A stretch of DNA of 32,544 nucleotides from Adlercreutzia sp. ZJ473. Lineage in GTDB: Bacteria; Actinomycetota; Coriobacteriia; Coriobacteriales; Eggerthellaceae. Positions 1 to 32,544 of the stretch are shown here, piece by piece. Where the stretch lies: NCBI RefSeq assembly GCF_013185065.1, contig NZ_JAAVTO010000030.1, forward strand, positions 1 through 32,544, written 5' to 3'. The notes beneath the pieces are model-generated. The model did not search any database and was not told the DNA's origin. It saw nothing but the letters and a program-made list of their open reading frames with translations. How positions within the stretch are numbered: position 1 is the stretch's first letter; every line of letters begins with the position of its first letter. The position numbers and the translations under genes were made by a program.

Positions 1-917
1 GGGCGGGCGGCCGCGGCCGCGGCGGCGGCCCGCCCGCCTTCCGCCCCTTCGCCATCCGCTTCCGCTTCCGCAGGCGCCTCCGCCCCTGCGAGCGCCTCCG
101 CTTCCGCAAGCCCTTCCGCCGCCGCGAGCTCCCCCGCTTCCGCAGGCTGCTGCGCGGAGTCGTGCTTGCCGTCGTAGATGGCCTTGACGGTCGCCTCGTC
201 GAGCTCTGCGGGCACGCCGTCGAACACCTTGCGCCCGCCCGAGAGCGCGATGACGCGGTCGGAGTACTCGAGCGCGAAGTCAACCTGGTGGAGGTTCACC
301 AAGCAGGCGATGCCCAGCTCGTCGGCCGCCCACCGCAGACGGTCCATCACCGTGCGCGAGGACTTGGGGTCGAGGCTCGCGATGGGCTCGTCGGCCAGCA
401 TGAGCAGCGGGTCCTGCACGAGCGAGCGCGCGATGCCCACGCGCTGCTTCTGCCCGCCCGAGAGCGAGTCGGCGCGCGCGTAGGCGAAGTCGCTCAGGCC
501 CACCTGCTCGAGCGCCTGGAACGCGCGGCGCTTCTCCTCCTCGGTGAAGATGCCCAGCGACCCGGCCAGGGACGACTTGTAGCCCAGCCGGCCCTGCAGC
601 ACGTTCTCCACGGCCGTGGAGCGCCCCACCAGGTTGTAGTGCTGGAACACCATGGCGATGCGGCGGCGCAGGGCGCGCAGCTCCCGCCTGCTCGCGGTGC
701 ACACCTCGCGCCCGTCGAACGCCACCACGCCCGAGGTGGGGACCACGAGCCGGTTCACGCAGCGCAGAAGCGTCGACTTGCCCGCGCCCGACGAGCCGAT
801 GATGCTCACGAACTCGCCGCGGCGCAGGCTGAACGTCACGTCATCGAGCGCGCGCGACCAGCCGTCGTAGCTCTTCGTGAGGTGGCTCACCGCCAGAAGA
901 GGGCTTTCCTCTCGCAT
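1..917 (-). CDS. phnC: Phosphonate/phosphite ABC importer ATPase PhnC, 3' end outside window
   Basis: Cytoplasmic ATPase of a phosphonate/phosphite/phosphate-type importer. Read on the minus strand from ATG 917 (SD GGGGAG just upstream). Walker A GSSGAGKST lies at residues 41-49, the ABC signature is LSGGQKQR, and Walker B LMLADEP is followed by IASLDP. The order of the PhnC core is complete by about nucleotide 180. After it the frame stays open to the window edge as an Ala/Glu/Gly-rich stretch containing a run of alanines, so the stop codon is not seen. This tail is unusual; typical PhnC proteins are about 250 residues and stop near the end of the ATPase domain. It may be a linker to a fused permease or simply a low-complexity tail. 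It lies 12 nt behind phnD in one operon. Family call is firm; the tail is unexplained. Confidence 0.93.
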   Translation of the reverse strand, partial: MREESPLLAVSHLTKSYDGWSRALDDVTFSLRRGEFVSIIGSSGAGKSTLLRCVNRLVVPTSGVVAFDGREVCTASRRELRALRRRIAMVFQHYNLVGRSTAVENVLQGRLGYKSSLAGSLGIFTEEEKRRAFQALEQVGLSDFAYARADSLSGGQKQRVGIARSLVQDPLLMLADEPIASLDPKSSRTVMDRLRWAADELGIACLVNLHQVDFALEYSDRVIALSGGRKVFDGVPAELDEATVKAIYDGKHDSAQQPAEAGELAAAEGLAEAEALAGAEAPAEAEADGEGAEGGRAAAAAAAAR

Positions 918-929
918 GGCCCGTCTCCC

Positions 930-2006
930 CTAGTTGCTGCTCAGCTTGCGGATGGGGTCATACCACGCGTCGTCGGTTCGCACGAAGCACTTCTTCTCCG
1001 AGTCCTTCTCGAAGATGCCCTTCGCGTTCTCGTCGTCGGGGTTGACGAAGATGCGCTCGTCGTTCGCCACGGCGTCCGAGCAGAAGTAGTCGATGATCTT
1101 GTTGCGGTCCTCGTCCGAGATGACGCCCTCGTTGAAGCAGAACGGCGCGTTGAGCACGGGCGTCGAGGCGATGATGGTGAAGCGCTTGCCGCGCACGGCG
1201 TCGAAGGGCGCCTCGGCGTCGGCCTTCACCTCGTACACCGAGCCGGGCATGTTGGCCTCGCCCGACACCAGGTTGAGGAACATGTCCACGTCGACGTCGT
1301 CGAAGGCGGCCACCTCGGCGTCGCCCGAGAGCAGGTTCACCGCCGAGCCCTGGTGCGAGTTGCCGAAGAGCACCTCGGAGAAGAACCCGCCGGCTTCGAG
1401 CAGCACGTCAGAGCTGTCGAGGCCGAACTCGCTCACGATGGCGGCGGAGGGGACCTTGAAGCCCGAGGTGGAGGTGGCGGTCACGAACGAGAACGACTTG
1501 CCCTTGATGTTCTCGATCGAGTAGCCCGCGCCGTCCTTGTACTGGTCGGCGTTCTCCTCGAGCACGCTGATGCGGCTGTAGTAGCAGGCGCCCTCGAGCC
1601 CGCCTTCCTCGTCGGAGTCGGTGAACGCCGCCTGCACCTGGGAGTTCTTCTTGTTCGCCTGCACGTAGCCCTCGGCGCCGAGCAGCGCCATGTGCGCCTT
1701 GCCCGTGGCGATCGACTCGATGGCGACGTTGTAGTCGGTGGTGGTGAGCAGCTCGGCCTTCCTGCCGCACGCAGCGGTGATGGCGGCGCCGATGGCCTCG
1801 CGCGAGGCGGTGAGGTCGCTGGCGGAGTTGTCGGGCAGCCACACCATGGTGACAGGCTCGCTGCTTGCGCCGCCCTGCGCCGCAGAGCTGCTCGAGCCTT
1901 CCTGGCTCCCTGACGAGCATCCCACGAATCCCCAGGTGAGCCCCATGAGTGCCAGAGCTGCCGTGCCCTTCACGAAGTGACGGCGGTCGATCGGTTGCGT
2001 CTCCAT
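930..2006 (-). CDS. phnD: Phosphonate/phosphite ABC transporter substrate-binding lipoprotein PhnD
   Basis: Extracytoplasmic solute-binding protein of 358 residues, first gene of the phnD-phnC unit. The N-terminus has a basic RRHFVKG segment, a hydrophobic stretch and a lipobox ending in VGC at about residue 30, so it is a lipoprotein, possibly exported by Tat because of the twin arginine. The body has PhnD family features: an IATGKAHMALLGAEGYV block, the FSFV..STSGFKVPSA ligand-loop block and a later D-DVD-F block. Substrate (phosphonate, phosphite or phosphate) cannot be told from sequence alone. SD GGAAGGA lies ahead of ATG 2006. A weak promoter candidate upstream on the minus strand has TTGACC (2140-2145) and TACTAT (2114-2119), but the spacer is 20 bp, which is long. 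Confidence 0.92.
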   Translation of the reverse strand: METQPIDRRHFVKGTAALALMGLTWGFVGCSSGSQEGSSSSAAQGGASSEPVTMVWLPDNSASDLTASREAIGAAITAACGRKAELLTTTDYNVAIESIATGKAHMALLGAEGYVQANKKNSQVQAAFTDSDEEGGLEGACYYSRISVLEENADQYKDGAGYSIENIKGKSFSFVTATSTSGFKVPSAAIVSEFGLDSSDVLLEAGGFFSEVLFGNSHQGSAVNLLSGDAEVAAFDDVDVDMFLNLVSGEANMPGSVYEVKADAEAPFDAVRGKRFTIIASTPVLNAPFCFNEGVISDEDRNKIIDYFCSDAVANDERIFVNPDDENAKGIFEKDSEKKCFVRTDDAWYDPIRKLSSN

Positions 2007-2280
2007 TCTTCACTTTCCTTCCTCGTCCCGCCTTGCGGGAGCGGGCCAGATGGCTTGTTGCGCCAGGCAAGCGGGAGTGGGAGGGGGACTCCGCTTGCGC
2101 CGGCATGGTGCCCATAGTAGGAGCGCCGTGTTTGAGGAAGGTCAAGTGCGCGCAAGGAAAGCGGACGAAGTTGGAAAAGATTCAGTCAAAGCCCAGGTGG
2201 GCGAAGCGGCGCTCACGCGTCGGGGTGGTTCCGCAGGGGCCGAAGCCGCGCCGTCGGAACCCCGCCCGCAGGACGTCCTC
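2007..2280. other. Intergenic region upstream of phnD, no gene seen
   Basis: No supported coding region on either strand. It should hold the phnD promoter; the only candidate seen is the weak one noted under phnD. The reading frames that cross it are shadows with atypical composition. Confidence 0.5.
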
Positions 2281-2340
2281 TATCATCCTTTATCTTCGTC
2301 TATCTTCGTCTATCTTCGTTTATCTTTCTTTATCATTCGT
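2281..2340. repeat. Six perfectly phased 10-bp direct repeats (TATCTTCGTC-like)
   Basis: Six consecutive decamers, each starting TATC: TATCATCCTT, TATCTTCGTC, TATCTTCGTC, TATCTTCGTT, TATCTTTCTT, TATCATTCGT. There are no gaps between copies. The unit is AT-rich within a GC-rich neighbourhood. The array sits about 275 bp upstream of phnD and beyond the terminator of the molybdoenzyme operon, so it belongs to no gene. A 10-bp period places every copy on nearly the same face of the helix, which would suit cooperative protein binding, but slippage of a simple repeat would look the same. Confidence 0.85.
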
Positions 2341-2412
2341 AAGTCCATCATGTTGCGCAGGTGGGAACCCGGCGAAGGCAAACCGCACCCATACGATCAG
2401 TCTTTCGAATCG

Positions 2413-2445
2413 CAAAAAAAGGGAGCAGCACGCGGCTGCTCCCTT
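2413..2445 (-). terminator. Rho-independent terminator of the molybdoenzyme operon
   Basis: A 9-bp stem GGGAGCAGC / GCTGCTCCC (2421-2429 with 2435-2443), five-base loop, followed on the minus strand by a run of seven T. It lies just after the stop of the membrane-anchor gene. Confidence 0.92.
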
Positions 2446-2469
2446 GCATTCGGCGCGCGCCTCCGAGAG

Positions 2470-3222
2470 CTACAGGATGCTTGCCATGTAAAAGCCGTAA
2501 CGAGAGACGCAAAGCGCCGCGACAGCAAGCACTGCCACGACTACGCTCGCCGTCCGGGGTGCAATCTTGCCTGCGCGGGTGACGAACGCCACCGCGCCAG
2601 CCGCGAGCGCCAGCGCAGCGCCGGCGCCGAGGCACAGCGCATCCTCCCCAAGCCCTGCGAATACAACCGCCTGCCAGGCAAGCACGCAGGCAAGCAGCAC
2701 GCCGAGCATGCCGAGCACCAGCGCAAGCGCGCCGTCAAGCTTACCGCGCAGCACCGCCCACAACGCCATGCCGGCGGCGAGGCCGCCGACGAGGAACAGC
2801 GGCAGCGTCGGCGCGGCAATCCACGCGACAACGCCGTACGTTGTCGCGTACGCTCGCGTCATCACGAGCATCAGCACGACGCCGATCACGGCGCCGACTA
2901 TGCGCACACCGCGCGATGCGCGCTTCTTCGACACGCAGAACACCAGGTCAACCGCGGCAACTACGCCAAGCGCGCACGCCGCGATGCCCTCCGAGGTGAG
3001 CGCGCTCGCGGGATTGTTGAGCACCGTCAGCGCCAGCGCAGGGCGCCCGAGGTGCCCGAGTGCGCCGAAGCAGCCCGCCGCCACCAACACGAGAGCGATC
3101 AGGGGGAACAGCCACGGGCGAGCGGTCTCGCGCTCGTCGGGGAACGTCGCCGCGCCCACGTAGGCGCCCGCAGCCAAGCCCGTGAGCACGGTGAACGCCA
3201 GCAAGGGGAATTCGGAAATCAT
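2470..3222 (-). CDS. DmsC-like membrane anchor subunit of molybdoenzyme
   Basis: Integral membrane protein of 250 residues, last gene of the A-B-TorD-C operon. It has about eight hydrophobic segments and starts MISEFPLLAFTVLTGLAAG, which resembles the beginning of DmsC/NrfD-type quinol-oxidising anchors. GHLGRP at about residues 56-61 is a motif common in DmsC proteins after the second helix. The expected role is to bind the catalytic dimer to the outer face of the membrane and pass electrons from menaquinol to the Fe-S subunit. Start ATG 3222 is preceded by a modest AGGACGG. Specific substrate unknown. Confidence 0.85.
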   Translation of the reverse strand: MISEFPLLAFTVLTGLAAGAYVGAATFPDERETARPWLFPLIALVLVAAGCFGALGHLGRPALALTVLNNPASALTSEGIAACALGVVAAVDLVFCVSKKRASRGVRIVGAVIGVVLMLVMTRAYATTYGVVAWIAAPTLPLFLVGGLAAGMALWAVLRGKLDGALALVLGMLGVLLACVLAWQAVVFAGLGEDALCLGAGAALALAAGAVAFVTRAGKIAPRTASVVVAVLAVAALCVSRYGFYMASIL

Positions 3223-3243
3223 GGTATACCAACCGTCCTAAGT

Positions 3244-4230
3244 CTAGTTGAGGGGAACAATCTCGTTGTCTACGATGCCGAACGGGCGCAGGGTCGCAAG
3301 CGCCGCGAGCGCGTCGTTCGCGGCGGCAAGCTGCTCGAAGCCGCCCGCCGCCTCCGCGGGCAGGGCGCCCGACTCCGCCCAGAACGCCGACTCCTCCAAG
3401 AGCACGACGTCCACCTGCGCAAACGCCGCGAGCGCCTCGAGCAGCTGCGGATAGAGCACCGCACGCGCACCCGCCTTGGAGTTGCGCACGCTCTTCGCGT
3501 ACACGCCGAGCCACGGCGTCAGGTGCGCGGAGGCGAACGCCTCTTGCGCCCTCAGCTGCCGCGCGAGGTCGTCGGCGCGTCGTGCGCGAAACGCCGCGAG
3601 CGAGCGCCCGGCCAGCTGCGCCATGAACGCGCACAGGGCGGACACATGGTCGTCGGGCACCGCCTGGACGCGCCGCAGGGAAAAGCCTTGCTCGCGATAA
3701 GCCGCGCGCACCGCAAGCGTGTTCGCCTGGAACAGCGCCGCATCGTGCGCGCCCGTGTACGGCGACTCGTACGGGGAGGCTGGCAGGGCGCCCGGGCCCA
3801 CGAACACGCGCACGTACTCATCGCGTGCGGCGTCGAGCAGCTCCGCCGCAGCCGTCGCGCCGAGGTGAGCAGGCGCCGACGGGCTCGCGGCGGCGTCAGC
3901 GGCTCCAACGGCCCCGGCCGCTCCAGAGCCATCGCCGGCGCCGCAGCAGCGCGCCCGCATGTCCGCCAGAAACGCCGCGAACCCCGCGAGCACATCGCTT
4001 CCCTGCGCGAGCTCCTCAACCACGTCCGCGGTCGCCTCGCTGAGAAGCGCCCCGAGAACCGCCTCGTCAGGCACGCCTCCCGTCAGCTTGTGAAAGAGCG
4101 TGTACAGGTGGGCGCGCGCCACCAGAAGCGCCTCGAGCTGCAGCGCGTCGCTTGCGCACTCGGCGCGCTCGGCGCCGCCAGCCCGCTCGTCCACGCGCCC
4201 GGCGTCTTCCCGCCCGGCACCGGCCGTCAT
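3244..4230 (-). CDS. TorD/DmsD-family molybdoenzyme maturation chaperone, long form
   Basis: Cytoplasmic all-helical chaperone expected to bind the Tat leader of the catalytic subunit and keep it competent for cofactor insertion. The family signature is clear: EYVRVFVGPG...PASPYESPY in the middle and VPDDHVSALCAFMAQL after it. At 328 residues it is longer than the usual 200-220: there is an acidic N-terminal extension of about 28 residues, an Ala/Gly-rich insertion after RARCCG, and a C-terminal extension of about 60 residues. The start ATG overlaps the stop of the Fe-S subunit gene (ATGA), which indicates translational coupling. A later internal start is possible but none has a better ribosome site. 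Confidence 0.88.
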   Translation of the reverse strand: MTAGAGREDAGRVDERAGGAERAECASDALQLEALLVARAHLYTLFHKLTGGVPDEAVLGALLSEATADVVEELAQGSDVLAGFAAFLADMRARCCGAGDGSGAAGAVGAADAAASPSAPAHLGATAAAELLDAARDEYVRVFVGPGALPASPYESPYTGAHDAALFQANTLAVRAAYREQGFSLRRVQAVPDDHVSALCAFMAQLAGRSLAAFRARRADDLARQLRAQEAFASAHLTPWLGVYAKSVRNSKAGARAVLYPQLLEALAAFAQVDVVLLEESAFWAESGALPAEAAGGFEQLAAANDALAALATLRPFGIVDNEIVPLN

Positions 4231-4805
4231 AGCGTGACCGCCTGAGCACCTTCGCGCAGCGCCGCCGCGGCGGGCGTCACCAAGACGTTCGGCGACGTGT
4301 AGGCTGCGCTCGGCAGGTACGGCAGCTCGCTCACCGCGTCGTCTCCGTACTTCGCGCGCAGCTCGTCCATATCGCCGAAGTCAAGCGCGCGCATGGGGCA
4401 CGCCGCCACGCAGACGGGCTGCATGTCAGCCGCGCGCAGGTCGATGCAGCTGTCGCATTTCACGATCATGCTGGTGACCTCGTCGAACTGCGGCGCTCCG
4501 TAGGGGCACGCCGCCATGCACATGCGACACTGCACGCACTTGCCGTCGTCGTGCAGCACGATGCCGCTCGCGTCTTTGTACATCGCCGTCGTGGGGCAGT
4601 TCGCCACGCACGCCGGGTTCTCGCAGTGGTTGCAGCTCATCACGTGGTGAAACAGCGCGGCGTCGGGGTACTCCCCGCACTCGAAGGTGTCCACGCGGCG
4701 GGGGCGCGGCCCGCACGCATGCATGTCGTGACGGTCCTTGCACGCCACCTGGCACGTGCGGCACCCGATGCAGCGCTGCATGTTGAAGTAGAATCCGTAA
4801 GCCAT
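4227..4805 (-). CDS. DmsB-like four-cluster [4Fe-4S] electron-transfer subunit
   Basis: 192-residue polyferredoxin. Four Cys groups are visible in order: CIGCRTCQVAC, CNHCENPACVANC, CVQCRMCMAAC and CDSC...CVAAC, each ending in the usual Pro or basic residue. It would carry electrons between the membrane anchor and the catalytic subunit. It has no signal peptide of its own, as usual for B subunits that are exported with the Tat-borne A subunit. SD AGGAGGAGACGGTC precedes ATG 4805, 12 nt after the catalytic gene. Confidence 0.95.
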   Translation of the reverse strand: MAYGFYFNMQRCIGCRTCQVACKDRHDMHACGPRPRRVDTFECGEYPDAALFHHVMSCNHCENPACVANCPTTAMYKDASGIVLHDDGKCVQCRMCMAACPYGAPQFDEVTSMIVKCDSCIDLRAADMQPVCVAACPMRALDFGDMDELRAKYGDDAVSELPYLPSAAYTSPNVLVTPAAAALREGAQAVTL

Positions 4806-4817
4806 GACCGTCTCCTC

Positions 4818-7715
4818 CTAGTTCTCGTTGCTCGCCGCGTACATGGCGGCGGGGTCGGCGAGGTACGCGGGCGCAGCCGCGTCGTCAACGCCTGCGGCGA
4901 AGAACGGCGCGCGCTCGAAGTCCTCGCACAGCGGCTCCCCGTCGTACTTCTTCACCTCGATGAGCAGGCTGTTGTAGCCGTTCAGGTGCGGGAAGTAGTT
5001 GGACAGCTGATGGTCGGAGAGCATCTGCTCGCTGCCGCCGCGGTCGATGATGTCCTCGGGATCGCTCTCGTCGAACACCGAGTGCACGCCATGCGGGATG
5101 GCGACGGTTCCGGGCATCATGGATTGCAGCGGCTGCGCGATGCGCAGCATCTTGCCGAAGTCGTTGAAGCACATGACGGTGTCGCCCGCCTCGATGCCGC
5201 GCTCGGCGGCGTCCGCGGCGTTCATGAACACCGGGTTGCGGAACGCCTCCTGCGTCCACGCCATGTTGTCGTAGCACGAATGCGCACGGCGCATGTAATG
5301 CGGGGTGAACGCCTGCAGGGGGAACTTGCCCTTCTCCTTGGTCTCCCAGTTCGCGAAGGTCTCCTGGTAGCCGCGGCGCGGCACGAAGTAGTTCGCATAG
5401 GGCTTGAGGGGCTCGTCGGCGAGACCCGTGCGGTTGACGTTGTCGGCCTTGAACTGGCAGTAGATCTCCAGCTTGCCGGAAACCGACGGGCGCGGCCAGG
5501 CGGTGTCGGCCACGACCACCGACTCGCCATCTTCCCCGATGCCCAGCTTGTCGTCGCGGTAGCCCACGTAGTTGCGCGCGTCATCCGCAGAGCGCGTGCA
5601 CACGTAGCAGCCGTCGGCCATGAACTGGTCGAAGGCCACCTTTCCCTCCTGGGTCGGATAGCTCGCGTGGTACTTCTCGTTGTCCTCGTCGGTCCAGGTG
5701 ATGACGGGCTCCCACTTCGACAGGTCGGGCGCCAGCTCGCGCATGCCCAAAAAGTAGCCGAGCCACTGGTCGTAGTTGCTCTTCGGGTAGGCGTCGTCGG
5801 GGTTCGCGCCCATGCGCTCGATGATCTCGCGGAACACCTGCTTCTCGTCGCGGGCCTCGTACAGCGGCTTGATGAGCGGGCGCCACGCCAGAAGAGCGTC
5901 CTTGCGCTGCTTCTGGCCGTTGCCGTCGCCGAACGGGCTCGGCCAGGCAAGCTCCCCCCAGCTCTCGTCGTCGTTGCCCTCCCAATGGGTGATAACCGGC
6001 AGGATGATGTCGGCGAACTGGGCCGTCAGCGACAGCTTGATCTCGAAGGACACGCACGTGTCGGCCTGTCGCATCACCTTGATGGCCGTATTCAGGTCGC
6101 CGCGCGTCTGCATGAAGTTCGAGTTGGTGGCGATCAGCAGGCGCGGGTTGACCTCCATCTCCTGCGCCTCATGATAGGTGGGCGTGTTGGCGCGCAGCTT
6201 CGTCGGGTCGTTCACCGCGTCGGAAGAGCCCAGGTCGAAGGGGCCGTCGGAGGTGGTGATGTACCTTCCGTCCAGCATGCAGCGCCACCAGGCGGGGCCT
6301 TCGATGTTCTTGCCGGGACCGGTCACCGCAGGCGAGCCCACCAAGTTGTCGATGTAGCCGTAGTCGCCGCCCGCGTGTTGGATGAGACGGTAGCCCGAGT
6401 CGCCCGCATCCCATGTGTAGATGGCCGCCGAGCCGTGGCCCGACTTGCCGTAGTGGCCGCCTAGGGCCGACACGGTCATGAACGCCTGGGGAAGGTTCTC
6501 CGCGCCCAGGTAGCGGGAGGAGGCGTAGCTGTGCAGGAAGACGACCTTGTTCTCCTTGCCCGCGAGCTCCGCGTACCAGGTGATGTCCTCCACCGGCGTG
6601 CCGCAGATCTCGGCTGCCCACTCCGGCGTCTTCGGCGTGTCATCGTAGGCGCCCAGCACGTAGTCGCGGAAGTTCTCGTCGAGCTTCGCGTCGGCCGGCA
6701 TGGTCTCAGGCGTGAACCCCACCGTGCGCTCGTTCACGAAGTCCCAGTCGATGACGTTGCCGCGCTCTTCGTCAAGGCGAATCATCTCGTAGATGACCGC
6801 CAGCAGAAACGCTGTGTCAGTGCCGGGGCGCACGCGAATCCAGCGAGCGTCCAGCGACGAGGCCGACTCGTTGTAGTTCGGCCCCACGTACACGAACTGC
6901 GTGCCGGACTTCTTGGCGTTGTGCAGCCAGTACATGGAGGAGTAGTGGCACCATGCGGGATTGCAGCCGTACAGCACGATGGTGTCGGCGTTCGGCAGGT
7001 CGTACTTGTCGGGCGCCATCATGATGTCGGGATGGTCGCCCCACGAGTACATGCCCAAAGCCTCGGTTTGGAAAGCCCACGTGCCGAACGACTCAACCTC
7101 GGAGTCGTAGATGGCGCCGCCGATGACGGGGAACATCGCCGAGCCGGGCGCCCAGCGCCAGGCGTTGCAGATGACGCCCTTCTCACCGTATTCCTCGTAG
7201 ACGCGCTTCAGCTCGTCGACCACGTAGGTCAGCGCCTCGTCCCAGCTGATGCGCTCCCACTCGTCCTTGCCGCGCAGCTCGCCGTGGGCGTTCTCGCCGC
7301 CGCCGGGCTGCCAGCTCTTGCGCTTCATGGGGTACTTGATGCGGTCGGCGTTGTACACCTGCTGGCGAAGCGAGCGCCCTCGCAGGCAGCCGCGCTGCTG
7401 GGGGCAGTCGAAGCTGTCGGCATGCGAGTCGTCGGTCTTCTGGCGCACCACCACGCCGTCGACCACGTAGCCCATGTTCAGGCACATCTGGTTGCAGTTC
7501 TGGTGGCAGTGGATGGGCATCCACTCGCCCTTCCCGTCGACGACCTCGTCATCATGCGCCACGGCGTCGTGCGGCGCGGCGCCCCCGTTCGCACCCGCCT
7601 CAGCGGCATGCGCCGTGCCCGCACCTGCGGCATGCGCCAGCGCAGCGGCAGCGGCAGCCCCTGCGCTCAGGTGCAGAAAGTCGCGGCGCTTGATGCTTCT
7701 GTCAAGAAGTGACAT
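4818..7715 (-). CDS. DMSO-reductase-family molybdopterin oxidoreductase catalytic subunit, Tat-exported
   Basis: 965 residues from ATG 7715, chosen because AAGGAGGAG lies 8 nt upstream and the protein then begins MSLLDRSIKRRDFLHLS, a proper Tat leader followed by an Ala-rich hydrophobic segment and an AHA cleavage region. An in-frame start 81 nt earlier has no such site. Cys70-X3-Cys74-X3-Cys78-X31-Cys110 is the FS0 [4Fe-4S] motif; LYGCNPAW, RPGTDTAFLLA and the C-terminal dinucleotide-binding region (MMPGTVAIPHGVHS) fit the family. The molybdenum ligand position is not obvious: the region before SWGDHPD has no clear Ser or Cys aligned with that of E. coli DmsA. Substrate therefore remains open; DMSO reductase is only the family name. 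First gene of the operon, divergent from a LysR regulator. Confidence 0.93.
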   Translation of the reverse strand: MSLLDRSIKRRDFLHLSAGAAAAAALAHAAGAGTAHAAEAGANGGAAPHDAVAHDDEVVDGKGEWMPIHCHQNCNQMCLNMGYVVDGVVVRQKTDDSHADSFDCPQQRGCLRGRSLRQQVYNADRIKYPMKRKSWQPGGGENAHGELRGKDEWERISWDEALTYVVDELKRVYEEYGEKGVICNAWRWAPGSAMFPVIGGAIYDSEVESFGTWAFQTEALGMYSWGDHPDIMMAPDKYDLPNADTIVLYGCNPAWCHYSSMYWLHNAKKSGTQFVYVGPNYNESASSLDARWIRVRPGTDTAFLLAVIYEMIRLDEERGNVIDWDFVNERTVGFTPETMPADAKLDENFRDYVLGAYDDTPKTPEWAAEICGTPVEDITWYAELAGKENKVVFLHSYASSRYLGAENLPQAFMTVSALGGHYGKSGHGSAAIYTWDAGDSGYRLIQHAGGDYGYIDNLVGSPAVTGPGKNIEGPAWWRCMLDGRYITTSDGPFDLGSSDAVNDPTKLRANTPTYHEAQEMEVNPRLLIATNSNFMQTRGDLNTAIKVMRQADTCVSFEIKLSLTAQFADIILPVITHWEGNDDESWGELAWPSPFGDGNGQKQRKDALLAWRPLIKPLYEARDEKQVFREIIERMGANPDDAYPKSNYDQWLGYFLGMRELAPDLSKWEPVITWTDEDNEKYHASYPTQEGKVAFDQFMADGCYVCTRSADDARNYVGYRDDKLGIGEDGESVVVADTAWPRPSVSGKLEIYCQFKADNVNRTGLADEPLKPYANYFVPRRGYQETFANWETKEKGKFPLQAFTPHYMRRAHSCYDNMAWTQEAFRNPVFMNAADAAERGIEAGDTVMCFNDFGKMLRIAQPLQSMMPGTVAIPHGVHSVFDESDPEDIIDRGGSEQMLSDHQLSNYFPHLNGYNSLLIEVKKYDGEPLCEDFERAPFFAAGVDDAAAPAYLADPAAMYAASNEN

Positions 7716-7766
7716 ATCTTGCTCTCCTCCTTCTTCCGTTCCGTGCCTTCGGAACCTCTGGACAGG

Positions 7767-7796
7767 AGAATACGGAGTAGACACAAGGTATGACAA
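7767..7796 (-). promoter_or_regulatory. Candidate promoter of the molybdoenzyme operon
   Basis: On the minus strand TTGTCA (7791-7796), 18 bp, TATTCT (7767-7772), about 50 nt ahead of the ATG. The -35 element lies inside the palindrome at 7786-7802. Confidence 0.6.
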
Positions 7797-7807
7797 TTAC
7801 CTATAAT
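7778..7807 (+). promoter_or_regulatory. Candidate promoter of the divergent LysR gene
   Basis: TAGACA (7778-7783), 18 bp, perfect TATAAT (7802-7807). It overlaps the opposite promoter, so the two are likely controlled together. Confidence 0.6.
7786..7802. promoter_or_regulatory. Palindromic operator AGGTA-N7-TACCT between divergent promoters
   Basis: Inverted repeat AGGTA TGACAAT TACCT, in the only AT-rich stretch of the intergenic region. Size and position fit the recognition site of a LysR-type regulator that controls its neighbour and itself. A related half, AAGGTATA, recurs at 7829-7836. Confidence 0.6.
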
Positions 7808-7918
7808 GTAAATAAAACTATGCTTGTAAGGTATATGCAGTGGTGAGCGGCTGAGGATGCGGGCGATCGAGCGCCTGCGGGACAGGCGCCCCACGGCAGC
7901 CGACGGAAGGAGCACGTC

Positions 7919-8806
7919 ATGGAGATACGGACCCTCAGGTACTTCCTCGCCGTGGCGCAGGAGGGCAGCCTCTCGCATGCCGCCAAGCGGCTGCACGTCA
8001 CCCAGCCCACGCTCTCGCGGCAGCTCGCCGCGCTCGAGGACGAGCTGGGACGCCAGCTCTACACGCGTGGGCACGCGGGCGTCTCCCTCACCGAGCACGG
8101 CGCCATGCTCGCGCGCTACGCCGAGAGCATCGTGGAACTCGCCGACAAGGCGCAGGCCGACATCTCGCTGCCCGCCAAGACCGTCTCGGGCAGCGTGCAC
8201 ATAGCCGCCGGCGAGACGCGGCTCGTGGGCACGCTCGTTGAGGCGATGCGCCGCGTGCGCGACGCCTACCCCCTCATCGACTTCCAGCTGTACAGCGGGA
8301 CCACGTCGGATCTGATGGACGGGCTCGTGCGCGGGCGCTTCGACCTCATGCTCGAGTGCGAGATGCAGGCGCACGTGAACCTGAACGCCCTCGTGCTGCC
8401 CGAGCGCGACCGCTGGGGCATGGTCATGCGCCGCGACGACCCGCTCGCCTGCCGCGCGAGCGTGGGGCCTGCGGACCTCGAGGGGCGGGCGCTCATCACC
8501 CCGCGGCAGGGGGCGAACGCCGAGCCGCTGCGCAGCTGGCTGGGGTCCCTCGCGGAGACCGCCGAGATCATCGCCGCGTACGACCTGCCCTCCAACGTGC
8601 AGTGGCTCGTGGAGCGGGGTTTTGGCATCGCCTTCACCTACGAGGGGCTGATGTCGTCGGACGGGTCCAGCAAGCTCGCCTTCGTGCCGCTTGAGCCTCG
8701 CATCGAGTCGAGGCAGGGCATCATCTGGCGCAAGTCGCTGCCCACCAAGCAAGCCCAGGTATTCCTCGACGTCCTGCACGAGGTGGTGGAAGAGGCGGCG
8801 AAGTAG
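7919..8806 (+). CDS. LysR-family transcriptional regulator of the molybdoenzyme operon
   Basis: 295 residues. N-terminal winged HTH is typical (MEIRTLRYFLAVAQEGSLSHAAKRLHVTQPTLSRQ), followed by an effector-binding domain of periplasmic-binding-protein fold. Start ATG 7919 follows AAGGAG. It is transcribed away from the molybdoenzyme operon across a 200-bp region with a shared palindrome, the usual layout for a local LysR activator. In Eggerthellaceae many molybdoenzyme operons sit beside their own regulator, and the substrate or product of the enzyme is the natural candidate effector (inference). Confidence 0.93.
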   Translation: MEIRTLRYFLAVAQEGSLSHAAKRLHVTQPTLSRQLAALEDELGRQLYTRGHAGVSLTEHGAMLARYAESIVELADKAQADISLPAKTVSGSVHIAAGETRLVGTLVEAMRRVRDAYPLIDFQLYSGTTSDLMDGLVRGRFDLMLECEMQAHVNLNALVLPERDRWGMVMRRDDPLACRASVGPADLEGRALITPRQGANAEPLRSWLGSLAETAEIIAAYDLPSNVQWLVERGFGIAFTYEGLMSSDGSSKLAFVPLEPRIESRQGIIWRKSLPTKQAQVFLDVLHEVVEEAAK

Positions 8807-8870
8807 CGCGGCAAGGTAGCGCGAAGCCGGCATGTTGCGGCCGCAGCGCCCCCGATGGCCTTTTGCCTGG

Positions 8871-8899
8871 TTCACTTCGGGAAACCCATCGGCTATGCT
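8871..8899 (+). promoter_or_regulatory. Candidate promoter of the small gene at 8939
   Basis: TTCACT, 17 bp, TATGCT. It is flanked by a weak inverted repeat CCGATGG (8852-8858) / CCATCGG (8886-8892). Confidence 0.4.
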
Positions 8900-8938
8900 G
8901 CCCTCATGACGAAAGGCCGACCAGGCAAGGAGGACGCC

Positions 8939-9214
8939 ATGGAGACGGAGTGCGAGGTCATCACCATCGGGAGCGAGGAGAGCTACGAGGACCTCAAGGA
9001 GGCCATGCAAGCGCAGACGCACTGGGTGCGCTTCTTCATGCGCCCCTGCTGCCCGGCACCGGGCGAGGGCACGGCCCGCAGCCTCGCCGAGCGGCTCAAG
9101 TCCGAGATCGACGCACGCGCCGACTTCGCCGAGGAGCAGCGCGCCGACCTGAAGGGCATCGTCGACGAGCGGCTCGCCTGGTACCTCGCCCTCCCCGTGA
9201 GCCACACCGCCTAA
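8939..9214 (+). CDS. Small acidic protein of unknown function
   Basis: 91 residues from ATG 8939, chosen over the upstream in-frame ATG because AAGGAGGA lies 5 nt before it. I do not recognise the family. It is soluble, acidic and probably helical, with one RPCCPAPGEG segment holding adjacent cysteines. No signal peptide or membrane segment. It stands alone between the LysR gene and the hydrolase gene, with its own candidate promoter. Confidence 0.7.
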   Translation: METECEVITIGSEESYEDLKEAMQAQTHWVRFFMRPCCPAPGEGTARSLAERLKSEIDARADFAEEQRADLKGIVDERLAWYLALPVSHTA

Positions 9215-9231
9215 AGGCGGGCACGTTGGGT

Positions 9232-9248
9232 TATGCCTTCGAGGCATA
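9232..9248 (+). other. Small hairpin after the 8939 gene
   Basis: TATGCCT / AGGCATA stem of 7 bp with a three-base loop. No T run follows, so it is at best a weak terminator or an RNA-stability element. Confidence 0.35.
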
Positions 9249-9299
9249 GAGCGAATTACGCTACGGGCAGTTCGCCTGCGCGCGCCTTCGCCTTACCAT

Positions 9300-10346
9300 A
9301 TGCTCAGGTTTACGACGAAGATGGGAGAACCCGTGCAAAACGAGAAACTTGAGCTCGCTCAGGAGTGGGACAAGGTGTTCCCGCAGAGCGACAAGGTGAG
9401 CCACCGCAAGGTCACGTTCCACAACCGCTACGGCGTCACGCTGGCGGCCGACCTCTACGCGCCGAAGGCGGCCGATGACGCGGCAGGCGCCCCAGCGCTG
9501 CTGCCCGCCGTGGCCGTGTCGGGCCCGTTCGGCGCCGTGAAGGAGCAGTCGAGCGGCCTGTACGCGCAGACGCTCGCCGAGCGGGGCTTTCTGGCCCTCG
9601 CCTTCGACCCGTCGTTCACGGGCGAGAGCGGCGGCGAGCCGCGCTACGTGGCATCGCCCGACATCAACACCGAGGACTTCTGCGCGGCGGTGGACTTCCT
9701 CTCCACGCTTGACGGGGTCGACCCCGAGCGCATCGGCATCGTGGGCGTCTGCGGCTGGGGCGGCTTGGCGCTTTCCGCCGCCGCGCAGGACACGCGCATC
9801 AAGGCCACGGTGACCGCCACCATGTACGACATGAGCCGCGTGAACGCGCGCGGCTACTTCGACGCCGACGACAACGCGGACGCGCGCCGCAGCCTGCGCC
9901 AGGCCCTCAACGCGCAGCGCACGGCCGACTACGCGAGCGGCTCCTACCAGCGCGCGGGCGGCGTCGTCGACCCGCTGCCCGAGGACGCGCCGCAGTTCGT
10001 GCGCGACTACTACGCCTACTACAAGACGCCGCGCGGCTACCACCCGCGCTCGCTGAACTCCAACGACGGCTGGAACGTCACCTCGTCGCTGCCGTTCGCG
10101 AACCTGCCGCTTCTGGCCTACGCGAGAGAGATCGAGAGCGCCGTGCTCATGCTCCACGGCGAGAAGGCGCACTCGCTCTACTTCAGCCTGGACGCCTTCG
10201 CCCAGCTCAAGCAGCCCGAAGGCGGCTACCAGAACGCCAACAAGTGCCTGATGGTGATTCCCGGCGCCAACCACACGGACCTCTACGACAACCTCGACGT
10301 CATCCCCTTCGACGCCATCGAGGCGTTCCTGCGCGAGCACCTGTAG
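9300..10346 (+). CDS. Alpha/beta-hydrolase-fold protein with atypical nucleophile elbow
   Basis: 348 residues from ATG 9300; a GTG at 9333 preceded by GGGAGA is at least as likely and would give 337 residues starting at QNEKLELAQEWD. Alpha/beta-hydrolase features are present: oxyanion-region VSGPFG, a strand-elbow block IGIVGVCGWGG, an acid-bearing strand AVLMLHGEKAHS and a late His in GANHTDLYD. The usual nucleophile motif G-x-S-x-G is replaced by GVCGWGG, so Cys is the only plausible nucleophile if it is an enzyme of the usual kind. It resembles YcjY/dienelactone-hydrolase-like proteins. No signal peptide, so cytoplasmic. Substrate unknown. Confidence 0.82.
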   Translation: MLRFTTKMGEPVQNEKLELAQEWDKVFPQSDKVSHRKVTFHNRYGVTLAADLYAPKAADDAAGAPALLPAVAVSGPFGAVKEQSSGLYAQTLAERGFLALAFDPSFTGESGGEPRYVASPDINTEDFCAAVDFLSTLDGVDPERIGIVGVCGWGGLALSAAAQDTRIKATVTATMYDMSRVNARGYFDADDNADARRSLRQALNAQRTADYASGSYQRAGGVVDPLPEDAPQFVRDYYAYYKTPRGYHPRSLNSNDGWNVTSSLPFANLPLLAYAREIESAVLMLHGEKAHSLYFSLDAFAQLKQPEGGYQNANKCLMVIPGANHTDLYDNLDVIPFDAIEAFLREHL

Positions 10347-10365
10347 GGCCGACGCCGACGCGAAC

Positions 10366-10452
10366 ACATGCGGGGGCGGGGCGCGGAGCGCGGGGCTCTG
10401 CCCGCGCGGAAGCGGGCGAAGGCATCGCTTCAGCAAAACATGCGGGGGCGGG
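10366..10452. repeat. Direct repeat ACATGCGGGGGCGGG, two copies
   Basis: Identical 15-mers at 10366-10380 and 10438-10452. The second copy forms the left arm of the terminator. Between them lies a GCGCGGG/CCCGCGC hairpin (10388-10407). Confidence 0.7.
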
Positions 10453-10486
10453 ACGAGGCCGCACGCAGCATCGTCCCGCCCCCGCA
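10441..10486. terminator. Strong hairpin between convergent genes
   Basis: Perfect 16-bp stem (10441-10456 with 10471-10486) and 14-nt loop between the hydrolase gene and the converging ABC permease gene. There is no T run on either side, as is common for hairpins in very GC-rich genomes. Confidence 0.75.
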
Positions 10487-10500
10487 GCGCGCCCCATCCG

Positions 10501-11214
10501 CTACAGCTCGCGCGAGCGGCACACGCGCAGCGATATCGCCAGGCTCGCCGCGTAGAGCGCAAGCGGCACCACCACGAGGACGACGAACAGGCCCGCATAC
10601 CCGCTGCCGAAGAGAGGCTCCAGCGCACCCGCGGGCAGAAGCCCGTCGAACAGGCCGTTGCCGGCGGCGGCGCAGAAGCCCCCTACCCCGCACAGCGTCG
10701 CAAACGGCAGCACGCGAACGGCAAGCGTCATGTCGAAGCGCATGATGAACGGCAGCGTGACGGAAGCCGCCACCAGCACCGCCACCACGCCCGCCAAACC
10801 GGCGGCCACGATCATCTCGGGCGGGTTGTTCTCCAGAAGCAGGCTCTCAAGCGGCGCGCCCTGCCCCATCACGCCGGCAAGCAGCGCCGCCACGCCCGTG
10901 ATGGCAAACGTGTACGCCAGGCTCATCCCGAGCGACAGCACCGTCACCAGAAGCAGGCTCGCGTAGCGCCCCGCCACCACGTCACGGCGGCTCATGGGCA
11001 TGGCCAGGCGAAACGACCCCCAATTGTTCACCTCGTCGTAAGCCGAGGCGTTGAACACGAACGAGAAGGGAACCAGGGTCGCGGCACACGCCGCCGTGGC
11101 CGCCAACGTGTCCACGCTGAGCGCGATGACGAGGGAAACCACCGCCATGATGACGAGCAGCTGGATCAAGCTGCGGCGCATGGTAATCAAGTCGGAAAAT
11201 ATCATCGCCTTCAT
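10501..11214 (-). CDS. ABC-2-type transporter permease
   Basis: 237-residue membrane protein with six hydrophobic segments. The early FNASAYDEVNNWGSFRLAMPMSRRDVVAGRY block is typical of ABC-2 permeases that pair with YtrB-like ATPases (the MPMSRRDVVAGRY part is the conserved loop). Its start overlaps the end of the ATPase gene by 4 nt, so the pair is translated together. Likely an exporter half that dimerises; substrate unknown, although GntR/YtrA-controlled systems of this type often answer to cell-envelope-active compounds. Confidence 0.88.
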   Translation of the reverse strand: MKAMIFSDLITMRRSLIQLLVIMAVVSLVIALSVDTLAATAACAATLVPFSFVFNASAYDEVNNWGSFRLAMPMSRRDVVAGRYASLLLVTVLSLGMSLAYTFAITGVAALLAGVMGQGAPLESLLLENNPPEMIVAAGLAGVVAVLVAASVTLPFIMRFDMTLAVRVLPFATLCGVGGFCAAAGNGLFDGLLPAGALEPLFGSGYAGLFVVLVVVPLALYAASLAISLRVCRSREL

Positions 11215-12164
11215 CGGGCCTCTCCCTTCAACATCAGCCTCATGTAGTCGTCAATGCTCACGCGCTCGCACGCCACCTTCGGAAAGCGGCGGGACAGGAG
11301 CGCGCGGTCGGGCACGAGCACCTCGTGCGCGTACGCGCCGGCCATGACGCGCAGGCTGCCCGGCGCGAACGCGCCGCTCTCGACGATGGCCCGCGCCTGC
11401 TCGGCGCCGCAGCGCGCCACGCCCGCGACGTCGCAGATCACGTCGACCGTGCAGTCGAACATCACGCGCCCCGCGTCGATGCACACCACGTAGTCGGCGA
11501 TCTTCTCCAGATCAGACGTGATGTGGCTCGACAGGAGGATGCCGCGGCGCTCGTCGGTCATGAAGCCGCGCAGGATGTCGAGCACCTCGTCGCGCGCCAT
11601 GGGGTCGAGCCCCGCCGTCACCTCGTCGAGGATGAGCAGCTCAGGCGCATGCGCCAGCGCGAACGCCAGCTGCAGCTTCATGCCCATGCCGCGCGAGAGC
11701 TCCTTCACCCGCTTCTTCGCGCCGAGGTCGAACTGGCGCGCGTACTGTTCGAACAGGCCGCGATCCCACGTGGGGAACGCGAAGCGCCCGATGCGCTCCA
11801 CGTCGCTCACGAGCGACTCGCTCGGGAAGGGGCAGGCGTCGAACACCACGCCGATGCGCGCCTTCGCGCGGACGAGCGCCGCTTCGTGGATCTGAGGCGC
11901 GCTGCTTGCGTTCGCCACATTCTTCTGATCTGTTGATAATTCCCCACCTTCCTCAAATCCGCAGACAGGCTCGCCGAAGAGCGCGACGTTGCCCGCGCTC
12001 GGGCGGATGAGCCCGAGGATCGTCTTGATGGTGGTGGTTTTGCCAGCACCGTTCGATCCGATGAATCCGGTCACGCAGCCAGCTGGCACGCTCAGGCTCA
12101 CGTGATCGAGCGTGAACCCCGGATACGCTTTTGCAAGGTTCTCAACCCTGACGAGGTCGTACAT
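11211..12164 (-). CDS. ABC exporter ATPase with an inserted segment
   Basis: 317 residues from ATG 12164; the SD AAAGGA lies 6 nt from it, while the ATG 6 nt earlier abuts the SD. Walker A is GSNGAGKTTT, signature LSRGMGMKLQLAFALAHAPE, Walker B LLILDEVTAGLDP, H-loop SSHITSDLEKIADY. Between FGEPVCGF and KARIGVVFD, where relatives have a few residues, there are about 25 extra ones (around STDQKNVANASSAPQIHE). The DNA for this insert (about 11900-11965) is clearly more AT-rich than the rest of the gene. Partner of the downstream permease, with the GntR gene upstream on the same strand. Confidence 0.92.
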   Translation of the reverse strand: MYDLVRVENLAKAYPGFTLDHVSLSVPAGCVTGFIGSNGAGKTTTIKTILGLIRPSAGNVALFGEPVCGFEEGGELSTDQKNVANASSAPQIHEAALVRAKARIGVVFDACPFPSESLVSDVERIGRFAFPTWDRGLFEQYARQFDLGAKKRVKELSRGMGMKLQLAFALAHAPELLILDEVTAGLDPMARDEVLDILRGFMTDERRGILLSSHITSDLEKIADYVVCIDAGRVMFDCTVDVICDVAGVARCGAEQARAIVESGAFAPGSLRVMAGAYAHEVLVPDRALLSRRFPKVACERVSIDDYMRLMLKGEAR

Positions 12165-12199
12165 AGTCATTCCTTTTCTGGACGTCTTTCGCAATGCAG

Positions 12200-12221
12200 G
12201 AATGTTTCACGTGAAACATTC
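12200..12221. other. parS centromere-like site for ParB
   Basis: Contains TGTTTCACGTGAAACA (12203-12218), identical to the established bacterial parS consensus, extended by one to three matching bases on each side into a 22-bp perfect palindrome (12200-12221). It lies between the GntR gene and the ABC ATPase gene, 36 nt before the ATPase start. parS sites cluster near the replication origin, so this segment is probably in the origin-proximal part of the chromosome. Confidence 0.93.
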
Positions 12222-12260
12222 GTTCGTGAACCACAAGGGCGCTTCCGCGCCGCCGCGCCT

Positions 12261-12370
12261 GGCGTCAACGTGTCCGACGAGGGAGCGCCGCCGCACTTGG
12301 CGTCAACGCGTCACGCCTCGTGCGAGCGCTGGCGCTTTGACGCCGCCGCGTTACGCCTGGTGCGGGCGCT
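12261..12370. repeat. Degenerate direct and inverted repeats between GntR and ATPase genes
   Basis: GGCGTCAACG occurs at 12261-12270 and 12299-12308, its inverse TTGACGCC at 12337-12344. A 24-nt unit beginning CGCGTCACGCCTCG at 12307 recurs at 12347 with three differences. It may form the end structure of the GntR transcript; otherwise no function can be seen. Confidence 0.6.
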
Positions 12371-12423
12371 GCGGCGGCGCGGCCGCGCGCACGGCGCTCC
12401 CCGCGCCCTACGCGCCAGGCGCC

Positions 12424-12819
12424 TTACGCGTCGGACATGTCCTCGGCCAGCACGTCGAGCATGTCGTGCAGCTCGCGCACCGTCACCCCCGCCGACAGCG
12501 CGTCGAAGAGCGCCTGCTCGAGCAGCTCCTCCACGTGGCGCAGCCGCTCCTCGCGCAGAAGCTCGAGGTTGCCGCCGGCCACGAAGCTGCCCTTGCCTCG
12601 CATCGTCTCGATGAAGCCGAGCTCCTCGAGGTCGGCGTAGGCGCGCTTGGTGGTGATGACGCTCACGTGCAGGTCGTTCGCCAGCGCGCGGATGGACGGA
12701 AGGGGGGTGCCCTCGCCCAGCTCACCTGCGAGGATGGCGTCCTTTATCTGGGTCGCTATCTGCTCGTAGATGGGCTTGCTGCTCGCATTCGAGATGATTA
12801 TCTCCACGTTGCCTGCCAT
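12424..12819 (-). CDS. GntR-family (YtrA subfamily) transcriptional regulator
   Basis: 131 residues from ATG 12819. The winged HTH is typical: IIISNASSKPIYEQIATQIKDAILAGELGEGTPLPSIRALANDLHVS..TTKRAYADLEELGFIETMRGKGSFV (shown with one gap), followed by the short C-terminal helical dimerisation region of YtrA proteins. An open frame runs 210 nt further upstream but encodes only the translated tandem repeat and lies before the conserved N-terminus, so it is rejected as coding. First gene of the GntR-ATPase-permease operon; probably a repressor that binds the inverted repeat at 13056-13109 and is released by an envelope-active ligand (inference from the subfamily). Confidence 0.93.
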   Translation of the reverse strand: MAGNVEIIISNASSKPIYEQIATQIKDAILAGELGEGTPLPSIRALANDLHVSVITTKRAYADLEELGFIETMRGKGSFVAGGNLELLREERLRHVEELLEQALFDALSAGVTVRELHDMLDVLAEDMSDA

Positions 12820-12822
12820 TTC

Positions 12823-13018
12823 TCGCCTTCTCCGAAGGGCGTTTTCCACAGCGCCCTTTTCGTAGCGCGCTCTTCGGAACGTATTCTTCGGAACGCGTTC
12901 TTTGTAGCGCGCTCTCCGGAACGCGTTCTTCGTAGCGCGCTCTCCAGAGTGTGTTTTCCGGAGTGCGTTCTCCAAAGTGCGTTCTTCGTAGTGCGTTCTT
13001 CGTAGTGCGTTGCGCGAA
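12823..13018. repeat. Fourteen 14-bp tandem repeats in the leader of the gntR operon
   Basis: Reading on the plus strand in exact 14-bp steps from 12823 gives 14 units with no gap; the last six end at 13018. Examples are GTGCGTTCTTCGTA (12977 and 12991, identical), ACGCGTTCTTCGTA (12921), GCGCGCTCTCCGGA (12907) and GCGCGCTCTTCGGA (12865). Consensus is about RYGCGTTCTTCGKA, with the first and last units degenerate. The array fills the transcribed leader from just before the start codon to about 60 nt after the predicted transcription start, and in the mRNA each unit offers a purine-rich GGAGA or GAAGA patch. Confidence 0.88.
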
Positions 13019-13055
13019 TTCGCTCGCACAGCTCTCGCGCGTTGATCAGGCGCAC

Positions 13056-13109
13056 GCTAACTGTGCATATCATGATATATACACTATATACACAGTATGC
13101 ACAGTTAGC
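13056..13109. promoter_or_regulatory. Operator with 14-bp perfect inverted repeat upstream of gntR
   Basis: GCTAACTGTGCATA (13056-13069) and its exact inverse TATGCACAGTTAGC (13096-13109), separated by 26 AT-rich bases. The spacer contains further partial copies (TATACACAG at 13087-13095). The predicted promoter sits within it, so occupancy would block transcription. The GntR protein encoded downstream is the obvious binder. Confidence 0.8.
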
Positions 13110-13111
13110 AA
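13083..13111 (-). promoter_or_regulatory. Promoter of the gntR-ABC operon
   Basis: Minus strand TTGCTA (13106-13111), 17 bp, TATAGT (13083-13088). Transcription would start near 13076 and give a leader of about 255 nt, most of it the 14-bp repeat array. Confidence 0.7.
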
Positions 13112-13157
13112 GAGGAAAGGCGAAAAATATGGCAACTCTGTGACGTTCGCTCGCTAT

Positions 13158-13184
13158 TTAGCACTCTCAGCTTGAGAGTGCTAA
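13158..13184. promoter_or_regulatory. CIRCE element (HrcA operator)
   Basis: TTAGCACTC-N9-GAGTGCTAA, a perfect match to the CIRCE consensus bound by the heat-shock repressor HrcA. It overlaps the -35 of the Hsp20 promoter. Confidence 0.97.
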
Positions 13185-13200
13185 TTCAGCGTGCTATAAC
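13173..13200 (+). promoter_or_regulatory. Promoter of the Hsp20 gene
   Basis: TTGAGA (13173-13178, inside CIRCE), 16 bp, TATAAC (13195-13200). HrcA bound to CIRCE would cover the -35 element. Confidence 0.75.
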
Positions 13201-13333
13201 GTACTCGTAAACAGAACCAGGCGCAAGACTACCGAGCCCGCGAGGGCAGCACATCACGCGAGAGAAGCACATCAGCCACGAGCCTCGCAGCGGGCGCGCA
13301 GCCTTGCAGCCGCAACCGAACGGAGATGATCCC

Positions 13334-13786
13334 ATGTCCATGCTGGTACCCGCACGCGCCAACGCCCCGCGCAGCCTCTTCAACACCCTGATGAACGACC
13401 CCTTCGAGGCGTTCTTCGACACGCCGGCGCGCACCACCTCCCCCACCCTCATGCGCACCGACATCCGCGAGACGCCTGAGGGCTTCGAGCTCACGGTCGA
13501 CCTGCCCGGGTTCAAGAAGGAGAACGTGACCGCCGAGCTCAAGGACGGCTACCTCTCCATCAGCGCGCGCACGCAGACCGAAGCCACCTCCGAGGGCGAC
13601 AAGGGCACCTGGCTGCGCAAGGAGCGCTTCAGCGGCACGTGCAGCCGCAGCTTCTACGTCGGCGAGGAGATCGTCGAGGAGGACATCCGCGCTCGCTTCG
13701 AGGACGGCCTGCTCAAGATCGCGGTGCCGAAGAAGCAGCCCGCGCCCAAGCTCGAGGAGAAGCGCGTGATCGCCATCGAGGGCTAG
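13334..13786 (+). CDS. Hsp20 / alpha-crystallin small heat-shock protein
   Basis: 150-residue ATP-independent holdase chaperone. Start ATG 13334 follows GGAG at 8 nt; the ATG 30 nt earlier lacks a ribosome site. The alpha-crystallin domain runs from about MRTDIRETPEGFELTVDLPGF to the GLLKIAVPKK motif, and the C-terminal tail has an I-x-I motif (VIAIEG) used in oligomer assembly. The gene is alone, with CIRCE and a strong terminator, so it is a heat-inducible single-gene unit under HrcA. The 5' leader is about 125 nt. Confidence 0.97.
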   Translation: MSMLVPARANAPRSLFNTLMNDPFEAFFDTPARTTSPTLMRTDIRETPEGFELTVDLPGFKKENVTAELKDGYLSISARTQTEATSEGDKGTWLRKERFSGTCSRSFYVGEEIVEEDIRARFEDGLLKIAVPKKQPAPKLEEKRVIAIEG

Positions 13787-13822
13787 CAGCGCAACGCACG
13801 ATCGAGCGCAAGAACGCCTATG

Positions 13823-13866
13823 AAGCGAAGGAGGCGCCCCAGCATGCCGCTGGGGCGCCTCCGCTT
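13823..13866. terminator. Terminator between Hsp20 and the converging flavodiiron gene
   Basis: Long stem GAGGCGCCCCAGC / GCTGGGGCGCCTC (13831-13843 with 13849-13861) with a 5-base loop, extended by AAGCG/CGCTT. It can serve both converging genes. Confidence 0.85.
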
Positions 13867-13902
13867 GCGTTGGGGGACCGGACGTCGAGGGTCTGCGCCC
13901 GC

Positions 13903-15090
13903 CTACCTCCCGAGCCCGGCGAGCACGGCCTCGTGCAGCTGGCCCAAGCCCTCCTCGTCTTCGGTCCACTGGTGCGTCAGCGTGCCGAAGGCCAGGTCGA
14001 AGCCGCACTTCTCCAGCGACTCGGCCACCTCGTCCGGACCGTTCTTGCCCCAGCCGAACGAGCCGAACGGGATGCCCACGCGACCCGGCCAGCCGCCCTT
14101 CGGCGAGAGCCCCTTCAGGTAGCACAGAAACGCCGCCACCGTGGGCATCATGCCGTTGTTGAGCGTGGGCGAGCCCACCGCCACGTACTTCGCCGGCAGG
14201 ACCTCAGTCATGATGTCGGAGATGTGGTTGGCCTTCAGGTCGAACAGGCGCGTCGGCGTGCCCGCCTCGATGAACGCCTCCACGATCTGGTGCGCCATGG
14301 CCTCGGTGGTGTGCCACATGGAGTCGTACACCACCACCGCGTACTCCTCGGGCTCAAGCGAGCTCCAGCGCGCGTACTCCGCCATGATCTCGGGCACGTG
14401 GCTGCGCCAGATGACGCCGTGGCTCGGCGCGATCATGTCGATGTCGGCGTCGGCGAGCGCCCCGAGGGCGCGCACCACGTGGCGCGAGTACGGCATCACG
14501 ATGTTGGCGTAGTACTTCTTCGCCTGCGCGAGCACCTCGGGCAGGCCCACCTCGTCGTCGAAGTGCTTGGACGAGGCGAAGTGCTGGCCGAACGCGTCGT
14601 TGGAGAACAGGATCTTGTCGTGCGGCGAGTAGGTGACCATGTTGTCGGGCCAGTGCACCATCACCGTGGCGGTGAACGTGAGCGTGCGCTTGCCGATGCA
14701 GAGGATGTCGCCCGTCTTCACGGACACGTACTCGTAGGCGTCGCCGTAGTGCGCGGCGAGGCCCTTGAGCCCGTGCGGGCTGCTCGTGACGATCTTCGCG
14801 TGCGGCGCGCGCTCCATGATGGCGGGGATCGCACCCGAGTGGTCCTGCTCCACGTGGTTCGACACCACGTACTCGATGCGCGCCGGGTCGATGATGTCGC
14901 TGATGCGCTCGATGAGCTCGTCGGCGAACTCGGGCTTGCAGGTGTCGATGAGCGTCACGTGCTCGTCGAGGATCAGGTACGCGTTGTAGGTTGACCCGCG
15001 GTCGGTGGTGTAGCCGTGGAAGTTGCGCTCGTTCCAGTCGATGCCGCCCACCCAGTACACGTCGGGCTTGATCTCAAGTGCTCTGAGCAT
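13903..15090 (-). CDS. A-type flavodiiron protein (FprA-like), O2/NO reductase
   Basis: 395 residues, the normal size for class A flavodiiron proteins. The N-terminal metallo-beta-lactamase-like domain has all the diiron ligands: H79-x-E81-x-D83-H84, H146, D165 and H224. The C-terminal flavodoxin domain starts near residue 255 with VVYDSMWHTTEAMA for FMN binding. Such proteins reduce oxygen to water, or NO to nitrous oxide, and protect strict anaerobes. No rubredoxin or NADH domain is fused, so electrons must come from a separate partner. Single gene, 138 nt downstream of a small unknown gene whose terminator lies between them. Confidence 0.95.
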   Translation of the reverse strand: MLRALEIKPDVYWVGGIDWNERNFHGYTTDRGSTYNAYLILDEHVTLIDTCKPEFADELIERISDIIDPARIEYVVSNHVEQDHSGAIPAIMERAPHAKIVTSSPHGLKGLAAHYGDAYEYVSVKTGDILCIGKRTLTFTATVMVHWPDNMVTYSPHDKILFSNDAFGQHFASSKHFDDEVGLPEVLAQAKKYYANIVMPYSRHVVRALGALADADIDMIAPSHGVIWRSHVPEIMAEYARWSSLEPEEYAVVVYDSMWHTTEAMAHQIVEAFIEAGTPTRLFDLKANHISDIMTEVLPAKYVAVGSPTLNNGMMPTVAAFLCYLKGLSPKGGWPGRVGIPFGSFGWGKNGPDEVAESLEKCGFDLAFGTLTHQWTEDEEGLGQLHEAVLAGLGR

Positions 15091-15151
15091 GTGGTCTCCT
15101 TCTCGATAGGACCGTCGTCGATGTGCTTGCGCCGCATTGTAGCGCCCGGAA

Positions 15152-15185
15152 AGCGCAAAAGCCGCCTCCCCGGGGAGACGGCTTC
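15152..15185 (-). terminator. Terminator of the small gene at 15229
   Basis: Minus strand stem AAGCCGTCTCCC / GGGAGGCGGCTT with one mismatch, then TTTT. Confidence 0.85.
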
Positions 15186-15228
15186 GAATAATCAGAATGA
15201 GCAGGCTGCGACGAGCCCGCTTCGTCCC

Positions 15229-15420
15229 TTACGCGGCGCGGAAGAAGCTCTTGAGCAAGCTGGGACGAGACATGATCCGGGCCTTGGCCTTCAGGTCGCA
15301 CCCAGCGCCGCGGCCGAGCGCCTCAACCTGGTAGTCAGGCAGGTTCGCCTCGATGGCGCGCCCGACGTGCTGGTTGACTTCCCACGCGTTCGCCTTTGCG
15401 ACGATCAGATTGGCATTCAT
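15229..15420 (-). CDS. Small basic protein of unknown function
   Basis: 63 residues, not recognised. AAAGGAG lies 8 nt before ATG 15420 and a good terminator follows the stop, so it is a real, independently ended gene. The product is Ala-rich and basic (ARIMSRPSLLKSFFRAA at the end), without a signal peptide or membrane segment. The N-terminal half, NLIVAKANAWEVNQHVGRAI, reads like a beta strand and helix of a small folded protein. No functional assignment is possible. Confidence 0.8.
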   Translation of the reverse strand: MNANLIVAKANAWEVNQHVGRAIEANLPDYQVEALGRGAGCDLKAKARIMSRPSLLKSFFRAA

Positions 15421-15764
15421 GGTGAATGCTCCTTTCTGGAACGTTTGCCCGTTGCCTGCGGGCGGTTGACAGTACCGCGCTTCCTTTGCGGTCGCGCAAG
15501 GCTACCATAGAACCGCCGTGTTTTGAAGCGGTAAGCCGAAAATGAGCGCAGAGTCAAATTCCCGTTACCTTTTCGTCAGACTTCCTCCACAGGATGAGCC
15601 GGCCTTCGCGCCCGCGCGGCCCCGAAGGCTGATTTAGAATGGGAGCTGCCGCCGCGCGCGGCGCCCGCGATCCCGCGAAGCCGCATGCTCGCGGGCGCTG
15701 GCCCGCCGGCCGAGACGCCGCCGCGCAGGCCGCGCGCAAGCTGGCACGACCACGAAGGAGCACC
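15421..15764. other. Divergent intergenic region, no gene seen
   Basis: Separates the small minus-strand gene from the plus-strand methyltransferase gene. A possible -10 TAGAAT (15635-15640) lies 125 nt before the methyltransferase start, with no clear -35. An open frame from 15639 joins the methyltransferase in frame but has no ribosome site and precedes the conserved start. Confidence 0.5.
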
Positions 15765-16709
15765 ATGCCCGTCATCCGCCTGACCACCCTCGACGACGCC
15801 CGCCTCGCGCCGTTCTCGCGCATGACCGACGCCGAGCTGCGCGACGCGCGCCAGATGGTGGGCCTCGCGCGCGCCGTCGACGCGCAGGACCGGGCGGCGG
15901 CGAACGCGGACGCGGACGGCGCGGCCACGCGCGCGACGTACCCCGCCGACCCCAACCGCCTCGCGGACGGCCTGTTCATCGGCGAGTCCAGAAACGTGAT
16001 CGAGCGGGCGCTCGCGGCCGGCATCGAGCCCTTCGCGTTGCTTCTGGAAGACTGCTGGCTCGACGCCACGCGCCCGCTCATCGAGCGCCTGCTCGCGCGC
16101 GACCCCTCGCTGCCCGCGTTCGTCGCCACGCGCGAGCAGATGCGCGCGCTCACCGGGTTCACGCGCACCCGCGGCGCGCTCGCGGCCTTCCTGCGGCCGC
16201 CTCTGCCCCGCGCCGAGGACCTGCTCGCCGGCGCGCGGCGCGTCGCCGTGCTCGAGGACGTCACGAACTACACCAACGTCGGCGCCATCTTCCGCTCGGC
16301 GGCCGCGCTCGGCGTGGACGCGGTGCTCGTCACGCCCGCCTGCCACGACCCCTTCTACCGGCGCGCGGCGCGCGTGTCGATGGGCACCGTGTTCCAGGTG
16401 CCGTGGACGCGCATCGGGAGCGGCCGCGACTGGACGCGCGAGGGCCTGCCGCTCCTGCGCGCGGCGGGCTTCACCACCTGCGCGCTCGCGCTGTCGGACG
16501 ACTCCATCCCGCTGCAGGACCGTCGCCTGCGCGCCTGCGACAAGCTGGCGCTCGTGCTGGGAACCGAGGGCGACGGCCTCGCCCCCGCCACCATCGCCGC
16601 ATGCGACTACACGGTGCGCATCCCCATGGACCACGCCGTGGACTCGCTCAACGTGGCCGCCGCCTCGGCCGTGGCGTTCTGGGAGCTGCGCGTGAGCCAC
16701 CGCGACTGA
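15765..16709 (+). CDS. SpoU/TrmH-family (SPOUT) RNA 2'-O-methyltransferase
   Basis: 314 residues from ATG 15765, preceded by AAGGAG. The C-terminal SPOUT domain shows the three family motifs: EDVTNYTNVGAIFRSAAALG, LVLGTEGDGL and IPMDHAVDSLNVAAASAVAFWE, which form the knotted SAM-binding site and ribose methylation centre. The N-terminal 110 residues form the substrate-binding part with an Ala/Asp-rich insertion (AAANADADGAATRAT). Target could be a tRNA or 23S rRNA ribose; the sequence does not decide. Single gene. Confidence 0.92.
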   Translation: MPVIRLTTLDDARLAPFSRMTDAELRDARQMVGLARAVDAQDRAAANADADGAATRATYPADPNRLADGLFIGESRNVIERALAAGIEPFALLLEDCWLDATRPLIERLLARDPSLPAFVATREQMRALTGFTRTRGALAAFLRPPLPRAEDLLAGARRVAVLEDVTNYTNVGAIFRSAAALGVDAVLVTPACHDPFYRRAARVSMGTVFQVPWTRIGSGRDWTREGLPLLRAAGFTTCALALSDDSIPLQDRRLRACDKLALVLGTEGDGLAPATIAACDYTVRIPMDHAVDSLNVAAASAVAFWELRVSHRD

Positions 16710-16721
16710 GCGAACCAGGCG

Positions 16722-16793
16722 CGCGGGCCGAACGTCCCTGCGAACTAGGCGTTCACACAGGCCGAACGCCCACGCGGGCCGAACGTCCCTGCG
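16722..16793. repeat. Two identical 21-bp direct repeats after the methyltransferase gene
   Basis: The 21-mer starting CGCGGGCCGAACGTCCC is identical at 16722-16742 and 16773-16793; a third partial copy (GGCCGAACGCCC) lies at 16760-16771. A related GCGCGGCCCAACGTCC occurs at 18292-18307 on the other side of the transporter gene. Function unknown. Confidence 0.75.
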
Positions 16794-16824
16794 GGGCAGC
16801 CCGCCCCAAGCGGTCCCGCCGGCC

Positions 16825-18180
16825 CTACCCGATGCCGCCGTAGAAGATCCCGAGCACGATCACGAGCGCGGTGATCCCCACGAACACGTACTTCGGCAGG
16901 TAGTCGAACCAGGCGCCGAGCGGCTTGTCATGCCCGAGCTGCGCCTGCTCGCGCGCGAACCCCTTCGGGCACACCCAGAAGAACATGATGGCGGCCAGAA
17001 GCGCGCCCGTAGGCATCACGTAGATCGACACCACGTCCATCCACGTCGACACCACGTCCCCGCTCTCCAGGAACAGGCCCACGCCCACGGCGATGACGGC
17101 GATGATGCCCACCGCCACGCCGCGCGAGAGGCCGAACTGCGCCTGCAGCGCCTCCACCGGCGCCTCGAACAGGTTCATGAGGCTCGTGACCGCGGCGAAC
17201 GTCACCGCGACGAAGAAGACGACCACGAAGACGCTCCCGAACGGCATCTCCTGGAACACGCTCGGCAGCGTGATGAACATGAGCGGCGGGCCGCTCGCCA
17301 CGTCGAGGCCGAACACGAACACGGCCGGCACCACCGCGCATGCCGCCACCATGGCCGCCAGCGTGTCGAAGATGGCCACGTTACGCGCCGACGTGACCAC
17401 GTCGACGTCGCGCTTCAGGTAGCTGCCGTACACGAGCGTGCCGTTGCCGGCGATCGACAGGCTGAAGAACGCCTGGCCGAGCGCATACACCCAGGTGGTG
17501 GGGTTGGAAAGCGCCTCCCAGCGCGGCACGAGCAGATACTCGTAGCCCGCGCCCGCGCCCGGCAGCGTGGCCACGCGCACCACCACGATCACGAACAGCA
17601 CGAAGAACGCCGGCATGAGCACCTTGTTGATGCGCTCGATGCCGCGCGAGATGCCCAGTATCATGACGGCGAACGTCACCGCGAGGCCGAGCACGTGGAA
17701 GCCCACGTTGCCGAACTCCGACGCGATGCCGCCGAAGAACGCGCCCATGCTCTCCTGGGCCATGAGCTGGCCGTCAAGCGACGCCACCAGGTAGTTGAAC
17801 GCCCAGCCGAGCACCACGGCGTAGCCGATGGCGATGGCGAGCGAGCCGAGCGTGGGGATGAGGCCGATGGCCTTGCCGATGCCGCGCGCGTGCGCCACGC
17901 CGCGCTTCTCCAGGGCGAACGCGAACGCGCCCATGGGGCCCGTGCCCGCCGCGCGGCCGAACGCCATCTCGCCGATGACGCCCGTGAACCCGATCAAGAC
18001 CACGAACAGCAGGTACGGGATCAGAAACGCCGCGCCGCCGAGCTCGGCCACGCGATACGGGAACAGCCAGATGTTGGCCATGCCCACCGCGCTTCCCACG
18101 CACGCCAAGATGAATCCCGTGCGCGTGGCGAAGCTGTCGCGACGCCCCTTCCGCTTTGCCTCGGTTACTTCCTCAGTCAT
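16825..18180 (-). CDS. Neurotransmitter:sodium symporter (NSS/SNF) family amino-acid transporter
   Basis: 451 residues from ATG 18180, with AAGGAG upstream; an in-frame start further up is rejected because it precedes the basic N-terminus (RKGRRDSFATRTGFILA). About eleven to twelve membrane segments with the LeuT fold. The TM1 motif reads GSAVGMANIWLFPYRVAELGG (split by the Na-binding break): compared with LeuT the gate Arg after IW is Leu, a change seen in a bacterial subgroup. Likely sodium-driven uptake of an amino acid such as a hydrophobic or aromatic one (inference). Single gene. Confidence 0.92.
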   Translation of the reverse strand: MTEEVTEAKRKGRRDSFATRTGFILACVGSAVGMANIWLFPYRVAELGGAAFLIPYLLFVVLIGFTGVIGEMAFGRAAGTGPMGAFAFALEKRGVAHARGIGKAIGLIPTLGSLAIAIGYAVVLGWAFNYLVASLDGQLMAQESMGAFFGGIASEFGNVGFHVLGLAVTFAVMILGISRGIERINKVLMPAFFVLFVIVVVRVATLPGAGAGYEYLLVPRWEALSNPTTWVYALGQAFFSLSIAGNGTLVYGSYLKRDVDVVTSARNVAIFDTLAAMVAACAVVPAVFVFGLDVASGPPLMFITLPSVFQEMPFGSVFVVVFFVAVTFAAVTSLMNLFEAPVEALQAQFGLSRGVAVGIIAVIAVGVGLFLESGDVVSTWMDVVSIYVMPTGALLAAIMFFWVCPKGFAREQAQLGHDKPLGAWFDYLPKYVFVGITALVIVLGIFYGGIG

Positions 18181-18246
18181 TGCACACTCCTTCGAAAACG
18201 CAAGTCGTTCCATGATACGACAACTGAGGAATATCCCGCCCCACGA

Positions 18247-18338
18247 CCTTCGCCTATTTCGCAGACGCGCTCTGGCGCGCCAAGCGCAAGGCGCGCGGCC
18301 CAACGTCCGCGCGCCCCTTCGCCACTTCGCAGACGCGC
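18247..18338. repeat. Imperfect 23-bp direct repeat upstream of the transporter gene
   Basis: CCTTCGCC followed by TATTTCGCAGACGCGC at 18247-18270, and CCTTCGCC followed by ACTTCGCAGACGCGC at 18316-18338. The copies differ by a single-base length change in the middle. No function is apparent. Confidence 0.65.
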
Positions 18339-18385
18339 CGAGAGGCGCCTTGGCGCAGCCCCTCCGCGGATGCTCTCAAGCACGC

Positions 18386-19375
18386 CTAGAGCATGTGCGC
18401 GCGCAGCTCCTCGGGGGTCTGGGCGCTCAGGTACGCCGGCGCGATGTCGAAGATGGTCTTGCAGCCGCGCGCGCCCTCCTGGCTCAGGCGGTGCGCCGCG
18501 CGCGCGAAGGCCACGAGCACGCTGCCCGTGAACTCGGGGTTCGAGTCGAGCTTGAGCGAGAACTCGATGACGTGGGTGTTCTCGCCGTTCACGCCCGTGG
18601 CGCCCGTGCGGATGACCGAGCCGCCGTGCGGGATGCCCGCGTGGTCGCGGTCGAGCTCCTCCTTGCTGATGAACGTCACCGTGGTGTCGTAGTCGGCGAA
18701 GTAGTTGGGCATCTCGACGATGGCGCGCTCGATGGCCTCCTCGTCAGCGCCCGGCTCGGCCACCACGAAGCACTCGCGCGTGTGCTTCTGGCGCGTGGTG
18801 AGCTCGGGGTTCTCGCCGGCGCGCACCGCGGCGAGCGCCTCCGGCACCGGCACCGTGTACTGGCGCGCGTCCACCACGCCGGGGATGCGGCGGATGGCGT
18901 CGGAGTGCCCCTGGCTCACGCCGCGGCCCCAGAACGTGTAGTCAGCGCCCGCGGGCATGATGGCGTTGGCGTACAGGCGCGACACCGAGAACATGCCCGG
19001 GTCCCAGCCCACCGAAATCACGGCCACGTGCCCGCTCTCGCGCGCCGCCTCGTCCACCGCGGCGAAGTGCGCGGGGATGTTGGCGTGCGTGTCGAACGAG
19101 TCCACCACGTTGAACAGGCGCGCGGCGGCCGGCGTCTGCTCGGGCAGGTCGGTGGCGCTGCCGCCGGCGAGCACGAGCACGTCGACGTCGTCCACGTGCG
19201 CCTCCAGGTCGGCCGCCGGCCACACCGCCACGCCCGCGGTGCGCACCTTCACGCTTTCCGGGTCGCGGCGCGTGAACACCGCCGCCAGCTCGGTGTCGGG
19301 GTTCGCCGCGCACGCCAGCTCCACGCCGCGGCCGAGGTTTCCGTATCCCAAGATGCCAATGCGAATGTTGCCCAT
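18386..19375 (-). CDS. ddh: meso-Diaminopimelate D-dehydrogenase
   Basis: 329 residues, EC 1.4.1.16. It makes meso-diaminopimelate directly from tetrahydrodipicolinate, ammonia and NADPH, giving lysine and the peptidoglycan cross-linker in one step. N-terminal Rossmann motif GILGYGNLGRGVE, then the family blocks VFTRRDPESVKV, VVDSFDTHANIPAHF, SVGWDPGMFSVSRLYANAIMP (substrate and cofactor loops) and FWGRGVSQGHSDAIRRIPGV. Length is the norm for the family. Cytoplasmic, single gene. Start ATG 19375 is preceded by AAGGAGAACCTC. Confidence 0.97.
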   Translation of the reverse strand: MGNIRIGILGYGNLGRGVELACAANPDTELAAVFTRRDPESVKVRTAGVAVWPAADLEAHVDDVDVLVLAGGSATDLPEQTPAAARLFNVVDSFDTHANIPAHFAAVDEAARESGHVAVISVGWDPGMFSVSRLYANAIMPAGADYTFWGRGVSQGHSDAIRRIPGVVDARQYTVPVPEALAAVRAGENPELTTRQKHTRECFVVAEPGADEEAIERAIVEMPNYFADYDTTVTFISKEELDRDHAGIPHGGSVIRTGATGVNGENTHVIEFSLKLDSNPEFTGSVLVAFARAAHRLSQEGARGCKTIFDIAPAYLSAQTPEELRAHML

Positions 19376-19526
19376 GAGGTTCTCCTTGTCCGTTGATCAA
19401 GCTCAAAGGGGAAGCGCCGACAGCCCGGCAGCCCGCGAGGGGCGCCTTGCCGAAGCGCTCTGCGCGAAGAGAGCTCGGGCGCACTTCGCCGCCTGAGGCT
19501 CCCTCCTCGGATTTCCAGATGCAGAA

Positions 19527-19546
19527 GGCGGGGCGTGCGCCCCGCC
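19527..19546. other. GC-rich hairpin in the ddh leader
   Basis: Perfect GGCGGGGC/GCCCCGCC stem with GTGC loop about 150 nt before ddh. It lies next to a possible minus-strand -10, TATACT (19552-19557). It may be a leader hairpin; no antiterminator was recognised. Confidence 0.5.
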
Positions 19547-19602
19547 GCGAGAAGTATACGCCGCCGCGCGCATGCCGCGGCGAGCGGCGCGGGCAGGCGC
19601 AC

Positions 19603-19632
19603 GAAAAAAGCCCCTCGCGAGCGAGGGGCTTT
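19603..19632 (-). terminator. Rho-independent terminator after the zinc-ribbon gene
   Basis: AAGCCCCTCGC / GCGAGGGGCTT stem of 11 bp with two-base loop, followed on the minus strand by TTTTTT. Confidence 0.93.
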
Positions 19633-19670
19633 CGGGCTTGCCGAAGCTTGAGCGCACAGGCTGCGCGAGC

Positions 19671-19919
19671 TTACTGGCCGGGGGCCTTCGGGGCCGCAGG
19701 AGCGCCGGGGGCCTTCGGGGCACCGGGGGCGCCAGGCGCGCCGGGGGCCGCGGGGGCGCCGGGCACGGCCTTCTCGCCGTTGAGGTAGGGGGTGAAGTCG
19801 CACTTGCAGAAGGGGCAGGACTTCAGGACGAGACCGCCCATGGCCTGGATCTTCTTGCCGCACTCGGGGCATTCGTTCGGGCCGCCGCCTGCGGATGCAT
19901 CTGCCGGTCTAAAACACAT
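19671..19919 (-). CDS. Small zinc-ribbon protein with Gly-Ala-Pro repeat tail
   Basis: 82 residues from ATG 19919 (AAAGGAG upstream). The first half is a zinc ribbon: CPEC at residues 17-20 and CPFC at 35-38, with one more Cys at 40. From about residue 52 it becomes a low-complexity run of PGAP, APGA and PKAP triplets, reminiscent of collagen-like G-x-y repeats but too short to expect a triple helix. No signal peptide or membrane segment, so it is probably cytoplasmic. Own terminator; role unknown. The repeat DNA (about 19675-19765) is a candidate for length variation between strains. Confidence 0.82.
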   Translation of the reverse strand: MCFRPADASAGGGPNECPECGKKIQAMGGLVLKSCPFCKCDFTPYLNGEKAVPGAPAAPGAPGAPGAPKAPGAPAAPKAPGQ

Positions 19920-20238
19920 AATCCGTTCTCCTTTCAGAACCAACACTCAGCGTGGCACCGCTTCCGTCCAAGCCGTGCCCCACCTGCCGACGCAGGCCGC
20001 CGTGACGCACATGACGCCGGGGGCGCATGCAGACCATGCCAGCCTGCCGATATGGGAGAAGATTATGCCCTCACGCGCACAAACGCCTCACAAAGCGCCC
20101 TGAATTCCGCGAACGGTCATCCCCCGAAGGGCATGAGCGAACGCGGCCGGCACCCCATGCCGGAGGCGCGCGCCCCAGGCGAAGGGGACGCGCGAAGGGC
20201 GGGGGACCGGCGAGCGGGCCGGCCATCCCCAACGGCCC
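19920..20238. other. Intergenic region, no gene seen
   Basis: Lies between the histidine-kinase stop and the zinc-ribbon start, both minus strand. It contains a GC-rich imperfect hairpin near 20206-20223 that could end the kinase transcript. No coding frame with a ribosome site was found. Confidence 0.5.
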
Positions 20239-21456
20239 TCAGAGCAGCGCGATGGTGAACGTGGTGACGCCGCCCGCGCTCTCGGCGCGGATGCCGCCGC
20301 CGTGCGCGATGACGATCTCCTTCGCGATGGCGAGCCCGAGGCCCGCGCCCCCGCCGCCGGAAGCGCGCGAGGCGTCCTCGCGGTAGAACTTGTCGAACAC
20401 GCTCCGCAGATGCGCCTCGGAGATCTCGCGGCCTTCGTTGGAGACGGTGAGCAGCCACGCGTCCGTCATCGCGCTGCGCCGCGCGCGCAGCTCGACGGCC
20501 GTTCCCTCGCTCGCGTAGGCCACCGCGTTGCGCAGCACGTTGCCCACGGCGCGCGCGAGCTTGTCCGGATCAACGAAGAACGTCTCGCCTGCAGGCGCCT
20601 CCACCCTGATCTCAAGCCCGCGCGCCTGCGCGTCGGGGTAGAACGCCTCGGCGACCTGCTCGCAGAACAACCGCACGTCGACGGTGGCGCGCTCGACGGG
20701 GATGGCCTGCAAGTTGTAGCGCGTGATCTCGAAGAACTCGTCGATCAGGCCCTCGAGGCGCTCGGCCTTCCCAAGCGCCACCTCGGTGTACCGCGTGCGC
20801 GTCTCGCTCGAGAGGTCGGGCGTGTCGGCGAGCAGCGACAGGTAGCCCACCACCGAGGTGAGCGGGGTCCTCACGTCATGCGCGAGGTAGGCCACCAGCT
20901 CGTTCTTGCGGCGCTCGGCCGCCACGGCGGCGCGCTCGTCGGCAAGCGACGCCTCGCGGACGGCGTTGAGCTCGCCCTGCACGATGGCCAGGTTCGGCGA
21001 GAGCGCCACGGGCCTCTCGCGGTCGGCCACGAGGCCAGCCACCGCGCCCGCGAGCTCGTCGAAGTAGCGCAGCGAGCGGTTGACGCTCAGAAGCGCCGCC
21101 ACGATCACGCCGCCCAAGCACACGACGAGGGCGAGAGGAACCTTGAGCGCCTTGAGCGTGTTGTAGGCCCCCAGGTGACGCACATGGTAGAGCTGCTCGG
21201 CATCCGACCAGACAACCTGGAAGTCCGAGGAGGGGGTGCCCTCGTTCTCGAGGTACGCGTCTATCTTCTCGGCGGGCACCTCGAACCACGTGGAGGTGCG
21301 GTCGGCTATCCAGTTGCCTGCCGCGTCGAGCACGAAGGCGTCGAGCATGAGCGCGACCACGGTGAACGCGAGCGTGAAGGCGCCTACGCAGACGAGGATG
21401 CGCCCGAAGAGGCGACGGCGCAGCACGCGCGTCTGGGCACTGCGGAAGGCGGCCAT
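20239..21456 (-). CDS. VanS-like sensor histidine kinase
   Basis: 405 residues from ATG 21456, whose first bases overlap the stop of the response regulator gene (ATGA). Two membrane helices (about residues 18-40 and 108-128) enclose an extracytoplasmic loop of about 65 residues. The cytoplasmic part has the H-box AYLAHDVRTPLTSVVGYLSLL, N-box NVLRNAVAYA, F-box VFDKFYRED and G-box GGGGAGLGLAIAKEIV, the arrangement of VanS-type kinases. Stimulus unknown. The divergent gene encodes a membrane-anchored protease, so an envelope signal is plausible (inference). Confidence 0.93.
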   Translation of the reverse strand: MAAFRSAQTRVLRRRLFGRILVCVGAFTLAFTVVALMLDAFVLDAAGNWIADRTSTWFEVPAEKIDAYLENEGTPSSDFQVVWSDAEQLYHVRHLGAYNTLKALKVPLALVVCLGGVIVAALLSVNRSLRYFDELAGAVAGLVADRERPVALSPNLAIVQGELNAVREASLADERAAVAAERRKNELVAYLAHDVRTPLTSVVGYLSLLADTPDLSSETRTRYTEVALGKAERLEGLIDEFFEITRYNLQAIPVERATVDVRLFCEQVAEAFYPDAQARGLEIRVEAPAGETFFVDPDKLARAVGNVLRNAVAYASEGTAVELRARRSAMTDAWLLTVSNEGREISEAHLRSVFDKFYREDASRASGGGGAGLGLAIAKEIVIAHGGGIRAESAGGVTTFTIALL

Positions 21457-22286
21457 CACGCGCCCCCGCCCGCGCCGGCCGCCAGCTTGTATCCCACGCC
21501 CCATGCCGTCTCGATGAACGCAGTCGAGGCGTCCACGGCGGCAAGCTTCTTGCGCAGATGGCGGATGTGCACCATCACGGTGTTGGCAGCCGAGGCGTCG
21601 TAGCGCTCGCCCCACACCTCCTCGAAGATGTCGCGCGTGGCCACGGGCGCGCCCGCGCGACGCGCGAGGAGCGCCAGGATGGCGAACTCCTTCGGCGTGA
21701 GGGGAAGCGCCTCGCCGTACAGCGCGGCCTTGTGCGCTCGCAAGTCGACCTCGATGCCGCCCGCGACCACCACGTCGGGGCTTGCGAGCGCGGCTTGGTC
21801 GCAGCGCGCGCGGCGCAGGCGCGCCTTCACGCGCGCCACCAGCTCGCGCGGCTTGAACGGCTTGGTCACGTAGTCGTCGGCGCCGAGCGTGAAGCCCACC
21901 ACCTGGTCAGCCTCCTCGTCGCGCGCCGTGAGGAACATGATGGGGACCTCGGAGGCGGCCCTCATGCGGCAGCACAGCTCGAACCCGTCCATCCCGGGCA
22001 TCATGACGTCGAGGATCACCAGGTCGAACGGCTGCTCTTCGAAGAGCTCGAGCGCGCGGCGGGCACCGAGGCACGCCTGCACGCACATGCCCGCGTCCGC
22101 GAGCAGGCTGGCCACCAGCTCGGCGATGGCCGCCTCGTCGTCGCACACGAGCACGCGCGGCGCGTCCACGGCGCCTGCAGAGCCCGCGACGCCCATGACG
22201 CTCCCGGCTCTCGCAGCGTCCCTGGCGCTCCCGGCGCTCGCAGCGTCTCCGCCTTTCGGCATGTCTTTGTCCACCTGCGTCTCCAT
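21456..22286 (-). CDS. OmpR/PhoB-family response regulator (VanR-like)
   Basis: 276 residues as drawn. The receiver domain begins at PRVLVCDDE with phospho-acceptor Asp in VILDVMMPGMDGF and Lys in VTKPF; the C-terminal winged helix ends TAFIETAWGVGYKL. The first 40 residues are a Gly/Ala/Ser-rich, non-conserved extension and the ATG at 22286 has no convincing ribosome site. The true start may be one of the internal ATGs shortly downstream. Translationally coupled to the kinase. Likely autoregulated through the phased heptamers at 22345-22373. Confidence 0.92.
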   Translation of the reverse strand: METQVDKDMPKGGDAASAGSARDAARAGSVMGVAGSAGAVDAPRVLVCDDEAAIAELVASLLADAGMCVQACLGARRALELFEEQPFDLVILDVMMPGMDGFELCCRMRAASEVPIMFLTARDEEADQVVGFTLGADDYVTKPFKPRELVARVKARLRRARCDQAALASPDVVVAGGIEVDLRAHKAALYGEALPLTPKEFAILALLARRAGAPVATRDIFEEVWGERYDASAANTVMVHIRHLRKKLAAVDASTAFIETAWGVGYKLAAGAGGGA

Positions 22287-22344
22287 GGGTTCATCTTAGC
22301 GCGGGATCCGCCGCGAACCCCCGCCCGCGCGCAAGCCCCATGCG

Positions 22345-22373
22345 AAGTTAAGGAAAACTTAACAAGAACTTAA
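22345..22373. promoter_or_regulatory. Response-regulator box: three heptamers at 11-bp period
   Basis: On the minus strand TTAAGTT (22367-22373), TTAAGTT (22356-22362) and TTAACTT (22345-22351), start to start exactly 11 bp, in a GC-rich neighbourhood. PhoB/PhoP/VanR-type regulators bind such direct repeats as head-to-tail dimers. The box lies between the regulator gene and the divergent protease gene, about 60 bp and 205 bp from their starts. Another GTTAAGG lies at 22401-22407. Confidence 0.75.
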
Positions 22374-22576
22374 GCAACCCTCAGCTTTCGCTATGGGAAC
22401 GTTAAGGGGCGCCTCGTCCATCATGGAGCCAACGCGCAGGGCATGCGCTGGCGTGACGTATCCCGCATTCCCTCCTCCTCACAGGCGGCGGAGCTTATGG
22501 CCTCGCCGCCCGATGGCGCTGCGCATGCCGCGCGTTGCCCAAAAGCGATGAGGACGCAGCGCAGAAAGGACGCGCC

Positions 22577-23368
22577 ATGGACGAGACCAGGATCACGCAT
22601 ACGCGCCGTCAGGCAGGGCGCGTCATCTACGCGACGGAAGACCCCTTCCCCGCCCCGCGCCCCTTCGAGCGCGCCTCCTTGCGCGCCCGCCGCGCGCCGC
22701 GGCGCATCTTCTCGCGCCGTCGCCTTACCGCCCGCACGCTGTGCATGGTGGCCGCCGTCGTGCTCGTGGTGGCGGCAATCGCCGGCATGCTCGGCGTGGC
22801 GAGCACGCTGCAAGCCGACCTCGCCGCAGGCGCAGGCGAGCCGACGGCGGCAAGAAGCACGCCGCGAAGCGAGTGGAGGGAGGGCGAGGTTCCCTTCCTC
22901 TACCAGACCGATGCGGAGTGGGCGAACGTCGCGTACGCGGGCGGCACCGTGGCCGAGAACGGATGCGGGCCGACCTGCCTGTCCATGGCGTACGTGGCGC
23001 TCACGGGCAAGACCGACCGCGACCCCGCCGCGATGTGCGCGTTCGCGCAGGACGGCGGCTACGTCGCAGACGGCGAGACGAGCTGGGAGCTCATGGCTGA
23101 CGGCGCACGTCAGATCGGCCTGCGCTCGCACGAGGTGCCGGCCGACGCAGCCGCGATCATCGCCGAGCTCGAGGCCGGGCGTCCCCTGATAGCGAGCGTC
23201 CGCCCCGGCGACTTCACCACCACCGGGCACTTCATCGTGATAGCAGGGGCCGACGACGCTGGCAACCTCACCATTCACGACCCCAGCAGCCCCGAGCGCA
23301 GCGCCCGGTCTTGGCCCATAGCCCAGGTGATCCCCCAATGCGCCAACCTCTGGGCCTTCGAACGGTAA
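22577..23368 (+). CDS. Membrane-anchored C39-like (papain-fold) cysteine peptidase
   Basis: 263 residues from ATG 22577 (AAAGGA 6 nt upstream). A 50-residue Arg-rich cytoplasmic N-terminus precedes one membrane helix (about 56-76), so the rest faces outward. The C-terminal domain fits Peptidase_C39_2: catalytic Cys130 in ENGCGPTCLSM, His218 in TTTGHFIVIAG and Asp235 in TIHDPSS. Such domains often act on peptides or on the cell wall, but the target is unknown. Divergent from, and probably controlled by, the VanRS-like pair across the phased heptamer box. Confidence 0.88.
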   Translation: MDETRITHTRRQAGRVIYATEDPFPAPRPFERASLRARRAPRRIFSRRRLTARTLCMVAAVVLVVAAIAGMLGVASTLQADLAAGAGEPTAARSTPRSEWREGEVPFLYQTDAEWANVAYAGGTVAENGCGPTCLSMAYVALTGKTDRDPAAMCAFAQDGGYVADGETSWELMADGARQIGLRSHEVPADAAAIIAELEAGRPLIASVRPGDFTTTGHFIVIAGADDAGNLTIHDPSSPERSARSWPIAQVIPQCANLWAFER

Positions 23369-23421
23369 TCGCGAGAGTGCAGGAACAGCAAGAACGAGCC
23401 CGCCGTCTATTGAGGAGCTTA

Positions 23422-23448
23422 TAGCAACTATAGCAAATCTAGCAACGC
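23422..23448. repeat. Three 9-bp direct repeats TAGCAANNN
   Basis: TAGCAACTA, TAGCAAATC, TAGCAACGC in a row, AT-rich, between the converging protease and HTH-fusion genes. No gene relation is apparent. Confidence 0.6.
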
Positions 23449-23513
23449 CAATGATACACGCGATGCGCCTTTCCCTTCAGGCAATCGTTGGAAAATGCAG
23501 TCCCGGCGAAGCC

Positions 23514-24140
23514 TCACGCCTCGTGCGGACGTAGGCGCACCTCGACCTCGAGCCCCAGGCAGGATGCCGCGTCCGCGAGCGTTGAGAGCGTGAGGTTGCT
23601 CCTCCCTGACTCCATGCGGCTCACGAACGCCTGGTCAACCCCCATGCGCTCGGCAAGCTCATGCTGCGAGAGACCCGCTTTCTGCCGCGCCTGCGCAAGC
23701 TCTCCTCCTGCAGCCTGCAAGGCCAGCTCACGCGCTCGGGGATCAGCCGCCCCCTCGAGTCGCATGGGCCGCTCGCCTTCCCCAAGCACGTCGCAGGAGG
23801 GTATGGCGAGGACGAAGTCGTCATCCGAGCTCCGCGCACGGCTTGATTCGAGAAGCGTCAGCTCGTCATACTCCCTCAAGCCATGTGCCTTGAGGACGGC
23901 ACCGAGGTTCTGACGGCTCGGCGGAACAATGCGACCCTCAACCCACCTGCGCGCCCACCTCTCCCCCACGTCGCGCTGGCCTTTTCCGATGAAGGACGCG
24001 AGCATCAGCGGCACGTCGGCCTCGCGCGCCTCCGCGGCTATCCGGATGGAGAAGGCACGCGCCTCGTCATCGTACCTCAGCTGAGCGCAGGGTGCAGCTC
24101 GGCGCGCACGTCCGTCAACGATGTCAGCCACCCAGATCAC
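23514..24140 (-). CDS. Kinase partner protein with C-terminal XRE helix-turn-helix
   Basis: 208 residues, starting at a GTG that overlaps the kinase stop (GTGA). The N-terminal 115 residues, with the block RRWVEGRIVPPSRQNLGAVLKAHGLREYDE split over about 28 positions, resemble (from memory of the family) a protein repeatedly encoded beside this kind of HipA-fold kinase. The C-terminal 60 residues are a clear XRE HTH: ARQKAGLSQHELAERMGVDQ then AFVSRMESGRSNLTLSTLAD. A partner with its own DNA-binding domain would make the pair a self-regulating toxin-antitoxin-like unit. The antitoxin role is inference; the HTH and the coupling are seen. Confidence 0.75.
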   Translation of the reverse strand: MIWVADIVDGRARRAAPCAQLRYDDEARAFSIRIAAEAREADVPLMLASFIGKGQRDVGERWARRWVEGRIVPPSRQNLGAVLKAHGLREYDELTLLESSRARSSDDDFVLAIPSCDVLGEGERPMRLEGAADPRARELALQAAGGELAQARQKAGLSQHELAERMGVDQAFVSRMESGRSNLTLSTLADAASCLGLEVEVRLRPHEA

Positions 24141-24964
24141 AGCGACCCGCCTCTCACAACACCGCGTGCAACCGCATAGTTCCAGCGCTCGCGGATGATC
24201 TGCTCGACCTTGAGCCGATGGGCTTGCGGCAAAACGCCCTCAAGCCCCTCCATGATATCCTCCAAGCCCGCCGAGCTGAGCGGCTCAACGTCAAGAGGCG
24301 CGTCGATGAGCTTGAGGTTCTCGAAGAGGGAGCGCGTGCCCAAGTAGTTGTTGGCGCTGACGTCAGACAGCGGGTCGAAGGCCGCGGCGCGCGCTTCATC
24401 CCCGTAAGCCGAGAACACCAGCGAGAGACCGCTGTCGAACACAGGCGCCAGTCGATAGCCGTCGCCGTCAAGAACCACCTCCACGTTCGCCCCATGCCGA
24501 TCCCGGTTCACCAGAAGGAAGTCAACGAGCATGAGCTCGTCAATCGCGCGCTTCCAGCCCATGCGCGCGCAAAACTCCAAGGGAGACTCCGTCCCCTCCC
24601 TGCTCAAATCGAAGAACACGTCGAGCGCCTGCTTGCGCTCGCCCGGCTGGCGAAAGCTGTCCGAGGCGGACATCCACGTGTCATGCCCCACGCCGTCGAC
24701 CACCACATGCGCATGAACGAGCCGGTAGGCAACGTGATCTACGCCGAGCTGCGCCATCAGCCGGCTGGCCACCAGCTCGTTCACGCACTCATGCCCGTAT
24801 ATGCCGCGGTAGCTGTCATAGCACGAGAGCTTGTAGTACACCGTGGCGCGCGCCGTGGACTCGCGCGCTTTCAGGAACGTCCCGCCCGTACCCGACGTGT
24901 TGGCGCGCTCGCTCCACGTGAGGTGCGAGTAGTCCTTGAGCGCACGCACCAAGTCCTTGCCCAT
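24137..24964 (-). CDS. HipA-fold protein kinase, short form
   Basis: 275 residues, SD GGGAG ahead of ATG 24964. Kinase elements: GTGGTFLKA near residue 25, Lys45 in VYYKLS, the catalytic loop N153-R-D155-R-H157-G-A-N160 and the metal-binding Asp177 in LAPVFDSGLSL. It lacks the N-terminal subdomain of HipA, and the serine-containing autophosphorylation loop of HipA is not recognisable; GTGGTF occupies a comparable place. It resembles a Firmicutes/Actinobacteria kinase group rather than E. coli HipA. Overlaps the downstream HTH partner by 4 nt and has an own palindromic operator 26 nt upstream. Substrate unknown; kinases of this fold often modify tRNA synthetases. Confidence 0.82.
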   Translation of the reverse strand: MGKDLVRALKDYSHLTWSERANTSGTGGTFLKARESTARATVYYKLSCYDSYRGIYGHECVNELVASRLMAQLGVDHVAYRLVHAHVVVDGVGHDTWMSASDSFRQPGERKQALDVFFDLSREGTESPLEFCARMGWKRAIDELMLVDFLLVNRDRHGANVEVVLDGDGYRLAPVFDSGLSLVFSAYGDEARAAAFDPLSDVSANNYLGTRSLFENLKLIDAPLDVEPLSSAGLEDIMEGLEGVLPQAHRLKVEQIIRERWNYAVARGVVRGGSL

Positions 24965-24989
24965 GGCCGCTCCCTTCTCTTCGCTATGA

Positions 24990-25011
24990 TGTATGTATTA
25001 TATTACATACA
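24990..25011. promoter_or_regulatory. Palindromic operator upstream of the HipA-fold kinase gene
   Basis: TGTATGTA-TTATAT-TACATACA, perfect 8-bp arms. On the minus strand it contains TATAAT (24997-25002), a likely -10, so a bound protein would block the promoter. The HTH domain of the partner protein is the likely binder. Confidence 0.75.
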
Positions 25012-25139
25012 CTGCATGAGAAAAGCCTGCAACTGCCTTGCCATGATCAGGCGATGTCGGGAGAGCTACACAACCAATTGCACCCTTCCTCACGTCTTAT
25101 TGCGCGCCGGAAATGGAAGGAATAGCGGCGAAGCGGGCG

Positions 25140-25454
25140 TCAGACGGCCCCACGCCTGAGATTCACGCCGCTCGACACGTTAGTGAAGTAGTCGGTGGTG
25201 AGCACTCCCATGGAGCGGCAGAGGTTCTCAAGCGCCTCGCCTTCGGGCAGGAGGCCCTTGAAGTAGGGCAGCAGCTCCTCTTCCGTAAAGGGTTCGGGGC
25301 GAAGGGGAAGCGACAGCGACACGGCGGCGGCATCGCCGCGGCTCAGGTAATCCACGTCGTAGAGAAAGCTCGTGACGCCGTTTTCGCGCACGAGCCTCCC
25401 CAGGGGCACGGGGCCTTCGGGGCAGTCGCGGTAGACGATGAGCTCCAAAGTCAC
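25140..25454 (-). CDS. HipA N-terminal subdomain protein: HipS-like or truncated HipA
   Basis: 104 residues from a GTG that overlaps the hipB stop (GTGA). The sequence matches the HipA N-terminal subdomain: VPLGRLVRENGVTSFLYD, LSRGDAAAVSLSLPLRPEPF and LPYFKGLLPEGEALENLCRS. Full HipA proteins continue at the point where this one stops after GVNLRRGAV, and no kinase sequence follows in any frame before 24965. Two readings: a remnant of hipA after a deletion, or a free-standing HipS as in HipBST systems, whose kinase might be the gene at 24137. The last 15 residues do not follow the usual HipA pattern, which favours a remnant slightly. Confidence 0.8.
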   Translation of the reverse strand: MTLELIVYRDCPEGPVPLGRLVRENGVTSFLYDVDYLSRGDAAAVSLSLPLRPEPFTEEELLPYFKGLLPEGEALENLCRSMGVLTTDYFTNVSSGVNLRRGAV

Positions 25455-25669
25455 TCACCTCGCTTCATGAGGACCATGTCGAACCCGAGGGTGTTGATGA
25501 CGTTCAGGGCCTTCGCCAGCTCGGTGGTGGGCTTCCCGTTTTCCAGGTTTGAGATGAACGAAAGGCTCACGGCACACAGATCGGCCAGCTCGGTTTGAGT
25601 CAGGTTCTGGCTCTTGCGCTCTGCGCGGATAGCGGCTCCGATGTCGCTCACGGTGCTGACGAGGCTCAT
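25451..25669 (-). CDS. hipB: HipB-like XRE antitoxin/repressor
   Basis: 72-residue XRE protein, GGGAG 7 nt before ATG 25669. HTH: IRAERKSQNLTQTELADLCA then VSLSFISNLENGKPTTELAK, followed by the HipB-type ending VINTLGFDMVLMKRG. In HipBA systems it represses the operon and neutralises the kinase. Here it is followed by only the N-terminal HipA subdomain. Two palindromic sites upstream (25685-25741) are probable autoregulatory operators. Confidence 0.92.
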   Translation of the reverse strand: MSLVSTVSDIGAAIRAERKSQNLTQTELADLCAVSLSFISNLENGKPTTELAKALNVINTLGFDMVLMKRGE

Positions 25670-25684
25670 GGCAGGACTCCCTTG

Positions 25685-25741
25685 TTTCTGCGTACGCCGT
25701 AATTATGCCACGGATGATGGAAATTTCTGCGAACGCAGAAA
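25685..25741. promoter_or_regulatory. Paired HipB operators around the hipB promoter
   Basis: Site 1 is a perfect palindrome TTTCTGCG-AA-CGCAGAAA (25724-25741). Site 2, TTTCTGCG-TA-CGCCGTAA (25685-25702), keeps one arm exactly. A minus-strand -10 candidate CATAAT (25702-25707) lies between them. Two spaced operators flanking the promoter are typical of hip loci. Confidence 0.78.
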
Positions 25742-26079
25742 AAGAAAAAAGAACCGAGCTCAAAAGCCAGGAAGGCAGCCGCCATGGAAGCTCCTTCACC
25801 CCGAGGAATGCGGAGCGAGGAGTCCATCTGGCTGAAAAAGACATGAAGATCCGCGTGATTGGGCCTACGCTCGATAAACTCCCCGAACGCGACTTGCAGT
25901 TTTTCGAAGCCATGCTCGTCGACGAGAAAGCAAGTCTTAGAAACCACCCACCCCCCTCAAGCATACGAGCCCAGATGCCGGAAAGACATGGTACGCAGTG
26001 GCAGAATCAGTGTTTCGCAGACCGTGAATTCCTATCGTGTTCATCGTCGCAACGGTTTCAGCAGCGAGGCACGTCGGCC
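25742..26079. other. Intergenic region beyond hipB, no gene seen
   Basis: No supported gene. Open frames across it on both strands lack ribosome sites and conserved content. Composition drops in GC here, and this appears to be the left border of the accessory island. Confidence 0.55.
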
Positions 26080-27219
26080 TCACCCGACCGGTGCGCCGTA
26101 CAGCATGAGCTCGCTTTCGGGCGGGACGTACAGAACGTGGTAGTCACCGAACTCGTCGACGTTGCCGTTCGCGGCGAGCGGCCCGCTCACGAAATTGCGT
26201 CCCATCTTGAAGGTCGCGCCGGTGAGCTGCCGAACGCTGTAGCCGACATCTGAGTACCCACGCGTGAGCTCGCCCCACCGCTCGGACGGCACGAACACCA
26301 TCACGTCGCCCGTTTCGGCAAAGGCAGGAGCGTCTGCGAGGCAGGCGTACGCGTCGCCGAAGGTGACGCACGAATCGTAGGGCTGGAGCTTCTCGCCCGC
26401 GCCCTCGTCCAAGCGGTCGAAGAGCACCCCCATACGTTCCGAACCCCAAAAGCAGAAGCCAGAGCCCTCGGAGAGGGGCAGTTCGGCGCAGGCAACGCCC
26501 TCCTCCCCTCTCGTGGCGTGAAGGCACGAGGCAAGGTAGGGCAGGCAGCACTCAGGCTGAAACGCCCACGAGGCCGACCGATCGTTCGCTAGGGCGCGCT
26601 CCCACGAAGGCATGTCCGCGACCGTCAGGCACCAGGCCTCGTCGAAGCCCTCGGGCAGCTTCGCGAGACCGGCGGGCGCTTCGTCGAAGACGAGGGTGCA
26701 GCTCATGTCCTCCGCCTCGGCGCATAGTTGCTCGATGTTGGCGCCGTCGAAGAGCGCGCCCCACGTCACGGGACAGCTCGTCAGCTGCCCGTCGAGGGGC
26801 TTCGGGAGCCCCGCTGAGGTGACGAGGTGGTCGACGAGGGCCTCCTCCACTTGCGCACTTTGCCGACTGTCGCCCGCCCCCACGCCGTCGACGACGTCGA
26901 CGGCGAACGTCTCACCCGCACACGACACGATCACCGGAACGCCGCTGAACGAGGCCTTGTCCCAGGTCGACCCCTCGGCGGGAACCCCGCCCTCGAGCCC
27001 TTCGCCAGCAGCGGGCTCAACCTCGACGCCGTACTTCTCCAGGCAGTAGGACACCGCGCCCGTGAGCGCCTCGTCGCGCTCGTCCTGCGTCATCGCCGTC
27101 GACGAAGACTCAGACACATGCCGCACCTCCGACGAACAGCCAGCAAGCCCCCACAACCCTGGCAGCGCGAACGCCATAACCGCAACTGCAACCGTCACCG
27201 CAAGGAGAAGCCTGGTCAT
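26080..27219 (-). CDS. Lipoprotein of unknown function
   Basis: 379 residues from ATG 27219, with GAGGGG 6 nt upstream. Signal peptide MTRLLLAVTVAVAV... ends in lipobox LAG-C28, so it is anchored on the outer face of the membrane. The mature part is acidic, with scattered cysteines that could pair, and no family I recognise. GC content is higher than that of the next gene upstream. It follows the secreted-protein gene on the same strand but is separated by a terminator-like hairpin (27303-27333), so expression may be independent. Confidence 0.8.
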   Translation of the reverse strand: MTRLLLAVTVAVAVMAFALPGLWGLAGCSSEVRHVSESSSTAMTQDERDEALTGAVSYCLEKYGVEVEPAAGEGLEGGVPAEGSTWDKASFSGVPVIVSCAGETFAVDVVDGVGAGDSRQSAQVEEALVDHLVTSAGLPKPLDGQLTSCPVTWGALFDGANIEQLCAEAEDMSCTLVFDEAPAGLAKLPEGFDEAWCLTVADMPSWERALANDRSASWAFQPECCLPYLASCLHATRGEEGVACAELPLSEGSGFCFWGSERMGVLFDRLDEGAGEKLQPYDSCVTFGDAYACLADAPAFAETGDVMVFVPSERWGELTRGYSDVGYSVRQLTGATFKMGRNFVSGPLAANGNVDEFGDYHVLYVPPESELMLYGAPVG

Positions 27220-27290
27220 TGAGAACCCCTCACAAGAATCACCAACCAAACGTCGCATACGAACCCTCCGCGCTCAAGCGATTATGCTCG

Positions 27291-27333
27291 AAAAACGCCG
27301 AGATGCGGGGAGAGGCCTCACCACTCCCCGCAT
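27291..27333 (-). terminator. Terminator after the secreted-protein gene
   Basis: ATGCGGGGAG / CTCCCCGCAT 10-bp stem (27303-27312 with 27324-27333) and 11-nt loop, with TTTTT seven nt later on the minus strand. Confidence 0.75.
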
Positions 27334-27352
27334 GAACCGGCTAAACTACGCC

Positions 27353-28453
27353 CTATAGCCTTTCGAACGAAAATTCACCAACAACAGAACCATCTTCGGA
27401 GTAAACCGGCATAGACACCATCATCGAAGGTCGTGCAAGTTCGAAGATAGCATCGAAGTCATCCTCCAAAACGTTAATGCCATCTGCTTGGCCCAAAGAA
27501 GAAGCCTTGGCACCTTCCGACATCGCATCAACAGCAGCAGCTTTACCGTCTTTATAACGGATGCTCATTACGCACTCCAGCGCACTTTCATAATCGAGCG
27601 CATCTATACCGTAATACTCTTCAAAGGCCTCTTTGAGAGCCGCCGCCTCCATCTTCGCATTTTCCTCGATAGCCTGAAGGCGATCTTCGTCGGTAACGGC
27701 ACCGTTATATATGACATCATCCATATCCGCAATGACGATATAGCCTATTTCGCTGTTCGACGCCTCGACGCGACCCATGTCCGGCATAACGGTTTCGCCA
27801 TTCTCGTTCGTATACGGAACACCATATACCAAACCATCTTCACCCACGAAATTGTGCATACCGGGCGTCCACTCAGCCGCATTCGTACCGGTATCTTCAC
27901 CAGCAGACATTATGCCTGGATCGGTCAGCGTGAGGAGAAAAATGTTGCTGGAAGTAACCTCGTAGCTAGCTGACGAGTTGGATTTCACCGTTCCATACCC
28001 CCAAGCAGCAGCTCCTTCGGAGTAATTGATCGTATGCGACAAGGATCCTTGAACATAGGAGCCTTTCGAGCTGCCACCCCAATTCGTTACAGCGGTACCC
28101 CAATGCATAGTTTCAGTACCAAGTGCATTTCCGACGGTAATGCCAGCTTGAGAGGTAATAGAACCACTCGAAGCCGCTTGGCTCGTACAAGCTATGTTCA
28201 TGAACGAGTAGCAGTCAGCCGAATAGTATCCCATTTGATTGTAGGCGCCCGTATTGTACGAAGTGTATGTTGGGGACACATACCAGTATTTTGACGGGGA
28301 ATGCTGAATAAAGTTGTATGCGAACGCAGAACCGACTGGCAGAGCAGAAGCCAGCACTACGCATAGAACAACAGAGACGAGCTTTGTAATCACCCTGCTC
28401 TTCGATCCGTTCTCATCGCTCCAGGAAGCATTCAAAGAATGAGAGCTAGTCAC
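27353..28453 (-). CDS. Secreted protein of unknown function in the RiPP island
   Basis: 366 residues from GTG 28453, chosen because AAAGGGG precedes it; an ATG-like start further upstream has no ribosome site. A signal peptide (VITKLVSVVLCVVLASALPV then GSAFA) is followed by a Ser/Tyr/Gly/Asn-rich stretch and then a more acidic, conserved-looking half (GLVYGVPYTNENGETVMPD, IGYIVIADMDDVIYNG, EAFEEYYGIDALDYE). The second half reads like a regular folded domain, the first like an extracellular beta-rich region. Low GC compared with the flanks suggests acquisition. Its upstream region shares a motif with the maturase promoter. Not recognised. Confidence 0.82.
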   Translation of the reverse strand: MTSSHSLNASWSDENGSKSRVITKLVSVVLCVVLASALPVGSAFAYNFIQHSPSKYWYVSPTYTSYNTGAYNQMGYYSADCYSFMNIACTSQAASSGSITSQAGITVGNALGTETMHWGTAVTNWGGSSKGSYVQGSLSHTINYSEGAAAWGYGTVKSNSSASYEVTSSNIFLLTLTDPGIMSAGEDTGTNAAEWTPGMHNFVGEDGLVYGVPYTNENGETVMPDMGRVEASNSEIGYIVIADMDDVIYNGAVTDEDRLQAIEENAKMEAAALKEAFEEYYGIDALDYESALECVMSIRYKDGKAAAVDAMSEGAKASSLGQADGINVLEDDFDAIFELARPSMMVSMPVYSEDGSVVGEFSFERL

Positions 28454-28483
28454 CAAACCCACCCCTTTCCAAAAGAACCTTAC

Positions 28484-28513
28484 AATATGACAAGAATTGT
28501 CGACAAAATGCAA
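28484..28513 (-). promoter_or_regulatory. Candidate promoter of the secreted-protein gene
   Basis: Minus strand TTGCAT (28508-28513), 18 bp, CATATT (28484-28489). Moderate match only. Confidence 0.4.
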
Positions 28514-28560
28514 GGTGCCACGGACAAGACTATCGTAGCGTGCGATAACGCAAATGATTC

Positions 28561-28593
28561 TCAACTAAAAGCTTGGATAACCAACTATTGGTT
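28561..28593. promoter_or_regulatory. Shared operator-like motif plus small palindrome before the secreted-protein gene
   Basis: TCAACTAAAAGCTTGG (28561-28576) closely matches CCCAACTAAAAGTTGGG at the maturase promoter, with ten bases CAACTAAAAG identical. Directly beside it AACCAA-CTA-TTGGTT (28579-28593) is a perfect inverted repeat. The latter could also be the weak terminator hairpin of the HTH gene. Confidence 0.6.
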
Positions 28594-28601
28594 TGCTATC
28601 T

Positions 28602-28820
28602 TTAAGAGATCTCTTCATCCTCTACGTAATCGAGAATGTCTCCTGGTTTGCAGCCGAGCTCGCGGCAGAGCGCGTTAAGCGTGGAGAAGCGCATGGCCCT
28701 GACCTGGCCGGTCCTTATGCGCGAGAGATTGTTCTCCGACAGGCCAATCCTCTCAGCAAGTTCTTTCGAGCGAATCTTCCGCTCGGCGAGCAGCTTATCC
28801 AAATTGACGACTACGGCCAC
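28602..28820 (-). CDS. YozG-type XRE/Cro helix-turn-helix regulator
   Basis: 72 residues, GTG start with GAGG 6 nt upstream that overlaps the end of the DUF2975 gene. HTH block KLLAERKIRSKELAERIGLS then ENNLSRIRTGQVRAMRFSTL, ending ALCRELGCKPGDILDYVED, the hallmark of YozG-like regulators. These are regularly found immediately after DUF2975 membrane proteins, as here (8 nt gap). The pair may sense or protect the membrane; in this place an immunity or feedback role toward the peptide is possible but unproven. Confidence 0.9.
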   Translation of the reverse strand: MAVVVNLDKLLAERKIRSKELAERIGLSENNLSRIRTGQVRAMRFSTLNALCRELGCKPGDILDYVEDEEIS

Positions 28821-28828
28821 AAAGCGCC

Positions 28829-29374
28829 TCAGATCACGTCATCTGAGACGCTTTGCAGCATCACGCCGTACTTGAAGACAAAAGAAAGCAAAAACAGAGC
28901 GAGGGCTGCAACAACGGCCGCCATGTTGACCTTATAGACGTATGCATGAACGTACCCGCCCAGCATAATTCCGTTGCAGTTGAATAAGACAGAGCAGGGC
29001 TCAAGAAAGAAGTCGATCACCGCGAAAGTGACAATCATACCCACCACGATTCGCATTCGCTTGACCTGCGCCATTGAGAAGGGTGAAATGCCTCGCGAAA
29101 CCTCCTGGCACACATTCGACAAAATCCAGAGGGGCAGAACAAAACAGAAGGCTTGAGCCACGACAAGGAGAGCATCTACTACGGTTCCTTCCTTGGACAC
29201 GATCTCCACACAAGGAAGAAAAGTGTTCAAGAAGAGCAGCAGAAACGGGAGGACGTTGAGGGCCAGCACGAGGACGACGATAGCCCTAAGGATCACGACG
29301 GCAACCGCACTTCCCCTAGAAATCGCAGCTAAATACCCTTCCACATCCCTCGCCTTTACTTCCGTATCAGCCAC
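28829..29374 (-). CDS. DUF2975-type four-helix membrane protein
   Basis: 181 residues from GTG 29374 (GGCGGAGGG upstream). Four membrane segments at about residues 22-50, 66-86, 106-126 and 148-170. CQEVSRGISPFSMAQVKRMR between helices 2 and 3 is the characteristic DUF2975 loop (the G-x-PF block). It sits 32 nt after the 27-codon peptide gene on the same strand, so it is probably in the same transcript as the maturase. Proteins of this sort have no known biochemical role; immunity to the neighbouring peptide is a hypothesis. Confidence 0.85.
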   Translation of the reverse strand: MADTEVKARDVEGYLAAISRGSAVAVVILRAIVVLVLALNVLPFLLLFLNTFLPCVEIVSKEGTVVDALLVVAQAFCFVLPLWILSNVCQEVSRGISPFSMAQVKRMRIVVGMIVTFAVIDFFLEPCSVLFNCNGIMLGGYVHAYVYKVNMAAVVAALALFLLSFVFKYGVMLQSVSDDVI

Positions 29375-29406
29375 TTGCCCTCCGCCACAAGAATCTTATC
29401 TCTCGA

Positions 29407-29490
29407 TTAATAGCCCACGTGAATGCACACGGATCCGTACCCTATGGGAAAACAGATCCCCACTTCCGCTCCGTCATTATGGAAAAGCAT
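29407..29490 (-). CDS. Candidate RiPP precursor peptide, 27 residues
   Basis: ATG 29490 is preceded by an optimal SD AGGAGG at 7 nt; this SD overlaps the stop codon of the radical SAM gene, so the two are translationally coupled. The first ten residues (MLFHNDGAEV) would be a short leader. The rest holds two aligned heptads, ICFPIGY and VCIHVGY, joined by Gly-Ser and ending exactly at the stop codon: [IV]-C-[FI]-[PH]-[IV]-G-Y. One Cys per repeat is a natural site for radical SAM thioether or C-C chemistry. No known RiPP precursor family is recognised. Peptide identity rests on position, SD and internal repeat; it is too short for homology evidence. A longer in-frame version upstream inside the maturase gene is not supported. 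Confidence 0.72.
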   Translation of the reverse strand: MLFHNDGAEVGICFPIGYGSVCIHVGY

Positions 29491-29501
29491 CTCGTCACCT
29501 C

Positions 29502-30734
29502 CTAGTTTAACCTTGAAGCGATGTCCTTCATCCGGCGATCGTAAACTCGCCGGATCATTTCGCAATACGTATCTCTTCCGCACACCCCCTCTCCTCCGGC
29601 AACAGCGCGCGCACGGCAACCTCCCCCGCAGAAGAGGCGCGTGTTACATGCGCTGCAACCTTCATAACTACGTGCATCGAGCGACGCGAACAGGCGCGCA
29701 ACCTTGCCCTGAAGCGTCTCGCTGAGCGGCTGCCTGAACACATTCCCCATGAGAAACCGCTCGTCGTGAAGCATATGGCAGGGAAACACGCTGCCGTCAG
29801 CCGCAACGCTCACCAAAGACGATCCCGCCCCGCACGAGTTCCTCGCCACGAGCCCTGCGCCGAGGGGAGCGTCGCGCGGCGCTGCATGCGGTGCGGCACA
29901 TATCGCCTCGGCGAGCGGCTCCATATCCTCCTCGCCGAAGCACAGATCCGTCACGTCACCGTTGCACGCCGATCGGGAAAACAAGCTGAAACTCAGGTCG
30001 ACGCCCATGTCTTGCGCGAGCTTCGCATAACGCGGTATGTCGCCCAAGTTCCTCGCGTGGATCGTCGGCAGGATCTGCACCTTGACGTCGACGCGCTGGA
30101 GCGCTCGCACGGCTGAGACCAGCTGGCCAAATCGCTGTTCGCCTCGCACATAGGCCGGACCGTCATCGGAGCAGCCGTCGAAGGACACCGCCACATGATC
30201 GACGAAAGGAGCAAGAGAGGCTAGATCAGCTTTCTCCACCAGCATGCCGTTCGTGAGCACGCATACCTGCTCTACTCCACATCCCTCTTTCGCGTAGCGG
30301 ATGAGACCAGATAGATCTTCGCGCAGAAAAGGCTCACCACCTGACACGATGAGCAGTGAGACACCCGCCTCACTCAGATCGCGTACGGCATGCTCAAGCT
30401 GTTGGAGGCTGGGGTCAGGCAGCGTGTTTCGTCCCGCGTCTCGCGAGTAGCAACCCGTGCATTCAAGGTTGCAGCGCTGGGTTACGTGCAGATACGCTGC
30501 CGCCAGGCGTCTTGGGCCCTTCGGTTCCGCGAAGAACCCGTGCTCTTCCAGGCGCCGGTAGAGACCCTCGTCAGTTTCCCTGATAAGCCGAGCATCAGCC
30601 ACTCCACGAAGCACCGCGTCGCACGCACGAGTCGCCGCCTTGTCCAGCCCCACGATGCAGCCGTTTTCCCCGTTGCCGATCACGGTCATTCCGAGCAAGC
30701 TAGTCATGTCAACCTGAGAACCAAAGGTTTGCAT
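29502..30734 (-). CDS. Radical SAM/SPASM peptide maturase with PqqD-like N-terminal domain
   Basis: 410 residues from ATG 30734 (GAGGGG 6 nt upstream). Residues 1-75 resemble a PqqD-like RiPP recognition element (CIVGLDKAATRACDAVL, then GLYRRLEEHGFF). The radical SAM cluster is C88-x3-C92-x2-C95, with SGGEPF at 131-136 for SAM binding. The C-terminal SPASM domain has C301 and C319, then C360-x2-C363-x5-C369-x3-C373, C385 and C391, enough for two auxiliary [4Fe-4S] clusters. Enzymes of this make install thioether, C-C or similar cross-links in ribosomal peptides. The candidate substrate is the 27-residue peptide encoded 11 nt downstream. First gene of the operon, divergent from a LysR gene. 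Confidence 0.92.
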   Translation of the reverse strand: MQTFGSQVDMTSLLGMTVIGNGENGCIVGLDKAATRACDAVLRGVADARLIRETDEGLYRRLEEHGFFAEPKGPRRLAAAYLHVTQRCNLECTGCYSRDAGRNTLPDPSLQQLEHAVRDLSEAGVSLLIVSGGEPFLREDLSGLIRYAKEGCGVEQVCVLTNGMLVEKADLASLAPFVDHVAVSFDGCSDDGPAYVRGEQRFGQLVSAVRALQRVDVKVQILPTIHARNLGDIPRYAKLAQDMGVDLSFSLFSRSACNGDVTDLCFGEEDMEPLAEAICAAPHAAPRDAPLGAGLVARNSCGAGSSLVSVAADGSVFPCHMLHDERFLMGNVFRQPLSETLQGKVARLFASLDARSYEGCSACNTRLFCGGGCRARAVAGGEGVCGRDTYCEMIRRVYDRRMKDIASRLN

Positions 30735-30786
30735 TGCCACCCCTCAATCAGAGAAAACGCATTTCCAAGTATCCGGCAGAAGCCGG

Positions 30787-30815
30787 TATATAGACCAGTA
30801 CGCATTCCCAACTAA
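30787..30815 (-). promoter_or_regulatory. Candidate promoter of the maturase operon
   Basis: Minus strand TATATA (30787-30792) as -10, 17 bp, with a poor -35 TTAGTT (30810-30815) that falls inside the palindrome at 30807-30823. A weak -35 overlapped by an operator is what an activator-dependent promoter looks like. A CCGGC/GCCGG hairpin (30773-30786) lies just downstream in the leader. Confidence 0.55.
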
Positions 30816-30823
30816 AAGTTGGG
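30807..30823. promoter_or_regulatory. Palindromic operator CCCAACT-AAA-AGTTGGG
   Basis: Perfect 7-bp arms between the divergent maturase and LysR genes, over the -35 of the maturase promoter. Ten of its bases recur upstream of the secreted-protein gene, and its half-sites differ by one base from CCCAGCT/AGCTGGG at the LysR promoter. The nearby LysR protein is the likely binder. Confidence 0.7.
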
Positions 30824-30891
30824 TATCTGAACTTTTTCTCTCCCTTTTCTGTAATTCCCCTTTACGTACATCAGAAAATCCATGTTTATCA

Positions 30892-30937
30892 TTGATTACC
30901 ATTCACCCAGCTACGATAATCCAAGATGAAAGCTGGG
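30892..30937 (+). promoter_or_regulatory. Promoter of the LysR gene with embedded inverted repeat
   Basis: TTGATT (30892-30897), 17 bp, GATAAT (30915-30920). The inverted repeat CCCAGCT (30907-30913) / AGCTGGG (30931-30937) overlaps the spacer and the start region, fitting self-repression. Confidence 0.65.
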
Positions 30938-30952
30938 AGAGGGGAACGCCTT

Positions 30953-31858
30953 ATGAACCTGGCTCAATTTGAATACCTCATAGCGCTCGCAGAAACGAGC
31001 AGCTACGCGCAGGCGGCCAAGAAGCTCTACATAAGCCCCCAAGCCATCTCGAAGTCCATAGCGGACATGGAGCGAGAGCTCGGCGCAAAGCTCGTCGAGA
31101 AGTCAGGCCGCGGGATAGCCGTTACGCCCCTTGCGGTAGAAGTCGCCCGCCTCGCGGAATCGGCGCTGCAAAGCGTTTCGGAAATGCGAAGCCTCGCAAA
31201 GTACCAGGCGGAGCCGCGTGGCACTGAGGACAAGCTGCGCCTCGGTGTTCTTGCAACCCCCTACCGAGGGAGCCCCTTCGGAGAGAACGCCTTCAACCGT
31301 TTCGAGAGCAGATACCCCGACGTACGCCTCAAAGTATCGTTTCACTCTAGCGAGGCCTGCCTCACAGCCCTGCTCGAAGGTGTCGTCGACGCGTCAATCG
31401 TCATGGGAAGGCCCTTCCAATCTGAAATCGCGAGCAGCAAGATAATGTCAATTCGCCCCGTCGCGACGATGTCGACGAGTCGCGCCCGAAGCTATGCAGC
31501 CAGCGTGACGTTCCTCGACATCGCCGCCGCCCCTTTGGCCATGCCCTATGATCTGAGGTGCGGGTACGCTATCCTCGCAGGCGCCCTGCAGGAGCGCGGG
31601 CTGACGCCCAAGCTCGTTAACGTGGCGCCGAGCCTTGAGGCGCAACAGGCGTTCATCGTCGAAGGCGGGATGATCCTTTGCTTCAGAAACACACCTCTGC
31701 CGAGCCTCATTCCCGAAACCGTTGCAATCCCCCTAAGCACCAGCGAGGAGGCAACCTGGCCCATCTACCTCGCGCACAAAAAGGAGCAATTCTCCCCCGC
31801 GATCGCGTCTATGCTTGATCATCTGCGCACCGCCGCAAAACGCAACTGGCTCGAGTAG
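30953..31858 (+). CDS. LysR-family regulator, probable controller of the RiPP island
   Basis: 301 residues from ATG 30953, which gives the usual LysR opening MNLAQFEYLIALAETSSYAQ and has GAGGGG 8 nt upstream; an ATG 27 nt earlier is less likely. HTH AAKKLYISPQAISKSIADME, then a sugar-binding-fold effector domain from about residue 90 (LRLGVLATPYRG). It is divergent from the maturase with a palindrome on each promoter. The second recognition of the motif ahead of the secreted-protein gene suggests that it controls the whole island (inference). Confidence 0.92.
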   Translation: MNLAQFEYLIALAETSSYAQAAKKLYISPQAISKSIADMERELGAKLVEKSGRGIAVTPLAVEVARLAESALQSVSEMRSLAKYQAEPRGTEDKLRLGVLATPYRGSPFGENAFNRFESRYPDVRLKVSFHSSEACLTALLEGVVDASIVMGRPFQSEIASSKIMSIRPVATMSTSRARSYAASVTFLDIAAAPLAMPYDLRCGYAILAGALQERGLTPKLVNVAPSLEAQQAFIVEGGMILCFRNTPLPSLIPETVAIPLSTSEEATWPIYLAHKKEQFSPAIASMLDHLRTAAKRNWLE

Positions 31859-31941
31859 GTCAATCCGCCGACGTGCACCTTTGTGGCAGATATGGCGAAT
31901 GGGTCAGCCATCGCGCGTGGGAGCGCAGGATCGCTTGCTAG

Positions 31942-32544
31942 TTAGCGGGTGAGCAGGAACACCAGCGCTATCACGAGCACCACGATCACGGGGATGGCTA
32001 TCTTCACGAACAGCGGGAGGCTCGCCCACAAGCCCACAAGGCCGCTTCGGGGAGCGGCGTACTGGGCGCGGCCGCTCATGACGCCGCCGGAGAACCCCAC
32101 GCTGCTTTGGCGCGACGCGCGCTGGGAGCCGAAGTGGGTCGAGCCGCTGTCAGGCACGTCGGAGAAGCCCTGGCCGGCGCGCGAGTGCCAGCGCGTGCTG
32201 GTGAAGCTGTTATCAACTGCGGCGCGCGGGCGGTCGCGGTCGTCGGCGGAGTAGCCCACCAACTCGCCCTGCTCGTTGAAGGCGCGCGAGTCGATGCTGC
32301 CGCGCGCGTCGATCACCTCGCGGTTGCCCGCGCGGGCACGCCGCGACTCCGACAGCGCGTCGCGCTGGGCGCGGGCGCGCTCATAGCCCTCCATGGACGA
32401 GCGCGTGCGATCGTAGCTCTCCTGCGTGGACAGCGGCGGCACCACGCGCGTGCGCGGGCGCGCCACGCGCCCGGCCTGGGTCTGCATGCCCTGGCGCTGC
32501 GCCTCGGCCTCGCGCTCGGCCGCGCGGCTGGCCTCACGCGCGGC
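31942..32544 (-). CDS. Tail-anchored membrane protein, 5' end outside window
   Basis: Open to the right edge; 200 codons are visible up to the stop at 31942. The visible N-terminal part is Ala/Arg/Glu-rich and likely coiled coil (EASRAAEREAEAQRQG), then a charged, Ser/Arg-rich low-complexity region. It ends with a single membrane helix (LPLFVKIAIPVIVVLVIALV then FLLTR) five residues from the C-terminus, so it is a C-tail-anchored protein with its bulk in the cytoplasm. Family not recognised; the missing N-terminus may hold a recognisable domain such as a zinc ribbon. Confidence 0.85.
   Translation of the reverse strand, partial: AAREASRAAEREAEAQRQGMQTQAGRVARPRTRVVPPLSTQESYDRTRSSMEGYERARAQRDALSESRRARAGNREVIDARGSIDSRAFNEQGELVGYSADDRDRPRAAVDNSFTSTRWHSRAGQGFSDVPDSGSTHFGSQRASRQSSVGFSGGVMSGRAQYAAPRSGLVGLWASLPLFVKIAIPVIVVLVIALVFLLTR

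Follow-up and report, generated by a model that had tools for sequence, protein, structure and literature searches.

A conserved two-cysteine precursor peptide and its radical SAM/SPASM maturase in Adlercreutzia sp. ZJ473, with a DUF2975-like membrane protein and an HTH regulator as constant partners

The window, that is, the whole stretch of DNA analysed, comprises positions 1-32,544 (32,544 nucleotides) of contig NZ_JAAVTO010000030.1 from Adlercreutzia sp. ZJ473 (assembly GCF_013185065.1). On its minus strand lie, all in the same direction, genes for a radical SAM/SPASM maturase of 410 residues with an ATG start (29502-30734), a precursor peptide of 27 residues (29407-29490), a DUF2975-like membrane protein of 181 residues with four hydrophobic segments (28829-29374) and an HTH_26 (Cro/C1) regulator of 72 residues (28602-28820). 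The 27 codons of the peptide ORF run from an ATG at 29488-29490 to a TAA at 29407-29409 and encode MLFHNDGAEVGICFPIGYGSVCIHVGY, composed of a leader, MLFHNDGAEVG, and a core, ICFPIGYGSVCIHVGY. Within the core are two heptads, ICFPIGY (29437-29457), which contains the first Cys and Gly as C1-x3-G1, and VCIHVGY (29410-29430), which contains C2-x3-G2 and ends at the last residue of the peptide. An AGGAGG Shine-Dalgarno sequence (29498-29503, minus strand) overlaps the TAG stop codon of the maturase gene (29502-29504) and stands 7 nt ahead of the peptide ATG; the same hexamer, or a near variant of it, precedes the peptide in most homologues. The original prediction had described this 27-codon gene, its ideal Shine-Dalgarno sequence overlapping the maturase stop and its two heptads, and a re-reading of the sequence bore out each of these features.

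Several observations led us to set aside the reading of the peptide as a chance ORF. A peptide-profile search of the 2.63-Mb genome of this organism returned a single site, the window locus, whose own sequence was part of the profile. Among 27 aligned peptides of the window's type (type A, defined below), the L-F of the leader, both Cys and both Gly were invariant. Over 16 near pairs of peptide genes, one pair of which was entered twice, the pooled pN/pS was 0.28 (pS 0.42, pN 0.12), and the peptide is under purifying selection.

Homologues of the maturase, 34-48% identical to the window protein, were found in 67 of the 396 genomes of the class, spanning 25 genera, all in one order and distributed over three families; sampling of the phylum gave no further homologues. 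Searches of genome contigs and viral contigs with the maturase returned only unrelated radical SAM proteins, phage records held no close relative, and a plasmid search gave one informative match, in Streptococcus salivarius. The window and 71 further loci with a homologous maturase made up a set of 72 loci. At 67 of these 72, a peptide ORF of 21-64 residues with a strong ribosome site adjoined the maturase gene, or lay a few genes upstream of it, in the same direction; these ORFs began with MLF, or with VQF in two cases. Loci lacking the peptide, which would have spoken against the predicted pair, numbered five, and all five have an explanation: L085 and L101 run into contig ends, L117 has a peptide core at the same place but in another frame (a frameshift), and L057 and L096 have no peptide nearby and one encoded elsewhere in their genomes (G085 and G048). 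Within the family, the maturase was present in 33 of the 34 genomes with a peptide match, the exception being a marginal match (E 0.009). Together, these data support the peptide and maturase being a genuine and undescribed precursor/maturase pair, conserved among Coriobacteriia of the gut; no paper on such peptides in Coriobacteriia was found in the open-licence literature.

The peptides were of two types. In type A, to which the window peptide belongs (45 of 45 adjacent peptides), the core reads C-x3-G, three to five residues, C-x3-G, usually one hydrophobic residue and the stop codon, a few peptides being tailed. In type B (23 of 23) it reads C-x8-G-x-stop, with a single core Cys, and most such cores fit C-x2-[IV]-x-G-[IV]-x-[IV]-G-x. 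Type B forms one side of the maturase tree and is separated from type A by one change on it; it is without the second Cys and the conserved first Gly, and retains the first Cys and the last Gly, which are present in all peptides of both types. The residue following the last Gly varies (F, A, I, Y, L, M, V or none). As a separate observation, peptides with a tail of 8-12 residues past the last C-x3-G (L166, L168, L169, L071, L077, L079, L080 and L058) cluster on the DUF2975 tree (96/92) in a group that takes in unlinked copies from other genera, and the tail may be a follower that is removed.

The window maturase exceeded the Pfam cut-offs for both Radical_SAM (68 bits) and SPASM (38 bits). Its C88-x3-C92-x2-C95 cluster was invariant in 42 homologues, as were all seven SPASM cysteines (C301, C319, C360, C363, C369, C373 and C391), which bears out the earlier description of a maturase with a CX3CX2C cluster and a full SPASM Cys set. 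The 'PqqD-like' label given to its N-terminal domain was not confirmed: Pfam PqqD had no match at E<1 in any of 42 maturase homologues, an hhalign comparison with four PqqD-like proteins, which had too few relatives for a strong PqqD profile, gave a probability of 0.9% and was not significant, and single-sequence AlphaFold models, one of the whole maturase and one of the N-terminal domain, were poor (pLDDT 42 and 55). Those low-confidence models show a b-b-a-(b)-a order, which would fit a PqqD-like fold, and we suspect that this region of approximately 75 residues may be a leader-binding RRE.

No NCBIfam family scored above its cut-off for the window maturase; the mycofactocin maturase model appeared among the matches, and the best match was StsB, which is a family of sactipeptide maturases. 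The streptosactin system of streptococci (GggA/GggB; StsB) resembles the one described here in its short precursor and radical SAM/SPASM maturase, and the two unnested Cys-to-alpha-carbon thioethers of its product, with Gly among the acceptors, can be likened to the links proposed below. However, the streptosactin links are Cys25-Ser28 and Cys31-Gly34, i.e., from Cys to residue i+3 (PMC8172795), whereas the spacing is C-x3-G (i+4) in all 45 type A peptides. In addition, streptosactin is under Rgg/SHP, whereas there is no Rgg here and the constant partner is the DUF2975 protein with the HTH regulator. With a score of 126.9 of the 625 bits required and a spacing other than i+3, membership of the StsB family was rejected. 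The ranthipeptides of the freyrasin/PapB kind share the i,i+4 spacing repeated along the core, freyrasin having a C-x3-D motif (PMC9413430). The acceptor there is a side-chain carbon of Asp or Glu, whereas the Gly at this position here offers an alpha carbon only; given the lack of an acidic acceptor at i+4 and a PapB model score of 71 of 340 bits, membership of this family was likewise rejected. By sequence profile the nearest solved structure was 5WGG (E 1.7e-31), that of CteB, a maturase of the SCIFF/CteB type. SCIFF precursors carry six Cys in about 45 residues; the window peptide has two, there is no six-Cys peptide, and TIGR03974 reached 65.5 of 425 bits, and SCIFF membership was therefore set aside.

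The S. salivarius match is a plasmid locus (L148; NZ_CP018188.1, 116798-129637) whose maturase is 34% identical to that of the window, has a related N-terminal domain and is split by the insertion sequence ISSag10 carrying lnu(C). The ORF at 2604-2711 of this locus, MLKFSTKKTKKAGCVSVGALVSVSIGHYIKEVKSTV, was the top-scoring of 131 ORFs against the peptide profile (E 0.04-0.05) and has one C-x3-G and an S-x3-G, with a single Cys. Based on this maturase and ORF, the peptide idea may extend beyond Coriobacteriia. The plasmid locus has other neighbours than those described here, namely a CPBP protein, ABC transporters and LytTR/GHKL regulators, with no DUF2975, and these suggest a route of export and sensing that is missing at the Coriobacteriia loci.

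With regard to chemistry, the maturase very probably cross-links the peptide cysteines. The spacing of the Gly acceptors would be compatible with a thioether of the sactipeptide kind, from Cys sulfur to an alpha carbon, and since Gly has no side chain, an S-C-alpha thioether is the simplest reading. The maturase would oxidatively join core Cys to Gly in this manner, with a maximum of two bonds (-4 Da) for type A, as in the window, and of one (-2 Da) for type B. The original prediction was of a single modification per repeat, at or from the Cys of that repeat. This is plausible for type A; it cannot hold for type B (23 loci), where there is a single core Cys, and so is not general. The connectivity in type A could be of local C-x3-G rings (C1-G1 and C2-G2), for which the i,i+4 motif of PapB and, at i,i+3, streptosactin would provide precedent, or of a nested hairpin (C1-G2 and C2-G1). 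On the assumption that linked residues are retained or lost as a pair, the core patterns favour the nested arrangement a little, as type B is missing C2 and the conserved G1 together and retains C1 and G2.

The functional unit extends beyond what the original prediction had covered, as the genes for the DUF2975 protein and the HTH_26 regulator (28602-29374) are constant partners that had been overlooked. By family profiles, each was present at 66 of the 72 loci. The window regulator passed the HTH_26 (PF13443) cut-off of 22 bits with 86 bits; the membrane protein scored 18.6 bits with DUF2975 (PF11188), or 25 bits in the genome search, against a gathering cut-off of 27, and its four-TM layout fits that family. 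In the alignment of the DUF2975 proteins, a positively charged inner loop (FSD..KG.SPF...Q.RRLR; P98, F99, Q103 and R106) and the C-terminus (FKYG.LLQ..SDETL, with YG..LQ..SD) were conserved, and the outward loops and TM1-3 were variable, the topology being taken from hydropathy and charge only. Searches of the open-licence literature on DUF2975 and YoaS/YozG found nothing functional and essentially no DUF2975 papers; YoaS is itself a DUF2975 protein. One exception to the four-gene set was L090 (genome G111), where two peptide genes follow the maturase in tandem and the 4 kb covered contain neither a DUF2975 nor an HTH gene.

A peptide-profile search of the family revealed several diverse peptide paralogues or cassettes per genome and, in several genomes, unlinked precursors far from the maturase gene. 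Nine of the unlinked precursors were convincing, all with two C-x3-G units; a DUF2975 gene lay directly downstream in nine of nine, an HTH gene accompanied seven, and none had a maturase gene. These counts indicate that the constant partner of the peptide is the DUF2975 protein and that the maturase must act in trans.

All-against-all clustering of the neighbours identified no exporter, dedicated transporter or protease conserved across the loci and nothing else constant beyond DUF2975/HTH; the divergent LysR gene of the window (30926-31858, plus strand; Pfam LysR_substrate and HTH_1) belongs to a cluster represented at 22 of the loci. In the window, the LysR/maturase intergenic region contains an inverted repeat (30797-30833) with the core CCCAACT-TTT-AGTTGGG on the minus strand, a possible operator. 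In one clade (L053, L055, L059, L061-L066 and L068), a different palindrome, GTAAY-N6-RTTAC, is situated approximately 130-157 bases upstream of the maturase gene, mostly accompanied by a divergent LysR gene, and is a probable LysR operator.

The peptide and DUF2975 genes were found to vary jointly. In four pairs of loci from different species (L056/L060, L062/L066, L052/L061 and L110/L114), maturase identity is 94-97% and that of the HTH regulators, where present, 88-99%, against only 56-71% for the peptides and 28-59% for the DUF2975 proteins; the DUF2975 frame of L110 is shortened near a contig end. DNA identity is approximately 0.97 up to the last bases of the maturase gene, 0.63-0.72 in the peptide gene and approximately 0.4-0.5 over most of the DUF2975 gene, and climbs to approximately 0.9 at the HTH gene (approximately 0.75-0.97 through this gene in the first three pairs); L110/L114 shows the drop as well, its contig ending before the HTH gene, and so does L051/L052, where it begins past the peptide. 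The synonymous sites of DUF2975 are near saturation whereas maturase dS is approximately 0.2, which indicates an exchange of diverged cassettes whose flanks stayed constant. Within one clade, of 16 loci, the partial Mantel correlation of peptide with DUF2975 given the maturase was 0.69 (P 0.0005), and that of peptide with HTH was -0.20, i.e., no correlation. Over all type A loci the peptide-DUF2975 partial correlation was 0.34; in type B it was absent (-0.11). In type A, the peptide and DUF2975 genes were thus exchanged jointly, and we read them as an exchangeable specificity cassette. As the two genes are neighbours, one recombination tract could shift both without functional matching, and physical neighbourhood could account for part of the correlation.

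The partnership of DUF2975 and HTH and the joint variation with the peptide tell more of function than the maturase does. On balance, we think it probable, if far from certain, that the locus encodes a radical SAM RiPP with one or more Cys-Gly thioethers, and that its cognate DUF2975 protein recognises it and signals to the HTH regulator, confers immunity, or both. The maturase would recognise the short conserved leader (MLF[YH]S[DE]...) and, being generic, could also serve unlinked precursors. The processed, presumably exported peptide would be recognised by the DUF2975 protein, its proposed cognate receptor or immunity partner, by way of those outward-facing and membrane portions that differ along with the peptide. 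A relay to the HTH_26 regulator, proposed as the output of the membrane protein, would run via the inner loop and the C-terminus, both conserved, and let the cell sense, and/or be protected from, its own peptide. Points against this reading are the lack of a constant exporter or protease, the missing correlation in type B, the pair L051/L052, in which the DUF2975 proteins differ (61% identical) with the peptides alike (89%), and the lack of profile support for the leader-binding domain.

A less probable but serious contender, which overlaps the preferred reading where signal and immunity stay undivided, is that the peptide is a bacteriocin killing or inhibiting close kin without the matching DUF2975, the latter being the immunity protein whose expression the HTH regulator tunes, as with SdpR/SdpI (PMC13343845). 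The peptide is always accompanied by a variable membrane protein, genomes hold several cassettes, and streptosactin, which is made by the named maturase nearest to this one, is inhibitory to the strain producing it (PMC8172795, PMC13361665). However, the conserved gene set is without an exporter or processing protease, and the core is very small and hydrophobic. It is unlikely that the peptide instead stays in the cell, or in its membrane, and switches DUF2975 from within; the absence of a transporter, the short hydrophobic peptide and the constancy of the DUF2975/HTH pair would agree with such a regulator, but allele-like exchange of peptide and DUF2975 between species is typical of recognition between cells, and the variation in DUF2975 takes in the outward loops. 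A 2009 survey of toxin-antitoxin systems noted Xre/YoaS-like membrane gene pairs and then set them aside (PMC2701414), but we regard it as very improbable that the HTH/DUF2975 pair is a module of this kind merely accompanied by an unrelated small ORF, as this ORF has invariant Cys and Gly, a strong Shine-Dalgarno sequence and purifying selection, and accompanies the maturase across genomes. A redox cofactor resembling PQQ or mycofactocin, derived from C-terminal residues, is scarcely credible in spite of the short precursor adjoining a radical SAM/SPASM enzyme, the G-aromatic C-terminus of some peptides and the mycofactocin model match, because the position following the last Gly is not a conserved one, some peptides have tails of 6-33 residues, genomes hold several diverse paralogues, and the loci have no dehydrogenase or later pathway genes.

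To return to the preferred reading of a thioether peptide recognised by its own DUF2975, known systems offer a parallel. In ComX/ComP and AgrD/AgrC, a peptide covaries with the membrane protein that recognises it, and the genes on either side are more constant, as is the case for the peptide and membrane protein here; the differences are that the modifying enzyme is constant here and that the membrane protein does not belong to the histidine kinases. We tentatively put forward, as a rather doubtful elaboration, an allele-typed radical SAM peptide pheromone with a generic maturase, in which swappable cassettes of peptide and DUF2975 determine which cells hear, or survive, which others, in which a membrane/HTH pair takes the place of a histidine kinase or Rgg-type receptor as the reader, and in which the links are nested (C1-G2 and C2-G1), with one Cys reacting backwards.

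What is new here is the DUF2975/HTH partnership and the exchangeable cassette. Coriobacteriia would gain an unnamed RiPP family that is simple to handle experimentally (27 residues, two C-x3-G units and one enzyme), and an orphan DUF2975/HTH pair gains a candidate peptide ligand. The natural allele pairs, with the same maturase and a different peptide and DUF2975, permit direct tests of recognition, and the occurrence of two-Cys and one-Cys forms within a single enzyme family provides a natural experiment on how the cross-links are arranged.

Other genes of the window were also noted. Right after the HTH gene is a gene for an exported-looking protein of 403 residues (27353-28564, minus strand) with no Pfam, NCBIfam or PHROG match, and at 26080-27258 (minus strand) one for a putative lipoprotein or exported protein of 392 residues with no Pfam match. 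Judged from translations only, positions 2470-7796 (minus strand) hold a molybdopterin oxidoreductase-like, membrane-anchored operon (catalytic subunit, four-cluster ferredoxin, chaperone and anchor), beside which lies a LysR gene (7919-8806).
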